A DNA stretch of 64,000 bases from Bradyrhizobium sp. 200. GTDB taxonomy: Bacteria; Pseudomonadota; Alphaproteobacteria; Rhizobiales; Xanthobacteraceae. Made by a program: the position numbers and the translations under genes. Below, in pieces: positions 1 through 64,000 of the stretch (its first letter is position 1; each line of letters begins with the position of its first letter). The stretch lies in contig NZ_CP064689.1 in assembly GCF_023100945.1 (NCBI RefSeq), forward strand, positions 1,532,001 to 1,596,000, given 5' to 3'. The notes below the pieces were generated by a model. The model saw only the letters and a program-made list of their open reading frames with translations. It was not told the DNA's origin and ran no database searches.

Positions 1-433
1 GGATCAGGCCGGTCATGCGGTCGGCCTCGAACTCCATCATATTCGCGAGCTGCTCGCGCGGCACGCGCTGGAAATAGCCGGTGTAGTCGAGCGAGGTGAA
101 AGCGTTCTCGTTGCCGCCGATCCGCAGCACGGTCTGGGAGAATTCACCGGCGGGATGCTTGGCCGTCCCCTTGAACATCAGGTGCTCGAGGAAGTGCGCC
201 AGTCCCGATTTACCGGGCGTTTCGTCGGCAGAGCCGACCTTGTACCAGATCATCTGCGTGACGACGGGTGTGCGATGATCCGGGATCACGACCACTTGCA
301 GGCCGTTGTCCAGCGTGAAGCTGGCAGGGCGTTCCGACGTGACCGTGGTCTGGGCGAATGCGCTGCCGGCGGAGAAAGCAAATGTCGAGATGAGGGCTGC
401 AACGAGAGGGGCGGCAAATCGGTGTGAGGACAT
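1..433 (-). CDS. M16 family zinc metallopeptidase, N-terminal part (cut by window start)
   Basis: This is the first ~144 residues of an insulinase-type (M16) peptidase running out of the window. Reading from an ATG at 433, an N-terminal signal peptide ending near AGSAFAQ is followed by the M16 N-terminal domain. It contains [18 protein letters not shown] and the inverted zinc motif HxxEH, visible as [11 protein letters not shown]. The continuation [17 protein letters not shown] is also typical of the family. These enzymes are periplasmic processing proteases. It lies downstream of ileS-lspA and the DUF3035-like gene on the same strand, a common rhizobial order, so it may share that transcript. 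An alternative ATG at 436 would add one Met. The C-terminal half is not seen. Confidence 0.9.
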
Positions 434-596
434 CATGACCTATCTGGCGCTCATTCCGCAAAACTGGTTACCGGTCCTGCGACAGGAATTCGCGCAAATG
501 TTAGAAGTAACCCGACAAGACCGTTCGGGATCAAGACGCGGCATCGTACACCGCGCCGGTACCAGCAATCGTCACGAAGGCGAGAGATAGGCTTAA

Positions 597-1280
597 CTAT
601 TCGCCATACTTGCCGGCGGCCGGATTGTATTCCTTGTTGAGCGATTCCCGCGGTCCGGTGCCGTAGGCAAAGTTCGACGACGGCGTCTGGTAGCCGGGTG
701 GAGGCTGGGTCAGCGATTCCCGCGTCGGCTCGCCCTTGAAGGGAGCTGTCTCGGTCTTGCTGCCGCCGAACAGGCCGCTGAGGCCGCCGTTGTAGCCGAG
801 CTGCGACGGGCTCAGGATCGGATTGTTCGTGACACCGGGCTGCACCGGATCGTTGTCCTTGCGCGCGGGTGCCGCGGTCTTGCCCACGGCGAGCTCGGCC
901 GGCGTCAGGACGCGGGAAGCTGCGATTGGGTCCTTGTTGTCTTTCTTGCGTGCCGCAATCGCCGCCTTGCGGCGCTGCTCGTCGGGATCCTTTGGCCAGT
1001 TCGGTGCCTTTACTTCGGCCGCGGTTGCGGCCGGCGGCGGCAAATCGAGCTTGGGAGGAACCACCAGCGGGGAACGCTCGCGGTACTCGATGCCGCGGTT
1101 TTCCATGTTGGTGCCGCCGACGCCGCGCATGATGTTTTCGATGATCTTTTCTTCGAAGGTCCTGTCGTCCTCTTCCTCGTCATCCGCCGCGCGCACGGGG
1201 CCGGTGGCCATCACGAGGCCGATGCCGAGGGCAATGGCGGCGAACCGCAGGGCGCGGCTCAGCGAAGTGGTCTGCAGCAT
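597..1280 (-). CDS. secreted DUF3035-like (putative BamF-type) protein
   Basis: A proline- and charge-rich exported protein of about 227 residues. From the ATG at 1280 the product begins with a signal peptide (MLQTTSLSRALRFAAIALG...) ending near PVRAADD. An acidic stretch (DDEEEDD) follows, then a short conserved-looking segment with RSPLVVPPKLDLPPP, resembling the PLxxPPxxxLPPP motif of DUF3035 proteins that sit next to lspA in alphaproteobacteria. The rest is low complexity (PxxxTPSSNFAYGTG). DUF3035 members have been linked to the outer-membrane assembly machine as BamF. That role is inferred from motif and position only. In-frame starts at 1307 (ATG) and 1325 (GTG) are possible but place extra polar residues before the signal peptide. 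Confidence 0.7.
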   Translation of the reverse strand: MLQTTSLSRALRFAAIALGIGLVMATGPVRAADDEEEDDRTFEEKIIENIMRGVGGTNMENRGIEYRERSPLVVPPKLDLPPPAATAAEVKAPNWPKDPDEQRRKAAIAARKKDNKDPIAASRVLTPAELAVGKTAAPARKDNDPVQPGVTNNPILSPSQLGYNGGLSGLFGGSKTETAPFKGEPTRESLTQPPPGYQTPSSNFAYGTGPRESLNKEYNPAAGKYGE

Positions 1281-1399
1281 CCAGAAGCGGGTTTCGGTCT
1301 CGCGCATCGCGCTGTTCCCATTCACAATTTCTGCAACATGCGGGGGCCGGCTTGAGGCGCGTAATGGCTCCGTACCGCAAGGGTTCGTATCGGCCGGGA

Positions 1400-1918
1400 T
1401 CAGGGCGCTTTTGCGGCGGGTACCCCCAGGAACGAGTCATACAATAGGCCCGCTACCCCGGCAACAATGGCCACATCCGCAAGGTTAAACACGTACCAAT
1501 TGAAGGTTTTTCCCCCGATCTCGATGTGGAACAGGGCGAAATCGACCACCGCGCCATGCAGGAAGCGGTCGATGCCGTTGCCAATAGCGCCGCCGATGAT
1601 CAGTCCGAGTGCCAGCGTCGCCAGCAGGGTGCTGGAGCGCGCCATCCAGATCCCCAGCACGATCACGGCAATCGCCTTGATCGCCATCAGCGCGACCTGG
1701 GCGAACTGGTTGTCGCTCTGGAACCAGCCAAAGCTGATTCCGAGATTCCAGGCCAGCACCAGGTCGAAGAACGGCGTGACCCTGACAGCGCCGCGATGGG
1801 CGATGTCGAACACGTAGAGCAGCCAGAGCTTCGAGGCCTGATCGATCGCCAGCGTGACGATCGCGGCAATGACGCCGGCGCGAAGGTGAGGGGTCACGAA
1901 GCGATCCTTGCCGGACAC
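1400..1918 (-). CDS. lspA: lipoprotein signal peptidase (signal peptidase II)
   Basis: LspA is the inner-membrane aspartic protease that removes the signal peptide of prolipoproteins after Lgt has lipidated the lipobox cysteine. The 172-residue product has four hydrophobic segments and both catalytic aspartates in their family contexts: NGIDRFLHGAVVDF and FNLADVAIVAG. The start is GTG at 1918, directly abutting the ileS stop codon (TAA, 1919-1921), so translation is probably coupled to ileS. The ileS-lspA arrangement is widespread in bacteria. The matching lgt gene lies elsewhere in this window (about 52.4-53.2 kb), and a lipoprotein substrate with an LGGC lipobox is encoded near 49 kb. Confidence 0.96.
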   Translation of the reverse strand: MSGKDRFVTPHLRAGVIAAIVTLAIDQASKLWLLYVFDIAHRGAVRVTPFFDLVLAWNLGISFGWFQSDNQFAQVALMAIKAIAVIVLGIWMARSSTLLATLALGLIIGGAIGNGIDRFLHGAVVDFALFHIEIGGKTFNWYVFNLADVAIVAGVAGLLYDSFLGVPAAKAP

Positions 1919-5437
<3,519 letters not shown>

Positions 5438-5632
5438 GAACGCTCTGGTTTGGCTCGTAACGGCGCGAGAGGCGCGGGGGATAGCGGGTGAACACGAAAA
5501 TCCCGGTCTTGCGCCGAGCTGAACGCTCAGGCGGAAGCCGGGCCGCTAATGCTGATGGTGCGCCGCGCAAACATGGGGGCTTTCCATAGCAGCCGGAAGG
5601 GCGAAGCGCAAAGGCCCGCGGCGGTCGTCCCG

Positions 5633-6184
5633 TCAGGCCTGACGCGGCCGGGCCGGGTTTCCAGCAACTGTGACGCCCGGGCCGACATCCCGCGTGACCA
5701 CGCTGCCGGCGCCGATGACAGCACCGTCGCCGATCGTGACGCCGGGCAGGATGATGGCGCCGCCGCCGATCCAGACATCCTTGCCGATGCGCACCGGTCG
5801 GCCGAACTCGAGGCCGGTCCGCCGCGTCTCGGCGTCGCGCGGGTGATCGGCCGCGTAGATCTGCGTCGCGGGCCCGATCTGGGTGCGGTCGCCGATCGTG
5901 ACTTCGACCACGTCGAGGATGACGCAGTTGAAGTTGAGAAACACCTCGTCGCCGAGCCGGATGTTGTAGCCGTAGTCGCAAAGGAACGGCGGACGGATCA
6001 CGGCGCCGGTGCCGACGTGTCCAAAATGGGCCGATAGCAGCGCATGCCGCTCAGCGACTGGCGCTGCGAGCGCCGCATTGTAGCGTGCGAGCCAGGTCTT
6101 GTTGGCGGCGGCATCCGCCTGCAGCTCGGGATCGCCGGGGCGGTACAGCTCGCCTGCGAGCATTTTTTGTTTTTCTGTCTTGTT
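5633..6184 (-). CDS. maltose/galactoside O-acetyltransferase family protein (Maa/NodL-like)
   Basis: A left-handed beta-helix acetyltransferase of about 184 residues that uses acetyl-CoA to O-acetylate a sugar hydroxyl. The N-terminal Mac domain (KMLAGELYRPGDPELQ) precedes hexapeptide repeats (IGDRTQIGPATQIYAADHP, VWIGGGAIILPGVTIGDGAVIG). The catalytic His sits in the AADHPRD context, as in Maa, LacA and NodL. The reading frame begins at a TTG (6185-6187) that overlaps the ribF stop in a TTGA tetranucleotide, suggesting translational coupling to ribF. The acceptor sugar cannot be told from sequence. A NodL-like role in Nod factor acetylation is possible in a rhizobium, but nothing around the gene supports it. 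Confidence 0.88.
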   Translation of the reverse strand, partial: NKTEKQKMLAGELYRPGDPELQADAAANKTWLARYNAALAAPVAERHALLSAHFGHVGTGAVIRPPFLCDYGYNIRLGDEVFLNFNCVILDVVEVTIGDRTQIGPATQIYAADHPRDAETRRTGLEFGRPVRIGKDVWIGGGAIILPGVTIGDGAVIGAGSVVTRDVGPGVTVAGNPARPRQA

Positions 6185-7155
6185 CAACCAATCGCTCCGA
6201 GCCTGGGAAAGGCGTCCGGCGCCGCGGCCAGTGCCGCGCGCGCCCTGGCGCTGTCGTCATCCATCTGGCGTATCAACGCTTCGATGGTGTCGAATTTCAG
6301 CTCGTCACGGATGAAACTGATGAAGGCGACGTCGAGCACGGTGCCATAGAGGTCGCCCTTGAAGTCGAACAGGAACACTTCGAGCAGCGGCGCGCCGTTG
6401 TCGAAGGTTGGGCGGCGGCCGAAGCTTGCGACCGCGTCGAATCGCTCGGCGCCGCGGCCGATTCGCACCGCATAGATGCCGTGCTTGAGGCTGCAATTCT
6501 TGTCGAGGCGGATATTGGCGGTGGGGTAGCCGAGATCGCGGCCGCGCTTCTCGCCATGGATCACCTCGCCGCTGACGAACCACGGCCCGCCCAGCATGGC
6601 GGTGGCTTCGTCGATCTGGCCCTCTGCCAGCGCCATGCGGATCGCGCTGGAAGACACCGGCCGCTCCTCGATGTCGACATGGGCCTGGACGTCGACCTCG
6701 ATACCGAGCCGCGGTCCCTCGATGACCAGCAGGCTCGGCGAGCCGGCACGACCCTTGCCGAAATGAAAGTCGTAGCCGACCGCAATGCCGCTGATGCCAA
6801 GGCGCCCGATCAGGTCATGGTGAATGAAATCTTGCGCCGAGGTTCCGGCGCGGGCCTTGTCGAAGGTCATCACGACCGCGCCGTCCAGTCCCGTCCCGGC
6901 CAGCAGCCGCAGCTTGTTGGCCTCGTCGGAGAGGCGGAATTGCGGGCTGTTCGGGCTGAAAAAGCTGCGTGGATGGGGCTCGAAGGTGACGGCAAAGGCC
7001 GGCTTGCCGTGGGCGCGGCCCATCCGTAACGCCGCGTCGATCACGGCCCGGTGCCCCAGATGGACGCCGTCGAAATTGCCCATGGCGACCACGGCCCCGC
7101 GGGGGATCTCGGCGGCAGGGGTGGTGTCTCGGATAACGGTAAAATCAGGTGTCAT
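6184..7155 (-). CDS. ribF: bifunctional riboflavin kinase / FAD synthetase
   Basis: RibF phosphorylates riboflavin to FMN and adenylylates FMN to FAD in the cytoplasm. The 323-residue product has the N-terminal nucleotidyltransferase domain with GNFDGVHLGHRAVI and the C-terminal flavokinase domain with LGYPTANIRLD and the metal-binding PTAN motif. Length and domain order are normal. The upstream region holds three copies of AATCCCTG within 40 bases of the ATG. The acetyltransferase gene follows with a 4-base overlap. FAD made here is needed by the CoxM flavoprotein encoded at 38.2 kb, and ribH2 under an FMN riboswitch lies at 36.1 kb, so two separate steps of flavin supply are present in the window. 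Confidence 0.96.
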   Translation of the reverse strand: MTPDFTVIRDTTPAAEIPRGAVVAMGNFDGVHLGHRAVIDAALRMGRAHGKPAFAVTFEPHPRSFFSPNSPQFRLSDEANKLRLLAGTGLDGAVVMTFDKARAGTSAQDFIHHDLIGRLGISGIAVGYDFHFGKGRAGSPSLLVIEGPRLGIEVDVQAHVDIEERPVSSSAIRMALAEGQIDEATAMLGGPWFVSGEVIHGEKRGRDLGYPTANIRLDKNCSLKHGIYAVRIGRGAERFDAVASFGRRPTFDNGAPLLEVFLFDFKGDLYGTVLDVAFISFIRDELKFDTIEALIRQMDDDSARARAALAAAPDAFPRLGAIG

Positions 7156-7156
7156 T

Positions 7157-7191
7157 TCAGGGATTCTGCAGGGATTTCTTCAGGGATTCTT
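7157..7191. repeat. triple CAGGGATT repeat directly upstream of ribF
   Basis: CAGGGATT occurs at 7158-7165, 7169-7176 and 7181-7188, with start-to-start spacings of 11 and 12 bases. The ribF ATG is at 7153-7155 on the minus strand, so the copies (AATCCCTG on the coding strand) cover its ribosome-binding region. They could be a slippage-prone tandem repeat or a helically phased protein-binding site. Confidence 0.6.
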
Positions 7192-7387
7192 GGGGCTCCG
7201 CGAACGCGGCCGGACCGTGACGCGGTGCCCCCGTCGAAGTCAAGCGGGCGGGGCCGTATCAAACGGCTTCAATCCGTCTATTCCCGATTAACGGGCTGTT
7301 TAACGGCAGATGCTAGAGCTTGGGGGAGGACTGCGGGTCGCGCAGGCCTGCCGATAGTTTGTTGCGTAGCGTTGAGTGGGGGAAAAG

Positions 7388-7783
7388 ATGGCGGTTGACT
7401 TGTCCATGCCGGTTCTGGTGGTTGATGACTACAGCACCATGATCCGCATCATCCGAAATCTTCTGAAGCAGCTCGGCTTCGACAACATCGACGATGCCAG
7501 CGACGGCTCGGCGGCGCTGAACAAGATGCGCGGCAAGAAATACGGGCTCGTGATCTCCGACTGGAACATGGAGCCGATGACCGGCTATGACCTGCTCAAG
7601 GAAGTCCGTGCCGACCCTAATCTCGCCACCACGCCCTTCATCATGATCACGGCGGAATCCAAGACCGAGAACGTGATCGCCGCCAAGAAGGCCGGTGTGA
7701 ACAATTATATCGTCAAGCCGTTCAATGCAGCGACGCTGAAGACCAAGATCGAAGCGGTCTTCCCGGATATGGCGACGGCGTAA
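7388..7783 (+). CDS. CheY-type single-domain response regulator
   Basis: A stand-alone receiver domain of 131 residues with no output domain. The phosphorylation pocket is complete: acidic pair D13/D14, phospho-acceptor D58 in VISDWNMEPMTG, T88 (ITAES) and K110 (VKPF). The sequence is closest in feel to chemotaxis CheY proteins, which bind the flagellar motor switch when phosphorylated. ATG 7388 is preferred because GGGGGA precedes it; an in-frame GTG at 7376 adds four residues. No che or fli genes are nearby, so it is an orphan and its kinase is unknown. It is transcribed divergently from ribF. Confidence 0.92.
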   Translation: MAVDLSMPVLVVDDYSTMIRIIRNLLKQLGFDNIDDASDGSAALNKMRGKKYGLVISDWNMEPMTGYDLLKEVRADPNLATTPFIMITAESKTENVIAAKKAGVNNYIVKPFNAATLKTKIEAVFPDMATA

Positions 7784-7811
7784 GGCGCCTGGTCGCCAGC
7801 TCGCTCCAATT

Positions 7812-7858
7812 CTCGTGATGCCCGGCCCAATCCCGGGCATGCTGCGCTCTCACGAGTC
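7812..7858. repeat. nested inverted repeat between convergent genes
   Basis: Outer arms CTCGTGA and TCACGAG enclose an inner stem ATGCCCGG / CCGGGCAT. The element lies between the convergent cheY-like and HAD genes and could end transcription in both directions, but there is no clear T-run. The GCCCGG...CCGGGCAT core resembles other 'gtcat-gcccgg' intergenic palindromes in this window. Confidence 0.6.
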
Positions 7859-7956
7859 CGCGCCCTACCAGGTCTTGGGTTTTCGGATGATGTAAGGCCC
7901 ATTCCTACTGTGCATGGGGTTGTTTTCGCAATTTTGAGTCCGGTGCAGCGATGCAC

Positions 7957-8811
7957 CTACCACCGCAGCTCCCGCATCAGCGCGCGGGGCGGATGTCCGA
8001 ACAGCTCTTTCACCGAGGCCGGATCGAGCTGGTCGATGCCCTCGAATTCCTCCGAATGGATGCCGCGGGTGAGGAAAAGACAATCTATACCGAAGCCGAG
8101 CGCACCGGTGAGATCGGTCCGCACCGAATCCCCGATCGCCAGCACGCGGTCGAGCGAGGTCGGTTGGCCGCGGCGCTCAGCAGCGAGCGCCATGGCGCGT
8201 TCATAGATCGGCCGGTGCGGCTTGCCGTAGAAGATCACCTCGCCGCCCAGTTCGCGATAGAGTTCGGCGATCGCGCCCGCGCAATAGATCAACCGGTCGC
8301 CGCGTTCGACCACGATGTCGGGGTTGGCGCAAACCAGCGGCAGCTTGTGCTCGCGCGCCTGCAGCATCATGGCGCGATAGTCTTCCGCCGATTCGGTTTC
8401 GTCGTCGAACAGGCCGGTGCAGACGATGTAGTCAGCCTGCTCCAGCGGCGCCATCACGGCGTCGAGCCCGCGATGGATCGAAGAGTCCCGGTCCGGACCG
8501 ATCCAGAACATTTTCTTGCCGGGATGGTCGGCGACGAAATTCCGGGTCAGGTCGCCGGAACTGACGATGGCGTCGTAGGTTTCGTCGGCGACGCCGAACT
8601 TGCGCAACTGGCGCTGCACGGAATCGGCCGGCCGCGGCGCGTTGGTGATCAGGATGACGGTGCCGCCGCGCTGGCGATAGGTGTGCAGCGCCTCGCAGGC
8701 TTCGGGAAAGGACTCCAGCCCGTTATGCACCACGCCCCAGATGTCCGAGAGGATGACCTCCACGCCGTCCACGAGGTCGCGCAGCCGCTCGACGAACCGC
8801 AATGAGGTCAT
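7957..8811 (-). CDS. HAD-superfamily class IIA hydrolase (TIGR01459 type)
   Basis: A 284-residue cytoplasmic phosphatase-like protein. The nucleophile motif appears as ILSDIWGVVHNG (DxD-like DIWGV), the second motif as ILITNAPRP, and the third/fourth motif near the C-terminus as VLAIGDSVRTDLTGALGFG. The cap between motifs II and III is of the NagD/PGP (C2) class, as in the TIGR01459 subfamily of alphaproteobacteria. The substrate is not known. The gene ends convergently with the cheY-like gene and starts 15 bases after the EAL-domain gene on the same strand, so the two are probably co-transcribed. Confidence 0.88.
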   Translation of the reverse strand: MTSLRFVERLRDLVDGVEVILSDIWGVVHNGLESFPEACEALHTYRQRGGTVILITNAPRPADSVQRQLRKFGVADETYDAIVSSGDLTRNFVADHPGKKMFWIGPDRDSSIHRGLDAVMAPLEQADYIVCTGLFDDETESAEDYRAMMLQAREHKLPLVCANPDIVVERGDRLIYCAGAIAELYRELGGEVIFYGKPHRPIYERAMALAAERRGQPTSLDRVLAIGDSVRTDLTGALGFGIDCLFLTRGIHSEEFEGIDQLDPASVKELFGHPPRALMRELRW

Positions 8812-8826
8812 GATGTCGGAAGCCTG

Positions 8827-10296
8827 CTAGCCCGGTCCCGCGGCACGGCGCGCCAGTGCAGCATTGCCGGTCGCCCGCATCGGGGACTCTGCGGCCGGGC
8901 CGGCGACGGGAATGGTATTGCTGGAGCCATTGGTGGGGCCGGGTTCCTTGTTCGCTGTAGCCCCGCCGGTAGCAGATGCCCCCTCGGGCCGCAACGGCCG
9001 CGGCGGCGCAAACAGGAAGCCCTGTCCAAACCGTACGTCATAGTCGAGCAGGTCGACCACCGCGCGCTCGCCCTCGATCTTCTCGGCGATCAGGTCGATG
9101 CCGAAGCGGCCGAGCAGGTCGGAAAGGTCGGAAGGGTGGATGTCCGAGGTCGAGCTCTGCTTGGGGTCGAGCAACAGCGCCGCCGGTACCTTGATGAAAC
9201 GGACGCCGCGATCGGCGAGGTCGCGCGGCTCGATCCGCAGGTCGGTGACATGATCGATCGAGAATCGATATCCGCGCTGCGACAATGCGGCGAGATTCTC
9301 GGTTTCGGTCGGGCCAAGACGGCGGAACGTCGCCTGCTTGAATTCGAGCACGAAGGAAGGCGCCAGCGCCCGATTGGCCTCGAGGAAGTCGAGGCATTGC
9401 GCGAAATTGACGGGATTGCCGAGCGTCGCCGCCGAAACGTTGCAGAACACGCCGACGTCCTTGTTGCGCACCATCAGGCGGCGCAACACCTGGATACAGC
9501 GCAGCATCACCATGTGATCGATCTTGCCGATCAGCCCGCCGGCTTCGGCGGTGGGGATGAAATCGTCGGCGGCCAGGATCTGATCCTTGTCGTCGCGCAG
9601 CCGCGTCACCGCCTCGTAGAAGCGCACCTTGCGCTGCGGCAGCGTCACCATCGGCTGCAGGTAGATATCGAGCCGGCTTTCCTCGACGGCGTTCTTCACC
9701 GCGGCAAGCAGTTGCGGCTGGTTGCGCAAGGGTGAGGCGGCGTCGGCGGCAGCCGGCACCGGCTTTGCAGCCGCAACCGGCGCGGGCCTGGCGACGGCTG
9801 GGGCGGCCACTGGCTCCACGGCGATCGACGGTTCGTTCTGCGGTTCGGAAGCCGGTCTGCCTGCCGGGGCGGGAGCCGCGGCCGCCGCGCCTGAGGCCAA
9901 GAGATCCTCATGGCTTGCCACCGAGACGGCCAGTTGCTTGACCAGTACGCCGAGTTCGTTGATCTCGCCGAGGACGGCCTGGATGCGGTCGGAGCTTGTC
10001 GAGTTCGCCGACACCACCCGGCCCTCGACGGCGGCGAGCCGGCGGCCGAATTCGGCGACCTGGCGAGCGAGATCGGCGGTGCCGCGGGAAAGATCGGCGA
10101 TCTGGCCGCCGACGTCGGAGCGGTCGCGCAGCCGCATCGACACGGCGTTGTAGAGCACCAGGAAGGTCAGCGCGGTGAGCGCCACGATCGCGGATTCGGT
10201 GCCGTTGAAGCCGGCGACCGCATGCACGACGAGGCCGAGGGAGGCTGCAACCAGCACCATGCAGATGGCGATGAATATCGTCGAAATGCGAATCAT
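8827..10296 (-). CDS. membrane-anchored EAL-domain protein with degenerate active site
   Basis: A 489-residue protein with two N-terminal membrane segments (about residues 5-27 and 33-53), a predicted coiled coil (about 60-130), an Ala/Pro-rich linker (about 135-190) and a C-terminal EAL domain (about 195-440). Canonical EAL phosphodiesterases hydrolyse cyclic-di-GMP. Here E228 (YEAVTRL), N286 (CNVSA), E318, K369, E405 and Q425 are in place. The essential metal-binding DD of DDFGTG reads IDH (D348, H349), and the Asp after the lysine motif is Pro. Catalysis is therefore doubtful, and the domain may only bind c-di-GMP or a protein partner. The neighbouring HAD gene follows at 15 bases. Confidence 0.88.
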   Translation of the reverse strand: MIRISTIFIAICMVLVAASLGLVVHAVAGFNGTESAIVALTALTFLVLYNAVSMRLRDRSDVGGQIADLSRGTADLARQVAEFGRRLAAVEGRVVSANSTSSDRIQAVLGEINELGVLVKQLAVSVASHEDLLASGAAAAAPAPAGRPASEPQNEPSIAVEPVAAPAVARPAPVAAAKPVPAAADAASPLRNQPQLLAAVKNAVEESRLDIYLQPMVTLPQRKVRFYEAVTRLRDDKDQILAADDFIPTAEAGGLIGKIDHMVMLRCIQVLRRLMVRNKDVGVFCNVSAATLGNPVNFAQCLDFLEANRALAPSFVLEFKQATFRRLGPTETENLAALSQRGYRFSIDHVTDLRIEPRDLADRGVRFIKVPAALLLDPKQSSTSDIHPSDLSDLLGRFGIDLIAEKIEGERAVVDLLDYDVRFGQGFLFAPPRPLRPEGASATGGATANKEPGPTNGSSNTIPVAGPAAESPMRATGNAALARRAAGPG

Positions 10297-10470
10297 GTCG
10301 CGCGCTACGCCCTCAGGTCCGAACTGTCTTCACCCGGGAAAACACGGAAGTTTCAGGCACGGTCCGGTTTGCGCTTCCCCAAGCGCAGCAACCTTAGCAC
10401 CAATGTTGATTCGCAGAGCTAGTGTTCTTTGGGCACGGTCGGAACTGGACATGCCACGCCGGTCGGCAAC

Positions 10471-10495
10471 GTGTCCCGGCTCAAGGCCGGGACAC
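10471..10495. terminator. perfect 10-bp stem hairpin downstream of the aminotransferase gene
   Basis: GTGTCCCGGC (10471-10480) and GCCGGGACAC (10486-10495) pair around a TCAAG loop, 11 bases past the stop codon of the minus-strand aminotransferase gene. No T-run follows, so it may act as an mRNA 3' end stabiliser or a repeat rather than an intrinsic terminator. Confidence 0.5.
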
Positions 10496-10506
10496 GGGCG
10501 CGCGGC

Positions 10507-11853
10507 TTACGCCGTCGCGCGGATCACCTTGGCGACTTTTTCGATGATCTCGCCGATCTGGTCTTCGGTCATGATCAAAGGCGGGGTCAGCACCAGCGAG
10601 TCGCCGGCAACCCGCAGCATCAGATCATGGTCGTGGAAGGCGCTGTTGAGCCCGGCGAAGCCGCGCTTGCCTGGCGCATCCGCAACCGGCGCGAGATCGA
10701 TGCCGGCGGTCAGGCCGACGGTGCGGATATCCACGACACCAGGCTCCTTGCGCAGCGACATCACCGCCTCGGCGAATTTCGGCTCGAGCGCATGGGCGCG
10801 CTCGAACAGCTTCTCGTCGCGGTAGATGTCGAGCGTGGCGAGACCCGCCGCGCAGGCCAGCGGATGGGCCGAGTAGGTGTAGCCATGGGCCAGTTCGACC
10901 GCATGTTCCGGGCCGCTCATGAAGGCGTCATGGATGGTGTCGCGCACCAGCACGCCGCCCATCGGGGCGGCGCCGTTGGTGATGCCCTTGGCGAAGGTCA
11001 GCATGTCGGGCGTCACGCCATAGCGTTCGGCGGCAAAGGCAAAGCCAAGCCGGCCATAGCCGGTGATCACCTCGTCGAAGATCAGGAGGATGCCGTGCTT
11101 CTGGGTGATCTCGCGCAGCCGCTTGAGATAGCCCTGCGGCGCCGGCAGCACGCCGGTCGATCCCGCCATCGGCTCGACGATCACGGCAGCGACGGTGTTG
11201 GCGCCGTGCAGGTTGACGATGCGTTCTAGCTCGTCGGCGAAATGCGCGCCATATTCGGGCTCGCCTTTGCTGAAGGCCTGCTTCTCGCGGTCATAGGTCG
11301 CCGGCAGGTGGTCGACGCCCGTCAGGAGCGAGCCGAACATCTTGCGGTTGCCGACGATGCCGCCCACGGACGTGCCGCCGAAGCCGACGCCGTGATAGCC
11401 GCGCTCGCGGCCGATCAGGCGGATGCGGCTGCCCTGGCCGTTGATCTGGTGATAGGCGAGCGCGATCTTGAGCGCGGTGTCGGCCGCCTCCGAGCCGGAA
11501 TTGCAGAAGAACACGTGGTCGAGCCCGGCGGGCGCCAGTTCCGCGATGCGGCTGGCGAGTTCGAAGGCCTGCGGGATGCCGAACTGGAACGGCGGCGCAT
11601 AGTCCAGCGCCTCGGCCTGCTTGGCGATCGCCGCCGAAATCTGGGTGCGGCCGTGGCCGGCATTGGTGCACCACATGCCCGACGCGCCGTCGATGATCTT
11701 GCGGCCGTCGACGGTGAAGTAATGCATGTCCTTGGCGCCGGCGAGCAGCCGCGGGTTCCTCTTGAACGCCCGGTTCGCGGTGAACGGCATCCAGTGCGCG
11801 GCAAGATCGTTCGGAACGTTGACGGAGTTCGGGCGGGGGCTCTTGTCCAGCAT
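10507..11853 (-). CDS. class III omega-amino acid:pyruvate aminotransferase
   Basis: A PLP enzyme of 448 residues, close to beta-alanine:pyruvate transaminases (AptA/OapT type), that moves the omega-amino group of beta-alanine or related amines to pyruvate. Fold-type I, class III features are visible: GMWCTNAGHG near residue 60, FCNSGSEAADTALKIA, the cofactor-ring Asp in LLIFDEVITGYGRLG (D260) and the Schiff-base lysine K289 in LTFAKGITNGAAPMGG. The N-terminal HWMPFTANRAFKRNPR is characteristic of this subgroup. It is monocistronic: a terminator separates it from the prmB operon upstream, and a hairpin follows it. Confidence 0.93.
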   Translation of the reverse strand: MLDKSPRPNSVNVPNDLAAHWMPFTANRAFKRNPRLLAGAKDMHYFTVDGRKIIDGASGMWCTNAGHGRTQISAAIAKQAEALDYAPPFQFGIPQAFELASRIAELAPAGLDHVFFCNSGSEAADTALKIALAYHQINGQGSRIRLIGRERGYHGVGFGGTSVGGIVGNRKMFGSLLTGVDHLPATYDREKQAFSKGEPEYGAHFADELERIVNLHGANTVAAVIVEPMAGSTGVLPAPQGYLKRLREITQKHGILLIFDEVITGYGRLGFAFAAERYGVTPDMLTFAKGITNGAAPMGGVLVRDTIHDAFMSGPEHAVELAHGYTYSAHPLACAAGLATLDIYRDEKLFERAHALEPKFAEAVMSLRKEPGVVDIRTVGLTAGIDLAPVADAPGKRGFAGLNSAFHDHDLMLRVAGDSLVLTPPLIMTEDQIGEIIEKVAKVIRATA

Positions 11854-11960
11854 GGGCGGCCTCTTTTCGGTTTGGGGCGATGGGCTACCGCTAAACTATC
11901 AGTTTCGTCGGGCAACGGGAACGCCAGCACGCCGTAATATTTCGGCGCAATCGTCAAAGC

Positions 11961-11989
11961 AAAAAAATAGAGCCCGAATCGGGCTCTAG
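11961..11989 (-). terminator. Rho-independent terminator overlapping the prmB stop codon
   Basis: On the minus strand, TAGAGCCC / GGGCTCTA arms (11981-11988 and 11968-11975) with a five-base loop are followed by seven T (11961-11967). The stop codon of prmB (11986-11988) lies inside the first arm. It ends the uvrC-independent pgsA-moaD-moaE-prmB transcript before the aminotransferase gene. Confidence 0.88.
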
Positions 11990-12966
11990 AGATCTGCCGC
12001 AGAGATCCAGAATACTTCGCCCTCGGAATCCTCGGTATCGAGCCAGAGCAGCGGCAGTTGTGGATAGGCGGCCTCCAGTTGCGGGCGGCAGCGGCCGATC
12101 TCGCATAGCAATCCGCCCTGCGGCGTCAGGTGCGCTTCGGCTTCGTCCAGGATGCGGCGGACGATGTCGATCCCGTCCGCGCCGCCGTCGAAGGCGAGTT
12201 TCGGCTCGGCGCGGCATTCGCGCGGCAGGTCGGCCATGCCCTGCGCGTCCACATAGGGCGGATTGGAAATGATGAGGTCGTAGCGCTTGCCGTCCAGCGG
12301 CTTGAACAGATCGCCGCGGTACAGCGTGAGCCTGTTCTCCAGCCCGTAATTCCGGACATTGCGCGCGGCGACTTCGAGCGCATCCTTTGAAATGTCCACC
12401 GCGTCGATTTCGGCATTCGGAAAATTCCGGCCGGCCAGGATGGCAAGGCAGCCCGAGCCGGTGCAGAGGTCGAGCACGCTTTCGACCACGCCCGGATCCG
12501 AGATCAGCGAACCGGCCTCCTCATCGCCGTCGCCGCCGAAATGCTGCTCCAGCAGTTCGCCGATGAACGAGCGCGGCACGATGGTGCGCTCGTCGACATA
12601 GAAGGGCAGGCCGCGCATGTAGATCTTGTTGACGAGGTAGGCCGCAGGTTTTCGCGTCGTGACGCGCCGCGCGATCAGATCGAGGATCTTGCGGCCTTCG
12701 GCTGATGTGACGCGCGCGGTGGCGAATGCTTCGAACTGGTCAGGGTGCAGATGCAGCGCCTCGCAGATCAGGAAGGCGGCCTCGGCAACCGGATCGGTGG
12801 TGCCATGCGCAAACACCAGCTCGGCCTCGGTGAAGCGGCTGACGGCGTAGCGGACGAAATCGAGCGGCGTCAGCAATTCGCCCGCACTGACTTTGGGGAG
12901 TTTCGCCTTGGCCAGTTTCGATCGGCTGGCGCCGCGCTTCGCCGCCGGTTTTGCACGTTTGGCCAT
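11986..12966 (-). CDS. prmB: ribosomal protein L3 (Gln) N5-methyltransferase
   Basis: PrmB methylates a glutamine of ribosomal protein L3 (uL3) using S-adenosylmethionine. The 326-residue product has the SAM-binding motif VLDLCTGSGCLAI (about 164-176), the acidic DAVDISKDAL, and the catalytic NPPY (235-238, LIISNPPYVDAQG), which binds the target Gln side chain. RTIVPRSFIGELL before the SAM motif distinguishes PrmB from PrmC (HemK). A Lys/Ala-rich extension of ~25 residues precedes the usual start of homology. Its ATG shares one base with the moaE stop (TGATG), so it is coupled to moaE. Confidence 0.95.
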   Translation of the reverse strand: MAKRAKPAAKRGASRSKLAKAKLPKVSAGELLTPLDFVRYAVSRFTEAELVFAHGTTDPVAEAAFLICEALHLHPDQFEAFATARVTSAEGRKILDLIARRVTTRKPAAYLVNKIYMRGLPFYVDERTIVPRSFIGELLEQHFGGDGDEEAGSLISDPGVVESVLDLCTGSGCLAILAGRNFPNAEIDAVDISKDALEVAARNVRNYGLENRLTLYRGDLFKPLDGKRYDLIISNPPYVDAQGMADLPRECRAEPKLAFDGGADGIDIVRRILDEAEAHLTPQGGLLCEIGRCRPQLEAAYPQLPLLWLDTEDSEGEVFWISAADL

Positions 12967-13433
12967 CAGGGTTTGGTCCAGCGCGCGGCGGCTGCGTCAT
13001 CATGGTCGCGCGCCTCGACCCAGTTCGTGCCTTTTTGGCTTTCCTCGCGCTTCCAGAACGGCGCGTTGGTCTTGAGGTAGTCCATCAGGAATTCCGCTGC
13101 TTCGAAGGCTGCCCGGCGATGCGGCGACGCCGTCACCACCAGCACGATGTTCTCGCCCGGCGCGATGCGGCCGAAGCGGTGAATGATGGTCAGTCCCTGC
13201 AACGGCCAGCGCGCCAGCGCCTCGTCGGCGTGGCGCGCGATCTCGGCCTCCGCCATCCCTGGATAATGCTCGAGCGTCAGCGCGGCGATCGGCTCGCCGT
13301 TCTCGCTGCCGCGGCAGATGCCGCTGAACGTGACGACGGCGCCGATATCGGTGCGGCCCTTCGTGAGGGCGGCGATTTCCTGCGCGACGTCGAAATCCGC
13401 TTCCTGGATGCGAATGGTCGCGGTGACGGACAT
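12966..13433 (-). CDS. moaE: molybdopterin synthase catalytic subunit
   Basis: MoaE, with MoaD, inserts two sulfurs into precursor Z (cPMP) to make molybdopterin. The 155-residue protein starts at the ATG 13431-13433 (MSVTATIRIQEADF). It contains GAVVTFSGICR, the HRFGRIAPGE segment, and the catalytic lysine region PFWKREESQKGTNWVEA. The reading frame is open further upstream, but that stretch is antisense-like sequence over moaD. It lies 8 bases after moaD, typical of a moaDE pair. The cofactor made by this pathway is required by the CoxL Mo-Cu enzyme encoded at 39.6-42.0 kb. Confidence 0.96.
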   Translation of the reverse strand: MSVTATIRIQEADFDVAQEIAALTKGRTDIGAVVTFSGICRGSENGEPIAALTLEHYPGMAEAEIARHADEALARWPLQGLTIIHRFGRIAPGENIVLVVTASPHRRAAFEAAEFLMDYLKTNAPFWKREESQKGTNWVEARDHDDAAAARWTKP

Positions 13434-13441
13434 GGATGAGC

Positions 13442-13693
13442 TCAACCGCCGGTCATCGGCGGGAAGAACGCAATCTCGCGCGCGCCTGATATCATGGCGT
13501 CCGGCTTGACATGGGCGTGGTCGATCGCGGCGCGGATCACCTTCGGCTTTTCGAAGGCATGGGCGTAGGCCTCGCCGCGGCTGGACAGCCAGCCGATCAA
13601 ATCGCTCACCGTGCGCACATCGGCCGGCGGTTCTACGCTTTCCTCCGCCACGCCGACCCGCTCGCGTACCCAGGCGAAATATTTGACCTTCAT
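13442..13693 (-). CDS. moaD: molybdopterin synthase sulfur carrier subunit
   Basis: A ubiquitin-fold sulfur carrier of 83 residues whose C-terminus must be thiocarboxylated. The product ends in the obligatory Gly-Gly (FFPPMTGG), with the hydrophobic IAFFPPMTGG tail that inserts into the MoaE active site. The N-terminal MKVKYFAWVRERVG is typical. The ATG overlaps the pgsA stop by four bases (ATGA), and moaE follows immediately, so pgsA-moaD-moaE-prmB form a translationally coupled string. Confidence 0.96.
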   Translation of the reverse strand: MKVKYFAWVRERVGVAEESVEPPADVRTVSDLIGWLSSRGEAYAHAFEKPKVIRAAIDHAHVKPDAMISGAREIAFFPPMTGG

Positions 13694-14304
13694 CCCTCAT
13701 CCTCCTTGATGAGGTGATGGATGCCGGCGCGGAAATAATCCCAACCGGTGTAGATCGTGAAGATCGCCGACATCCACAACAGGACGATTCCGATCAGGGT
13801 GGTCTGCGGCAGGATCTGTTCGCCCGCTTCGCCCGCGATCAGGAAGCCGATCGCGACCAACTGGATCGTGGTCTTCCATTTCGCCAGCTTGGTTACGGGC
13901 ACACTGACCCGCAACGCCGCCAGATATTCCCTTAAGCCCGAGACCAGGATTTCGCGGCACAGGATCACGATGGCCGCCCACAGGGTCCAGCCATGGATGC
14001 TGCTATCGGCGGCCAGCATCAAGAGGCAGGACGCCACCAGCAGCTTGTCGGCGATCGGGTCGAGCATGCGACCAAAGGCGGACTGCTGGTCCCAGATTCG
14101 TGCATAGTAGCCATCGAGGTAGTCAGTCACCGCGGCGGCAATAAAGACAGCCAAAGCCACCCAGCGCAGCCACAGCGGGCCGTCCAGGATGGACTGGGCG
14201 AAAACGCAGCCGACCACCACCGGAATGGCGGCAATACGGGCGTAGGTCAGGATATTCGGCAGCGACAGGGTTTTGGCCTGTCCCCTGGTTGTTGCGATGT
14301 TCAT
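13690..14304 (-). CDS. pgsA: CDP-diacylglycerol-glycerol-3-phosphate 3-phosphatidyltransferase
   Basis: PgsA makes phosphatidylglycerophosphate, the committed step to phosphatidylglycerol and cardiolipin, in the inner membrane. The complete CDP-alcohol phosphatidyltransferase motif is present as D64-G65-x2-A68-R69-x8-G78-x3-D82-x3-D86. Several membrane segments flank it. The ATG at 14304 gives 204 residues; a TTG at 14316 would add MVRR. It is the first gene of the coupled pgsA-moaD-moaE-prmB string and follows uvrC after about 105 bases on the same strand, an order common in Bradyrhizobium relatives. Confidence 0.95.
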   Translation of the reverse strand: MNIATTRGQAKTLSLPNILTYARIAAIPVVVGCVFAQSILDGPLWLRWVALAVFIAAAVTDYLDGYYARIWDQQSAFGRMLDPIADKLLVASCLLMLAADSSIHGWTLWAAIVILCREILVSGLREYLAALRVSVPVTKLAKWKTTIQLVAIGFLIAGEAGEQILPQTTLIGIVLLWMSAIFTIYTGWDYFRAGIHHLIKEDEG

Positions 14305-14409
14305 TCGTCTTACCAATACCGCTGGAGCGTGAAGGTCAACCGTGCGGATCTAGATCATCTGTCGGAGGCGACGTCCAAATGACACATGCCTTTCGACCTG
14401 AAGTCCCCC

Positions 14410-16476
14410 TTAGCCCGGCTGTGCATGAAAAAACTCAAAGATCTTGCGGGCGCTCTCGGCGCTAACGCCTGGAACCTTGCCGAGGTCCGCGATCGAGGCC
14501 CGCTCGATCTCCTTCAGCGTTCCGAAATGATGCAGCAAGGCACGTTTGCGTGACGGGCCGATGCCCGGGATTTCCTGCAGGCCGGCTTCCCTGATGTCTT
14601 TTTTCCGCAGTTTGCGGTGGGAGCCGATCACGAAGCGATGCGCCTCGTCGCGCAGCCGCTGGATGAAATACAGCACCGGGTCGCGCGGCTCGAGCTTGAT
14701 GGCTTCGCGGTCCGGCATGAACAGGGTCTCCCGCCCGGCATCGCGGTCCGGGCCTTTGGCCACCGCCATGAGGGAGACCTGGGTAAGTCCGAGACCTTCG
14801 AAAATCTCTCTGACGGCGTTGAGCTGGCCGCGGCCGCCGTCGATGATGACGAGGTCGGGCCATTGCGGAAACGAATCATCGTCGGCCTTCGCCTTGACGG
14901 CATCGCCCTCCGGCGGTTTCAGCAGCCGCTTGAAGCGCCGTTCCAGCACCTCGCGCATCATCGCATAGTCGTCGCCGGGCGTCAGTCCCTCGGACCTGAT
15001 GTTGAACTTGCGGTACTGGTTTTTGATAAAGCCGTCCGGCCCCGCCACGATCATCGCGCCGACGGCGTTGGTGCCCTGGATGTGGCTGTTGTCGTAGACC
15101 TCGATACGCTTCGGCACCTGCGGCAGGCCGAGCGTGGTTGCGATCGCTTCCAGCAGCCGGCTCTGCGTCGCCGTATCGGCGAGCTTGCGGCCAAGCGCCT
15201 CGCGCGCGTTGGTCAGCGCATGCGTGACCAATTCCTTTTTCTCGCCGCGCTTCGGCACCGAGACTTCGACCTTGTAGCCGGCCTTCACGCCAAGAGCGTC
15301 GGCAAGCAGCGCTGATTCCTCGATCGCGTGCGAGAGCAGGACGAGCCTTGGCGGCGGCTTGTCGTCATAGAATTGGGCGAGGAATGCGCCCAGCACCTCT
15401 TCCGGCGTGAACGACTTCTCCGCGCGCGGGAAATAGGCGCGGTTGCCCCAGTTCTGGCCGGTGCGGAAGAAAAACACTTCCACGCAGGAATAGCCGCCTT
15501 CCTGATGGATGGCGAACACGTCGGCTTCTTCCACGGTGCGCGGATTGATGCCCTGCTGGGACTGGATCGCCGACAGCGCGGCGAGCCGGTCACGGTAGAG
15601 CGCCGCGGTCTCGAACTCCAGCTCGCTCGACGCCTTCTCCATCTCGCCGGCGAGCAACTCCTTCACAGCGTGGCTGCGGCCGGAAAGAAAATCGTTCGCC
15701 TCGCGCACCAGTTCGGAATAGCCGGGGAAGTCGATCTCGCGGGTGCAGGGGCCCGAGCAGCGGCGGATCTGGTACAGCAGGCACGGCCGGGTGCGGCTTT
15801 CAAAGAAGCCGTCGGTGCAGGAGCGGATCAGGAAGGCGCGCTGCAGCGCCGTGATGGTGCGATTGACGGCGCCTGCCGATGCGAACGGCCCGAAATATCG
15901 TCCAGGCCTGGTCTGCGCGCCGCGATGTTTGAGGATCTGCGGCGCCCAATGGTCGCCTGATATCAGGATGTAGGGAAACGACTTGTCGTCGCGCAGTTGC
16001 ACGTTGAAGCGCGGCCGTAGCTGCTTGATCAGATTGGCTTCCAGCAGCAGCGCTTCGGTCTCGGTCGTGGTGGAGACGATCTCGACGGTCACGGTCGCGG
16101 CGATCATGCGCAGGATGCGCGCCGGCAGCGGCGCGTTGACGCGGGCGTAGGAAGCAAGCCGCTTGCGGACGTTTTTCGCCTTGCCGACGTACAGCACGTC
16201 GCTGGCACCATTGAGCATGCGGTAGACGCCGGGAGAGGTCGGCGCCAGCCGTACCGCGTTTTCGATGGCCGCGTGGCCGACCGCCAGCGGGCCTTCGGCA
16301 ATCGCCTCGGCGGGCTCCTCGGGGGCTTCCGGCAGGCGCGCCTCGTCGTCCTCCTCGGCGGCAGATGTCGCGGGATCGACGTCGGCGGCGACCAGGTTCT
16401 GTGGCGGCATGTCCGGCTGGGAACCCTGCCGCGCCTTGCGCGGGGGCCTCGGCTGGTCGGTAGAATCGTGATCCAT
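14410..16476 (-). CDS. uvrC: excinuclease ABC subunit C
   Basis: UvrC makes the dual incisions in nucleotide excision repair. The 688-residue product has the GIY-YIG domain ([10 protein letters not shown] ... [13 protein letters not shown], about residues 78-110), the Cys-rich segment, the UVR motif that meets UvrB ([17 protein letters not shown]), the RNase H-like endonuclease domain ([29 protein letters not shown]) and tandem helix-hairpin-helix motifs at the C-terminus ([19 protein letters not shown]). An acidic, low-complexity N-terminal extension of about 65 residues precedes the nuclease domain. The start ATG is at 16476. Confidence 0.97.
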
Positions 16477-16697
16477 GGCTCGAATTTAAGCGCTGCATGG
16501 CGGCATCGCCAGCGCTCGCGGCGCTTCTTGGGGATGCCACCGGTAACGCATTCTTAACACTGATGATCGGGCGGTAACCCGGCTTAACAACCCTTTAACT
16601 TAAAACTCTCGATAAATCTTACCGGAATAAGTGGAGTTCCGTAACCAAGCCGGTGTCTCGCCAGGCGTGGCCGCGGGTTGTTGTGTGGGGCTGTGTG

Positions 16698-17321
16698 ATG
16701 AGCAGGTTTGTGTGGGGCGCGCTGGCGCTGATCGCTGCAGGCTGGACCATGTCGGCACGGGCGGCCGACCTCTACGGATCGCGCGCGCCCTTGACAGTTA
16801 ACCAGACGCTGCTCCGTCCCGATAGTTGGGCCGGTCCCTATCTCGGCGGCAACCTCGGCTATGCCTGGGGCTCGGTCGCAAACAATCCGGCCAAGCCGTC
16901 CGGTTTCGTGGGTGGCGTTCAGGCCGGCTACAATTGGCGGAACGGTCCGTGGGTGTTCGGTATCGAAGGCGACATCCAGGCGACCGGCGCCGAAGAAACC
17001 TTCGCTCCGTGGAAATTCTCCAATCCCTGGTTCGGCACGGTTCGCGGTCGCGCTGGTTTCGCGTTCGACAACGTCTTGTTCTTCGGCACGGGCGGTCTCG
17101 CCTTCGGCGAGCTGCGCGCCACCACCTTCGGTGTCACGGAGTCGCATACCAATGCTGGCTGGACGCTCGGCGTCGGCGCCGAAATGGGCTTCGCTCCGAA
17201 CTGGAGCGCCAAGGTCGAATATCTCTACGTCGATCTGGCCAACAGCAACTTCGTCATTACAGGTGCGTCGAACGGTTACCGGTTCGGCCTGATCCGGGCC
17301 GGCGTGAACTATCACTTCTGA
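16698..17321 (+). CDS. outer-membrane beta-barrel protein (Omp25/Omp31/RopB-like)
   Basis: A 207-residue porin-like surface protein. A signal peptide (MSRFVWGALALIAAGWTMSARA) is followed by the mature start ADLYGSRAP. Beta-hairpin repeats characteristic of the Omp25/31 and OmpA-like eight-stranded barrel family come next: WAGPYLGGNLGYAWG, FVGGVQAGYNWRNG, VFGIEGDIQATG, VRGRAGFAFDNVLFFGTGGLAFG, and the C-terminal aromatic GVNYHF required for barrel assembly. Such proteins are abundant in the rhizobial outer membrane. The ATG at 16698 is chosen for its fit to the signal peptide; an upstream GTG at 16653 adds 15 residues. A strong terminator follows directly. Confidence 0.9.
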   Translation: MSRFVWGALALIAAGWTMSARAADLYGSRAPLTVNQTLLRPDSWAGPYLGGNLGYAWGSVANNPAKPSGFVGGVQAGYNWRNGPWVFGIEGDIQATGAEETFAPWKFSNPWFGTVRGRAGFAFDNVLFFGTGGLAFGELRATTFGVTESHTNAGWTLGVGAEMGFAPNWSAKVEYLYVDLANSNFVITGASNGYRFGLIRAGVNYHF

Positions 17322-17347
17322 GAACAAAGAAACGGTCGACTACCACC

Positions 17348-17382
17348 TCCCGGCGGCAGTAAGCCGCCGGGATTTTTTTTCC
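17348..17382 (+). terminator. strong intrinsic terminator after the outer-membrane protein gene
   Basis: A perfect 10-bp stem, TCCCGGCGGC (17348-17357) and GCCGCCGGGA (17363-17372), with a five-base loop (AGTAA) is followed by eight T (17373-17380). It lies 27 bases past the stop codon. Confidence 0.95.
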
Positions 17383-17489
17383 TTCATGCCGGGTTGCTCG
17401 CCGCGAGCTTCAACGCTCGGGGCGCCGATGCCGTGCTCAGCGCATCTTCGCAGCAGGAATTCCAGTCCGCGTCCAACGCGAGCGTCAGC

Positions 17490-17705
17490 TTACGATGAAA
17501 TCACCAGGTTGACCGCCTTGGGGCCTTTGCCCTTCTTGTCCGGTTCGACCTCGAACGTAATGCGCTGCCCTTCAGTCAGATCCTTCAATCCGGCCCGCTC
17601 GACGGCGGTAATATGAACAAATACATCGCGGCCGCCGTCATCGGGCTTGATGAAGCCGTAGCCGCGTTCTCCATTGAAGAACTTGACTGTACCAGTCATG
17701 GCCAT
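17490..17705 (-). CDS. cold-shock domain protein (CspA family)
   Basis: A single cold-shock domain of 71 residues that binds single-stranded RNA/DNA. The RNP1 motif GYGFIKPDDG and RNP2 motif DVFVHITAV are clear, after the family start MTGTVKFFN. The ATG at 17705 (MAMTGTVKFF) has GGGAGG nine bases upstream; the ATG at 17699 is the alternative. Upstream reading continues without a stop but without homology. The gene stands alone, convergent with the outer-membrane protein gene, and has more than 250 bases of upstream non-coding sequence in which a long 5' leader, common for csp mRNAs, could lie. Confidence 0.95.
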   Translation of the reverse strand: MAMTGTVKFFNGERGYGFIKPDDGGRDVFVHITAVERAGLKDLTEGQRITFEVEPDKKGKGPKAVNLVISS

Positions 17706-17966
17706 CGGGAAAGTCCTCCCCCGTATTGCTCCGCCGCTACGCGCACCTCGCGTATCAGCCGACCGGACTTTCGCTGCCGGAAGCTTGGCCACCTGAGCCG
17801 ATCGGGTTCACGCCACCGACCGACCTGGATTTTATTAGGCCTTGATCACTCCGCCGCAACCATTCGCGGAAGCGGAACGTAAAGCCAGTCCCAACGGCCT
17901 GAGCATAATACGGTTTCGCGTGAATTGCCTACGGCGATTCGCACTTTTCACCTGATGCGCGGACCC

Positions 17967-18827
17967 TCACGGCTTGGGCGTCTCCAGCCTGAACCGGCCG
18001 GCCCCGCCCTGACCGAGCGGTTTTTCGAGTTCGGGTAGAATTGTCTTCAACTCGCCCGCAAGCGTCCACGGCGGATTGACGACCAGGAGCCCGGTGGAGG
18101 CGAGGGGGCCGCCCGGCGCCTGCGGCGCAACGGAAAATTCGAGCCGCAGGCATTTCCCGGCCGGCTTGCTGGCGGCGGCAGCGCCTGCGACAAGGTGCGC
18201 CAGGGCGTCGGTGGCGCGCCGGCTCTTCACCGGATACCAGATCAGATAGCTGCCGGTCGGCCATTTCGCGTAGGCCTCGGCGAATCCGTCGGCCAGACGC
18301 TCGAACTCGTCCTTTTGCTCGAACGAGGGATCAATCAGCACCAGGCCGCGCCGCTCGTTGGGCGGTACGAAGGCCGGCAGCGCGGTCCAGCCGTCGAGAT
18401 CGACCACCCGCGCCTGGCTGTCGCGGCGCAGCGCGTCGATCAGTTGCCTGCGGGCGCCAAGCTCGATTTCGCAGGCCGTGAGGCGGTCCTGCGGCCGCAG
18501 CAGCGCGCGGGCGATCAGGGGCGATCCGGGATAGGCCTCAAGCTTGCCCGGCGCATTGAATGCCCTGACGATATCGAGATAGGGGGTCACCAGCGGCAGC
18601 GTGTTTTCCGAAAACCGCGCCTGCAGCACCCGTGCGATCCCGGTCAGCCATTCACCGCCGCGGCGCGCTTCTTCGCCTGTGAGATCGTAGCGCCCGGCGC
18701 CGGCATGGGTGTCGATGACGCGAAACGGGGCCTGCTTTTCCTGCAGATAGGTCAGCATCCGCACCAGCACGATGTGCTTGATGACATCGGCAAAGCCGCC
18801 GGCGTGAAAGGCGTGTCGGTAGTTCAT
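17967..18827 (-). CDS. rlmJ: 23S rRNA (adenine2030-N6)-methyltransferase
   Basis: RlmJ methylates A2030 of 23S rRNA. The 286-residue product opens with the family signature MNYRHAFHAGGFADVIKHI, then DTHAGAGRYDL for SAM binding and RRGLVLIDPSFEQKDEF. The last is motif IV, normally DPPY/F in N6-adenine methyltransferases; here the second proline is serine (DPSF). The rest of the protein, including SYLIWYPVKSRRATDAL, looks intact and full length. It is a single-gene unit. The substitution could be lineage-typical; comparison with relatives would tell. Confidence 0.93.
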   Translation of the reverse strand: MNYRHAFHAGGFADVIKHIVLVRMLTYLQEKQAPFRVIDTHAGAGRYDLTGEEARRGGEWLTGIARVLQARFSENTLPLVTPYLDIVRAFNAPGKLEAYPGSPLIARALLRPQDRLTACEIELGARRQLIDALRRDSQARVVDLDGWTALPAFVPPNERRGLVLIDPSFEQKDEFERLADGFAEAYAKWPTGSYLIWYPVKSRRATDALAHLVAGAAAASKPAGKCLRLEFSVAPQAPGGPLASTGLLVVNPPWTLAGELKTILPELEKPLGQGGAGRFRLETPKP

Positions 18828-19120
18828 GGCAGTCGGCTGACCAATTGGAGAAGACGTAGCGTCTTCTACGCGTCATGGCCGGACTTGTCCTCCTTCGCGA
18901 AACGCTTCGGAGGACCAGGGCTGGAAACCCGGCGAAGCCTTGGCGAAGACGGGTCCTGCTTCGCAAACGTCTCCGATGGAGCTTTGGCATAGAGAGTCCC
19001 GGCCATCCACGTACCTTGCAGACGACGATAAAGCCGTGGATGACCGGGAACGCAGACAGCTCTGGGCAGTCTGCGCAGGGCGAATTGCTACGCCTGGGCT
19101 TGCATGACGGAAACGGGTCT
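18828..19120. other. non-coding region rich in inverted repeats between rlmJ and the RNase T2 gene
   Basis: About 290 bases without a supportable gene. It contains GAAGAC-GTAGC-GTCTTC (18850-18866) and a degenerate copy of the 'gtcatggccgg ... ccatccacg ... cgtggatg' palindromic family (about 18872-19045) seen better preserved at 54968 and 61636. It holds the rlmJ promoter region at its left end and the 3' end of the RNase gene at its right. Confidence 0.6.
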
Positions 19121-19801
19121 TCAGCCGCCCCGCACCGGCGGCATCACCACCTCGTCGCGCCGGCAGGCGCGGCGGTCGATTTCCTCACAGGCGCGGAATT
19201 GCATGTCCTTGCTCAGGCAGACCCGCACCTCGCTCAGCCGCCGGCTCGAGCAGATCACCGAAATCGCCGAACTGCTCAGGCCCGGGTTGATCTTGATGAA
19301 GGCCGCCTCGAGATCGGCCGGAGCGATGGTTTTCTGCTCCGACAATTGCAGGAATTCCTCGGGGATTTTCACGGCCGCGCGGGCCTTGCGGACGCTCTCG
19401 AAATAGGCCCGCGCGCCGAGGCCGGCGCAGGTGCCGTGCTTGTCCCATTCGTTGAAGATCAGGCCGGGCGCCGGCATCAGGTCCAGCATCGAGGTCATGA
19501 TGTTGCGATCGAGCCGCGGCGAGGGCCGCTGGCAATATTCGGGAAAGCCGCGCTCATACTGCGGCCACAGGCCGTGCACCACGAAGGAATAGGGCCGTTC
19601 GCACTGGATCTGTGAACGCCCGCTATTGCCGCGCTCGGCCGCCGCCTCGCAGAACGAAGGCGACCAGGAAAGGGCCAGGACGTAAAAATCGAACTCGCCC
19701 GGGGCGTTCTGCCGGCGGTCCTGGGCGGATGCCATCCCGGCGGAGACGACAACAAGCGCCAGCGAAATCAGAAGCCGCGAAATAATGATGGATCGGTACA
19801 T
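19121..19801 (-). CDS. secreted RNase T2 family ribonuclease
   Basis: An exported acid-type endoribonuclease of 226 residues. A signal peptide (about residues 1-26, ending GMASAQD) precedes the T2 domain. Both conserved active-site segments are present: CAS I as FVVHGLWPQYERGFP, and CAS II as FNEWDKHGTCAG with the catalytic Glu, Lys and His. LSWSPSFC at the N-terminus and a cysteine-rich C-terminal part (ICSSRRLSEVRVC, FRACEEIDRRAC) fit a disulfide-stabilised periplasmic or secreted enzyme. It probably degrades RNA non-specifically for phosphate or nucleoside salvage. No immunity or partner gene is seen next to it. Confidence 0.92.
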   Translation of the reverse strand: MYRSIIISRLLISLALVVVSAGMASAQDRRQNAPGEFDFYVLALSWSPSFCEAAAERGNSGRSQIQCERPYSFVVHGLWPQYERGFPEYCQRPSPRLDRNIMTSMLDLMPAPGLIFNEWDKHGTCAGLGARAYFESVRKARAAVKIPEEFLQLSEQKTIAPADLEAAFIKINPGLSSSAISVICSSRRLSEVRVCLSKDMQFRACEEIDRRACRRDEVVMPPVRGG

Positions 19802-19922
19802 CGAACGCCCCTCTACTCGACTACCTGGAGCCTAGCAGGGAGGCGGAACATTTCAAGAACAAAATTAGGTAATCCCAAACCCGGTCGCGGGCGGGCCCTA
19901 TTCAATCGGCAGACTTGAAGGA

Positions 19923-20384
19923 TCAGGGCCGGGCGGCCCGGCAGCCGGGGCTATAGGCCCAGTTGCGGTCAAGCCCGGTCACGCACCATTCGACGCCCTG
20001 ACCGAAGCCGGCAAAGCCGCCATCCTCGATGATCGAGTAGTGCACGGTGCGCATCTTGCCGTCGCTCAGCATCACGTCGCCGCTGCAGTAACGGCGCGGG
20101 ATGTTGTCGGACTGCCATGGCCGGAATGCAGTTTCATGGATCCGGCCAAAGCCGGTGATTACCAGCGCCGAATTCCAGAACTTGCCCTCCTTCTCCTGGA
20201 ATTGATACGCGATCGTCGTCAGCGCACGCTCGCATTCGGCGACGCGGCCGTCATATTTCGGGCCAAACAGCCCGAAATTCAGCTCCATCGGATTGGCGGC
20301 CTGGGCGGCATGGCTGGAGACCAGCAGGGCGAGCGCCGCCGCCATCGGGGCGAATGCTCTCAAGGATGTGAACAGGTTGCGCAT
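19923..20384 (-). CDS. small secreted protein of unknown function
   Basis: A 153-residue exported protein not assigned to a family. The signal peptide runs to about residue 29 (SSHAAQA-ANPM). The mature part has four cysteines (ECERAL, YCSGDV, WCVTGL, GCRAARP), enough for two disulfide bonds, and a segment GKMRTVHYSIIEDGGFAGFGQGVEWCV that is well ordered in composition. It resembles conserved hypothetical proteins of Bradyrhizobium. No operon partner: the next gene downstream on this strand is the RNase, over 120 bases away. Confidence 0.8.
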   Translation of the reverse strand: MRNLFTSLRAFAPMAAALALLVSSHAAQAANPMELNFGLFGPKYDGRVAECERALTTIAYQFQEKEGKFWNSALVITGFGRIHETAFRPWQSDNIPRRYCSGDVMLSDGKMRTVHYSIIEDGGFAGFGQGVEWCVTGLDRNWAYSPGCRAARP

Positions 20385-20550
20385 GGGGAATCCGCCGGTA
20401 AATCAACGTGCGAGACGGTGCCGCGAAGCTCTGACGAGGTCAAGTGCAGCGCGGCAACACCTGACGGCCAAGTCTGCCTCGTGCCGCAACCATTCTTTTC
20501 ATGGCCTTCGGCGCACACTATGGTGGGCTCCGAGCGAAATGGAGTCTGCG

Positions 20551-20871
20551 ATGCGAAGAATTCTGGCCGCGTGCCTGATTGCCATGTGCCTGGTAGTTAC
20601 GGGCGGGATGCTGGCGGGCGCGCCGGCGCAGGCGACGTGGTGGGACATCGACACGGTGCCGTCGTTCAAGGGCAATGACACCGGCGGCATCATCGCCTAT
20701 CCGCTCGCGATGCAGGCCGATGCCCGTCAGCTCGCTGTCGATCACTGCGCCCGCTACGGCAAGGTGGTGAAATTCCTTGGCGTGCAGCCCAATTACGGCG
20801 GCTACGTTTCCTTTGCCTGCCGCTGGGTGCCCTATGGCGCCGCCGAGCGGCCGCTGCGCACGCTTTACTGA
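20551..20871 (+). CDS. small secreted protein of unknown function
   Basis: A 106-residue exported protein. From the ATG at 20551 (GGAG six bases upstream) a signal peptide (MRRILAACLIAMCLVVTG... to PAQA) is followed by a mature part of about 80 residues. It carries two cysteines (DHCARYGK, FACRWVPYG), which could form one disulfide. An in-frame ATG at 20539 would add four residues. The family is not recognised. It is divergent from the preceding secreted protein gene and about 100 bases upstream of the DUF3617 gene on the same strand. Confidence 0.8.
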   Translation: MRRILAACLIAMCLVVTGGMLAGAPAQATWWDIDTVPSFKGNDTGGIIAYPLAMQADARQLAVDHCARYGKVVKFLGVQPNYGGYVSFACRWVPYGAAERPLRTLY

Positions 20872-20972
20872 GCGCGATCCCGCTAGCTTTCCCCGGCTGG
20901 ACATGTTTTTGCCACGCGAAGCGTTCACTTCGCGCGCGCGATATCGTGGAAAAATTCAGGGGGAACACACGC

Positions 20973-21515
20973 ATGCGACGACTGCTTCTTGTGTCTTGTT
21001 CGGCCGTTGGTCTGCTTGCCCTGTTGCCGGTGAGCGGCGCCGTCGCCGTGGAGCTGCCGGTGCGCAAGGCCGGCCTGTGGGAGATGAAGGTGCTGAGCGG
21101 CGGATCGACGCCCGAGATGACCATGCAGCAGTGCACCGACGAGACCACGGACAAGGACATGAGCACCGCAATGTCGCCGGTGGCCAAGGAGATCTGCTCG
21201 AAGCAGGATATCCAGAAGACGGCGACCGGCTATGTCACCGATTCCGTCTGCGGCGTCGCCGGCATGACGATCAAGTCAAAGGCCGAGATCAACGGCGATT
21301 TCAATTCCGCCTACACCGTGAAATCGACTTCGCACACCGAGGGTGGGATGGCCGGCACCCCGCGCGACAGCACCTCGACGATCGAGGCGAAGTGGATCGG
21401 CGCCTGCAAGCCCGACCAGAAGCCCGGCGACATCATGATGCCTGGCGGCATGAAGATGAACGTCAAGGACATGCAAAAGCTGAAGGCCCTGATTCCAAAA
21501 CAGCCGGCGAAGTAG
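20973..21515 (+). CDS. DUF3617 family secreted protein
   Basis: A 180-residue exported protein with a signal peptide to about residue 25 (SGAVAVELP). It shows features of DUF3617 proteins: RKAGLWEMKVLSGG, the paired cysteines MQQCTDETTD and EICSKQD, then SVCGVAGMTIKSKAEINGDF and a C-terminal KWIGACKPDQKPGDI. DUF3617 proteins are periplasmic and of unknown function. The ATG at 20973 follows GGGGGA and is preferred to an in-frame ATG at 20946. A 'gtagcccggatgg' palindromic repeat begins 11 bases after the stop. Confidence 0.85.
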   Translation: MRRLLLVSCSAVGLLALLPVSGAVAVELPVRKAGLWEMKVLSGGSTPEMTMQQCTDETTDKDMSTAMSPVAKEICSKQDIQKTATGYVTDSVCGVAGMTIKSKAEINGDFNSAYTVKSTSHTEGGMAGTPRDSTSTIEAKWIGACKPDQKPGDIMMPGGMKMNVKDMQKLKALIPKQPAK

Positions 21516-21525
21516 CGAGGCCATC

Positions 21526-21610
21526 GTAGCCCGGATGGAGCGCAGCGAAATCCGGGGCTCGTCCAACGCGGTGAGCGGCCCCGGATTGCGCTGCGCTCCA
21601 TCCGGGCTAC
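21526..21610. repeat. palindromic repeat, family A, copy 1
   Basis: An imperfect inverted repeat of 85 bases. It begins GTAGCCCGGATGGAGCGCAG, ends with the near-complement CTGCGCTCCATCCGGGCTAC, and has a ~30-base centre. Other copies lie at 57828-57901 and 59355-59416. It sits between the convergent DUF3617 and histidine kinase genes. Confidence 0.9.
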
Positions 21611-21628
21611 TGGATCAATTCATCTGTC

Positions 21629-23014
21629 CTACACCGGCACCCTTACCGCCGCCCGCAATCCGCCCATCGGGCTGTCGCCGAGCGTGATGTCGCCGCCATG
21701 CGAGCGGGCGATGTCGCGGGCGATGGCAAGCCCGAGGCCGGTGCCGCCTTCGTCCTGGTTGCGGGCATCGTCGAGCCGCAGGAACGGCTTGAACACTTCC
21801 TCGCGCATGTTGGCGGGAATGCCCGGCCCGTCGTCGTCGACCGTCACCGTCAAATAGCGGTGATCGCGGTGGCCGGTGATGGCGACCGTGTTGGCGTGGC
21901 GCGCGGCGTTGGAGACGAGGTTGGCGATGCAGCGCTTGAACGAGGCCGGCTTCACCGTCACCACGGGCAGGCCGCGGAACACCACGGTCGCGGTATGGCC
22001 GTGGCGTTCTGCATCGCTGCGCAAGTCTTCCAGCGCCATCGCCATGTCGGTCGGCTGCGCCACCTCGCCGCTGTCGCCGCGCGCGAAGGAGAGATAGGCC
22101 TCCAGCATGCCGGCCATTTCGTCGACGTCCTTGCGCATGCCGTCGACTTCGGGGCTGTCGCCGATCAGCGCGAGTTCGAGCTTGAAGCGGGTCAGGATGG
22201 TGCGCAGATCGTGGCTGACACCGGCCAGCATCGCGGTGCGCTGTTCGATCGAGCGCTCGACGCGAGCTTTCATCTCCAGGAACGCCTGCGCCGCTTGCCG
22301 CACCTCCCGTGCGCCGCGCGGGCGGAAATTCGGCACCTCGCGCCCCTTGCCGAAGCTTTCGGCGGCGTCCGCCAGCCGCAGGATCGGCCTGATCTGGTTG
22401 CGCAGGAACAGCACCGCGACGATCAACAGGATCGAAGATGTGCCGAGCATCCAGAAGATAAAAATCTCCGAATTGGAGGCATAGGCGGCACTGCGCTGTG
22501 CGAACACACGCATCACGGCATCGTCGAGCTGAATGCGGATTTCAACCAGATTGGACTTGCCGACAGTATCGATCCAGAACGGGCGGCGGATCTGGCGGCC
22601 GATCTGCGACGACAGGGTCTGGTCGAGCAGCGAGAAGAATGGTTTCGGCCCGGGCTGCGGCATATCGCCGACGGGAAGAAAATCGACGACCAGTTGCAGC
22701 CGCTGCCCGATGTGGCGCAATTGCGCGCGGTCCTTGTCCTGCGGAAAGGCCTTGTAGACGTCGATCAGGCTGGCGATGTCCTGCACCACGGCAGCCGACA
22801 GCCGCCGTGTCACCGTGTTCCAGTGCCGCTCCATGAACACGAACGCCACGACCGTTTGCAGGATCACCATCGGCACGATCATGATCAGGAGCGCCCGGGC
22901 ATAGAGGCCGGTCGGCATCCAGCCCTTGAACGCATTGCCCATCCAGCCATTGGCCCTGGAGACGCGTCGCGACGCATTGCGGATGAACGTCAGGCCGGTG
23001 TCGAGCGTGCTCAT
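21629..23014 (-). CDS. membrane sensor histidine kinase (EnvZ-like)
   Basis: A two-component sensor of 461 residues from ATG 23014. Two membrane segments (about 41-61 and 187-204) enclose a periplasmic domain of ~125 residues. A HAMP linker (RNQIRPILRLADAAESF), a dimerisation domain with phospho-acceptor H268 in AGVSHDLRTILTRFKLEL, and the ATPase domain with N box (CIANLVSNAARHA), G1 (DDGPGIPA) and G2 (GTGLGLAIARDIA) follow. It lies downstream of, and probably in one operon with, the OmpR-type regulator and MarR gene. The signal sensed is unknown. A longer frame from 23065 exists, but the extra N-terminal part looks like upstream sequence. Confidence 0.92.
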   Translation of the reverse strand: MSTLDTGLTFIRNASRRVSRANGWMGNAFKGWMPTGLYARALLIMIVPMVILQTVVAFVFMERHWNTVTRRLSAAVVQDIASLIDVYKAFPQDKDRAQLRHIGQRLQLVVDFLPVGDMPQPGPKPFFSLLDQTLSSQIGRQIRRPFWIDTVGKSNLVEIRIQLDDAVMRVFAQRSAAYASNSEIFIFWMLGTSSILLIVAVLFLRNQIRPILRLADAAESFGKGREVPNFRPRGAREVRQAAQAFLEMKARVERSIEQRTAMLAGVSHDLRTILTRFKLELALIGDSPEVDGMRKDVDEMAGMLEAYLSFARGDSGEVAQPTDMAMALEDLRSDAERHGHTATVVFRGLPVVTVKPASFKRCIANLVSNAARHANTVAITGHRDHRYLTVTVDDDGPGIPANMREEVFKPFLRLDDARNQDEGGTGLGLAIARDIARSHGGDITLGDSPMGGLRAAVRVPV

Positions 23015-23124
23015 GAGTTGGCTTATAGCGTTTTCGAGCGAAGTGGGCACCGGTTCGCATAGCAATCAAGTTTGCGCAGATTGCGTAGACTTATCTGCGG
23101 TAGAAAACGCGTCAAAACAAAGAG

Positions 23125-23865
23125 CTAGGGCGACGCGACCAGGCGATAGCCGATGCCGCGCACTGCCTGCAGGAACAGCGGATTGGCGGGATCGCGCTCG
23201 ATCTTGCGCCGCAGGCGGTTGATCTGCACGTCGACCGCGCGCTCGTTCACCGTGTCGCCGCCGGTCAGCGCCGCGCGCGGCACGGTCTCGCCGGGCGCAG
23301 CCGCCAGAATGCGCAGCATTTCGCGCTCGCGGTCGGTCAGGTGAATGATCTCCTCGCCCTGGCGCAGTTCGCCGCGATCGAGATGAAAAACGTAAGGGCC
23401 GAACGCGATCTGCTCCAGCGCCTCCACCGGCGGCGGTGCGGAGCGCTTGAGGATATTGCCGATCCGCAAGATCAGTTCGCGCGGCTCGAACGGTTTTGCG
23501 ACATAGTCGTCGGCGCCGATCTGCAGGCCCTCGATCCGCGCCTGCGCCTCGTGGCGGGCCGTCAGCATGATGATGGGCACCGAGGAGGAGGTGCGAATAA
23601 AGCGGGCCAGATCGAAGCCGGTTTCGCCGGGCATCATGACGTCGAGGATCAGCAGGTCGAAATGCAGGCCGAGCAGTTTGGCGCGGGCATCGTTCGCGCT
23701 CGAGGCGGTGGTGACGCGATAACCCTCGCCGGTCAGGAACCGCGACAAAAGATCGCGGATACGGCGGTCGTCGTCGACCAGGAGCAGATGCGGGGCGTCG
23801 TCGGCCAATGGCTGCGTCGCGCGCACAGTGGTTGCAGCGATGGTTGCTCCTTGCGGCACGGTCAC
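23125..23865 (-). CDS. OmpR-family response regulator (PetR-like)
   Basis: A 246-residue DNA-binding response regulator. The receiver domain has the acidic triad DDD (31-33), phospho-acceptor D75 (LLILDVMMPG) and the lysine in YVAKPFEP; the C-terminal winged helix ends with RAVDVQINRLRRKIERDP and VRGIGYRLVA. It pairs with the kinase 110 bases downstream. The upstream MarR gene overlaps it by four bases (ATGA). The MarR-response regulator couple matches petP-petR, described next to the cytochrome bc1 genes in Rhodobacter capsulatus; here no pet genes adjoin. Confidence 0.93.
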   Translation of the reverse strand: MTVPQGATIAATTVRATQPLADDAPHLLLVDDDRRIRDLLSRFLTGEGYRVTTASSANDARAKLLGLHFDLLILDVMMPGETGFDLARFIRTSSSVPIIMLTARHEAQARIEGLQIGADDYVAKPFEPRELILRIGNILKRSAPPPVEALEQIAFGPYVFHLDRGELRQGEEIIHLTDREREMLRILAAAPGETVPRAALTGGDTVNERAVDVQINRLRRKIERDPANPLFLQAVRGIGYRLVASP

Positions 23866-24416
23866 TCCCTTGGCTTCTTGCTGCCGATCCCGAAGATCGC
23901 CTCTAACACCTTGTCGGGGTCGTCGCGATCGATCATCGCGCGCAGGAACTGGCTGATCGCCGCAACGCCTTCGGGATTGATGTCCCGGAGCGCGCGGGTG
24001 ATGCGATCGGTCTGCAGCCCTGCGAGCTTTGCCACCAAGGCTTCGCCCTTGGGGGTGGCGTAAAGAAGGCGCTGCCGGCGGTCGTTATTGCCGGTTTTCT
24101 GGACGATATAGCCCTCATCGAGCAACTGCTTGAGCACCCGGCCAAGCGACTGCTTGGTGATCCGCAATACGTCCAGCAGGTCGGCGACCTTGAGGCCGGG
24201 ATAGCGGTAGACGAAATGCATCACCCGGTGATGGGCGCGGCCGAACCCGAACGCCTCAAGCTCATGGTCGGCATCGCCCACGAAGTCGCGATAGGCGAAG
24301 AACAACAGTTCGATGATGTCCCAGCGCATTTCGCCGGCCCGCAGGGCAGGGGACGCGCCGGCGGCCGCTTGCGAATCGGGGTCGGCCGGGCCCCTTGAGA
24401 AATTTATGTCAGTCAT
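23862..24416 (-). CDS. MarR-family transcriptional regulator (PetP-like)
   Basis: A 184-residue winged-helix regulator. The central part carries the MarR wHTH (GLKVADLLDVLRITKQSLGRVLKQLLDEGYI) and the wing (NNDRRQRLLYATPKGEALV). Dimerisation helices flank it. The ATG at 24416 lies inside a perfect 7-7-7 palindrome, a likely autoregulatory operator. The frame stays open to 24458, but that segment is upstream leader. Its stop overlaps the response-regulator start (ATGA), so the two are co-translated, as in petPR of Rhodobacter. The ligand is unknown; no redox cysteine is seen. Confidence 0.9.
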   Translation of the reverse strand: MTDINFSRGPADPDSQAAAGASPALRAGEMRWDIIELLFFAYRDFVGDADHELEAFGFGRAHHRVMHFVYRYPGLKVADLLDVLRITKQSLGRVLKQLLDEGYIVQKTGNNDRRQRLLYATPKGEALVAKLAGLQTDRITRALRDINPEGVAAISQFLRAMIDRDDPDKVLEAIFGIGSKKPRE

Positions 24417-24425
24417 GTTGACATA
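24405..24425. promoter_or_regulatory. palindrome over the MarR start codon, candidate operator
   Basis: TATGTCA (24405-24411) and TGACATA (24419-24425) form a perfect inverted repeat with a 7-base spacer that contains the ATG of the MarR-family gene (24414-24416, minus strand). The half-site spacing of 14 bases centre to centre is within the range of MarR dimers. Binding here would block translation-proximal transcription of the regulator-kinase operon. Confidence 0.55.
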
Positions 24426-24757
24426 TCTTGGGTTCAATGTTACAAAACTGCCAGTCACGGCGAAACTTTAAGTCGTTTCGAACCTGGTGACGTGTCAGGC
24501 AGCAGGAAAAAGCCAGCGATGGCGGCAACGGCTGCAAATGAACTACCGTGCGATTGTCGAGCGGCATATCGGCAAACATACTGGACTTCGGCATCCCGCA
24601 AAAGCATGTCCTCAAGGCCATGATCGCGATGGAAGCCGGCCGCAAGGCTGGTGGTGGTGAAGTCCAGACTTTTTAAGCCAGCGGGCCCGGAGCGATGGGC
24701 CTGCGCCAGACATCGCGTCGGTTCCGACAGCGGGAAGCAAGGGCAGGAAACAAGGGA
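24417..24757. other. divergent intergenic region between the MarR operon and ilvE
   Basis: About 340 bases with no well-supported gene. It must hold both promoters. A 42-codon frame on the plus strand (GTG 24548 to TAA 24676) encodes a peptide ending EAGRKAGGGEVQTF, but it has no clear ribosome-binding site and no recognised family, so it is not called. Confidence 0.5.
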
Positions 24758-25834
24758 ATGAGTTTGAAATTCGACATCCAGCCTGCGGTGAATCCGACTC
24801 CTGAGCAGGAGCGCACGGCAAAGCTCGCCGACCCGGGCTTCGGCCGGGTCTTCACCGATCACATGGCGATCGTCCGCTACAACCAGGCCAAGGGCTGGCA
24901 TGGCGCACGCTTGGAAGCTCGCGCGAATTTCCCGCTCGATCCGGCTGCCGCCGTCCTGCACTACGCGCAGGAGATTTTCGAGGGCCTCAAGGCCTACAAG
25001 CGCGACAACGGCGTGAACCTGTTCCGCCCCGATGCCAATGCAAGGCGCTTCAAGAGTTCGGCCGAGCGCATGGCCATGGCGCCGCTGCCGGAGGATGTGT
25101 TCATCGAAGCGGTCGAGCAACTCGTGCGCATCGACAGCGCCTGGATACCCGGCGGCGAGGGCAGTCTCTATCTGCGGCCCTTCATGATCGCGAGCGAGGT
25201 CTTCCTCGGCGTGAAGCCGTCGGCGGAATACATCTTCGCCGTCATCGCCTCGCCGGTCGGCTCCTATTTCAAGGGCGGACCTGCGCCGGTGTCGATCTGG
25301 GTGTCGGAGAACTACACGCGCGCCGCGATCGGCGGCACCGGCGCCGTCAAATGCGGTGGCAATTACGCCGCGAGCCTGCGCGCGCAGGCCGAGGCCATCG
25401 AGCACGGCTGCGACCAGGTGGTTTTCCTCGATGCGGTCGAGCGCCGCTACATCGAGGAACTTGGCGGCATGAACGTCTTCTTCGTGTTCGACGACGGCTC
25501 GCTGCTGACCCCGCCGCTCGGCACCATCCTGCCGGGCATCACCCGCGATTCGATCATCGCGCTCGCCAAGGATTCCGGCACGCGCGTGCGCGAGGAAACC
25601 TACACGATCGATCAGTGGCGCGCCGACGCAGCCAGCGGAAAGCTGAAGGAAGCGTTCGCCTGCGGCACGGCGGCCGTCATCTCGCCGATCGGCAAGGTGT
25701 GTTCGGCGAGCGGCGATTTTCTGATCTCCGGCGGCGCGGCCGGCCCGGTTGCCATGGGACTGCGCAAGAAGCTGGTCGACATCCAGTATGGCCGCGCTGA
25801 AGACCCGCACGACTGGATCAGAAAAGTCCTGTAA
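24758..25834 (+). CDS. ilvE: branched-chain amino acid aminotransferase
   Basis: A fold-type IV PLP enzyme of 358 residues that transaminates valine, leucine and isoleucine with 2-oxoglutarate. Key features are HYAQEIFEGLKAYKRDNG, the PLP lysine K198 in GTGAVKCGGNYAASL, EELGGMNVFFVF, and LPGITRDSIIALA. The C-terminal GTAAVISPIGKVCS segment binds the PLP phosphate. The length and motifs match the 'large' BCAT II group. The ATG at 24758 has AAGGGA immediately upstream; a longer frame from 24695 is unlikely. It is followed by a repeat and hisS on the same strand. Confidence 0.94.
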   Translation: MSLKFDIQPAVNPTPEQERTAKLADPGFGRVFTDHMAIVRYNQAKGWHGARLEARANFPLDPAAAVLHYAQEIFEGLKAYKRDNGVNLFRPDANARRFKSSAERMAMAPLPEDVFIEAVEQLVRIDSAWIPGGEGSLYLRPFMIASEVFLGVKPSAEYIFAVIASPVGSYFKGGPAPVSIWVSENYTRAAIGGTGAVKCGGNYAASLRAQAEAIEHGCDQVVFLDAVERRYIEELGGMNVFFVFDDGSLLTPPLGTILPGITRDSIIALAKDSGTRVREETYTIDQWRADAASGKLKEAFACGTAAVISPIGKVCSASGDFLISGGAAGPVAMGLRKKLVDIQYGRAEDPHDWIRKVL

Positions 25835-25848
25835 GCGGCGGCGTCATT

Positions 25849-25925
25849 CCGGGATGGTCCGCAGGACCAGACCCGGAATCTCGAGATTCCGGGTTTGATG
25901 CTTCGCATCGCCCGGTATGACGGCC
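25849..25925. repeat. palindromic intergenic repeat, family F
   Basis: The core ACCCGGAATCTC / GAGATTCCGGGT (25871-25894) is a perfect 24-base palindrome. It is flanked by CATTCCGGGATGG...CCAG and GATGCTTCGCATC hairpins. It fills most of the ilvE-hisS interval. This is the only copy in the window, though the style matches the other repeat families. Confidence 0.85.
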
Positions 25926-25981
25926 CACCCGACAGATGCAGCGGTTGCCCGGCCGCGCCTTGGCTGGTACCAACGCCGCCC

Positions 25982-27454
25982 ATGGCCGACAAACCCAAAA
26001 AAACCCAGAAACTCCGCGCCCGCCTGCCGCGTGGGCTGGAAGATCGTGGCCCGGCGGCGATTGCCGCCACGCGCCAGATGGTCGAGAAAATCCGCGAGGT
26101 CTACGAGCGCTACGGCTTTGAGCCGGTGGAAACGCCGGCGATGGAGTTCACCGACGCGCTCGGCAAGTTCCTGCCCGATCAGGACCGGCCGAACGAGGGC
26201 GTGTTCTCGTTCCAGGACGACGACGAGCAGTGGATCTCGCTGCGTTACGATTTGACCGCGCCGCTGGCGCGTTACGTCGCGGAGAACTTCGACGCGCTGC
26301 CAAAACCGTATCGCAGTTATCGCGCGGGTTACGTCTACCGCAACGAGAAGCCGGGCCCCGGCCGCTTCCGCCAGTTCATGCAATTCGACGCCGACACCGT
26401 GGGCTCAGCCTCGCCGGCTGCCGACGCCGAGATGTGCATGATGGCGGCGGACACGATGGAAGCACTCGGCATTCCCCGCGGCAGCTATGTGGTGAAGGTG
26501 AATAACCGCAAGGTGCTAGATGGGGTACGCGACGCGCTCGGCATCGCCGATGACGGGCAATGGCTGACCGTGATGCGCGCGATTGACAAGCTCGATCGAC
26601 TAGGTATTTCCGGCGTGCAGCAATTGCTGGGCGATGGCCGCAAGGACGAGTCGGGTGATTTCACCAAGGGCGCGGGTCTCAAGGCAGAAGACATTGCCCT
26701 GGTGGTCGGCGCGGTCGAACAGGGCTCGCAGATCGATACGCGGCTGCGCGACAGCAAGGTCGGGCAGGAAGGCCGCGACGAACTCGATGCGATCAGCAAG
26801 CTTGTTACGGCATCGGGCTACGGACCGGATCAAATTGTGATCGATCCTTCCGTCGTGCGTGGCCTCGAATATTACACCGGCCCCGTCTACGAAGTCGAAC
26901 TCACACTCGAAACCAAAGATGAAAAAGGCCGTCCCGTCCGCTTCGGCTCGGTCGGTGGCGGCGGCCGCTACGACGGGCTCGTCTCGCGCTTCCGCGGCGA
27001 GCCGGTGCCGGCGACGGGATTTTCCATTGGTGTATCGCGCCTGCAGGCGGCGCTGACGATGCTCGGCAAGCTCGACACGCGGCCCGATTTCGGCCCCGTC
27101 GTGGTCACAGTATTCGACCGTGACCGCGTCGCCGATTATCAGAAGATGGTCGCGCAACTCCGCAATGCGAACATCCGCGCCGAACTCTATCTCGGTAACC
27201 CGAAGAACATGGGCAACCAGCTCAAATATGCCGACCGCCGTAACTCGCCTTGCGTCATCATCCAGGGCTCGGACGAGAAGGCGCGCGGCGAAGTCCAGAT
27301 CAAGGACCTGATCGAGGGCGCGAAAGCCGCCGCCGCCATCGCCTCCAACCAGGAATGGCGCGAGACCCGCCCGGCGCAGTTTTCCTGCGGTGAGGGCGAG
27401 ATCGTCGCAAAGGTGCGCGAAGTGCTGGCGCGCCATGACGTGAAGTGGGGATAG
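25982..27454 (+). CDS. hisS: histidyl-tRNA synthetase (divergent alphaproteobacterial type)
   Basis: A class II synthetase of 490 residues, longer than the ~420 of Escherichia coli. It starts at ATG 25982 ([21 protein letters not shown]). Motif 2 is [22 protein letters not shown]; the histidine-binding HisA motif reads [17 protein letters not shown]; motif 3 is [13 protein letters not shown] with [11 protein letters not shown]. The anticodon-binding domain is at the C-terminus ([35 protein letters not shown]). A group of alphaproteobacteria has divergent HisRS that recognises tRNA-His lacking the extra G-1; the long, altered sequence here is consistent with that group, which is an inference. 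Confidence 0.95.
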
Positions 27455-27462
27455 TTGATTTT

Positions 27463-27569
27463 GTCATACGCGGGCTTGACCCGCGTATCCATCTTCAAAA
27501 TGATGGATTGCCGGGCGCAGAAAAGTTTACGTAGTCTGCGCAGGCAGACTACATTGCCCGGCAATGACG
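27463..27569. repeat. palindromic repeat, family D, copy 1
   Basis: Begins GTCATACGCGGGCTTGACCC, with the internal hairpin CGCGGG-CTTGA-CCCGCG, and ends with CATTGCCCGGCAATGAC. The second copy, inverted, is at 56598-56673. GTAGTCTGCG-CAGGCAGACTAC adds a nested stem near 27531-27551. Confidence 0.85.
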
Positions 27570-27603
27570 ATCTGAGTGAACAAGAACAAAGGGAGCAATA
27601 CCA

Positions 27604-27807
27604 ATGCCTGAGATCACCGTGAGCATGGCCGCCGGCCGCACCGACGAACAGAAGGCCGGCATGATGCGCGACATCACGCAAGCGCTGGTCAAGAACCTCG
27701 GTGTCGATGCCGATGCGGTGGTGATCCAGATCAACGAAGCGCCGCTGGCCCACAAGATGAAGGGCGGCAAGACGTTTGTGGAGCGCGCGGCAGCGGCGAA
27801 GAAGTAG
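27604..27807 (+). CDS. 4-oxalocrotonate tautomerase family protein
   Basis: A small tautomerase subunit of 67 residues. Catalytic Pro1 is present after the initiator Met (M-PEITVSMAAGRTDEQKAGM), as is the conserved VVIQINEAP segment. Family members act as homohexamers on 2-hydroxymuconate-type enols in aromatic meta-cleavage pathways, but many are of unknown substrate. No catabolic genes adjoin; the nearest neighbours are hisS and a thioesterase. The preceding GGGAG is a good ribosome-binding site. Confidence 0.93.
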   Translation: MPEITVSMAAGRTDEQKAGMMRDITQALVKNLGVDADAVVIQINEAPLAHKMKGGKTFVERAAAAKK

Positions 27808-27814
27808 CCTCCAT

Positions 27815-27943
27815 CGTCGTCCCTGCGAACGCAGGGACCCATAACCACCGGCCCCTGTGTTTGGAAAGGTGTCCGGCATCCCTGCCTTACTGAGGCATCA
27901 CGCGGTATGGGTCCCGGCTCGCGCTTCGCTTGGCCGGGACGAC
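27815..27943. repeat. palindromic repeat, family C, copy 1
   Basis: Begins CGTCGTCCCTGCGAACGCAG with the stem CCCTGCG-AA-CGCAGGG, then CCCATA, and ends with TATGGGTCCCGGC...GGCCGGGACGAC in inverted orientation. The second copy lies at 29318-29442. It fills the space between the tautomerase and thioesterase genes. Confidence 0.85.
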
Positions 27944-27966
27944 AGCGGTTTTGCGGAAGCAATCCC

Positions 27967-28362
27967 ATGGACGCACGCGACTTCATCAAAATCGGCATGA
28001 GCGCCGAGCGGACGCTCGTCGTGCCGCCGGAGCGCACGGTCGGGCATTTCGTGCCTGGGATGCCGATGGTCTATGCGACGCCGATGATGATCCTGGAAAT
28101 GGAGATGGCCTCCAGCGACGCCATCAGGCCCCATCTCCAGCCGGGTTGGATCACGGTCGGCACCGAGGTCGATATCCGCCACCTCGGCGCGTCGCTGGTC
28201 GGCGCGACGGTGCGTGTCACGGGAAAGGTCGTCGCGGTGGAGCGCCGCGTGATCCGCTTCGAGGTCGAAGCGTTCGAGGGCGCGCGCAAGATCGGCGACG
28301 GTCGCCACGCCCGCGGTCTTGTCAATGCCGAGACGTTTACGAAACGGCTGGCCGGGAAGTAG
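27967..28362 (+). CDS. hotdog-fold thioesterase (fluoroacetyl-CoA thioesterase-like)
   Basis: A 131-residue single hotdog domain. The pattern YATPMMILEMEMA ... LQPGWITVGTEVDIRHLGASLVGATV matches the FlK-type family, in which Thr (ATP), Glu (MEMA) and His (RHL) form the catalytic set. The substrate is an acyl-CoA; specificity for fluoroacetyl-CoA cannot be claimed because many rhizobial homologues are general. The ATG at 27967 is used; the frame is open through the repeat upstream, but that part is repeat sequence. Confidence 0.85.
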   Translation: MDARDFIKIGMSAERTLVVPPERTVGHFVPGMPMVYATPMMILEMEMASSDAIRPHLQPGWITVGTEVDIRHLGASLVGATVRVTGKVVAVERRVIRFEVEAFEGARKIGDGRHARGLVNAETFTKRLAGK

Positions 28363-28378
28363 CTGCGAACTCGGAGCC

Positions 28379-28464
28379 GTAGGGTGGGCAAAGGCGCGAA
28401 GCGCCGTGCCCACCATTCAGCACCGTGCTCGCAATGGTGGGCACGCTTCGCTTTGCCCACCTAC
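28379..28464. repeat. palindromic repeat, family B, copy 1
   Basis: GTAGGGTGGGCAAAGGCGCG ... GTGCCCACCAT and a mirrored ATGGTGGGCACGCTTCGC ... TTTGCCCACCTAC. A second copy is at 47493-47579. It lies between the convergent thioesterase and proC genes. Confidence 0.88.
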
Positions 28465-28480
28465 GATTCTTGAGCGAACC

Positions 28481-29299
28481 CTACTTCGCCAATTCCTTCG
28501 ATCGCTTCGTCGCCGCGGCAATCGCGCGGATCATCAGTGGCTGCATTCCATCCTTGCCCATCAGCACTTCCAGCGCGGCCGCCGTGGTGCCGCCGGGCGA
28601 GGTGACGTTCTGGCGCAGCGTGGCGGAAGGAAGATCCGAGCGATGCAGCAGTTCGCCGGAGCCCGCGACGGTTTCGCGCGCAAGCTTGGTGGCGAGATCC
28701 GCCGGCAGGCCGGCTTCGACGCCGGCGCGTGCGAGTTCTTCGGCGAGCAGGAACACATAGGCCGGGCCGGAACCGGAGACGGCGGTCACCGCATCCATCA
28801 GGCTTTCATCGTCGACCCATTCGACCGAGCCCGTGGCGCGCAATAGCGCGTCGGCGGTGGCGCGCTGCGCGGCGCTGACATTCTTCGCCGGCGCAGCAAC
28901 GGTAATGCCGCGGCCGATCGCGGCCGGCGTGTTCGGCATGGCGCGAACCACCATGCCGCCGCAGACTTCTTCAAGCGCTGCAATCGTGGTGCCCGCCATG
29001 ATCGAGACCACCAGCGTGTTCGGTCCGACGAGCTTCTTCAGCGTCGGACCTGCTTCGCGGAACATCTGCGGCTTCACCGCGACCACCAGCGTATCGGCCG
29101 TGCCGGCATCCTTCGGATTGAGGCGAATGCCGCTGGCGGCGAGCGCGCTGATCTCGGCCGACGGCTGCGGCTCGATCACCACCACGCGCTTGCCGTCGAG
29201 GCCGCCGGCCAGCCATCCCGTCAGCATCGCGCCGCCCATCTTGCCGGCGCCGGCAAGGGCGATGGTGCCGTGGGTGTTTTGAAGGGCGCTGTTGTTCAA
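28481..29299 (-). CDS. proC: pyrroline-5-carboxylate reductase
   Basis: ProC reduces pyrroline-5-carboxylate to proline with NAD(P)H. The 272-residue product has the N-terminal Rossmann motif IALAGAGKMGGAMLTGWL, VVAVKPQMFREA, VVRAMPNTPAAIGRG and the C-terminal signature TAVSGSGPAYVFLLAEELARAGVEAGL with the ETVAGSGELL and VTSPGGTTAAAL segments. The start is taken as TTG 29299, which gives the family's usual length. The frame stays open upstream only because it runs into a palindromic repeat (29318-29442) whose sequence would encode MGPCFRRDD. An upstream start inside the repeat cannot be excluded. Confidence 0.93.
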   Translation of the reverse strand: MNNSALQNTHGTIALAGAGKMGGAMLTGWLAGGLDGKRVVVIEPQPSAEISALAASGIRLNPKDAGTADTLVVAVKPQMFREAGPTLKKLVGPNTLVVSIMAGTTIAALEEVCGGMVVRAMPNTPAAIGRGITVAAPAKNVSAAQRATADALLRATGSVEWVDDESLMDAVTAVSGSGPAYVFLLAEELARAGVEAGLPADLATKLARETVAGSGELLHRSDLPSATLRQNVTSPGGTTAAALEVLMGKDGMQPLMIRAIAAATKRSKELAK

Positions 29300-29317
29300 G
29301 GTGTCACCACAAGTGCT

Positions 29318-29442
29318 GTCGTCCCTGCGAAAGCAGGGACCCATAATCACAGGCGGTTCTAGTGAAGCGAAGACCGCGCGACAAGCATTTTACCCGAACA
29401 CTGGCGCCGCGGCGTATGGGTCTCTGCTTTCGCAGGGACGAC
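29318..29442. repeat. palindromic repeat, family C, copy 2
   Basis: GTCGTCCCTGCGAAAGCAGG ... CCCATAATCACAGG and the mirrored GTATGGGTCTCTGCTTTCGC AGGGACGAC at its other end. It sits between the YbjN-like gene and proC and covers the proC upstream region. Copy 1 is at 27815-27943. Confidence 0.88.
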
Positions 29443-29470
29443 GCGGCGTGTGCGGAAGCGCCGGATAGCC

Positions 29471-29971
29471 CTACGCCTCGCCCTCGGTATCGAACATCGC
29501 GGCGCTCATCGCTTCGGCCGCGGTCTTCCCAGCCCAGACCACGAACTGGAACGCCGGATAATAGCGCTCGCAGGCATGGATGGCGCCGGCCAGCATGACC
29601 TCGCACTGTGCGCTGGAGGCGGTCTGCCCGCCCGGCAGCACCAGCGCCTGCCGGTACATGATCATGCCGGTATGGGTCCAGATGTCGAAATGGCCGACCC
29701 ATAATTGCTCGTTGATCGCCGCGATCAGCCGCTGCACTTCCGCGCGGCGCGCAGGCGGGATCTTCATGTCGAAGGCGGAGGCCAGATGCAGTGCCTCGAT
29801 CTCCGGCATCCAGGTGAACGAGAGCTGGTAGTCGGTCCAGCTACCTTTGGAGACGATCGTGACTTCGTCTTCGCCGGAGCGCTCGAACGGCCAGTTGTTA
29901 TCCGCGGCAATGTCCTCGACCACCGCGAGCGGGTTGTTCCGGGAATCGATAGTGCCTTCGAGGAGGGACAT
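29471..29971 (-). CDS. YbjN domain-containing protein
   Basis: A 166-residue cytoplasmic protein with the YbjN fold (related to type III secretion chaperone-like folds). Segments typical of the alphaproteobacterial group are NPLAVVEDIAADNNWPFERSGEDEV, SFTWMPEIEALHLASAFDMKIP, AAINEQLWVGHFDIW and YPAFQFVVWAGKTAAEAM. YbjN proteins have been linked to stress and motility regulation, but no biochemical role is established. ATG 29971 is preferred; the frame continues to 30019 through leader sequence. A 12-bp perfect hairpin lies 30 bases upstream. It is followed by proC, with a repeat between them. Confidence 0.85.
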   Translation of the reverse strand: MSLLEGTIDSRNNPLAVVEDIAADNNWPFERSGEDEVTIVSKGSWTDYQLSFTWMPEIEALHLASAFDMKIPPARRAEVQRLIAAINEQLWVGHFDIWTHTGMIMYRQALVLPGGQTASSAQCEVMLAGAIHACERYYPAFQFVVWAGKTAAEAMSAAMFDTEGEA

Positions 29972-30376
29972 GCCGTCTCGACCTTGTTTTCGAATTCTTC
30001 TGATACGCACGCGGAGCACGGCGTGCGTATCAACTGATGCGTCGCCGCGGGCTGCAATCCCCCGATCGGTGGTCGTTCCGGGGCCTGCCGACGCTCAAGT
30101 GATGTGATTTGCGGAATCCGCGCAACTCACCCCTGAGTCCGTCCACAGGCCAAAGCGACGTCGTCCACAGATGTTCGGGGCAACAAATGGAAATTTGAGA
30201 ACAAACCGGAATCGGATTCTGGAACAAAGGAATCCTGCCGCCATAATGGTTAACGGGCGGTTAAATTTTTTTTGGAAGGCCCCACTTCGCGTTTGCCGGC
30301 GCCGGGGCGTCCAGCTTAGCGAGAGCGGAGTGGTTTCTTTCCGGATAGCGGTTCAAGCACCCGCGAAAACCGCGGC
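29972..30376. other. 400-base non-coding region upstream of the YbjN-like gene
   Basis: No gene is supported here. It holds a 12-bp perfect hairpin (30001-30032), two CGTCCACAG copies 22 bases apart (30140-30148, 30162-30170), an AT-rich run with GGTTAACGGGCGGTTAAATT followed by eight T (about 30248-30273), and the 3' flank of the convergent-side membrane protein gene. The promoter of the YbjN-like gene must be within it. Confidence 0.55.
30001..30032. promoter_or_regulatory. 12-bp perfect inverted repeat in the leader of the YbjN-like gene
   Basis: TGATACGCACGC (30001-30012) and GCGTGCGTATCA (30021-30032) pair perfectly around GGAGCACG. The element is 30 bases from the ATG at 29971 in the 5' direction. 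It could be an operator for a dimeric regulator or a leader hairpin; no T-run follows on either strand. Confidence 0.6.
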
Positions 30377-31996
30377 CTACTTCTCGCGTGCAGCCAATGG
30401 ACACGCCTCGATGGCGGTTCCGAGCTGTGCGCCCTCGATTTCGATGCAGGGCTTTGAGGCATCCACCCGCAGACCATATCGCTCGAGTAACTGTTCACGG
30501 ATCGGCTTGCCGCGCGTGTGCAGCTCCCATGCGCCGCCAGGCAGCGGAGACTTCAGCCCGGCACGAATGCGACGGTCGAACGTGCCGTCGGGCATGATGG
30601 GCATGGCAATGTCGGCGATCTGATAAAACCGCGACTGTGGCGGCAGCAGCGGGGCGACGTAGGCGATCGGCTTGTCGAGAACAAAATAGTCCGCAGGCTG
30701 GTGAAGCTGCTGTGGAATGGCGGGCTTGAATGGATTGGACCAGGGGCGGCGGAACCAGTCTCCCGGTTGCGACCACAATGCGATCAGCAGGGCTGTTGCA
30801 GCCATCACCGAATTGACGCGCAGCAGCGATGCGCCCCGCGTGAATGCTCCGGGCGGCCCGGCGAGACTGCGGGAAATCAACAGGACGACCAGTGGCGCGC
30901 ACAGCAGCTCCAGCACGATGGCGTAGCGCTGAATCGAAAACACCGTGAGCCACGCCGCATACGAGACGACGAAGAACAGCAGGAACTGGATATCGCGTTG
31001 CGTGAAGATCGTAACGCGGGTGATCAGAGATCTGCCGACGCCGGACAGCAGGAGCAGCATCGCGACCGCAAACCGCGCATCGCGAAACGGATATTCCGAG
31101 CTTCTGTTGTCGCCGACCAACCAGTAGAACGGATACGCCAGAGCATCGAGAATACCACGTGGCATGAACTGCCAGTCCATGATGTTCATCGGGACCAATT
31201 CCCGGGACTGGAAGATGCCGTTGAAGAGCGGGAAAATCGGATTGCCCATCTCGCGCCAGAGCATCAGTGACCAGGCGCCGCCCGTTGCCACAGCGCCGAG
31301 CGCGCCGCCGAGCCCGAGGCAGATGGTCGCCATCAATGGTCGTGCTGCAATGAGAACGGCCGCCGCCGCGCCGAGTGCGTAGACGACGTTGGTCAGCTTC
31401 AGCCCCACGGCCGCCCCGATCAGTAGCCCCGCGAGGATGTAGCGCCCATGACGTCCGTCTGCCGACAGGATCAGGATGCAGCCCGCGACAATCGGAAGCG
31501 CGGTGAGAATATCGGAGAAGCTCGTGCCCACTTCCGAAAGCGTCATCGGTCCGACCGCGGCAATCAGGATCGAAGCTCCGATCGGGCTCGCCGTCGCCGC
31601 TTCGCGCAGCAGGACGCGGATCAGAAAATAGATCAGCAACAGATTGAGGCCGTGCACCGCGCCGAGGATCATCAGGCCATAGGGCAGCGGCAGCAGATGG
31701 CGCAGATAGTAGACCGGGAAATAGACGGTGGGATTGAAATAGGTCTGGAAGCCGGCCGGCAGGGCATCGATGCCGTAGCGGCCGGTGATGACGGCCCAGA
31801 CATTGTACTCGTGGTAGTTCTGCCAGTCCCAGTTGACGTCCTCGCCCGCAAACCAGGTGTAGATCGCCCCGGCCAAGAGCGAGCCGAGCGCGATGGCCAT
31901 CGGCACCAGGACATTGGTTTGAAGAAGCGGCGTTTGCCGGGCCCGGTCCGCGGGCCTTCCTGCATCCGTGCCGGCAACGTCAGCGGCGTGTGTCAC
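30377..31996 (-). CDS. polytopic membrane protein, GT-C glycosyltransferase-like
   Basis: A 539-residue inner-membrane protein with about ten hydrophobic segments and a C-terminal soluble part of ~110 residues. An acidic Asp-containing first loop (WFAGEDVNWDWQNYHEYN) follows the first membrane helix, the typical place of the catalytic/metal-binding residues in GT-C transferases that use polyprenyl-phosphate sugars. No standard family signature is recognised beyond this topology. It is divergent from a second polytopic protein gene at 32176 and near a GtrB/DPM1-like GT2 gene, so a role in lipid-linked sugar transfer or surface glycan modification is likely but inferred. Confidence 0.72.
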   Translation of the reverse strand: MTHAADVAGTDAGRPADRARQTPLLQTNVLVPMAIALGSLLAGAIYTWFAGEDVNWDWQNYHEYNVWAVITGRYGIDALPAGFQTYFNPTVYFPVYYLRHLLPLPYGLMILGAVHGLNLLLIYFLIRVLLREAATASPIGASILIAAVGPMTLSEVGTSFSDILTALPIVAGCILILSADGRHGRYILAGLLIGAAVGLKLTNVVYALGAAAAVLIAARPLMATICLGLGGALGAVATGGAWSLMLWREMGNPIFPLFNGIFQSRELVPMNIMDWQFMPRGILDALAYPFYWLVGDNRSSEYPFRDARFAVAMLLLLSGVGRSLITRVTIFTQRDIQFLLFFVVSYAAWLTVFSIQRYAIVLELLCAPLVVLLISRSLAGPPGAFTRGASLLRVNSVMAATALLIALWSQPGDWFRRPWSNPFKPAIPQQLHQPADYFVLDKPIAYVAPLLPPQSRFYQIADIAMPIMPDGTFDRRIRAGLKSPLPGGAWELHTRGKPIREQLLERYGLRVDASKPCIEIEGAQLGTAIEACPLAAREK

Positions 31997-32175
31997 GCTT
32001 GTTCCCTGTGCGTCGCCCGGGCCAATCTGGAGTTGGGCACGATAGACACCTCTAGGACGCCGGCTTTAAGGATTCGTGAATGTTTCGTTGTACATCCAGA
32101 CGCCGCAGGCCGTTTGCAAATGGCGCGTTAACGCCCATTCGCTAGCGTCGCACGGTTTCCTCGCAGGATAGGTTC

Positions 32176-33696
32176 ATGACCTCGGAATTCTCTGCCGCAT
32201 CCCTCCGCTCGCAGCCCAGTTCGGCGGCGCGGGCAGGGCTGGCGTCGATGCCGTTGCTTCTCATCGGCGTCGTCTTCGCCATCGCCATCGTGCTGCGGCA
32301 GGTCGTTCCCCTCAACACCGATGTGAGCTGGCTGCTCGTCATCGGCGAACGCATGCTGGACGGTCAGCGCCTCTACCGCGATATCATCGAGATCAACCCG
32401 CCGATGGCGCCCTTCGCCTATCTGCCGGGCGTGGCGCTGGCCCGCGCTCTCGGCGTCGATCCGCGACATCTGATCGATGCCCAGCTTCTGCTGCTTGCCG
32501 CAGCGTCCCTGTTCATCGTGTCGCGCATCCTGCGTCTGTCGCCGGCGACGACGCCGTTGAAACCGGGAGCGTTTGCCGTCTGGGCCGCGGCCATCGTGAC
32601 GATCCTGCCGATGAACATCTTCGCCCAGCGCGAACATATTGCACTGCTCACCTTTCTTCCCGCGCTCGCCGTCTACGCGCTGCGCAGCAGTCGCGAACCG
32701 CTGCCGTTATGGGCCATCCTGATCGCGGGCCTCGGTGCCGGCATCACGCTTGCCTTCAAGCCGTTCTTCACGGTGCCGGCGGCTTTGTGCATCCTGTTTG
32801 CCGCTATCCGTTCGCGCTCATGGCGCGTGCTGTTTGCGCCGGAGAATATCATCGCGGGCGTCATCGTCACGATGGTCAGCCTCGGAACGTATGTCTTCTA
32901 TCCCGAGTATTTCACGATCACCTATCCGCTGGTTCGCGACACCTATTTGTCGTGGTCGATGCCGGCTGCGGTCATCTTTCTGAACGATGCGACGCTGATA
33001 TCAACGGTTGCGCTCGTGGCGGTGTTGCTGGGGCGGCAAAAGCAAAAGCCTGACCCGGTGTTGCTGGTGGCGGTGCTTGCCTCGGTCGGATTTGCCGTCT
33101 CGTTCTTCCTGCAGCGGCGCGGCTGGGCCTACCACTCCTACCCGATGGTTGTGCTCGCTTTGCTCGCAATGGGATACGTCCTGACGGGAGCGAGCGGCGG
33201 CGAAGCCCGCTCGCGGCGCGCTGAAGCCGTGTCGATCTTCGTCATGGCTGCGACGTTTGCGTTCGGCATGATCTGGTTCAACGCCAACGTCTATGTCGGC
33301 CCGATCAGGGAAGCCATCGCAGGCCTCAAGCCGAATCCCCGCATCCTGATGCTGAGCGGTGAGGCGGCACTTGGACATCCGCTGGTGCGTGACGTCGGTG
33401 GCGTCTGGGTTTCCCGGCAGGAGAACCTGTGGCTCAGGGAATTCGTGCGGTTGACGCGCGAAAAGACCACCGTCGACGCGGCGACCGATGCCAAGCTGAA
33501 TGATTATCTGGCGCTGGAGCGCAAATGGCTGATCGAGGATTTCAGGAAATTGCCGCCTGACATCGTCCTGGTGGACAATCTGCGCAACGGATGGGGCGAC
33601 TGGGCGCGCGCCGATGCCGAGCTGTCAGAGCTTCTCAAGCCATATTCGCTGGTGCGATCGGTCGAGGGGGTCGACATCCTGCGCCGGACGGAATGA
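32176..33696 (+). CDS. polytopic membrane protein, GT-C (GT39-like) glycosyltransferase candidate
   Basis: A 506-residue membrane protein with about nine to eleven hydrophobic segments. The first extracytoplasmic loop has the GT-C style motif VVPLNTDVSWLLVIGERMLDGQRLYRDIIEINPP, where the Asp in NTDVSW corresponds to the catalytic Asp position of PMT/ArnT-like enzymes, and the YRDIIEINPP segment is widespread in GT39-like proteins. The C-terminal ~150 residues are soluble. It is divergent from the other GT-C-like gene and convergent with the methyltransferase-GT2 pair. The donor is expected to be a polyprenyl-phosphate sugar made by a GT2 such as the neighbour at 34318. Confidence 0.75.
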   Translation: MTSEFSAASLRSQPSSAARAGLASMPLLLIGVVFAIAIVLRQVVPLNTDVSWLLVIGERMLDGQRLYRDIIEINPPMAPFAYLPGVALARALGVDPRHLIDAQLLLLAAASLFIVSRILRLSPATTPLKPGAFAVWAAAIVTILPMNIFAQREHIALLTFLPALAVYALRSSREPLPLWAILIAGLGAGITLAFKPFFTVPAALCILFAAIRSRSWRVLFAPENIIAGVIVTMVSLGTYVFYPEYFTITYPLVRDTYLSWSMPAAVIFLNDATLISTVALVAVLLGRQKQKPDPVLLVAVLASVGFAVSFFLQRRGWAYHSYPMVVLALLAMGYVLTGASGGEARSRRAEAVSIFVMAATFAFGMIWFNANVYVGPIREAIAGLKPNPRILMLSGEAALGHPLVRDVGGVWVSRQENLWLREFVRLTREKTTVDAATDAKLNDYLALERKWLIEDFRKLPPDIVLVDNLRNGWGDWARADAELSELLKPYSLVRSVEGVDILRRTE

Positions 33697-33715
33697 TCCG
33701 CGCAGGCCATTCCCG

Positions 33716-34318
33716 CTATTTTTGCGCGACGGCGATCGCGAACGTATAGGGCAGGCGCGACAGGTCTTCGCGAATGGCGAGCTTCACCTTCGCAAACGCG
33801 TTACCGAGCACTTTGTGGTAGCCGTCCTCGTCGCGGATGAATTCGCCGCGGTCGTTATCGAGCAGCCATTTCGCGATCGGCGACTGGCCTTCGCGATAGC
33901 AGGGATCGGTCGTGAACAGAACACCGTCGTCTTTCAGCACGTCGCGGATGTTGGCGAGCGTGGACCGCAGATCCTCGTCGCCGATATGGTGCAGAACGCC
34001 GTTCATCATGACGAGGTCCGCGCCGGCGAATTCGCGGGCGGCTGCCGCATCGAAATAGCGGCAATGAAACGTGCCGAGATGGCCGAACGATCGCCTTGCA
34101 TAGGCGATATAGGTCTCGTCGATGTCGAAGCCGTTATAGTCGGTGCTTTCGGGCAGATATTGCAGGATATGACCCGGCCCGCATCCGATGTCGATCACCC
34201 GCATGCCCGGCCGCATGGTCAGGTAATCCGCGATCGCCTTGATGCGGGCGCCGAAGAAGCCGCCGGCGCTCTGATAGGCCTGATAGAGGGCGGGATGGCT
34301 CAGGATCATCGCCTTCAT
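33716..34318 (-). CDS. class I SAM-dependent methyltransferase
   Basis: A 200-residue methyltransferase starting at ATG 34318. The SAM-binding motif I is MRVIDIGCGPGHILQYLP; the acidic residue of motif II is in YNGFDIDETYIAYARR; motif IV is DLVMMNGVLHHIGDEDLRS; and later DDGVLFTTDPCYREGQSPI. The Methyltransf_11/UbiE-like architecture is normal. The ATG overlaps the stop of the upstream GT2 gene by one base (TGATG), so the two are translationally coupled. The target could be the sugar or lipid product of that cluster. A longer open frame to 34579 only antisenses the GT2 gene. Confidence 0.88.
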   Translation of the reverse strand: MKAMILSHPALYQAYQSAGGFFGARIKAIADYLTMRPGMRVIDIGCGPGHILQYLPESTDYNGFDIDETYIAYARRSFGHLGTFHCRYFDAAAAREFAGADLVMMNGVLHHIGDEDLRSTLANIRDVLKDDGVLFTTDPCYREGQSPIAKWLLDNDRGEFIRDEDGYHKVLGNAFAKVKLAIREDLSRLPYTFAIAVAQK

Positions 34319-35397
34319 CAGGAGGCCTCCTCGTAAATCCCGCTGCGCTTGTTCGATTCCGACTGGGCCAGCAACGTCATCAACGGAGCCGTTTCCAGAT
34401 CGTCCCGGCCCTCGGCCGCGCCGTGCGGCAGCCGTCCACGCCGGTGAATGTGCGAGATCAGGAACAGCGGGCGGTTCTTCGATTGAATGTAGATGCGGCC
34501 GACATATTCCCCGATCAGCCCGAGCACCAGAAGCTGGACCGAGGAGATCATCACCACCAGCAGCGTCAGGCTGGTCCATCCCGGCACGGTGCCGGAGAGA
34601 ATCCAGCTCATCACCGCGAAGACGCCGACGAGGGTGAGGCCGGTGGTCAGCAGTGCACCGACATAGGTCGCGATCCGGAGCGGCACCATCGAGAAGCTGA
34701 TCAATGCGTCCAGGGCAAAGCCGATCATCTTCGCCAGCGGATATTTGGTGGCGCCGGCGTAACGCGGATTGCGGTCATATTCGTAGGCGACCTGCTTGTA
34801 GCCGAGCCAGGCCACCATGCCGCGGATGAAACGATCATGCTCGGGCATCTGCACGAGTTGGTCGGAGATGCGGCGGCTCATCAGGCGGAAGTCGCCGGTG
34901 TCGACGGGGATGTGGACGCGGGTGATCCTGGCGAGCAGGCGATAGAAGGCTTCGGCCGATTTCTTCTTGAAGCGGGTTTCGCCGGCGCGGCTGCGGCGCA
35001 GGCCGTAGACGACGTCGGCGCTTTCGCGCAGCATCATCTCGTACATCGGCGTGAGCAGTTCCGGGGGATCTTGCAGGTCGGCATCGATGACGAGCACGAG
35101 ATCGCCGCGCACGGTGGAAAGGCCCGCGGTCAGCGCCAGTTGATGGCCGTGATTACGTGCGAGGCGGACCGCGACGACGTTGCGGTCTTCCGCCGAGAGC
35201 TCGTTGATCAGCTTCCAGGTGTTGTCGGTCGAGCCGTCGTCGACGAGGATCAGCTCGAACCGCTGGCCGCACAGCGCGCGTGCGGCGGCGGTCATCTGAC
35301 GGTGGAATTCGCGCAAGCCATCTTCTTCGTTGCAGCAGGGCACAACGATGGACAGAAACATTCTGCCGGGGCGCGGCATCGCGTCCTGAATTTGCAT
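34318..35397 (-). CDS. GT2 polyprenyl-phosphate glycosyltransferase (GtrB/ArnC/DPM1-like)
   Basis: A 359-residue membrane-attached transferase that moves a sugar from a nucleotide donor to polyprenyl phosphate. The GT-A domain shows SIVVPCCNEEDGLREF, ILVDDGSTDNTWKLI, NHGHQLALTAGL and the metal-binding DADLQDPPELL. VDTGDFRLMSRR and RFIRGMVAWLGYKQ are subfamily hallmarks. Two C-terminal membrane segments (about 236-260 and 270-295) follow. A ~50-residue polar tail is present. It is first of a two-gene unit with the methyltransferase and supplies the likely donor for the nearby GT-C-like proteins. Confidence 0.92.
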   Translation of the reverse strand: MQIQDAMPRPGRMFLSIVVPCCNEEDGLREFHRQMTAAARALCGQRFELILVDDGSTDNTWKLINELSAEDRNVVAVRLARNHGHQLALTAGLSTVRGDLVLVIDADLQDPPELLTPMYEMMLRESADVVYGLRRSRAGETRFKKKSAEAFYRLLARITRVHIPVDTGDFRLMSRRISDQLVQMPEHDRFIRGMVAWLGYKQVAYEYDRNPRYAGATKYPLAKMIGFALDALISFSMVPLRIATYVGALLTTGLTLVGVFAVMSWILSGTVPGWTSLTLLVVMISSVQLLVLGLIGEYVGRIYIQSKNRPLFLISHIHRRGRLPHGAAEGRDDLETAPLMTLLAQSESNKRSGIYEEAS

Positions 35398-35398
35398 G

Positions 35399-35886
35399 TG
35401 AGTGGCAGCCCGTCCGGCAATGGGTTTGGTTCGACTTGCTGCCTGCGATAATCAATGAAGCCCAGTTAATTGTTCATCAATTTTTGGCTCTCGACCATCC
35501 GGATGTCGTCGGAAGGTCGAGCCTGATGGTTGATCTCGACGCAATTAATAAAATGTTAGGCGTCCCCTAAACGATTGCGTCACGATGCAGCGCCGGGCCG
35601 AGATCGAGACGCCGCCCTCTCCCCAGCCCCGGCAAGGCAGGCGTAGCGATGAATGCGCCGGCGAGCTTGAGGAGGTTCCGGCGGAGGAGAAGTTTCATGT
35701 CGAGCGCCCCCTTGTTGGTAGCAAGCCTATCCCAATTGCCGCGGCCCGCGTAAAGGCCGCCCGCGGATCACGCTGGCGCGCCCTGTTCCGGCGGCATGGG
35801 GACATGCCTTTTCCCCATGCCAAAGGTGCTTGCTGAGGCCCCGGCGTTGGTCATATTCTTGGACAGGTCGTCCATTCCGGGCGGCC
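35399..35886. other. long intergenic region before the FMN riboswitch
   Basis: Nearly 490 bases between the GT2 gene and the riboswitch. The left end holds the GT2 promoter with a CTCGACC/GGTCGAG inverted repeat (35490-35521). The middle holds a short minus-strand frame that looks like a Tat signal peptide remnant (35567-35698). The right end carries the ribH leader promoter. No intact gene is supported. Confidence 0.55.
35567..35698 (-). pseudogene. Tat signal-peptide-like fragment, possible gene remnant
   Basis: An ATG at 35698, preceded by AAGGGGG, opens a 43-residue frame beginning MKLLLRRNLLKLAGAFIA, then TPALPGLG. The twin-arginine, the hydrophobic stretch and the small-residue end are typical of Tat signal peptides of rhizobial solute-binding proteins. 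The rest (GRRLDLGPALHRDAIV) has no recognisable continuation and stops at 35567. It may be the 5' end of a deleted gene, or a chance frame; no downstream homology is visible. Confidence 0.35.
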
Positions 35887-36034
35887 GATGTTCTCAGGGC
35901 GGGGTGAAAATCCCCACCGGCGGTAAGGGTGACGTAGCCCAAGCCCGCGAGCGCCTTCTTCTCTCCCGAGAAGAAGGGTCAGCAGATTCGGTGCGATTCC
36001 GAAGCCGACGGTTACAGTCCGGATGAAAGAGAAC
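35887..36034 (+). ncRNA. FMN riboswitch (RFN element)
   Basis: The conserved RFN blocks are present in order: TTCTCAGGGCGGGGTGAAAA with TCCCCACCGGCGGTAAGG (35891-35927), AGCCCGCGAGCG, a variable hairpin CCTTCTTCTC/GAGAAGAAGG (35954-35977), GGTCAGCAGATTCGGTG, and GCCGACGGTTACAGTCCGGA followed by TGAAAGAGAAC (to 36034). FMN binding would lower expression of ribH, whose ATG is 82 bases downstream. No intrinsic terminator with a T-run is obvious, so control of translation initiation is more likely than attenuation. Confidence 0.96.
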
Positions 36035-36115
36035 GGTTTGCGGCGGCCTCGCATTTTTGCGCGTGGGCCGACGTCGTTCCGTATGCCCTGATTCTGGTCC
36101 TGAAAGAGGAAAGCC

Positions 36116-36700
36116 ATGAATCAGATGTTGCAAGAGCCTGAAGTCCAATCCCAACCCCAAACTGTCGAAGCGAGCGGCGTTCCTGACGTCCCCGAGCGTC
36201 CACCGGCACCGGTGCATCCGCGCTTCGTCAAGCCGCAGCGCGTCGCCTTCGTGCAGTCGTCATGGCATCGCGACGTGGTCGAGGAATGCCGCATCGCGTT
36301 CCTCGAAGAGATCGAGGCGCGCCACATCACGCGCGCGCAGGTCGATCTGTTCGAGGTGCCGGGTTCGTTCGAGATCCCCCTGCATGCGCAACTGCTCGCC
36401 AAAACGCGGCGCTACACCGCGATCGTGGCTGCGGGCCTCGTGGTCGATGGCGGCATCTATCGCCACGAATTCGTCGCCGACACCGTGATCAAGGCGCTGA
36501 TGGACGTGCAGCTCAAGACCGAGGTGCCGGTATTCTCGGCGGTTTTGACGCCGCAGCAATTCCACGACAGCGCCGTGCACCACGATTTCTTCCGCAAGCA
36601 TTTCGTCATCAAGGGCATCGAGGTCGCCGAAGCCTGCGCCAACACGCTGCACAGCCTGGAACGTCTGCGCGGCCAGGTGGCCGCTGGGATCGTGGGGTAA
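36116..36700 (+). CDS. ribH: 6,7-dimethyl-8-ribityllumazine synthase (RibH2 type)
   Basis: Lumazine synthase condenses 5-amino-6-ribitylaminouracil with dihydroxybutanone phosphate, the penultimate step to riboflavin. The 194-residue product matches the RibH2 (type II, decameric) form known from Brucella and Mesorhizobium: FVQSSWHRDVVE with Trp in the substrate pocket, VPGSFEIPLHAQLLAK, AAGLVVDGGIYRHEFVADTVI with the catalytic His, and VFSAVLTPQQFHD. An N-terminal extension of ~35 residues rich in Pro/Glu precedes the domain. AGAGGA precedes the ATG. It is a single gene under an FMN riboswitch, separate from other rib genes. Confidence 0.95.
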   Translation: MNQMLQEPEVQSQPQTVEASGVPDVPERPPAPVHPRFVKPQRVAFVQSSWHRDVVEECRIAFLEEIEARHITRAQVDLFEVPGSFEIPLHAQLLAKTRRYTAIVAAGLVVDGGIYRHEFVADTVIKALMDVQLKTEVPVFSAVLTPQQFHDSAVHHDFFRKHFVIKGIEVAEACANTLHSLERLRGQVAAGIVG

Positions 36701-36797
36701 GCCCCTCACGATCGGCTGATTGTCAATTCCCCCGCCGCGTCTATAAACTCGGCGGCGGGAGGAGGCACGTCCGTGGAGACGGGCGGCCGAGACGATC

Positions 36798-38024
36798 ATG
36801 TTCGAAGGACACGATCCCTATCTCGTCGCGCTCTCGGTGGTGATCGCGATTCTGGGAGGATACACCGGCTTCGGCCTCGCCGCGCGCATCCGCGGGACGC
36901 CGGATGCCAGCCATCGCCTGCTGCTCGCAGGCGCCGCGTTCTTTCTCGCCATCGGGATCTGGACCATGCATTTCGTCGGCATGCTGGCGGCGCCGCTGCC
37001 GACAGGTGCCGTCTATCTGGTGCTGCCGACCATCGTATCGTTCCTGATCTGCGCGCTGGTCGTGGGTATTTCCCTGTTCTTCGTCAGCGTCGGCGAGCCA
37101 TCGATGCTGCGCGTGGCCTCCTCGGCGGTGCTGCTCGGGGTCGGCATCGCCAGTATGCACTATGTCGGCATGCACGGATTGTCGGGCAATTTCGCCATGA
37201 CGCATGACGCCGCCATGGTCGTGCTTTCGGTCCTGATTGCGATCGCCACGGCTTATGGCGGCTTGCGTGCATTCCTGGCGCGGCAGGGCGGCGTGCAACT
37301 CGCACTGAGCGCGGTCGCCTACGGCTTCGCGGTGTCAGGCATGCACTACACCGCGATGGCCGGCATGCATCTGGTTCCGGCGTCGCAAGGATCGCGCCAC
37401 CATGTCGAAGGGCTGGCCGCGTCGTCGCAAATGCTGTCGCTGGTCGTGGCGTTGCTCTGCTTCGTGATTGCGGCGGGCTTCCTGCTGTCGCTGGTGCCGG
37501 ATCCGCGCAGGGCCGCGGCGATGACAGATGCGGCTGCCGCCATCCCCGGGGCAGTTGCCGCTGAGGCCGCTGTCCTCGTCGCAACGATCCCGCCTACGGA
37601 CTCGACTGCCGCGACGACCAGCCCGCGGCTGCGGCCGACGCCGCTCGGCGGCATCGGCCAGCCGCCCCGCGTCGCACCGGCGCCACGATTGCCGGTTGAA
37701 GGCGCCGACGGCACCCATTTCATCGATACCGCCGACGTCAGGAGCGTCCGGGCCGACGCTCACTATACAAAGGTGCACGACGGCACCCGGGAGCGGATGT
37801 GCCCGTGGTCGATTTCGGAGGCCGAAGCCCAGCTTGACCCCGGACTGTTCGTCCGGGTGCACCGCAGCCACATCGTGGCGATGGCCCATGTCACTTTCGT
37901 CCGCAAGGAGGGCGATGGCGCGATCATCGAACTCGACGGCCCGTCGCCGCATCGGGTGCCGGTCAGCCGCGCCAAGATCGCCGAGGTGAAGGCTCGCCTC
38001 GGGCTGGCACGGCGCCACGCGTAG
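36798..38024 (+). CDS. coxC: CoxC-like regulator: MHYT membrane sensor fused to LytTR DNA-binding domain
   Basis: A 408-residue membrane transcription factor. The N-terminal ~235 residues contain seven membrane helices with three MHYT-type motifs (MHFV 57-60, MHYV 120-123, MHYT 182-185), a module proposed to bind a metal and sense O2, CO or NO. A Pro/Ala-rich linker (about 236-295) leads to a LytTR domain (about 300-402) with FIDTADVRSVRADAHYTKVHDG and LFVRVHRSHIVAMAHV. This architecture is that of CoxC and CoxH from the Oligotropha carboxidovorans CO cluster, and coxMSL follows directly. No heme-PAS domain (as in RcoM) is present. It probably controls cox transcription; the ligand is inferred. 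Confidence 0.88.
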   Translation: MFEGHDPYLVALSVVIAILGGYTGFGLAARIRGTPDASHRLLLAGAAFFLAIGIWTMHFVGMLAAPLPTGAVYLVLPTIVSFLICALVVGISLFFVSVGEPSMLRVASSAVLLGVGIASMHYVGMHGLSGNFAMTHDAAMVVLSVLIAIATAYGGLRAFLARQGGVQLALSAVAYGFAVSGMHYTAMAGMHLVPASQGSRHHVEGLAASSQMLSLVVALLCFVIAAGFLLSLVPDPRRAAAMTDAAAAIPGAVAAEAAVLVATIPPTDSTAATTSPRLRPTPLGGIGQPPRVAPAPRLPVEGADGTHFIDTADVRSVRADAHYTKVHDGTRERMCPWSISEAEAQLDPGLFVRVHRSHIVAMAHVTFVRKEGDGAIIELDGPSPHRVPVSRAKIAEVKARLGLARRHA

Positions 38025-38058
38025 CGCCTCATGGATCCCGTTAGGTCGTAAAGCCTGA

Positions 38059-38092
38059 CGCATTTCGTGCGCGGTTATCCGCATTTCGTGCG
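38059..38092. promoter_or_regulatory. two perfect 13-bp direct repeats 21 bp apart upstream of coxM
   Basis: CGCATTTCGTGCG occurs at 38059-38071 and again at 38080-38092, 21 bases start to start. LytTR regulators typically bind pairs of ~9-bp direct repeats spaced 21 bp apart, i.e. two helical turns. The site lies between the LytTR gene coxC and coxM (ATG 38186). Each copy contains TTCGTG, which also fits the TTnnnG element reported for RcoM, another LytTR-domain CO regulator. Confidence 0.7.
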
Positions 38093-38185
38093 ATTTTCCC
38101 GGCCTTGTGCCCCTGCGATTGCGCTTTAGAACGGCTCCAATCAGCTTCGGCTCCAACGTCCGCAAAGGACGAGTGGAGGAAGCGC

Positions 38186-39049
38186 ATGATCCCTGGCCCA
38201 TTCAGCTATCACCGTCCGGCGACCGTGGCCGACGCGGTCAAACTGCTCTCGACCCTGGGTGATGAGGCCCGTCCGCTGGCCGGCGGCCACAGCCTGGTTC
38301 CAATGATGAAGCTCAGGCTCGCCACGCCGGAGCATCTGGTCGATCTGCACGGCGTCGCCGGGCTGAAGGGCATCCGCCGCGACGGCAACACAATCGTGAT
38401 CGGGGCGATGACCACCCAGCACGAATTGCTGGCGTCCGACGAGATCGGCAAGTCCTTGCCCATTCTGGACGAAACCGCGCTTCTGATCGCCGATCCCCAG
38501 GTGCGCTATCGCGGTACCATCGGCGGCAATGTCGCCAATGGCGATCCCGGCAACGATATGCCGGCGCTGATGATGACCCTGGGCGCGAGCTACCGGCTCG
38601 AAGGCGCGTCCGGCGGACGCGACGTCGCGGCATCGGAATTCTACCAAGGCGCCTACTTCACCGCGCTCGAGCCCGGTGAACTCCTGACCTTAGTTTCTAT
38701 CCCGGTCCCGCCGGCCGGTCACGGCTACGCCTATGAAAAGCTGAAGCGCAAGGTGGGCGATTACGCCACCGCTGCTGCCGCGGTCGTGCTGACGATGGCG
38801 GGCGGCAAGGTCGCGACCTGCCAGATCGGCCTGACCAACCTTGCTGAAACGCCGCTGCTCGCCGACGCCGCTGCGAAAGCCGTGATCGGCACCAGTCTCG
38901 ATCCGGCCACGCTGAAGAAGGCGGCGGCCGCCGCCGAAGCGATCATGTCGCCGGCCGCGGACGCCCGCGGCCCTGTCGAATACCGCAAACATGTCGGCGG
39001 CATCATGGTGATGCGCGCGCTGCAGCGCGCCGCCGGCCGTGCAAGCTGA
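38186..39049 (+). CDS. coxM: CO dehydrogenase medium (FAD) subunit
   Basis: The flavoprotein subunit of aerobic Mo-Cu CO dehydrogenase; it passes electrons from the CoxS iron-sulfur clusters to the quinone pool. The 287-residue length is close to the Oligotropha subunit (288). Both FAD-binding motifs are at the expected positions: AGGHS (32-36) and TIGGN (111-115). The C-terminal CO_deh_flav_C domain includes [17 protein letters not shown]. The ATG at 38186 follows GGAGGA. It is first of coxM-S-L, the gene order of form I (true CO-oxidising) enzymes. Confidence 0.96.
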
Positions 39050-39062
39050 GGGGGACCACAAC

Positions 39063-39563
39063 ATGGCAAAAACCCACATCACCATGAAGGTGAACGGCGT
39101 CGAGGTCGAAGGCATCACTGAGCCGCGCACGCTGCTGGTGCATTTCATCCGCGAAAACCTGGCGATGACCGGCACCCATATCGGCTGCGAAACCACCCAT
39201 TGCGGCGCCTGCACCGTCGATATCGACGGCATGTCGGTAAAGTCCTGCACCATGTTCGCGGTGCAGGCTAACGGTTCCGACATCACCACCATCGAAGGCA
39301 TGGCCAATGCGGACGGCTCCTTGTCGGCGCTGCAGGAAGGCTTTCGCATGATGCATGGCCTGCAATGCGGCTTCTGCACGCCCGGCATGATCGTGCGCGC
39401 GCATCGCCTGCTCAAGGAGAACCCGCAGCCTACGGAAGACGAAATCCGGATGGGCATCTCGGGCAACATCTGCCGCTGCACCGGTTACCAGAACATCGTC
39501 AAGGCCATTCAATATGCCGCCGCCAAGATCAATGGCGTTGAATTCCAGGAGGCTGCGGAATGA
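39063..39563 (+). CDS. coxS: CO dehydrogenase small (2x[2Fe-2S]) subunit
   Basis: The iron-sulfur subunit of 166 residues, the same length as in Oligotropha. The plant-ferredoxin-like N-terminal cluster has C42, C47, C50 and C62 ([16 protein letters not shown]...SC). The C-terminal helical domain has C102, C105, C137 and C139 ([10 protein letters not shown] and GNICRCTGY). It carries electrons from the Mo-Cu site in CoxL to FAD in CoxM. The ATG is 14 bases after the coxM stop with GAGGGGG upstream, and its stop overlaps coxL by four bases (ATGA), fixing stoichiometric translation. Confidence 0.97.
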
Positions 39564-41980
39564 ACGACATGACTCCCACGCGGGAACAACGTGAAGCCAA
39601 GCTCGAAGGCATGGGCTGCAAACGCAAGCGGGTCGAGGACATCCGCTTCACGCAGGGCAGGGGCAACTATGTCGACGACGTCAAACTACCGGGCATGCTG
39701 CACGGCGATTTTGTCAGATCGCCGCATGCCCATGCGCGGGTCAAGAAGATCGACGACGCCGAGGCGCTGAAGGTGCCGGGCGTGCTCGCTGTGATCACCG
39801 CCGAGACGCTGAAGACCGTGAACCTCGCCTGGATGCCGACGCTCGCCGGCGACGTGCAGATGGTGCTGGCCGACGGCAAGGTGCTGTTCCAGAATCAGGA
39901 GGTCGCTTTCGTCGTCGCCACCGACCGCTACGCCGCCGACGACGGCATCAACAAGGTAGTGGTCGAATACGAGCCGCTGCCGCCTTTGATCGATCCGTTC
40001 AAGGCGATGGACAAGGATGCGCCGGTGCTGCGCGAGGATCTCGCCGGCAAGACCACGGGCGCGCATGGGCCGCGCAAGCATCACAACCACATCTTCGAGT
40101 GGACCGTCGGCGACAAGGATCTGACGGACGCCGCCTTCCGCAAGGCGGAGGTGACGATCAAGGAGATGATCTCCTACCATCGCACCCATCCGTCGCCGCT
40201 TGAAACCTGCCAGTGCGTCTGCTCGTTCGACAAGATCAAGGGCGAACTGACGATCTGGGGCACCTTCCAGGCGCCGCATGTGATCCGCACGGTCGTAGCC
40301 CTGATCGCCAAAATTCCCGAGCACAAGATCCATGTGATCTCGCCGGATATCGGCGGCGGCTTCGGCAACAAGGTCGGCGCCTATCCCGGCTATATCTGCG
40401 CGGCGGTGGCTTCGATCGTCACCGGCAAGCCGGTGAAATGGGTCGAGGACCGCATCGAGAACCTGACCGCGACCTCATTCGCGCGCGACTATCACATGAC
40501 GACCGAAATCGCCTCGACCAAAGAAGGCAAGGTCACGGGCCTGCGCGTCCACGTGCTGGCCGATCACGGCGCGTTCGACGCCTGCGCCGATCCGTCGAAA
40601 TGGCCGGCCGGCTTCTTCAACATCGTCACCGGATCGTACGATTTCCCGACCGCACATTTGTCGGTGGACGGCATCTACACCAACAAGGCGCCGGGCGGCG
40701 TCGCCTATCGATGTTCGTTCCGCGTCACCGAAGCGGCATACTGCATCGAGCGCGCGATGGATATTCTGGCGCAGAAACTGGGGATGGATCCGGCCGAACT
40801 GCGGCTGAAGAATTTCATCAAGCCGGAGCAGTTCCCGTACCACTCGGCACTGGGCTGGGAGTACGATTCCGGCGACTACGCCACCGCCCTGCGAAAGGCG
40901 ATGGAGACAGTGAAATACGCCGAACTCCGCATGGAGCAGGCGGCGTCGCGCGAAGCGTTCAAGCGCGGCGAAACCCGTGAGATCATGGGTGTCGGCGTAT
41001 CTTTCTTCACCGAGATCGTCGGCGCCGGCCCCTCGAAGAATTGCGACATTCTCGGCATCGCCATGTTCGACTCCTGCGAAATCCGCCTGCACCCGACGGG
41101 TGCGGGCATCGCGCGGGTCGGCTCCAAGAGCCAGGGTCAGGGCCATGAGACCACCTGGGCGCAGATCATCGCCACCGAGATCGGCATTCCCGCCGATGAC
41201 ATCATGGTCGAGGAGGGCAATACCGATACTGCTCCTTACGGGCTCGGCACCTACGGTTCGCGCTCGACGCCGGTGGCGGGCGCCGCGATTGCCATGGCCG
41301 CGCGAAAAATCAAGGCCAAGGCGCAGATGATCGCGGCCTACAAGCTCGAGGTGCATGAAGACGACCTCGAATGGGATATCGACGGCTTCCGCGTCAAGGG
41401 CCTGCCGGAGAAGACCATGTCGATGAAGGACATCTGCTGGGCGGCGTATAATTCGGTTCCTCCCGGCATGGAGCCGGGGCTGGAAGCGGTGAGCTATTAC
41501 GATCCGCCCAACATGACCTATCCGTTCGGCGCCTATATCTGCGTGATGAACATCGACGTCGATACCGGGGTCTACAAGGTCAGGCGCTTCTATGCGCTCG
41601 ATGACTGCGGCACCCGCATCAACCCGATGATCATCGAGGGCCAGGTGCATGGCGGCCTCACCGAAGCCTTCGCGATCGCGATGGGCCAGGAAATCCGCTA
41701 CGACGACGAAGGCAACGTGGTCACCGGCTCGTTCATGGATTTCTTCATGCCGACCGCGGTCGAGACCCCGCATTGGGAGACCGACTTCACCGTCACGCCG
41801 TCGCCGCATCATCCGATCGGTGCCAAGGGTGTCGGCGAGAGCCCGAATGTCGGCGGCGTGCCGGCGTTCTCCAACGCCGTCAACGATGCCTTCTCGTTCC
41901 TTGGCAGCACGCACATCCAGATGCCGCATGATTACTGGCGCAACTGGAAGGCTGCGAAGAATCTGGGAGTGTTTGTTTAA
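39560..41980 (+). CDS. coxL: form I CO dehydrogenase large (Mo-Cu) subunit
   Basis: The catalytic subunit that oxidises CO to CO2 with water at a [CuSMoO2] centre bound to molybdopterin cytosine dinucleotide. The 806-residue protein has the form I active-site loop V381-A-Y-R-C-S-F-R388; C385 (TGT at 40712-40714) is the copper ligand, equivalent to Cys388 of Oligotropha. Form II proteins, whose substrate is disputed, have AYRGAGR here. The catalytic base Glu is in AKGVGESP (E760). Other MCD contacts such as IGGGFGNK (about 264-271) and [12 protein letters not shown] are intact. Nothing indicates damage, so a functional enzyme is expected. Confidence 0.98.
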
Positions 41981-41983
41981 GCG

Positions 41984-42856
41984 ATGAAGAATCGTGACGA
42001 GATCGCGCAAGCGTTGGCGGTGTCAGGCTATATCGCCGACAACGAGCTTGCGACCGCGATCTCGCTGATGCAATTGCTCCGGCGTCCGCTGTTGCTGGAA
42101 GGCGAGGCGGGCGTCGGCAAGACGGAGGTCGCCAAGGCGCTGGCATCGGTGCATGCGACGGAACTGATCCGCCTGCAATGCTACGAGGGGCTGGATCAGT
42201 CGGCCGCGCTCTATGAGTGGAACTACCAGCGGCAATTGCTGTCGATCCAGGCGCATCGCGGCGATAACCCCGATGATGTCGAACACCAGATCTTCTCGGA
42301 AAAATACCTGCTGGAGCGGCCGCTGCTGGCCGCCATCCGGCGCGACACGCCGCCGGTGTTGCTGATCGACGAGATCGATCGCGCCGACGACGAGTTCGAG
42401 GCGTTCCTGCTCGAACTGCTCTCGGACTTCCAGGTCTCGATCCCCGAGCTTGGCACGATCAAGGCCACCGCGATCCCGCATGTGGTGCTGACCTCGAACG
42501 GGACGCGCGAACTTTCCGACGCGCTGCGCCGCCGTTGCCTCTATCATTATGTCGACTACCCCGATGTCGATCGCGAAGCGCGCATCATTATGGCGCGGAT
42601 CGAGGGCGCCGGCGCTTCGCTTGCGCTGCAGATTGCGCGCATGGTGGAAGGCGTCCGCAAGGAAGAATTGCGCAAGGTCCCGGGCGTCGCCGAGACCTTG
42701 GACTGGGCGGCGGCACTGGTTGGCCTCGACGTCCGCGACCTGCACGACGCGCCCGAAACGGTACATGAGACCCTGATGTGCTTGCTCAAGACGCAGGAGG
42801 ACACGTCGCGGGTGACACGCGAGGTGACCGGGCGTCTGCTGGGGAGGGTCGCATGA
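41984..42856 (+). CDS. coxD: CoxD, MoxR-type AAA+ ATPase for CO dehydrogenase maturation
   Basis: A 290-residue AAA+ chaperone of the MoxR family. Walker A is GEAGVGKTE (40-48), Walker B VLLIDEIDR (125-133), sensor 1 HVVLTSNGTRELSDALRRRCLYHYVDYP with the arginine finger. In Oligotropha, CoxD is required to sulfurate the Mo centre before copper is inserted. It starts three bases after coxL and its stop overlaps coxE by four bases (ATGA), so it belongs to the same operon. MoxR ATPases work with VWA proteins, here CoxE. Confidence 0.96.
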   Translation: MKNRDEIAQALAVSGYIADNELATAISLMQLLRRPLLLEGEAGVGKTEVAKALASVHATELIRLQCYEGLDQSAALYEWNYQRQLLSIQAHRGDNPDDVEHQIFSEKYLLERPLLAAIRRDTPPVLLIDEIDRADDEFEAFLLELLSDFQVSIPELGTIKATAIPHVVLTSNGTRELSDALRRRCLYHYVDYPDVDREARIIMARIEGAGASLALQIARMVEGVRKEELRKVPGVAETLDWAAALVGLDVRDLHDAPETVHETLMCLLKTQEDTSRVTREVTGRLLGRVA

Positions 42857-44064
42857 GCTGCTGCGGCACCAGTCCCGGCTATGACGAGATCGATCAGGTC
42901 TCTCGCCTCGTCTCGGCAAAGCTGGCCGCGTTCCTCAGAACCTTGCGCGACAACGGATTTGCCGTTGGCCTCCACGAAGGCCGGGACGCCGCTTCCCTGA
43001 TGACGGCGGGTTACGCGAGGACTCCCTCGCTGTTGCGTTCGGCGTTCAAGCATCTGTTCTCGGCGCGGAAATCCGACTGGGAAAGATTCGATGGGCTGTT
43101 CGACGCGTTCTGGCTCGGCAAGCGCGTGCGGTCGCGATCCCTCACGATAGGGTCGGCAGGAGCGACGAATAATCCGTCACTGAAGAGCTTGCCCGGTCAT
43201 CGGCCAGAGCCGCGCGCCTCCGGCGACGGCGCGATGGATCAGATCCCGTCCGCTGACGGCGCCGACGACAATCGTAGCGGCGAGGGACGCATGGAAGGCG
43301 CCTCGCGCGCCGACAATCTCGCCGAGGTGGACTTTCGCAAGATCGCCGATCCCGCGCAGATCGAGGAGGCCCATGCCGCCGCCGCCCGGCTGGCGCGGGC
43401 CATGCGTACGCGGCTGACCCGCCGCGACCTGGCGCGCCGCCGCGGCTACCGGCTCGATCTGCGGCGCACCATTCACGGCAATATCAGCCATGGCGGCGTG
43501 CCGATCGAGCTCGTCAGGCGCCGGCGCAAGACCAAGCCGCTGCGGCTCGTCATGCTGCTCGATGCTTCGGGTTCGATGAGCATGTACACGGGCGTATTCC
43601 TGCGCTTCATCCACGGCGTACTCGACCAGTTTCGCGAGGCCGAGGCGTTCCTGTTCCACACGCGGCTGGCGCATGTCTCCGACGCGATGAAGGAAAAGGA
43701 CGCGGCGCGCGCGCTCGATCGTCTCTCGATCATGGCGCAGGGCGCAGGCGGCGGCACCAGGATCGGCGAGAGCCTGCAAACGTTCAACCGCTGGCACGCG
43801 GCGCGCGTGATCCATTCGCGCACCGTCGTGATGATCGTGTCCGACGGCTACGAGACCGGTGATGCCGCGTTGTTGGGCCGCGAAATGGCGGCGCTCGGCC
43901 GCCGCTGCCGCCGCATCGTCTGGCTCAATCCGATGATGGCGTGGGAAGGCTACGCGCCCGTTGCTGCGGGCATCAAGGCGGCGCTGCCGCATGTCGATCT
44001 CTATGCGCCCGCCAATACGCTCAGCAGCCTGACTGCGCTCGAACCCTATTTGGCGAAACTATAG
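42853..44064 (+). CDS. coxE: CoxE, VWA-domain protein for CO dehydrogenase maturation
   Basis: A 403-residue protein with a C-terminal von Willebrand factor A domain. The metal-ion-dependent adhesion site starts with DASGSMS (D237, S239, S241), with GAGGGTRIGESLQTF and MIVSDGYETGD supplying the other MIDAS residues. The N-terminal half is an all-helical CoxE-type region (VSAKLAAFLRTLRDNGFAVGL) and a polar linker (about 100-150). It acts with the CoxD ATPase in building the copper part of the Mo-Cu site. The ATG at 42853 overlaps the coxD stop. The linker is a likely flexible region. Confidence 0.94.
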   Translation: MSCCGTSPGYDEIDQVSRLVSAKLAAFLRTLRDNGFAVGLHEGRDAASLMTAGYARTPSLLRSAFKHLFSARKSDWERFDGLFDAFWLGKRVRSRSLTIGSAGATNNPSLKSLPGHRPEPRASGDGAMDQIPSADGADDNRSGEGRMEGASRADNLAEVDFRKIADPAQIEEAHAAAARLARAMRTRLTRRDLARRRGYRLDLRRTIHGNISHGGVPIELVRRRRKTKPLRLVMLLDASGSMSMYTGVFLRFIHGVLDQFREAEAFLFHTRLAHVSDAMKEKDAARALDRLSIMAQGAGGGTRIGESLQTFNRWHAARVIHSRTVVMIVSDGYETGDAALLGREMAALGRRCRRIVWLNPMMAWEGYAPVAAGIKAALPHVDLYAPANTLSSLTALEPYLAKL

Positions 44065-44078
44065 GTGGGGCCAACCCG

Positions 44079-44912
44079 ATGAGCGCGCATGTCGAAGTGA
44101 TGGATCTGGTCGCGCAGATGAAATCCGCCGAGCAGCCGTTCGTGCTGGCGACCGTCGTGCGCACGGTATCGGTGACGGCGGCGAAAGCGGGCGCGAAAGC
44201 GATCATTCGCCCTGACGGTACCATCGTTGCAGGCTGGATCGGCGGCGGCTGTGCGCGGGGCGCGGTGCTGAAAGCCGCGCGCGAAGCGCTGCTGGACGGG
44301 GAGCCGCGCATGGTGTCGGTGCAGCCCGAAAATCTCCTCGCCGAACTCGGCGTCAAGCCGGGCGATCATCGCGAGGGGATTCGCTTCGCCAGCAATATGT
44401 GTCCGAGCAAGGGGACCATGGATATCTTCGTCGAGCCGGTGCTGCCGCATCCATCTCTGGTGATTTTTGGCGCAAGCCCGGTCGCGATGTCGCTGGCTGC
44501 GCAGGCCCGCCAGCTCGGCTATCACGTTACGCTGGCTGTGCCGGCCGCCGATATCGCGGCCGAGCCGGATGCCCATGTCATCGTCGACGGGTTCGCGCCG
44601 CGTTACCTCAACGAGGCCAGGCGTTTCGTCGTAGTCTCGACCCAGGGCAAGGGTGATGAGAATGCCTTGCGCGCGGCGCTCGCCATCAAGGCCGAGTATC
44701 ACGCCTTCGTCGGCAGCCGCCGCAAGATGGCGGCGCTGCGTGAAAAGCTCATCGCGGGCGGATCGGAAGCGGCTGCGATCGACCGCGTCAAGGCGCCCGC
44801 CGGGCTCGATCTCGGTGCGATCACGCCGGAAGAGATCGCGATGTCGATCCTCGCCGAAATCACCATCGAGCGCCGGCGTGGCCAGCGCGCGACCAATCCC
44901 GTGAGGGAGTAA
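44079..44912 (+). CDS. coxF: CoxF, XdhC/CoxI-family maturation protein
   Basis: A 277-residue protein of the XdhC/CoxI/CoxF family that prepares molybdenum cofactor for insertion into hydroxylases. The N-terminal XdhC domain has the G-rich motif TIVAGWIGGGCARGAVLKAA (around 48-67), and the C-terminal Rossmann-like domain has SLVIFGASPVAMSLAAQARQLGYHV. CoxF in Oligotropha is assigned to copper insertion. The ATG at 44079 follows the coxE stop by 14 bases with GGTGGGG upstream; a longer frame overlapping coxE is not supported. Confidence 0.93.
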   Translation: MSAHVEVMDLVAQMKSAEQPFVLATVVRTVSVTAAKAGAKAIIRPDGTIVAGWIGGGCARGAVLKAAREALLDGEPRMVSVQPENLLAELGVKPGDHREGIRFASNMCPSKGTMDIFVEPVLPHPSLVIFGASPVAMSLAAQARQLGYHVTLAVPAADIAAEPDAHVIVDGFAPRYLNEARRFVVVSTQGKGDENALRAALAIKAEYHAFVGSRRKMAALREKLIAGGSEAAAIDRVKAPAGLDLGAITPEEIAMSILAEITIERRRGQRATNPVRE

Positions 44913-44921
44913 GGACTGACC

Positions 44922-45428
44922 ATGCAGATGAACGACAGCCAGCGTATCCCGGCTTCGAAGGAAGCGGTGTGGGCGGCGCTCAACGATCCCGAGATTTTGA
45001 AACAGTGCATCCCCGGCTGTCAGTCCCTCGACATGTCCTCGCCCACCGAGATGACCGCAACCGTCGTCTTCAAGGTCGGGCCCGTGAAGGCGACTTTTGG
45101 CGGCAAGGTGACCCTGTCGGATCTCGATCCGCCGAACAGTTACCGCATTTCGGGCGAGGGCTCTGGCGGCGTCGCTGGTTTTGCAAAAGGCGGCGCCGCG
45201 GTGCGTCTCGAAGCGGAAGGGCCCGACGTGACGGTGCTGCACTACGACGTCGATGCTCAGATCGGCGGCAAACTCGCGCAGCTTGGTGCGCGGCTGATCG
45301 ATTCCACCGCAAAGAAACTGGCGGGCCAATTCTTTGCTTCGTTTGGACAGGTTGTTGGCGGAGCTGCAGCGGCTCCTGCGGAAGCAGCGCCCAAGGGCCG
45401 GTTGGGCAAGCTGATTGGCGCGGTCTAG
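44922..45428 (+). CDS. coxG: CoxG, SRPBCC-family CO dehydrogenase accessory protein
   Basis: A 168-residue START-like (SRPBCC) domain protein with a short Ala/Pro-rich tail. Family-typical segments are RIPASKEAVWAALNDPEILKQCIPGCQSL, VGPVKATFGGKVTLSDLDPP and GSGGVAGFAKGGAAVRL. It ends in RLGKLIGAV, a possible amphipathic anchor. In Oligotropha CoxG is needed to attach the enzyme to the membrane, and mycobacterial CoxG has been proposed to deliver quinone to the enzyme. It closes the coxMSLDEFG operon. No coxH, coxI or coxK follow. Confidence 0.95.
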   Translation: MQMNDSQRIPASKEAVWAALNDPEILKQCIPGCQSLDMSSPTEMTATVVFKVGPVKATFGGKVTLSDLDPPNSYRISGEGSGGVAGFAKGGAAVRLEAEGPDVTVLHYDVDAQIGGKLAQLGARLIDSTAKKLAGQFFASFGQVVGGAAAAPAEAAPKGRLGKLIGAV

Positions 45429-45556
45429 CAACCGTCGTCGCAGGCGACGCCTGCTACGCGCCTGATCTGTACCGGGTGCGACTGACGTGTCAGACTTCCC
45501 TCCAAGTCCTGCAGCAAAGACCGGCCAAACGGGCATGCTGGACGATGGAGGGAACG

Positions 45557-46531
45557 ATGAGGCTCGTTGCGAACCTGTTCGCCGTGTTGCTTGTGCTGCT
45601 GACCGCGCAGGCGGGATCGGCGCAATCCAGTTATCCGAACCGGCCGGTGAAAATCCTGGTCGGCTTCACACCCGGCACGGCGCCGGACCTTGCGGCGCGT
45701 ATTCTTGCCGACCGGTTTTCCGAAGTCTGGGGCACGCCGTTCGTGGTCGAGAACGTTCCCGGCGCCGGCGGCAATATCGCCACCGATCGCGTCGCCAAGG
45801 CGGCCGCCGATGGCTACACGCTGCTGATGGGCGGCAACTCCGCGCTCGTCATCAATCCGAGCCTTTATGAGCAGTTGCCGTTCGACCCGATCAAGGATTT
45901 TGCGCCGATCTCGCAGGTATTCATCGCGGCGAACGTGCTCGCCGTTCCGCCTGAGCAGCCGGTCAAGACCGTGGCGGAGCTGGTGGCGCTCGCCAAGGCG
46001 CAGCCCGGCAAGCTTTCCTATGGCCATGCCGGCGTGGGCACGTCGCAGCATCTCGGCGCTGAATTGTTCAAGTACATGGCGCATGTCGATATTGCGCCGG
46101 TGCCTTATCGCGGCACCACGGCGTTGATGCCGGACCTGCTCGCGGGCCGCATCACCATGTCGTTCGCCAATATCGTGAATGTGGTGCCGCTGGCGCGCGA
46201 AGGGAAATTGCGCGCGCTGGCCATCACTTCGATCAAGCGCTCGGCATTGGCGCCCGACCTGCCGACCATGGCGGAATCCGGATTCCCCGGCTTCGAGGCC
46301 GTGCCGTGGTTCGGCCTGCTCGCGCCGGCCGGCACGCCGAAGGATGTTCTGGACAAACTGCACGGCGAGACCGTCAAGACTCTGGCGATGCCGGAAGTGC
46401 GCAAGAAGTTCGATGAACTTGGACTCGAACGGGTCGGCAACACGCCAGTCGAGTTTGCGGCGATTATTAAGAAAGAAACGCCCGAATGGGCCAAGGTGAT
46501 CAAGGACGCCGGCATCAAGCTCAGCAACTGA
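45557..46531 (+). CDS. tripartite tricarboxylate transporter (Bug-type) solute-binding protein
   Basis: A periplasmic receptor of 324 residues. Signal peptide MRLVANLFAVLLVLLTAQAG... to SAQ is followed by the Bug/TctC pattern YPNRPVKILVGFTPGTAPDLAARILADRFSE, VVENVPGAGGNIATDRVAKAAADGYTLLMG, and KLSYGHAGVGTSQHLGAELFK. Two Asp residues of the family's carboxylate-binding loops are present. No TctA/TctB membrane subunits are nearby, as is usual for the many orphan Bug proteins. The ligand is unknown. GGAGGG lies just upstream of ATG 45557; an alternative ATG is at 45545. It may be read with or after the cox operon. Confidence 0.93.
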   Translation: MRLVANLFAVLLVLLTAQAGSAQSSYPNRPVKILVGFTPGTAPDLAARILADRFSEVWGTPFVVENVPGAGGNIATDRVAKAAADGYTLLMGGNSALVINPSLYEQLPFDPIKDFAPISQVFIAANVLAVPPEQPVKTVAELVALAKAQPGKLSYGHAGVGTSQHLGAELFKYMAHVDIAPVPYRGTTALMPDLLAGRITMSFANIVNVVPLAREGKLRALAITSIKRSALAPDLPTMAESGFPGFEAVPWFGLLAPAGTPKDVLDKLHGETVKTLAMPEVRKKFDELGLERVGNTPVEFAAIIKKETPEWAKVIKDAGIKLSN

Positions 46532-46666
46532 CTTGGCCTTGCAGGCCTAGTAGGTGCGTCCCGTACGCACCTAAGCCATGTGCATCGACATCCAAATCCC
46601 GCTTGGTCTGCCCGCGCTTTCGGCTAAGCTGTTCGGCGTTAGTTCACCAGATAAGAGTGATCGCAC

Positions 46667-47476
46667 ATGACCGGGACGGAATCGTCGGATTGGCTTGGCC
46701 TGTCGGGCCGCGTTTGCGTCGTGACAGGCGGGGGCGGCGGCATCGGCCGCGCCACGGCCCTCAGTTTCGCCAAGGTTGGCGCCCGCGTTGCCGCCATCGA
46801 TCTCGACGAGCGGGGTCTGGAGGTCACCCACAGCGAGCTGCGTAAACTGGGCTCCGAATGCGTCATCGCCCGCTGCGACACCTCGAGCGTCGAGAGCGTG
46901 ACATTAGCATCCGAGATCATCGAGAAGTCGCTGGGGCCGTGCGGCGTGCTGGTCAACACCGCCGCGGTGCTGCGTCCCGGCGCGCTCGACACCTTGTCGC
47001 TCGCGGAATGGAACGCCGTTCTCTCCGTCAACCTGACCGGCTATTTCGTCTGCGCGCAGATTTTCGGCCGGCAGATGCGCAACCTTGGCCGCGGCAGCCT
47101 CGTTCACGTGGCCTCGATCGCTGGCAGCAATGCGCAGGGACAGAGCGGCGCCTACAGCGTCAGCAAGGCCGGCGTGATCATGCTGTCGCGGCAACTTGCC
47201 AATGAGTGGGGTCCGCACGGTATCCGCAGCAACGTCGTCAGCCCCGGCATGGTGATCACGCCGATGAGCCAGGCCTTCTACGATACGCCTGGGGTTACCG
47301 AGCGGCGCTCCGCCGTAGTGCCGATGCGGCGGGTCGGCATGCCGCAGGACATGGCCGATGCCATCCTGTTCCTGGCGAGCGACCGCGCCTCCTATGTCAA
47401 TGGCGACGAGATCATGGTCGATGGCGGCTACGCCAACATGCTGATGAATCTGGTGCCGCGGCCGGGATTTGAGTGA
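46667..47476 (+). CDS. SDR-family NAD(P)-dependent oxidoreductase
   Basis: A 269-residue classical short-chain dehydrogenase. The cofactor motif TGGGGGIGRA (about 20-29), the NTAAVLRPG (variant of NNAG), VASIAGS with catalytic Ser, and YSVSK with catalytic Tyr and Lys are all present, as is the C-terminal MVDGGYA typical of 3-oxoacyl-ACP reductase-like enzymes. The D at the end of beta2 (AAIDLDERG) suggests NAD preference. The substrate is unknown. It stands alone between the Bug protein and a palindromic repeat. Confidence 0.92.
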   Translation: MTGTESSDWLGLSGRVCVVTGGGGGIGRATALSFAKVGARVAAIDLDERGLEVTHSELRKLGSECVIARCDTSSVESVTLASEIIEKSLGPCGVLVNTAAVLRPGALDTLSLAEWNAVLSVNLTGYFVCAQIFGRQMRNLGRGSLVHVASIAGSNAQGQSGAYSVSKAGVIMLSRQLANEWGPHGIRSNVVSPGMVITPMSQAFYDTPGVTERRSAVVPMRRVGMPQDMADAILFLASDRASYVNGDEIMVDGGYANMLMNLVPRPGFE

Positions 47477-47492
47477 GGTGCATGACGGCGCC

Positions 47493-47579
47493 GTAGGGTG
47501 GGCAAAGCGAAGCGTGCCCACCACTCAAGCGACGGTTCGTGGATGGATGGTGGGCACGCTTGCGCTTTGTCCACCCTAT
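47493..47579. repeat. palindromic repeat, family B, copy 2
   Basis: GTAGGGTGGGCAAAGCGAAG CGTGCCCACC and the mirrored GGTGGGCACGCTTGCGCTTTG TCCACCCTA surround a ~25-base centre. Copy 1 is at 28379-28464. It lies between the convergent SDR and prs genes. Confidence 0.88.
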
Positions 47580-47588
47580 GAAGCCAGC

Positions 47589-48542
47589 TCAATCGAACAA
47601 ACTCGACACCGATTCTTCCGACGCAGTGCGGCTGATCGCTTCGGCGATCAGGGGCGCGATCGACAGCGTGCGGATATTGGCGGCCTTGTTGACCGCTTCC
47701 GTCGGCAGGATCGAGTCGGTGATGACGAGCTCTTTCAGCTTCGACGAGGCGATGCGCGCGGCGGCGCCGCCGGAGAGCACGCCATGGCTGATATAGGCGT
47801 AGACTTCCTTGGCGCCGTTGGCGATCAGGGCGTCGGCCGCGTTAACCAGCGTGCCGCCGGAATCCACGATGTCGTCGATCAGGATGCAGGTAAAACCGGC
47901 GCAGTCGCCGATCACGTTCATGACCTCGGATTCACCGGCGCGCTCGCGGCGCTTGTCGATGATGGCAAGCGGCGTGTTGATGCGCTTGGCAAGTCCGCGG
48001 GCGCGCACCACGCCGCCGACGTCGGGCGACACCACCATGACGTTGGCGAGGTCGAAGCGCTCCTTGATGTCACGCACCATCACCGGCGAGGCGAAGAGAT
48101 TGTCGGTCGGAATGTCGAAGAAGCCCTGGATCTGGAGGGCATGCAGGTCGAGCGTCATGACGCGGTCGACGCCGGCCCGGGTGATCAGGTTGGCGACCAG
48201 TTTGGCCGAAATCGGCGTCCGCGAGCCGGATTTGCGATCCTGCCTGGCATAGCCGAAATACGGAATCACCGCGGTGATGCGGCGCGCCGACGACCGGCGC
48301 AGCGCATCGGTGATGATCAGGAGCTCCATCAGATGGTCGTTGGCCGGAAACGACGTCGACTGGACAATGTAGACGTCGGAGCCGCGGACGTTTTCCTGGA
48401 TCTCGACGAAAATCTCCATGTCCGCGAACCGCCGGACCACGGCCTTGGTCAGCGGCAGGTGCAGCCAGTCGGCGATTTCCTGGGCCAGCGCAGGATTGGA
48501 GTTGCCGGCAACCAGCTTGATGGAGCCGTTCTTGGCCGACAT
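47589..48542 (-). CDS. prs: ribose-phosphate pyrophosphokinase
   Basis: Prs makes PRPP from ribose-5-phosphate and ATP, for nucleotide, histidine and tryptophan synthesis. The 317-residue product begins [21 protein letters not shown]. It has the ATP-binding flexible loop [38 protein letters not shown], and the PRPP loop [21 protein letters not shown] lies upstream of ATG 48542; a longer frame from 48680 is unsupported. In many relatives prs lies next to rplY-pth-ychF; here other genes separate them. Confidence 0.97.
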
Positions 48543-48712
48543 CGACGCTTCTCCTCGCGCCTTGCTGGATACGACGTTCAGCATATCGAGAAACCCTCGG
48601 GAACCGGCGCGTTTTGATGAGCGAGGAAATACAGGCGGGTGGCTCGGCTGGCAACCCGTTGACGTCGTTTTCCCGGTCAAAAATCGGCCAATACGGGACC
48701 TTCCGGGGCCGA

Positions 48713-49333
48713 TTATTGGGCGCTGAAACCGAGCGCCGTGACCCCGGCGGCATCCTGGACGGGTGGGATCCCGTCCGCACTCGCAATCGCCGGGCCGCGG
48801 CTGGCCGGGGCCGGAACGGGCGCCGCGTCCGGCGTTCCATTGATCATGCCCGAGAGACCGCTGAGGCCGGCCTGCGCGATCTTCCGCAACACGAGGTCGT
48901 CGGCTGCGGCCCAGGCGTCACGGCCGGCCTTGCCGGCCGCTTCCTCGCCGGACAGCCGCAGCGCACGCTGCTGGTTGTTGTCGTAGACGTCCCAGACCCA
49001 GGCGATCACGGTCTTGCCGCGCACCACCTGCGCCGAGAGGTAGCTGCGCACGCGGTAGGAGGCCCCGCCCTCGCGGGAGACGATCGACAGGTTGCGCAGC
49101 TTCGATTCGCTGTCGAGCACGCCGACCATCCGGTCGAATACCTGCGGCGGCGGGCCATCGATCGATTCGAACGCCACGGTGGGCCCGCTGCCTGTCGAAG
49201 CCATCGCGTACGAGCCGCTGTTGGCGCCGCCGTTGCTGGCACAGCCGCCCAGCGCACAGGAAACAGCGAGCAGCGCCGCGGCGATCATGGCGCGCGGGGC
49301 CTTCAGGCACGAAGCTATCGGGGCATCCCTCAT
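48713..49333 (-). CDS. lipoprotein of unknown function
   Basis: A 206-residue predicted lipoprotein. The signal sequence ends in a lipobox LGGC with lipidated C31 ([10 protein letters not shown]). The mature part has an ordered central domain ([25 protein letters not shown] ... [29 protein letters not shown]) and an Ala/Pro-rich tail. Asp is not at +2, so outer-membrane sorting is expected. It resembles conserved Bradyrhizobium lipoproteins without a named domain. Lgt and LspA, which would process it, are encoded elsewhere in the window. Confidence 0.85.
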
Positions 49334-49466
49334 TGCCCCTGCGATATCGTTAAAATGTGTTAAGGTCTAGGGCAGCCGGCGCACCGGCTCACCAAAAAGA
49401 TCGCGTCGAGCTCGCCCCGCTTCACCTTGTTGTTGCCAGAATTCTTCAACCCCGCAGGCATGATCC

Positions 49467-50468
49467 ATGCGCGCCTTTGTTCTCGGCGGCTATGGTGCGA
49501 TCGCCGACCATGTCCGTCTGGCGGAAATCGCCGATCCGGTCCCGGGGCCCGACGACGTCCTGATCGAAATCCATGCCGCCAGCCTCAATCCGATCGACTT
49601 CAAGATCGTGCATGGCGACCTGAAGCGCGTCTCGAAATACCAACTGCCGCGCCCGTTCGGGTTCGATGCCAGCGGTGTCGTGACCTCGGTGGGGGCCGGG
49701 GCGTCGAAATTCAAACCGGGCGATGCGGTCTTTGTCCGGGCGTCGCGCGATACGATCGGTACATTTGCAGAGCAAATAGCCCTTGGCGAAAATCTCGTCG
49801 CGCTCAAGCCGGCCACAATTTCACACGCGGAAGCGGCTTCGCTGCCGCTCGTCGGGCTGACCACGGTGCAGACGTTCGGGCGTGCCGGAGCGAAGTCCGG
49901 GCAGCGGATTCTGATCCATGCCGGCTCCGGCGGCGTAGGCACGTTCGCAGTTCAATACGCGAAGCATCTCGGTCTTCACGTGACGTCGACGACGAGTTCG
50001 AGAAACGCGGATTTCGTCGCTTCGCTCGGGGCTGACCGCGTCATCGCCTACGACCGCGAAAACTATCTTCAGCAGGATGGCAACTACGATATCGTCTACG
50101 ACACACTCGGTGGCGCATTCACCGTCGATGCTTTCAAGGTGGTGAAGCGCGGCGGCGTGGTGATTTCGCTCAGTGGGCCGCCGGATCGGTATTTCGCCCG
50201 GCGCGAAGGCGCTGGCCTGCTGGTAGGCGTCGTCGTCTGGCTGATGGGACGGAAGGTTTACGCCGCCAGCGCGGCTGCCGGGGCGCGATATGAATGGTCT
50301 TTCACCGAATCCAACGGCGACCAGTTGCACGACATTGCCGCCCTGGTGGACGGCGGTGCGATCAGGCCGGTAATCGATCGCGAATTTACCTTCGAGCAGT
50401 TGCCCGATGCGCTGACCTATCTCGAAGCCGGTCGGGCGCGGGGCAAGGTGGTGTTGCGGGTGAGGTAA
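49467..50468 (+). CDS. zinc-independent quinone oxidoreductase-like NADP-dependent oxidoreductase
   Basis: A 333-residue medium-chain dehydrogenase/reductase. The GroES-like N-terminal domain (DDVLIEIHAASLNPIDFKI, PFGFDASGVVTSVG) is followed by the Rossmann motif ILIHAGSGGVGTFAVQYAKHLG and the C-terminal PVIDREFTFEQLPDALTYLEAGRARGKVVL. The catalytic and structural zinc cysteines of alcohol dehydrogenases are absent, so it fits the QOR/RTN4IP1-like group that reduces quinones or enones. It stands alone and ends four bases from the convergent pgeF. Confidence 0.9.
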   Translation: MRAFVLGGYGAIADHVRLAEIADPVPGPDDVLIEIHAASLNPIDFKIVHGDLKRVSKYQLPRPFGFDASGVVTSVGAGASKFKPGDAVFVRASRDTIGTFAEQIALGENLVALKPATISHAEAASLPLVGLTTVQTFGRAGAKSGQRILIHAGSGGVGTFAVQYAKHLGLHVTSTTSSRNADFVASLGADRVIAYDRENYLQQDGNYDIVYDTLGGAFTVDAFKVVKRGGVVISLSGPPDRYFARREGAGLLVGVVVWLMGRKVYAASAAAGARYEWSFTESNGDQLHDIAALVDGGAIRPVIDREFTFEQLPDALTYLEAGRARGKVVLRVR

Positions 50469-50472
50469 CGAA

Positions 50473-51240
50473 CTACTCGCCCGTCAGCGCGATCGCGTGG
50501 ACGTGGCGGCCGTAGTCCGGCTCTTTCCGGTGCACCGAGCGGCGGTAGCTGTAGAAGCGCTCGTCGGAATAGGTGTCAACGCCGATGTCGTCGATCATCA
50601 GCACGCCGGCATTCTCCAGCCGCATGCGGATGAAGCCGGCGAGGTCGAACATCGCATGGCCCGGTCGAACCGACGGTATGAAGAATACGCCATTTTCGGC
50701 GTTGGCATCCATGAAGCGCTCGACGAATTCGCTGCCGACTTCATAGGAATGCTGGCGGATCAGCGGGCCGATGGCGGCGACGATGCCGGAGCGGTCGGCG
50801 CCGAGTTTTTCCATCGCGTCGATGGTCGATTCCAGCACGCCGGTCAGCGCGCCCTTCCAGCCGGCATGGGCGGCGCCGATCACGCGCGCGCTGGCGTCGG
50901 CGAACAGGATCGGGCCGCAATCCGCGGCAGTGACGCCGATGGCGATGCCTTCGGTGCTTGTGACGAGCGCGTCGGCGCGCGGCTTGTCGCCCTGCCATGG
51001 TCCGGTCGCCACCACGACGTCGGGCGAATGGATCTGGTGCGCGCTGAGCAAGCGCTCGGGCGCAACGCCCATCTGCTCGGCCATCCGGCGGCGGTTTTCC
51101 GCGACACAGGCCGGATCGTCGTCCGAGCCGAGCCCGCCATTGAGGCTTTGGTAGATTCCGCTGGATATCCCGCCCTCGCGGGTGAAGAAGGCGTGGCGCA
51201 ACCCGGGAATGGCTGCGAGCAGCGACGATCCGAACGTCAT
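50473..51240 (-). CDS. pgeF: peptidoglycan editing factor PgeF (YfiH family)
   Basis: A 255-residue Cu/Zn-oxidoreductase-fold protein (formerly 'laccase domain'). The metal site is formed by conserved His and Cys in LLSAHQIHSPDVV, TAADCGPILFAD and GAAHAGWKGALTGVLE. YfiH/PgeF removes mis-incorporated L-serine dipeptides from UDP-MurNAc precursors in E. coli; other members act as purine nucleoside phosphorylases. The ATG overlaps the upstream methyltransferase stop by four bases (ATGA). It is last of the coupled string GNAT-lgt-methyltransferase-pgeF, common in rhizobia. Confidence 0.92.
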   Translation of the reverse strand: MTFGSSLLAAIPGLRHAFFTREGGISSGIYQSLNGGLGSDDDPACVAENRRRMAEQMGVAPERLLSAHQIHSPDVVVATGPWQGDKPRADALVTSTEGIAIGVTAADCGPILFADASARVIGAAHAGWKGALTGVLESTIDAMEKLGADRSGIVAAIGPLIRQHSYEVGSEFVERFMDANAENGVFFIPSVRPGHAMFDLAGFIRMRLENAGVLMIDDIGVDTYSDERFYSYRRSVHRKEPDYGRHVHAIALTGE

Positions 51241-52364
51241 GCTGTTTCATCTCCAGGCGCCGGCGGTTCGTCGCTGAGGCCTGCGACTGAGAGTAGATTA
51301 GGTTCGGTGACCGCAAGCACCTTGAACATCGATCCCATGCCGCCGCGGCCGCTGTCGGTCAGGCGCTTCAGCGCGGCGGAAATATCGGCGGAAACTTCCG
51401 GCGTGGTTTTTCCCATCAGCGTGACGGCGCGGGTCTCGATGCCGAGCCGCTTGAGGAATTCGCCCTGCGTCACCGGGCCATGAACGCGCGCGCCGACATC
51501 TTCCGCCGCGCGCGCCAGCGCCTGGAAATCGACATGGGCGGTGACGTCAGCCTGGCCCGGATTCTTCAGGGGATCGGCAAAGCTGTGGCGGGCGATCGCC
51601 TGGAAGGTGTCGCCGGCGTCGCTGCGCAGATGTCCGTAATCGATGATCAGCGCCGCGCCGTCCTGGTCGCGCACCCGCACGGCGATCTTCATCATCTCAT
51701 TGTCCGGCCGCCATTCGAACACGGCGCCGATCGGGGCCGCGCGCACCAGCGGCGGCAGCAACACCTCGAAGCGCGGCATCGGGTCGTCCGAGGCCTCGAA
51801 TACCAGCTTGCCATTGTCGTCGAGGTTGACGACGCGCTCGTGCCAGCCGGTCTCGCGCTTGACCACCTGGTGGATCGGCAGCACGTCGAAATATTCGTTG
51901 GCGAGAATGACCGCGGGGCCCTCGGGCACGTCGTCGATGCTGTCATGCCAGGTGATGTTGTGGGCGCCGGACAGCGTCGCGCGCTGCTTCTCGCGCAGCA
52001 CCGGATTGACCTCGACGAGATGGATGCTGATCGATTGATTGAGCGGCGGCAGCACCCGCACCGCGCGGAGCGCGTCCGCCATCATGGTGCCGCGGCCGGG
52101 GCCGAGCTCGACCAGCCGCAGCATCGGCGGCGACCCGATCGCCTTCCATACCGAGGCCGTCCACAGACCCAGCAGTTCGCCGAACATCTGGCTGACCTCG
52201 GGCGCGGTGGTGAAATCGCCCTCGCGGCCCAATGGATCGCGCGACACGTAGTAGCCGTGCTCGGGATGCATCAGGCACAATTGCATGTACCGCCAGACCG
52301 GCATCGGTCCTGACGATTTGATCAGCTTGTGGATCTCTGCCTGCAACGGTGAAAATTCGGTCAC
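51237..52364 (-). CDS. NDUFAF7/MidA-like SAM-dependent methyltransferase
   Basis: A 375-residue class I methyltransferase of the DUF185 family. Family marks are EHGYYVSRDPLGREGDFTTAPEVSQMFGE at the N-terminus, the SAM-binding LRLVELGPGRGTMMADALR, and ILANEYFDVLPIHQ. The mitochondrial homologue NDUFAF7 dimethylates an arginine of the complex I subunit NDUFS2, so a role in NADH dehydrogenase assembly is likely but not shown here. The start is taken as GTG 52364 (VTEFSPL), preceded by AAGGCAGG and eight bases after the lgt stop; longer frames overlap lgt. Confidence 0.9.
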   Translation of the reverse strand: MTEFSPLQAEIHKLIKSSGPMPVWRYMQLCLMHPEHGYYVSRDPLGREGDFTTAPEVSQMFGELLGLWTASVWKAIGSPPMLRLVELGPGRGTMMADALRAVRVLPPLNQSISIHLVEVNPVLREKQRATLSGAHNITWHDSIDDVPEGPAVILANEYFDVLPIHQVVKRETGWHERVVNLDDNGKLVFEASDDPMPRFEVLLPPLVRAAPIGAVFEWRPDNEMMKIAVRVRDQDGAALIIDYGHLRSDAGDTFQAIARHSFADPLKNPGQADVTAHVDFQALARAAEDVGARVHGPVTQGEFLKRLGIETRAVTLMGKTTPEVSADISAALKRLTDSGRGGMGSMFKVLAVTEPNLLSVAGLSDEPPAPGDETA

Positions 52365-52372
52365 GGCCTGCC

Positions 52373-53215
52373 TTAAACCGACTTCTGTATATGCTCCGGC
52401 GCCTTGCGGCGCCATGCCATCATGATCAGGATGGCTCCGGCAATGATCATCGGCACCGACAACAGCATACCCATGGTGAGGCCGCCCCACAAAAATCCGA
52501 GTTGCGGGTCCGGTTCGCGGAAAAACTCGCCGGTAATGCGCGCAAGCGCGTAGATCGCGATGAAGCTGCCGAGGATCAGGCCCGGCCGCTTCAGGGCGCC
52601 CATCCGGATCATGACTGCCAGGACCGCAAACAGCAGGATGCCTTCGAGGCCGGCCTCATAGAGCTGGCTCGGGTGCCGCGGCAGCGGCCCGCCATTGGGG
52701 AACACCATCGCCCATGGCACGCTGGAATCCGCGGGGCGGCCCCACAGCTCGCTGTTGATGAAGTTGGCGAGCCGGCCGAGGAACAGTCCGATCGGTCCGA
52801 CCGCGGTTGTGATGTCGCCGAGCGAGAGGATCGAGATGCCGTTATTGCGGGCAAACAGCATCACCGCGGCGACGCAGCCGAGGAAGCCGCCGTGAAACGA
52901 CATGCCGCCATTCCACAATTGGAGAATCTCCGCCGGGTGCTGGATGAAGAAGGCGGGATTGTAGAACAGCACGTAACCGGTGCGGCCGCCGACGATGATG
53001 CCGATGGTGACCCAGAGGATAAAATCGTCGAGTTGCACCAGCGTGATCGGCACCGGGCCGCCCCATAGCCGTTCCTTCTTCACCAGCGAGCGGGCGTAGA
53101 TCCATCCCAGCACGATGCCGCCGATATAGGCCAGCGCATACCAGCGGATCGCGAACCATCCAATCGAGAACGCGACAGGATCGAATACCGGAAAGGCGAT
53201 GGTGAGGAATTGCAT
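52373..53215 (-). CDS. lgt: prolipoprotein diacylglyceryl transferase
   Basis: Lgt transfers diacylglycerol from phosphatidylglycerol to the lipobox cysteine, the first step of lipoprotein maturation in the inner membrane. The 280-residue product has seven membrane segments, the Lgt signature [12 protein letters not shown], the essential His in SFHGGFLG, the RxGNF-type segment [13 protein letters not shown], and [15 protein letters not shown] 53215 ([16 protein letters not shown]) is preferred; a GTG at 53224 overlaps the GNAT stop as GTGA and would add three residues. Confidence 0.96.
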
Positions 53216-53220
53216 GTGGC

Positions 53221-53730
53221 TCACAGGGCTTTGGTGTAGACCGCGTAGGCCACGCCGAAGATCGGCGGAGCGTCATAGGCTTTGGCAAACCCCATCTTCA
53301 GATACATCGGCAGGGCGACCGACATGATCGGACTGGTATGGAGCGCAATGATCGGCGATCCGTCGCGTCTGGCTCTCGCAATACACTCATCGCTCAAGGC
53401 TCGCCCAATTCCTTTTCCGCGAAACGCGGGGTCGACGATCAGCATGCGAATAATGGGCCAGCGTTGATCGAAGAACACGGCTTTTTGACTGTTCGGCCCG
53501 AAATAAGCGACGGCGCCCGCGAATTTGCCTTGGAGTTCGGCAATTTGGAGTTCGGCAATGATGATTTCTCCGCTCGCGCTGAGCGCGGAGGTTTTCGACA
53601 GGCCGGCAAGCATCGCCGGCCAGTCGTCATAGTGGTCTCGAAACTGATCAAAGGCCGATACCGCAATCCGGTTCAGGTTTTCCGCGTCTGCATTTTCATA
53701 ATCTCTGAGCCGGATTTCAGCCATCGCCAT
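53221..53730 (-). CDS. GNAT-family N-acetyltransferase
   Basis: A 169-residue acetyltransferase from ATG 53730. The acetyl-CoA-binding motif A is [26 protein letters not shown]; motif B follows as [29 protein letters not shown]. The substrate is unknown. It lies 7 bases downstream of the dienelactone hydrolase gene and touches lgt, so all are read together. A six-base-shorter start at 53724 is possible. A tandem ELQIAELQ stretch ([13 protein letters not shown]), coded by a short DNA duplication near 53525-53560, inserts a few residues before motif A. Confidence 0.88.
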
Positions 53731-53737
53731 CCCGCGA

Positions 53738-54472
53738 TCACGGCACGAGGTTGCGGCGATAGAGCGCCAGCAGCCGCTCCCAGTGCCGCTCGGCGGCGTC
53801 GCGGTGGTAGACCGGGCGCTTCGGGAAGGCAAAGCCGTGATGGGTGCCGGGATAGATCTCGACCTCGTTGTTCGATCCCTTCATGCCGGCCGCTACCTTG
53901 TCGATGATCTCCCGCGGCGCATAGATGTCGGTCTCGGCGCAGGCGAAATAGAGTTCAGCCTTGGTCTTCGACGCGGCCAGATGCGGGCTGTCGGGCTGGT
54001 CGGTCGCAAGATGGGTGCCGTAGATCGAAGCCGCCGCCTTCACACGATCCGGAAAATGCGTCGCCGCATTGACCGCGTAGCGGCCGCTCATGCAGTAGCC
54101 GACGGTGCCGACGATCTTCGTATTCGCGGCTTCTTGCGTCTCAGCGAAGGTGAGCAGGGCCTTGGTGTCTTCCATCACCATGGGAATGTTGATCGAGTTC
54201 ATGAAACCGAACATCCGCTTGCGCTCGGGCGCCTCCGGATCCGGCGGGATCGGTCCCAGCTCCATGACGCCCGAACGGTAATACATGTTCGGCAGCATCA
54301 CGTAATAGCCCGACGTGCCGAGCCGCCGCGCCATGTCGCGCAGTTCCTCGCGGATCGCCGGTGCGTCCATGTAGAAGACGATGACTGGAAATGGCCCGCC
54401 GCGTTCGGGATGGGTGATGAAGGTCGTGGTCTTGCCGTCCTTGGTCGCAACATCGATCTGCTGGTCGATCAT
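53738..54472 (-). CDS. dienelactone hydrolase family protein
   Basis: A 244-residue alpha/beta hydrolase. The nucleophile is Cys in VGYCMSGRYAVNAA (GxCxG elbow of dienelactone hydrolases); the acid and His are in CAETDIYAPREII and YPGTHHGFAFP. Family members hydrolyse dienelactone in chloroaromatic breakdown, but rhizobial homologues are mostly uncharacterised. The start at 54472 (MIDQQIDVATKDGKTTTF) is the family's normal N-terminus. It is probably the first gene of the minus-strand string ending in pgeF. Confidence 0.92.
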   Translation of the reverse strand: MIDQQIDVATKDGKTTTFITHPERGGPFPVIVFYMDAPAIREELRDMARRLGTSGYYVMLPNMYYRSGVMELGPIPPDPEAPERKRMFGFMNSINIPMVMEDTKALLTFAETQEAANTKIVGTVGYCMSGRYAVNAATHFPDRVKAAASIYGTHLATDQPDSPHLAASKTKAELYFACAETDIYAPREIIDKVAAGMKGSNNEVEIYPGTHHGFAFPKRPVYHRDAAERHWERLLALYRRNLVP

Positions 54473-54652
54473 GGGCGTTTCTTTTTGTGTGATTCTGGTT
54501 TCTGGTTAAGCACTTGATACGATTGCAAGGAAACCGGGACATGACAAGGCAAGGGGCATCACGTTGGCCTTGAACGGCGCTCTTGAACCTTTCCTTCGGG
54601 ATCGCCATTGTCATGTCGTGACGATCAATTTGCGGCGACCGGAGCGTTTCAG

Positions 54653-54934
54653 ATGACCCAGACCAGCAATCGGTTTTTCGACGAGATCGGCCGTTTGATG
54701 AACGACGCCGCCGGCGCCGCCCAGGGGGTCAAGCGCGAGGTCGATACGGTCATGCGCAACCAGGCCGAACGCATCCTGCGCGACCTCGACCTCGTCAAGC
54801 GCGAAGAGTTCGACGCGGTCAAGGACATGGCCCGCCTGGCACGCGAGGAGAACGAGGCGCTGAAGGGCCGGATCGTGGCGCTGGAAGCCAAGCTCGGCAT
54901 TTCGCCGGCCGCGCCGGATACCGGTGCAGTCTGA
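54653..54934 (+). CDS. ubiK: UbiK-type accessory factor (BMFP family)
   Basis: A 93-residue protein of the YqiC/BMFP family. The N-terminal amphipathic helix (FFDEIGRLMNDAAGAAQGVKREVDTVMRNQAERILRDLDLV) and the C-terminal coiled coil (REEFDAVKDMARLAREENEALKGRIVALEAKLG) are diagnostic. UbiK binds UbiJ and promotes ubiquinone synthesis in enterobacteria; in other bacteria BMFP proteins promote membrane fusion in vitro. ATG 54653 is used. Ubiquinone is the probable electron acceptor of the CO dehydrogenase in this genome. The gene stands alone before a repeat. Confidence 0.87.
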   Translation: MTQTSNRFFDEIGRLMNDAAGAAQGVKREVDTVMRNQAERILRDLDLVKREEFDAVKDMARLAREENEALKGRIVALEAKLGISPAAPDTGAV

Positions 54935-54967
54935 GGACGGGCGGGTAGGGCTGTTTCATCACCAATC

Positions 54968-55053
54968 GTCATGGCCGGGTACATCCCCGGCCATCCACGC
55001 TCTTCGTCGCGGCGGCAAGGACGTGGATGCCCGGTCCAAAGGCCGGGCATGAC
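54968..55053. repeat. palindromic repeat, family E, copy 2
   Basis: GTCATGGCCGGGTACATCCC CGGCCATCCACG ... CGTGGATGCCCGG ... CCGGGCATGAC. Nested stems join GGCCGGG/CCCGGCC and CATCCACG/CGTGGATG. A longer copy is at 61636-61758 and a degenerate one at about 18872-19045. It lies between ubiK and rplY. Confidence 0.88.
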
Positions 55054-55235
55054 GGCTTTGGGGCCGTTATCGGTCCCTAAATCGCAGAAAATTCCCTTCA
55101 TTTCCTTGTCATTTCGCCCCTTTGGGGCTAAAAGCCCGCCACGTCCGCAGCCCCCGCACCCCTGGAGGCTTGCTGTGGGACGCCAACGGGCCGCGATGCG
55201 GCCTTTAACTTTTTCGAAAACAAGGACTTAACACG

Positions 55236-55961
55236 ATGGCGACCGTCAAGGAATTGAAGGCGACCGCGCGTCCGCAGAGCGGCAAGGGGGCCGCCCGGGC
55301 AGAGCGTCGCGCCGGGAGAGTGCCCGGAGTGATCTATGGCAACAACCAGCCCCCCGTGACCATTTCGGTCGACGACAAGGAACTGCGCCAGCGCATCCTG
55401 GCCGGCCGCTTCCTGACCACGATTTACGACATCGATCTCGAGGGCAAGAAGCACCGCGTGATTCCGCGCGACTTCCACCTCGATCCGGTGCGCGACTTCC
55501 CGCTGCATGTCGATTTCATGCGGCTCGGCGAAGGCGCGACCATCCGCGTCAGCGTTCCCCTGCACGTCGTGAACGGTGAAACCTCGCCTGGCGTCAAGCG
55601 CGGCGGTACCATCAACATCGTCACCCACACCGTTGACCTCGAATGCTCGGTCGACAACATCCCGCAGTACCTCGAAGCCGATGCCGGCGCGCTGGAAATC
55701 AGCTACTCGCTGCATCTCTCCGACATCAAGCTGCCGACCGGCGTGAAGGCGCTGTCGCGTGAGGACGCGACGCTGGTGACCATCGTGCCGCCGTCCGGCT
55801 ACGCTGAAGAACAGAAGGCTGCGGCGGCTGCCGCGGCTGCGGGCACGGCTGCTCCGGCGGCGGGTGCCGCTGCGGCGCCGGCTGCTGCTGCCCCTGCGGC
55901 GGGTGCTGCTGCTCCGGCGGCTGGCGCGAAAGCGCCGGCTGGCGGCGACAAGAAGAAGTAA
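55236..55961 (+). CDS. rplY: 50S ribosomal protein L25 (general stress protein Ctc family)
   Basis: Ribosomal protein bL25, which binds 5S rRNA. The 241-residue long (TL5/Ctc) form has the 5S-binding N-terminal domain (ELKATARPQSGKGAARAERRAGRVPGVIYGNNQ) and the C-terminal beta domain (VPLHVVNGETSPGVKRGGTINIVTHTVDLEC). A tail of about 40 residues rich in Ala/Pro/Gly (AAGAAAPAAGAKAPAGGDKKK) follows, low in complexity and probably flexible. It is followed by pth at 21 bases and then ychF, a conserved order. Confidence 0.96.
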   Translation: MATVKELKATARPQSGKGAARAERRAGRVPGVIYGNNQPPVTISVDDKELRQRILAGRFLTTIYDIDLEGKKHRVIPRDFHLDPVRDFPLHVDFMRLGEGATIRVSVPLHVVNGETSPGVKRGGTINIVTHTVDLECSVDNIPQYLEADAGALEISYSLHLSDIKLPTGVKALSREDATLVTIVPPSGYAEEQKAAAAAAAAGTAAPAAGAAAAPAAAAPAAGAAAPAAGAKAPAGGDKKK

Positions 55962-55982
55962 GCAGCGGCAGGATGCCGCGTC

Positions 55983-56588
55983 ATGCGCCTGTTTGTCGGT
56001 CTCGGTAACCCCGGTTCGAAATACGCGAACAACCGGCACAATATCGGCTTCATGGCCGTCGATGAAATTGCGCGGCGTCACGGTTTCGCACCGTGGCGCC
56101 GTCGTTTTCAGGGCGAGACTTCCGAAGGCACCCTCGATCGCGAGAAGGTCGTTCTGCTTCGGCCGACCACCTACATGAACGATTCCGGGCGCGCGGTTCA
56201 GGAAGCCGCGAACTTCTTCAAGCTCGGTGCCTCCGACATCACCGTGTTTCAGGACGAACTCGAACTGCCGCCGGCGAAAGTCAGGGTCAAGATCGGCGGC
56301 GGCATCGCCGGGCACAACGGGCTGCGCTCGGTCTCCTCGCATATCGGCAACGACTACCGCCGGGTGCGGCTTGGAATCGGTCATCCCGGCATCAAGGATC
56401 TGGTGCACGGTCACGTGTTGTCGGATTTTGCCAAGAGCGACCGCCCCTGGGTGGAAGCGCTGTGCGAGGCGGTGGCCGAGAATGCGGGCTTGCTGGCGAC
56501 GGGTAAGGATTCGACGTTCCAGAACAAGGTTCATCTGGCGCTGCAGGCCAAGGGAATTTTCGACAAAGACGAGGATGGTGGGCAATAA
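55983..56588 (+). CDS. pth: peptidyl-tRNA hydrolase
   Basis: Pth recycles peptidyl-tRNA dropped by stalled ribosomes. The 201-residue product begins [23 protein letters not shown], with catalytic H19 and the substrate-contacting N9. It also shows [44 protein letters not shown] with the Asp that orients the histidine, and the lid region. It is directly downstream of rplY, with which it is almost certainly co-transcribed. Confidence 0.97.
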
Positions 56589-56597
56589 GCTCACCTC

Positions 56598-56673
56598 GTC
56601 ATCGCCGGACTTGATCCGACGATCCATCCCTCTCAAGAAAGATGGATACGCGGGTCAAGCCCGCGTATGACGA
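56598..56673. repeat. palindromic repeat, family D, copy 2
   Basis: GTCATCGCCGGACTTGATCC GACGATCCATC ... GATGGATACGCGGGTCAAGCC CGCGTATGAC. It contains the same CGCGGG-TCAAG-CCCGCG stem as copy 1 (27463-27569) in opposite orientation. It lies between pth and ychF. Confidence 0.85.
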
Positions 56674-56724
56674 CCTCAAATCAATTCACGTGCTGCGGGT
56701 TCGCGCGAAAGATCGGAAGCTGAG

Positions 56725-57822
56725 ATGGGATTCAAATGCGGTATCGTTGGCCTGCCCAATGTCGGCAAGTCGACGCTGTTCAACGCGCTGACCGAGACGG
56801 CAGCGGCGCAGGCGGCGAATTATCCGTTCTGCACCATCGAGCCGAATGTCGGCGAGGTCGCCGTACCCGATCCCAGGCTGGACAAGCTGTCTGATATCGC
56901 CAAGTCCGCGCAGATCATCCCGACGCGGCTGACCTTCGTCGATATCGCGGGCCTCGTCCGCGGCGCCTCGAAGGGCGAAGGCCTCGGCAACCAGTTTCTC
57001 GCCACCATCCGCGAGGTCGACGCGGTCGCGCATGTGGTCCGGTGTTTCGAAGACTCCGACATCACCCATGTCGAAGGCAAGATCGCCCCACTGGCCGACA
57101 TCGAGACCATCGAAACCGAACTGATGCTCGCCGACCTCGACAGCCTGGAGAAACGCGTCGACAACCTGGCCAAGAAGGCCAAGGGCAACGACAAGGACGC
57201 CAAGGAGGCGCTCGATCTCGTCAACCGCGCATTGGTGCTGCTGCGGGACGGCAAGCCCGCGCGCTTTTTGGAGCGCAAGCCGGAAGAAGAGCGCGCCTTT
57301 GGTATGCTGGGTCTTTTGACCTCCAAGCCCGTGCTCTATGTCTGCAACGTCGAGGAAGGCTCGGCCAAGGACGGCAACAGCTTTTCCAAGCAGGTGTTCG
57401 AGCACGCCAAGAAGGAAGGCGCGGTCGCGGTGGTGATCTCGGCCAAGATCGAATCCGAGATCGCGACCCTGTCACGCGAGGAGCGCGCCGAATTTCTCGA
57501 GACGCTCGGTCTTGAGGAGGCCGGCCTCGACCGCCTGATCCGCGCCGGCTACCAGTTGCTCGATCTCATCACTTATTTCACCGTCGGCCCGAAGGAGGCC
57601 CGCGCCTGGACCATCCATCGCGGCACCAAGGCGCCGGCGGCGGCCGGGGTGATCCATACCGATTTCGAGAAGGGCTTTATCCGGGCCGAGACCATCGCCT
57701 ATCCCGACTACGTTGCGCTGAACGGCGAAGCCGGCGCGCGCGACGCTGGCAAGCTGCGGCTGGAAGGCAAGGAATATGTCGTCGCCGACGGCGACGTGAT
57801 GCATTTTAGGTTTAATACGTAA
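56725..57822 (+). CDS. ychF: redox-regulated ATPase YchF
   Basis: An Obg-family P-loop protein of 365 residues that prefers ATP to GTP and associates with ribosomes. The P-loop is GLPNVGKST (9-17); switch II region [16 protein letters not shown]; the altered specificity motif reads CNVEE (NVxE instead of NKxD), the hallmark of YchF. The coiled-coil and the C-terminal TGS domain ([39 protein letters not shown]) are complete. It is the last gene of the rplY-pth-ychF string and is followed by a family A palindrome. Confidence 0.97.
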
Positions 57823-57827
57823 TTGTC

Positions 57828-57901
57828 GTAGCCCGGATGGAGCGAAGCGCAATCCGGGGCAACTCTCGTTCCCGGATTGCGCTTCGTTCCATCCGGGCTA
57901 C
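57828..57901. repeat. palindromic repeat, family A, copy 2
   Basis: GTAGCCCGGATGGAGCGAAG CGCAATCCGGG and its near-perfect complement CCCGGATTGCGCTTCGTTCC ATCCGGGCTAC around a ten-base loop. It sits six bases after the ychF stop, between convergent genes, where it could also end transcription. Other copies: 21526-21610 and 59355-59416. Confidence 0.92.
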
Positions 57902-57906
57902 GGCTC

Positions 57907-58200
57907 TTACCGCATCTGCCCTTGATCGCGGATCGCGCCGAGATGCTCGTTGATACGGAAGACGATCAGGATGAATTCCGCGGCGATGCGCGAAAACACT
58001 ACGCCGACCACGACGCCGGCGATCGAGGACAACAGCAGGATGAACCCGCCGAACGGGCTGATCGCCATTGCGGCAAGCGCCGAAAAGATTCCGGACAGGC
58101 CGAACAGCACGATCAAGCCGATGACCAGCCAGTAGAAGGTCTTGATGATCGTGGGCGTGATGAAGCGGTCCCACTGAAACAGATCCTGAAAATCGAGCAT
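57907..58200 (-). CDS. DUF4282 membrane protein
   Basis: A 97-residue inner-membrane protein with two helices (about 22-44 and 50-72) and a short polar C-terminus. The pattern DLFQWDRFITPTIIKTFYWLVIG, GGFILLLSSIAGVVVGVVFSRIAAEFILIVFRINEHLG matches the DUF4282 family, whose function is unknown. It is convergent with ychF across a palindromic repeat. The predicted helix ends carry few charged residues, so it may oligomerise in the membrane. Confidence 0.88.
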   Translation of the reverse strand: MLDFQDLFQWDRFITPTIIKTFYWLVIGLIVLFGLSGIFSALAAMAISPFGGFILLLSSIAGVVVGVVFSRIAAEFILIVFRINEHLGAIRDQGQMR

Positions 58201-58408
58201 CGATGGTTCTCCGGCGAGTCAAGAAACCTGGTCTTCCAGATGGCACAGGGCTAGCCCCGAAAATTGCTTCGGGCAAGTCAGGGATGAGCGCCGGGAGCGG
58301 TACTCGCCTCTGGCGAACTGGCCATGCGGGTGGACGGGTTGAGATTGCCGCAAATAACGGCCACATTCAGGCTTCATCGCCGCAATCCTCAATTCAAATC
58401 CCAGATCG

Positions 58409-58870
58409 ATGACAACGCTGACCTTCGAAGACTTCACGCCCGGCCATTTCGGCACGTTCGGACCGCGCCACGTCACGCGCGAGGAGATTTTGGCGTTTGC
58501 CGCCGAGTTCGACCCGCAGCCGATGCATCTGGACGAGGCTGCCGCCAACGCGTCGATGCTGAAGGGGCTGTCCGGTTCGGGCTGGCATCTCAGCTCCCTC
58601 GTGATGCGGATGCTGTTCGACGGGTTTATCGGCCGCACCGCCTCGCTCGGCTCGCCCGGTGTCAACGAAATGCGCTGGCTGTCGCCGCTGCGCCCGGGCG
58701 ATGACCTGACGCTGGATGTCATCGTCGCGGAAGCCAGGATTTCGAAAAGCCGACCCGAGACCGGTGTCGTGACCCTCAAGAGTACGATCCGCAACGCGGC
58801 CGGGGTCGTACTGTGCGAGATGGAGTCCCCGATGATCGTGCGCCGGCGTCTTGAAGCAGGAGCGGAGTAG
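58409..58870 (+). CDS. MaoC-family dehydratase (hotdog fold)
   Basis: A 153-residue single-hotdog MaoC protein. FDPQPMHLDEAAANASMLKGLSGSGWHLSSLVMRML is the R-hydratase-like substrate helix region with the catalytic Asp (FDP) and His (MHLD). SRPETGVVTLKSTIRNAAGVVLC follows. Family members hydrate or dehydrate acyl-CoA substrates. A second, related MaoC gene starts three bases after the stop, so the two may form a heterodimer or a tandem pair. Confidence 0.9.
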   Translation: MTTLTFEDFTPGHFGTFGPRHVTREEILAFAAEFDPQPMHLDEAAANASMLKGLSGSGWHLSSLVMRMLFDGFIGRTASLGSPGVNEMRWLSPLRPGDDLTLDVIVAEARISKSRPETGVVTLKSTIRNAAGVVLCEMESPMIVRRRLEAGAE

Positions 58871-58872
58871 CG

Positions 58873-59352
58873 ATGCGTTTCTTCGAGGACATCGAGATCG
58901 GCGCGCAGCGCGAGTTTGGCTCGTTCACCTTCACTGCCGATGACATCAAGAAGTTTGCCACGCAGTTCGATCCGCAGCGCTTTCACCTCGATGAGGAGGA
59001 GGGGCGCAAGTCCCTGTTCGGAGGACTGGCTGCATCGGGCTGGCACGTCGCCGCGGTCTGCATGAAGCTCCTGGTCGCCGACGGCAAGCGTTTGACGGCG
59101 GAAGCTGTCGCCCGCGGCGAGAAGGTCGCCGTGTGGGGGCCGTCGCCCGGCTTTCGTGAATTGCGCTGGATCAAGCCGGTACTGGCCGGCGACACCATCA
59201 GCTTTTCCAACCGGGTCGAAACCAAGCGGACCTCGGAGAAGCGTCCCGAATGGGGCATCCTGCAGGCCCGCAATACCGGCACCAACCAGCGCGGCGAGGC
59301 GGTGTTCTCGTTCCTGGCGACCGCCTTCGTGCCGCGGCGGAATGCGGGTTGA
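58873..59352 (+). CDS. MaoC-family dehydratase (hotdog fold), second copy
   Basis: A 159-residue MaoC-like protein related to its neighbour. It has FDPQRFHLDEEEGRKSLFGGLAASGWHVAAVCMKLL with catalytic Asp and His in the same spacing, and EWGILQARNTGTNQRGEAVFSFLATAFVPRR. It begins three bases after the first MaoC gene and is surely co-transcribed. Sequence similarity between the two points to an old tandem duplication. A family A repeat begins two bases after the stop. Confidence 0.9.
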   Translation: MRFFEDIEIGAQREFGSFTFTADDIKKFATQFDPQRFHLDEEEGRKSLFGGLAASGWHVAAVCMKLLVADGKRLTAEAVARGEKVAVWGPSPGFRELRWIKPVLAGDTISFSNRVETKRTSEKRPEWGILQARNTGTNQRGEAVFSFLATAFVPRRNAG

Positions 59353-59354
59353 TT

Positions 59355-59416
59355 GTAGCCCGGATGTAGCCAACGGGTCGCGCGAATGCGCGCCCCGTTG
59401 GCTACATCCGGGCTAC
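59355..59416. repeat. palindromic repeat, family A, copy 3 (divergent)
   Basis: GTAGCCCGGATGTAGCCAAC GGG(TC)GCGCGAATGCGCGCCC CGTTGGCTACATCCGGGCTAC. It has the family A ends but a different centre (GTAGCCAACGGG/CCCGTTGGCTAC). Other copies: 21526-21610, 57828-57901. Confidence 0.9.
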
Positions 59417-59558
59417 GTGCCCACCCGCGAAACATGGTTAGCGAATTGTGCCGTTAGCTCCTCGTAATCCATGACTCCGCGGAACAGATTATCTGCTAAC
59501 GCATTTTGAACTTTCTGCCTGCCATATGCGTCTCAGGGGAAGTACCGAGGGGATGACC

Positions 59559-59702
59559 ATGGCAGATCGCAGCAGCCTGAAATTCGTCGGCTTTATTTTC
59601 GCAACCGTCACGCTGGCGGTGATGCTGACCGCCGGAATGGTGGTGAAGTCCTATGCCGACGGCGTCTACACGATCGAGGACACCGCGTTCGTCCGCCAGT
59701 AG
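59559..59702 (+). CDS. 47-residue single-pass membrane protein
   Basis: From ATG 59559, with GAGGGG just upstream, a frame of 48 codons encodes MADRSSLKFVGFIFATVTLA VMLTAGMVVKSYADGVYTIEDTAFVRQ. One hydrophobic helix (about residues 8-29) is followed by a short acidic C-terminus. An in-frame ATG lies six bases upstream, too near the ribosome-binding site. It is not a member of a family I can name. The clean start signal, single-pass membrane topology and polar tail argue that it is real. Confidence 0.65.
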   Translation: MADRSSLKFVGFIFATVTLAVMLTAGMVVKSYADGVYTIEDTAFVRQ

Positions 59703-59737
59703 TTGCGGACCGGATAGCCATGAGCGCCGAAGAAAGT

Positions 59738-59875
59738 TCAGCGGCTCCAGATCAGCGCCATCGCCACGACCGCAAGCATCAACAGTCCGACGAAGCGGAT
59801 CGCGATCGTGCCCACGCTATGCGACGATTGCCGCAACGGCATTGAATTCATGTTGTCTGGCTGAACGTTTTGCAT
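59738..59875 (-). CDS. 45-residue single-pass membrane protein candidate
   Basis: From ATG 59875 to TGA at 59738-59740, a 45-codon frame encodes a polar start (MQNVQPDNMNSMPLRQSSHS) and one hydrophobic helix (about residues 26-42, FVGLLMLAVVAMALIW), ending SR. It converges with the other small membrane protein gene at 59559. The ribosome-binding site is weak, but the topology (short polar tail, one helix) is like many rhizobial small proteins. Confidence 0.45.
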   Translation of the reverse strand: MQNVQPDNMNSMPLRQSSHSVGTIAIRFVGLLMLAVVAMALIWSR

Positions 59876-60031
59876 CGCCGGTGTGTCCCCAAAAGGTGCC
59901 TGCCGCCTCGTGACGACATCCGTCCTTGGACGCGACCGCGTTTATAAAGTTCAGATCGAACCCTGCCAAACGAAACCGCCGCGCTCAGTTACGGAACGCG
60001 GCGGAGTGTCAGATTTTTGCAACGATCGCGG

Positions 60032-60448
60032 TTAGCTGTTGCGCAGGCCGTCGGCAGCGCGCTTCCACTGCGTGACGTTGTCGGCGATCATGCGCGTCGA
60101 CTTCATCGCGGCCTGGCTGAGCTGGGCATAGCCCGAAATCTCGCGCTGGACGCGCTGGCCTTCGGCATGCAGGAGGTCGCGGAGGCTTTCGAGTTCGGAA
60201 ATCAGCTTCTCGATTTCCGCAAGCGATGTGCCGGCGACGCGCTGGATCAGTGAATTGACGTTGTTGACGGTCGCCTCTGCATTGGCATCGAGCGGCGCGG
60301 TCTCGGCAGCGACCGCCGGCCGGCGCAGATAGGCGATGTCGTTGCGAACGAATTCGCGGATGCCGGCCTCGACTTCGGAGACAGCGGCGAGATCGTTGTT
60401 GACCTCCGGGGTTTCATCAACCTGTTCGGGGCGAATGGTGGCGTTCAT
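60032..60448 (-). CDS. small alpha-helical protein, phasin-like in pattern
   Basis: A 138-residue cytoplasmic protein that is almost entirely helical and hydrophilic. Segments such as SLIQRVAGTSLAEIEKLISELESLRDLLHAEGQRVQREISGYAQLSQAAMKSTRMIADNVTQWKRA show the heptad and amphipathic pattern of phasins and other coiled-coil proteins, but no phasin signature is certain. ATG 60448 follows AGAGGA. It may be a granule-associated or structural protein; this is a guess from composition. It stands alone on the minus strand. Confidence 0.75.
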   Translation of the reverse strand: MNATIRPEQVDETPEVNNDLAAVSEVEAGIREFVRNDIAYLRRPAVAAETAPLDANAEATVNNVNSLIQRVAGTSLAEIEKLISELESLRDLLHAEGQRVQREISGYAQLSQAAMKSTRMIADNVTQWKRAADGLRNS

Positions 60449-60630
60449 CGGCAATTCCTCTGTTTCGCTTTCAGGCGAGCGCGGACGTCCCCCGCACGAC
60501 GAAGTGGAGCGTTCCCATCTGTGCTGCCGATTTTGGCCGCATCTTGGCCAATCTGCGGCAATGGTTGATCATTCTCGGGGGCGGCGCTTTGGGGCCGGCA
60601 AACTACGTCAAATCGGGACGACTTTCGGCC

Positions 60631-61545
60631 TTACCAGCTACGTTTGAACCCCGCGCTGAGGCTCTTGCTGGCGACGCCGGACGGCGTTTCGCCGATCGAG
60701 CCGGAGATGGTGACGCCGTCGAACAGTCTCTGCTCGGCGCCGACCTTGCGCAGCCATTTGTCGTCCGAGGTCGACAGGGTCTGGCCGGCGACGAAGCTGG
60801 TGCCGGTATCGGCGATGCTGAGCCTCGCCGTCTGGTCGGTCTCGTAGCTGCGCGCCGGATGGCTGACGATGCCGGGCACCGGCACGATGCCCTGCTGGAT
60901 CAGGTTGTAGTCGTTCTTCAGGGTCAGCGAATATTGCTCGCTGAGCGGCACCGATTTGCTCAGGGAGGTGCCGAGCTTGCTCTGCTCGGATCCGGGGTCG
61001 ACGCGGGCTTCGACCGCGGTCTGGTCCCAGATCGAGGCAACGCCGGGGGCCGTGATCGCCGCCCACGCGGTGCCGGACGATTGCGGCAGGCTGCCGCCAT
61101 TGGCGAGCTTTTCCGAAAGAAGTTCGGAGGTGGTCGCGGTGCCCTGCCGGGCGACCGTCATATCGGCGCCGATGCGCGTATCCCAGAACGGCGAGATGGA
61201 TTGCTTGACCGACACCGCGGAGGTGCCGTTCGGCCTTTCGTTGGCGGACCACGCGGTTTCCACGCCGTCAGCGGCTTTCGGCGAGCCGCCTTCCTTCGGC
61301 GCCGGACCGGTCAGGGTCGACGCGTCGACATTGAGCAGGCTCCAGTCGAGCTTGCTGACGTCGATGTCCTTCATGACGTCGACGTCGTTGACGCTGGGAG
61401 CCACCTCGGCCTCTTCCGCCTCAGGCATCTCCGGATCGTCGTCCGCCGGCGGCGTCTGTGCCGCTGCCGCTACCATCGAAGCTAAACCGATGCCGGCCGC
61501 CAGCATTGGCAGCCGCGCCCAGCCAAATCGCATTTTGGGAATCAT
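60631..61545 (-). CDS. secreted or outer-membrane protein of unknown function
   Basis: A 304-residue exported protein starting at ATG 61545 (MIPKMRFGWARLPMLAAGIG). Signal peptide to about MVAAAAQTPPADDD, then an acidic segment (EAEEAEVAPSVNDVD). The C-terminal ~180 residues alternate polar and aromatic residues (QYSLTLKNDYNLIQ, YETDQTARLSIADTG) and end KSLSAGFKRSW, with a final Trp as in outer-membrane beta proteins. No named family recognised. A longer frame to 61629 is unlikely. Confidence 0.78.
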   Translation of the reverse strand: MIPKMRFGWARLPMLAAGIGLASMVAAAAQTPPADDDPEMPEAEEAEVAPSVNDVDVMKDIDVSKLDWSLLNVDASTLTGPAPKEGGSPKAADGVETAWSANERPNGTSAVSVKQSISPFWDTRIGADMTVARQGTATTSELLSEKLANGGSLPQSSGTAWAAITAPGVASIWDQTAVEARVDPGSEQSKLGTSLSKSVPLSEQYSLTLKNDYNLIQQGIVPVPGIVSHPARSYETDQTARLSIADTGTSFVAGQTLSTSDDKWLRKVGAEQRLFDGVTISGSIGETPSGVASKSLSAGFKRSW

Positions 61546-61635
61546 TGCCCGCCCGCATTCCAAGTCCCGCCCAGAATGCGTTCGCTCTGTTGCGAAATTA
61601 TGGCGTGCACTCGATCTTGCTGACTTCACGTGAAC

Positions 61636-61758
61636 GTCATGGCCGGGCGCAGCGCGTCAACGCGCTAGATGGCCCGGCCATCCACGCCCCCTTGGGGCTG
61701 GCGAAGGAAGACGTGGATGCCCGGGCGCGACGGTGTTATCCGCGCTCCCGGGCATGAC
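61636..61758. repeat. palindromic repeat, family E, copy 3
   Basis: GTCATGGCCGGGCGCAGCGC G ... GGCCCGGCCATCCACG, then CCCCCTTGGGG, and CGTGGATGCCCGGGCG ... CCCGGGCATGAC. It is the longest member of the family (54968-55053 and about 18872-19045 are the others). It lies between the secreted protein gene and the first SnoaL-like gene. Confidence 0.88.
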
Positions 61759-61780
61759 GATTGGAATCGATTGAGGTGAG

Positions 61781-62215
61781 TTAGACCGCCATCCGCGGCA
61801 GGTGGATCGGATAGCCAACGGTCTGCTCGACCAGGTCGAAAGTGTCGACCAGCACGCGGAAGTTGGTCAGGCGGCCGGCCCTGAACTGGGCGAAATGGGC
61901 GATCCGCAAGGAGATCGGCTTGTTCGAATCCAGCGCGGTCAGCGAATAGCGCATCATCGAGGCGGCCGAATCCACCCCCAGCATGATCGATTCGCGGTCG
62001 AAGCGGTGGACGCGGAAATTGTCGGCGATCTGCCGGATCACCTCGATCACGGCCGCCTTGCCGCGGCGCGAGCCGAAGAACGGGTACATGTCGATCGGGC
62101 CAAAGATCGCCCAGTCGACGTCCTCGTCGAGCAGGGCTTCGAGATCGGCGGGCTGGCGTTCATTGATCGCACGGTGAAACGCGCGCGAAAAACGCCAGAG
62201 ACTATGCTCTGTCAT
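61781..62215 (-). CDS. SnoaL-like (NTF2-fold) protein
   Basis: A 144-residue NTF2-fold domain. RAFHRAINERQPADLEALLDEDVDWAIFGP is the usual N-terminal helix-strand pattern, followed by FGSRRGKAAVIEVIRQIADNFRVHRFD and the C-terminal FRAGRLTNFRVLVDTFDLVEQTVG. Such proteins may be enzymes (polyketide cyclase-like) or ligand-binding; the function is unknown. It resembles the second SnoaL-like gene at 62833, sharing the DTFDLV(E/Q)Q motif, so the two are probably paralogues flanking a small membrane protein gene. Confidence 0.88.
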   Translation of the reverse strand: MTEHSLWRFSRAFHRAINERQPADLEALLDEDVDWAIFGPIDMYPFFGSRRGKAAVIEVIRQIADNFRVHRFDRESIMLGVDSAASMMRYSLTALDSNKPISLRIAHFAQFRAGRLTNFRVLVDTFDLVEQTVGYPIHLPRMAV

Positions 62216-62399
62216 TTTAAGTTGGTCCTTGAAAACGGGATTTGCAAAACAGCAATCACGCCCTAATGAGCGTCATCATCGACGCCGGGCTGAAATGCTG
62301 CACTTCACTGTTGCAGCCAGAAATAGAGCAGATCGGCCAAAATGCAATTGCCGTTTTTGCATTGCACAAATGCGGCGATTTCGGCCGGTTTCCGATCAC

Positions 62400-62666
62400 T
62401 TAACGGTCATGACGGCGCACCGGCTCGCGCTCGATGGCGATTTCGGCGTCGCGAATCGCGATGATGCCGAACAGCAAGGCGCCGCCGATACCGCCGGTCG
62501 CGGCTCCCATCGGCAGGAAGGTGAAGAACACCAGCATCCCGCTATCGCCTTCAAAACTCGCGGTTTTGAAGATTTCCACCCAGGCGAGGCCGGCCCCGAT
62601 GCCCAGTGCCGCGCCTCCGAGCGCCCCCAACACCAAACCAAGCAAAGCCAGCAACGCAATCTTCAT
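62400..62666 (-). CDS. small two-helix membrane protein
   Basis: An 88-residue protein starting at ATG 62666 (MKIALLALLGLVLGALGGAA LGIGAG). Two hydrophobic helices, about 3-30 and 43-70 (LVFFTFLPMGAATGGIGGALLFGIIAI), both rich in Gly, and a charged C-terminus (EIAIEREPVRRHDR) that should be cytoplasmic. No family recognised. It lies between two paralogous SnoaL-like genes, about 165 bases from each. An upstream frame to 62783 is leader. Confidence 0.75.
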   Translation of the reverse strand: MKIALLALLGLVLGALGGAALGIGAGLAWVEIFKTASFEGDSGMLVFFTFLPMGAATGGIGGALLFGIIAIRDAEIAIEREPVRRHDR

Positions 62667-62832
62667 ATGTACTTCTGGTCCGGAAAAATCCTTGTGATGT
62701 GTCACGGCCGGCGCGATGAGGTTCAATGCTGCGCGGAAAATGAGCGGCGCGTTGGCGTGCGCCCTGGATGTGCAGTTGCGCATCCAAGCGCTGCTCCGCG
62801 GCGCGTCGAGGAATGAAGAGGTCGGGCGGACG

Positions 62833-63282
62833 CTAGATCGGGTCCGGCCGCCGGCCGGTCAGGATCGCGGCGATATCGCGCTCGAGCAGTTGCTGGACCA
62901 GATCGAAGGTGTCGATGACTTCCCTGATATGGCTGATCTTGCCGCCGCGCAGCGTGTAGAAACCGGCGATGTCGAACTGCACCATGCGCTGATTGATGCT
63001 CTTGCGGAAGAACACGCGGATGAACGCGGCCGCCTTGTCGTCCTCGGTGACCAGCATCGGCACCTCGCAGCGCAGCTCGGAATAGCGGGCGCGCACCGCA
63101 TCCCACATCTCGCGCAGTTCGGCCTTGCCGCGGCGGTGGCCCATATGGGGGAGGATATCGATCGGGGCATTGGCGAGGAATTCGACGTCGTCGGTGCAGC
63201 GCTCCAGCGCGGCTTCGACGTCGCCGGAATACAGCACGTTGAGGAAATCCAGCACGTGCTGACGATTTGATCCCTCGGTCAT
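62833..63282 (-). CDS. SnoaL-like (NTF2-fold) protein, second copy
   Basis: A 149-residue NTF2-fold protein from ATG 63282. HVLDFLNVLYSGDVEAALERCTDDVEFLANAP, HMGHRRGKAELREMWDAVRARYSEL and FYTLRGGKISHIREVIDTFDLVQQLL show the SnoaL pattern, including the paired acidic residues near the pocket mouth. It is a paralogue of the gene at 61781. Upstream (about 63373-63399) two 13-bp direct repeats could be its operator. A longer frame to 63360 reads through the leader. Confidence 0.88.
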   Translation of the reverse strand: MTEGSNRQHVLDFLNVLYSGDVEAALERCTDDVEFLANAPIDILPHMGHRRGKAELREMWDAVRARYSELRCEVPMLVTEDDKAAAFIRVFFRKSINQRMVQFDIAGFYTLRGGKISHIREVIDTFDLVQQLLERDIAAILTGRRPDPI

Positions 63283-63673
63283 TCGCCCACCTACCTGTGC
63301 TCGATCCGGCTCTTGCAGCGGACCCATTGTGAAGGGAACGGCAGAGCTATCAATCAGCAAAAGGATTTAAACTTTCTGAAAGTATGTTTCTGAAAGTATT
63401 CTGACATGCCCTCCGCCAGAAAGGTTCAACGCCGCCGGTTGCGACACTTTGGCTTGCTGCGGTAGGCCGTCACCGCTCCGGGGAGAACGGCTGCGCCGCG
63501 GCGCCCCTTGTTCATTTCGCGACTGCGCGCCCGATGACAGGCTCCGCGATATCCATCGATCGTGAGGTGGGCTCGGTCGATGGGTTTCGCTGTGCGCTCT
63601 ACCCATCCTAGGGGACTGCTGGGAACGATCTCGTCACGGCCGGCGTTGACTCTTTCCGTTAATAACGGAGAAC
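63283..63673. other. 390-base intergenic region
   Basis: Only short unconvincing frames are present. The left end holds the promoter of the second SnoaL-like gene with the direct repeat TTTCTGAAAGTAT at 63373-63385 and 63387-63399. The right end is GC-rich with several inverted repeats and leads to the ribosome-binding site (GGAG) of the next gene. Confidence 0.55.
63373..63399. promoter_or_regulatory. 13-bp direct repeat upstream of the second SnoaL-like gene
   Basis: TTTCTGAAAGTAT occurs twice with a 14-base period. Each copy contains the short palindrome CTTTCTGAAAG (with one base difference in the second). It lies about 90 bases upstream of ATG 63282. It is a candidate regulator binding site. 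Confidence 0.45.
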
Positions 63674-63856
63674 ATGATGACAAAGTCCGTTCCTCCCATC
63701 CCCCAGGACAACCAGAGCCACAAGGGTCCGGGCAGCGCGCCGAACGTTCCGCTCGACACCACTAAGGGCCATCGCGACGACGAGAAGAACAACATCCGCG
63801 AACAGGCCGAGCACGGCAATCTGACGCAGAACACGAGCAACCGGCGATCGGGGTGA
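63674..63856 (+). CDS. small hydrophilic protein, 60 residues
   Basis: A 60-residue polar protein (MMTKSVPPIPQDNQSHKGPG, then NVPLDTTKGHRDDEKNNIREQAEHGNLTQNTSNRRSG). No hydrophobic core; it is probably disordered. GGAG precedes the ATG pair at 63674/63677. Similar short hydrophilic proteins (NIRE-QA-HGN-xQNT pattern) are frequent in Bradyrhizobium genomes and are often stress-related, though none has a proven role. It is the last gene in the window. Confidence 0.75.
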   Translation: MMTKSVPPIPQDNQSHKGPGSAPNVPLDTTKGHRDDEKNNIREQAEHGNLTQNTSNRRSG

Positions 63857-63908
63857 GGGGGCGCGTTGCTCATTTCGGATTCGAATGTCAAACAGCTAGT
63901 TCGCCGTT

Positions 63909-63948
63909 GTCACCCGCCTTGTGCGCAATTGCGCACTGGGCGGGTGAC
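63909..63948. repeat. 40-base near-perfect inverted repeat near the window end
   Basis: GTCACCCGCC (63909-63918) and GGCGGGTGAC (63939-63948) enclose GTGCGCAATTGCGCAC (63921-63936), itself a perfect 16-base palindrome; only two positions mismatch. It has no T-run and lies 52 bases after the last gene. It belongs to the style of the other intergenic palindromes but is not a copy of any in the window. Confidence 0.85.
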
Positions 63949-64000
63949 CCGGTATTCCAGAGGCCTCGGTACTTAGCTGAGAGGCCGCGGCGTACAGGAT

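Follow-up and report, generated by a model that had tools for sequence, protein, structure and literature searches.

The closest described system is the CoxC operator at the coxB promoter (PcoxB) of Afipia carboxidovorans OM5, published in 2024 in Nucleic Acids Research (PMC11347149). There, the site was established by reporter assays and EMSA and comprises three TTNNNGCN repeats, which are said to overlap the predicted -35; the LytTR domain of OM5 CoxC binds a PcoxB fragment with an apparent KD of ~25 nM, and substitution of the TTNNNGCN repeats weakens CoxC binding. Furthermore, OM5 CoxC, whether full-length or truncated, acts as a repressor of PcoxB in E. coli, and membrane-bound CoxC is released from PcoxB by CO in a copper-dependent manner (PMC11347149). 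The same text describes the RcoM1 operator as a triplet of TTCNNGCA repeats with gaps of 12–13 bp (i.e. 20–21 bp start-to-start), and canonical LytTR sites as a pair of 9-bp direct repeats 10–13 bp apart. The OM5 data supersede the statement in an earlier note on the DNA studied here that the binding site of an MHYT-LytTR CoxC is not established.

The locus compared with these systems lies in the window (the whole 64,000-nucleotide stretch of DNA that was analysed), where coxC and coxM are separated by a gap of 161 nt (38025-38185, with the coxM ATG at 38186). The gene 5' of coxC encodes lumazine synthase and is not coxB. The repeats, their conservation, their phase and the promoter pattern were read from the sequence, and the features are as follows:

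36798..38024, + strand: coxC, encoding a membrane MHYT-LytTR regulator of 408 aa (Pfam MHYT, E 4.4e-32, three stretches).
38044..38062, + strand: leader box GGTC-N7-CTGACGCA, abutting repeat 1 (from column conservation).
38059..38071, + strand: first reported copy, with the repeat 1 core TTCGTGC at 38064-38070 (of 121 distinct operators, 101 have the exact core and 120 match at 6/7 positions or more).
38080..38092, + strand: second reported copy, with the repeat 2 core TTCGTGC at 38085-38091 (70 of 121 have the exact core, and 119 match at 5/7 positions or more).
38104..38110, + strand: repeat 3, CTTGTGC, 19 bp after repeat 2 (GTG in 119 of 121; core exact in only five).
38119..38124, + strand: predicted -35, TTGCGC, 8 bp after repeat 3 (94 of 121 operators have TTGC here or at +19).
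38142..38147, + strand: predicted -10, CAGCTT (NANNNT), after a 17-bp spacer (84 of 94 have NANNNT at this spacing).
38155, + strand: predicted transcription start, placed from the -10 and falling within the conserved CCAACGTC.
38157..38171, + strand: 5'UTR inverted repeat CGTCC-N5-GGACG, 5' of the coxM Shine-Dalgarno (simple count).
38186..39049, + strand: coxM, the first target gene (Pfam FAD_binding_5 and CO_deh_flav_C).
39048..45428, + strand: coxS, coxL, coxD, coxE, coxF and coxG (Pfam).

The LytTR domain of the coxC product occupies residues 305-401 (Pfam, E 9.8e-17), and the protein is 39.9% identical to OM5 CoxC. With a probability of about 85%, we take 38059-38110 to be a CoxC operator at the coxM promoter, through which CoxC would set CO-dependent transcription of coxMSLDEFG. 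In this mechanism, the LytTR domains of CoxC would read three TTCGTGC-like repeats that lie on one helix face about two turns apart, in an array ending 8 bp before a putative weak sigma-70-type promoter, TTGCGC-N17-CAGCTT, that would drive coxMSLDEFG. CO would act on the copper-MHYT domain, the occupancy of the array by CoxC would shift and transcription would change; by analogy with OM5, apo-CoxC would bind and repress, and CO would release it. We infer CoxC binding, the CO response, the sign of regulation and a contact with RNA polymerase, by which CoxC would act rather than by covering the -35; this contact is suggested by the fixed helical phase of the array.

The array shares with the OM5 PcoxB site an MHYT-LytTR CoxC, three TTNNNGC-type direct repeats and cox genes as targets. 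In contrast, it lies at coxM with spacings of 21 and 19 bp, whereas PcoxB lies at coxB with spacings of 29 and 26 bp (from the printed primers), and it ends 8 bp upstream of its predicted TTGCGC -35 while the published PcoxB repeats are described as overlapping theirs. The RcoM1 operator, in the same text, resembles the array in repeat spacing, in its position upstream of the -35 and in its association with a LytTR-domain regulator; however, RcoM1 is an activator of the heme protein type, whereas the regulator adjoining the array is MHYT-LytTR by Pfam and thus not the heme-binding LytTR regulator of an RcoM operator, and the eighth base of the repeat is G in the window and A in RcoM1. Canonical LytTR sites, as described there, are likewise direct repeats about two turns apart, although the window has three repeats and a different half-site sequence. 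Against the half-site TTNNNGCN, repeats 1 and 2 (TTCGTGCG) match and repeat 3 (CTTGTGCC) deviates at the first T. A repeat spacing of ~20–21 bp, the half-site TTNNNGCN and an adjoining LytTR regulator gene are traits of a LytTR-type operator that the 38059-38110 array displays (spacings of 21 and 19 bp, with coxC alongside), and the array is a predicted operator of the known CoxC/RcoM kind.

The earlier note had reported two identical 13-mers 21 bp apart between a LytTR-domain gene and coxM, and in this it was accurate as to coordinates, exactness and spacing. The 13-mer CGCATTTCGTGCG occurs on the + strand at 38059-38071 and 38080-38092 (21 bp start-to-start); these are its only exact copies in the window, and the pair occurs once in the 9,494,728-base genome, in which a reversed control pattern had no match. 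Under an independent-base model with the base composition of the gap, 2.7e-4 exact 13-mer pairs are expected by chance, and 3e-6 for a pair spaced exactly 21 bp. The degenerate third copy, CTTGTGC at 38104-38110, had been missed; it is supported by conservation, the GTG core of repeat 3 being present in 119 of 121 distinct operators.

To place these repeats among their relatives, 391 family genomes were searched for CoxC, 131 of which gave a match (MHYT-only proteins counted in). The loci examined comprised 70 family places, five of 165 matching plasmid records and the best 80 of 581 named genome-contig places, with L001 excluded as a duplicate of the window's own locus, leaving 155. Of these, 147 have coxM near coxC (L020, L052, L074, L076, L083, L114, L128 and L158 were dropped), and since the sources overlap, identical 82-nt segments were merged into 121 distinct operators; the sampled relatives are not independent. 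Three TTCGTGC-like repeats, which start at 38064, 38085 and 38104 in the window, were found across these gaps (147 gaps, 121 distinct segments), with a best triple of at least 17/21 in 118 of the 121 distinct gaps compared to none of 2,420 dinucleotide shuffles. Repeat 3 matches at 4/7 or more positions in 120 of 121 and at 5/7 or more in 105; that of the window matches TTCGTGC at just 5/7. The geometry is tight: spacings are 21+19 (90 operators), 20+20 (16), 21+20 (10) or others (5), and in 106 of the 121 operators repeats 1 and 3 start 40 bp apart, compared with 41 bp in a further 12.

Poor triples were observed in two gaps, L060 and L067 (11–12), while L233 scores 14, as does L230, where the scan omitted the first repeat; no operator was found in the ~500 nt examined after coxC in L128. 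Three named Rhodobacterales plasmids (L206, L207 and L209) mostly retain at least two TTCGTGC-like repeats, as do most of the class-level genomes whose CoxC is 29–35% identical. Repeat 3 is often poor in distant loci (2–4 of 7 in L192, L193, L195, L197, L206 and L209), and the best triple of L194 (5, 4, 7) sits 365 nt from coxM. The repeats are conserved in orthologous clusters, as the earlier note's prediction of a CoxC (LytTR) operator supposed, but they number three rather than two, and the unit kept across genomes is a TTCGTGC core flanked by CGCA or CCGC, the 13-bp repeat itself being variable. CoxC and one of its sites are already published; what seems to be new is the three-repeat site at coxM, together with how tightly its geometry is fixed and how widely it is conserved.

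Across 72 non-redundant operators of clade A, the GTC and CTGACGCA columns of the leader box upstream of repeat 1 carry 1.4–2.0 bits. Nineteen clade-B operators have a related box, G-t-CA...cTGACGCA, so that the box is conserved in both CoxC clades, and several clade-B boxes come near to GCGTCAG-N5-CTGACGC. Its reading as a strict inverted repeat was rejected by eye, as the two arms do not covary.

Beyond the array, 94 of the 121 operators have a TTGC at a distance from repeat 3 of precisely 8 or 19 nt, compared to a shuffled rate of 0.7%, and NANNNT follows exactly 17 nt after TTGCNN in 84 of these 94 (spacer 18 in eight; spacers 14–16, 19 and 20 in none or one). The +8 and +19 classes differ by 11 bp, i.e. 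one helical turn. The TTGC box and NANNNT are predicted to form a weak sigma-70-type promoter, and the operator would span about -91 to -45 from the predicted start, upstream of the predicted -35. The account in the earlier note included neither this promoter nor the fixed operator-promoter phase. A plain consensus scan of the gap returned no promoter, and a search of the open literature found neither a mapped coxM transcription start nor a CoxC site at coxM. Two other assignments were rejected by eye: a sigma-54 promoter, for which a -24 GG is lacking next to the TTGC box, and repeat 3 as the -35, for which there is no conserved hexamer 17 nt further on. In the 5'UTR, a 5-nt element with an exact complement downstream was counted in 47 of 94 loci, four of these being CGTCT (a simple count without shuffle control).

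The position of the operator upstream of the -35, in two classes one turn apart, favours contact with RNA polymerase. It is possible, though we hold it tentatively, that CoxC is a polymerase-contacting regulator locked to one helix face and not a repressor that covers the -35, that one frame serves several targets, and that the published PcoxB register needs revision. This frame (an array of ~40 bp followed by the -35 at a distance of 8 or 19 bp) would be common to coxM, OM5 coxB and an EAL-type gene in Sinorhizobium, Rhizobium and Mesorhizobium; CO would flip CoxC between a repressing and an activating contact; and at PcoxB the published 'repeat I' would fall in a spacer and 'repeat III' would be the -35-like box of the promoter.

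The OM5 plasmid pHCG3 carries an array at coxM, at 28732 (TTCGTGC, TTGGTGA and CTGGTGC, spaced 20+20, with TTGAAT at +8), which is unreported as far as the available literature goes. Nine places on both strands of the 133-kb plasmid reach at least 16/21, and the score alone thus does not single out PcoxB; seven of these places lack TTG at +8 or +19, and the only two that have it are the coxM array and a place within the published PcoxB fragment. In the proposed frame, PcoxB reads TTCATGC-N14-TTGGTGG-N13-TTTGGGC, followed by TTGATG (+8) and TTGCGG (+19), and the operator can be read with the same geometry as at coxM and without overlap of the -35. According to the printed primers of PMC11347149, the published substitutions hit TTACCGCC, TTTGGGCA and TTGCGGCA, whose starts are 29 and 26 bp apart. 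On the proposed frame, the first would lie in a spacer and yet alter the CCGC conserved beside repeat 2, the second would be repeat 3, and the third would be the +19 TTGC box. G154, which also carries an array at coxM (score 16), has an orthologous PcoxB in which TTCATGC and TTGGTGG are both preserved but CC replaces the TT of published repeat I. As coxB is present in two of 14 loci checked, one of them itself OM5-like, the re-reading is based on OM5 and G154. On pHCG3 (L072:21209-22409), two overlapping MHYT-domain CDS (36724-37116 and 37082-37924) are also annotated 3' of coxG, as if coxH were split.

With respect to the sign of regulation at coxM, we lean slightly towards repression, by analogy with what is published for OM5. 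Activation, or a dual role, is the lesser of the two possibilities but a serious one, in which CO-bound CoxC would recruit RNA polymerase in the manner of RcoM and the repression seen at PcoxB would be a partial picture. It fits the geometry, with repeats upstream of the predicted -35 in the +8 and +19 registers, and it fits the poor -10 hexamers (GACCGT and CAGCCT), since a poor -10 is typical of activator-dependent promoters. Conversely, PcoxB, which shares the coxM geometry in the proposed frame, is repressed by OM5 CoxC in E. coli, and CO removes the membrane-bound protein (PMC11347149).

Whichever sign applies, the CoxC operator reading may be weighed against the array being conserved by mere descent or as part of another element, such as a 5'UTR structure, a coxC terminator or an insertion-sequence remnant. 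The relatedness of most loci within the Hyphomicrobiales and the partly inverted-repeat character of the leader box lend this some support. However, the repeats persist where CoxC is only ~30% identical, a terminator scan of the gap found none, and the array is held in position relative to coxM and not to the end of coxC: repeat 1 lies 122–222 nt from the coxM start (middle half 135–151) while its separation from the coxC stop varies freely from 5 to 2,306 nt (147 loci). In L088 the array survives a ~2.3-kb insertion after coxC and is still 137 nt from coxM, and in G360 it lies 5' of coxM although coxC is on a different contig. The within-family control (form I coxL without CoxC) is nearly empty, as 82 of 84 coxL genomes have a CoxC match (lists compared by hand; the exceptions are G202 and G097, the latter cut by a contig end), and class-level genomes and plasmids were therefore used as a control. 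Five coxMSL clusters without a CoxC match (L185, L199, L200, L201 and L208) score 11–14, no better than shuffles commonly do (20 to 199 of 200 reach the same); no LytTR gene was seen in their scanned or annotated parts, where the upstream DNA covered was only ~300 nt in L201 and ~1.3 kb in L185. Conservation by descent or through another element is, on this evidence, very unlikely. As a separate observation, coxC in L020 and L114 is followed by foreign-looking DNA, neither the array nor coxM being present in the DNA examined, and G360, the source of L020, carries coxM and the array on another contig.

The specificity of the pattern was assessed with a relaxed three-repeat pattern, which among the 391 family genomes occurs at 54 places in 52 genomes (reversed control, four places). 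Directly behind a coxC gene are 49 of these places, in 47 genomes (lists compared by hand); two precede coxM on contigs without coxC (G360 and G097) and three lie elsewhere (G132, G219 and G343). The relaxed pattern is still strict and misses many CoxC loci (e.g. G138, G381 and G337), including those in which repeat 3 ends in GTGA. Among 385 class-level genomes it was found in three, namely the window's own, G460 (between coxC and coxM) and G593 (in repetitive DNA), which equals the reversed control (three), so that there the pattern alone performs no better than its control. Additionally, in 23 further coxM upstream regions, a triple of at least 16 is present in 14 of the 15 with CoxC (the exception, L186, scores 15), and eight have no CoxC match. 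That the operator is instead read by a LytTR protein other than CoxC, as the similar triples of L203 and L204 beside another LytTR gene (17 and 16; taken as RcoM-like) and of L191 (17/21, where the DNA examined contains no CoxC and a scan of two ORFs found no LytTR) might suggest, is the least probable reading of all, as 51 of the 54 family places lie behind coxC or before coxM and the sole match in the window's genome is directly behind coxC.

In five loci, CoxC, a three-repeat array and a TTGC at +19 precede an EAL-type gene and not coxM: L074 and L227 (Sinorhizobium meliloti), L076 and L228 (Rhizobium leguminosarum) and L158 (Mesorhizobium camelthorni). The assignment is based on a partial Pfam EAL domain in L074 (E 2.5e-11) and L076 (E 7.9e-10), on existing EAL-domain annotations for L227 and L228, and on sequence likeness only in L158. 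This gene may represent an unexpected, rewired target of CoxC.

CoxC governs aerobic CO oxidation and is the sole experimentally studied MHYT gas-sensing transcription factor found in our literature search. A predicted site that is kept beyond one genus would provide a defined target at which the action of CoxC may be measured, and the geometry of the array calls into question the register published for the operator as well as a repressor model built on '-35 overlap'. Furthermore, the conserved array would allow the CoxC regulon to be read from genomes, the putative EAL-type target included.
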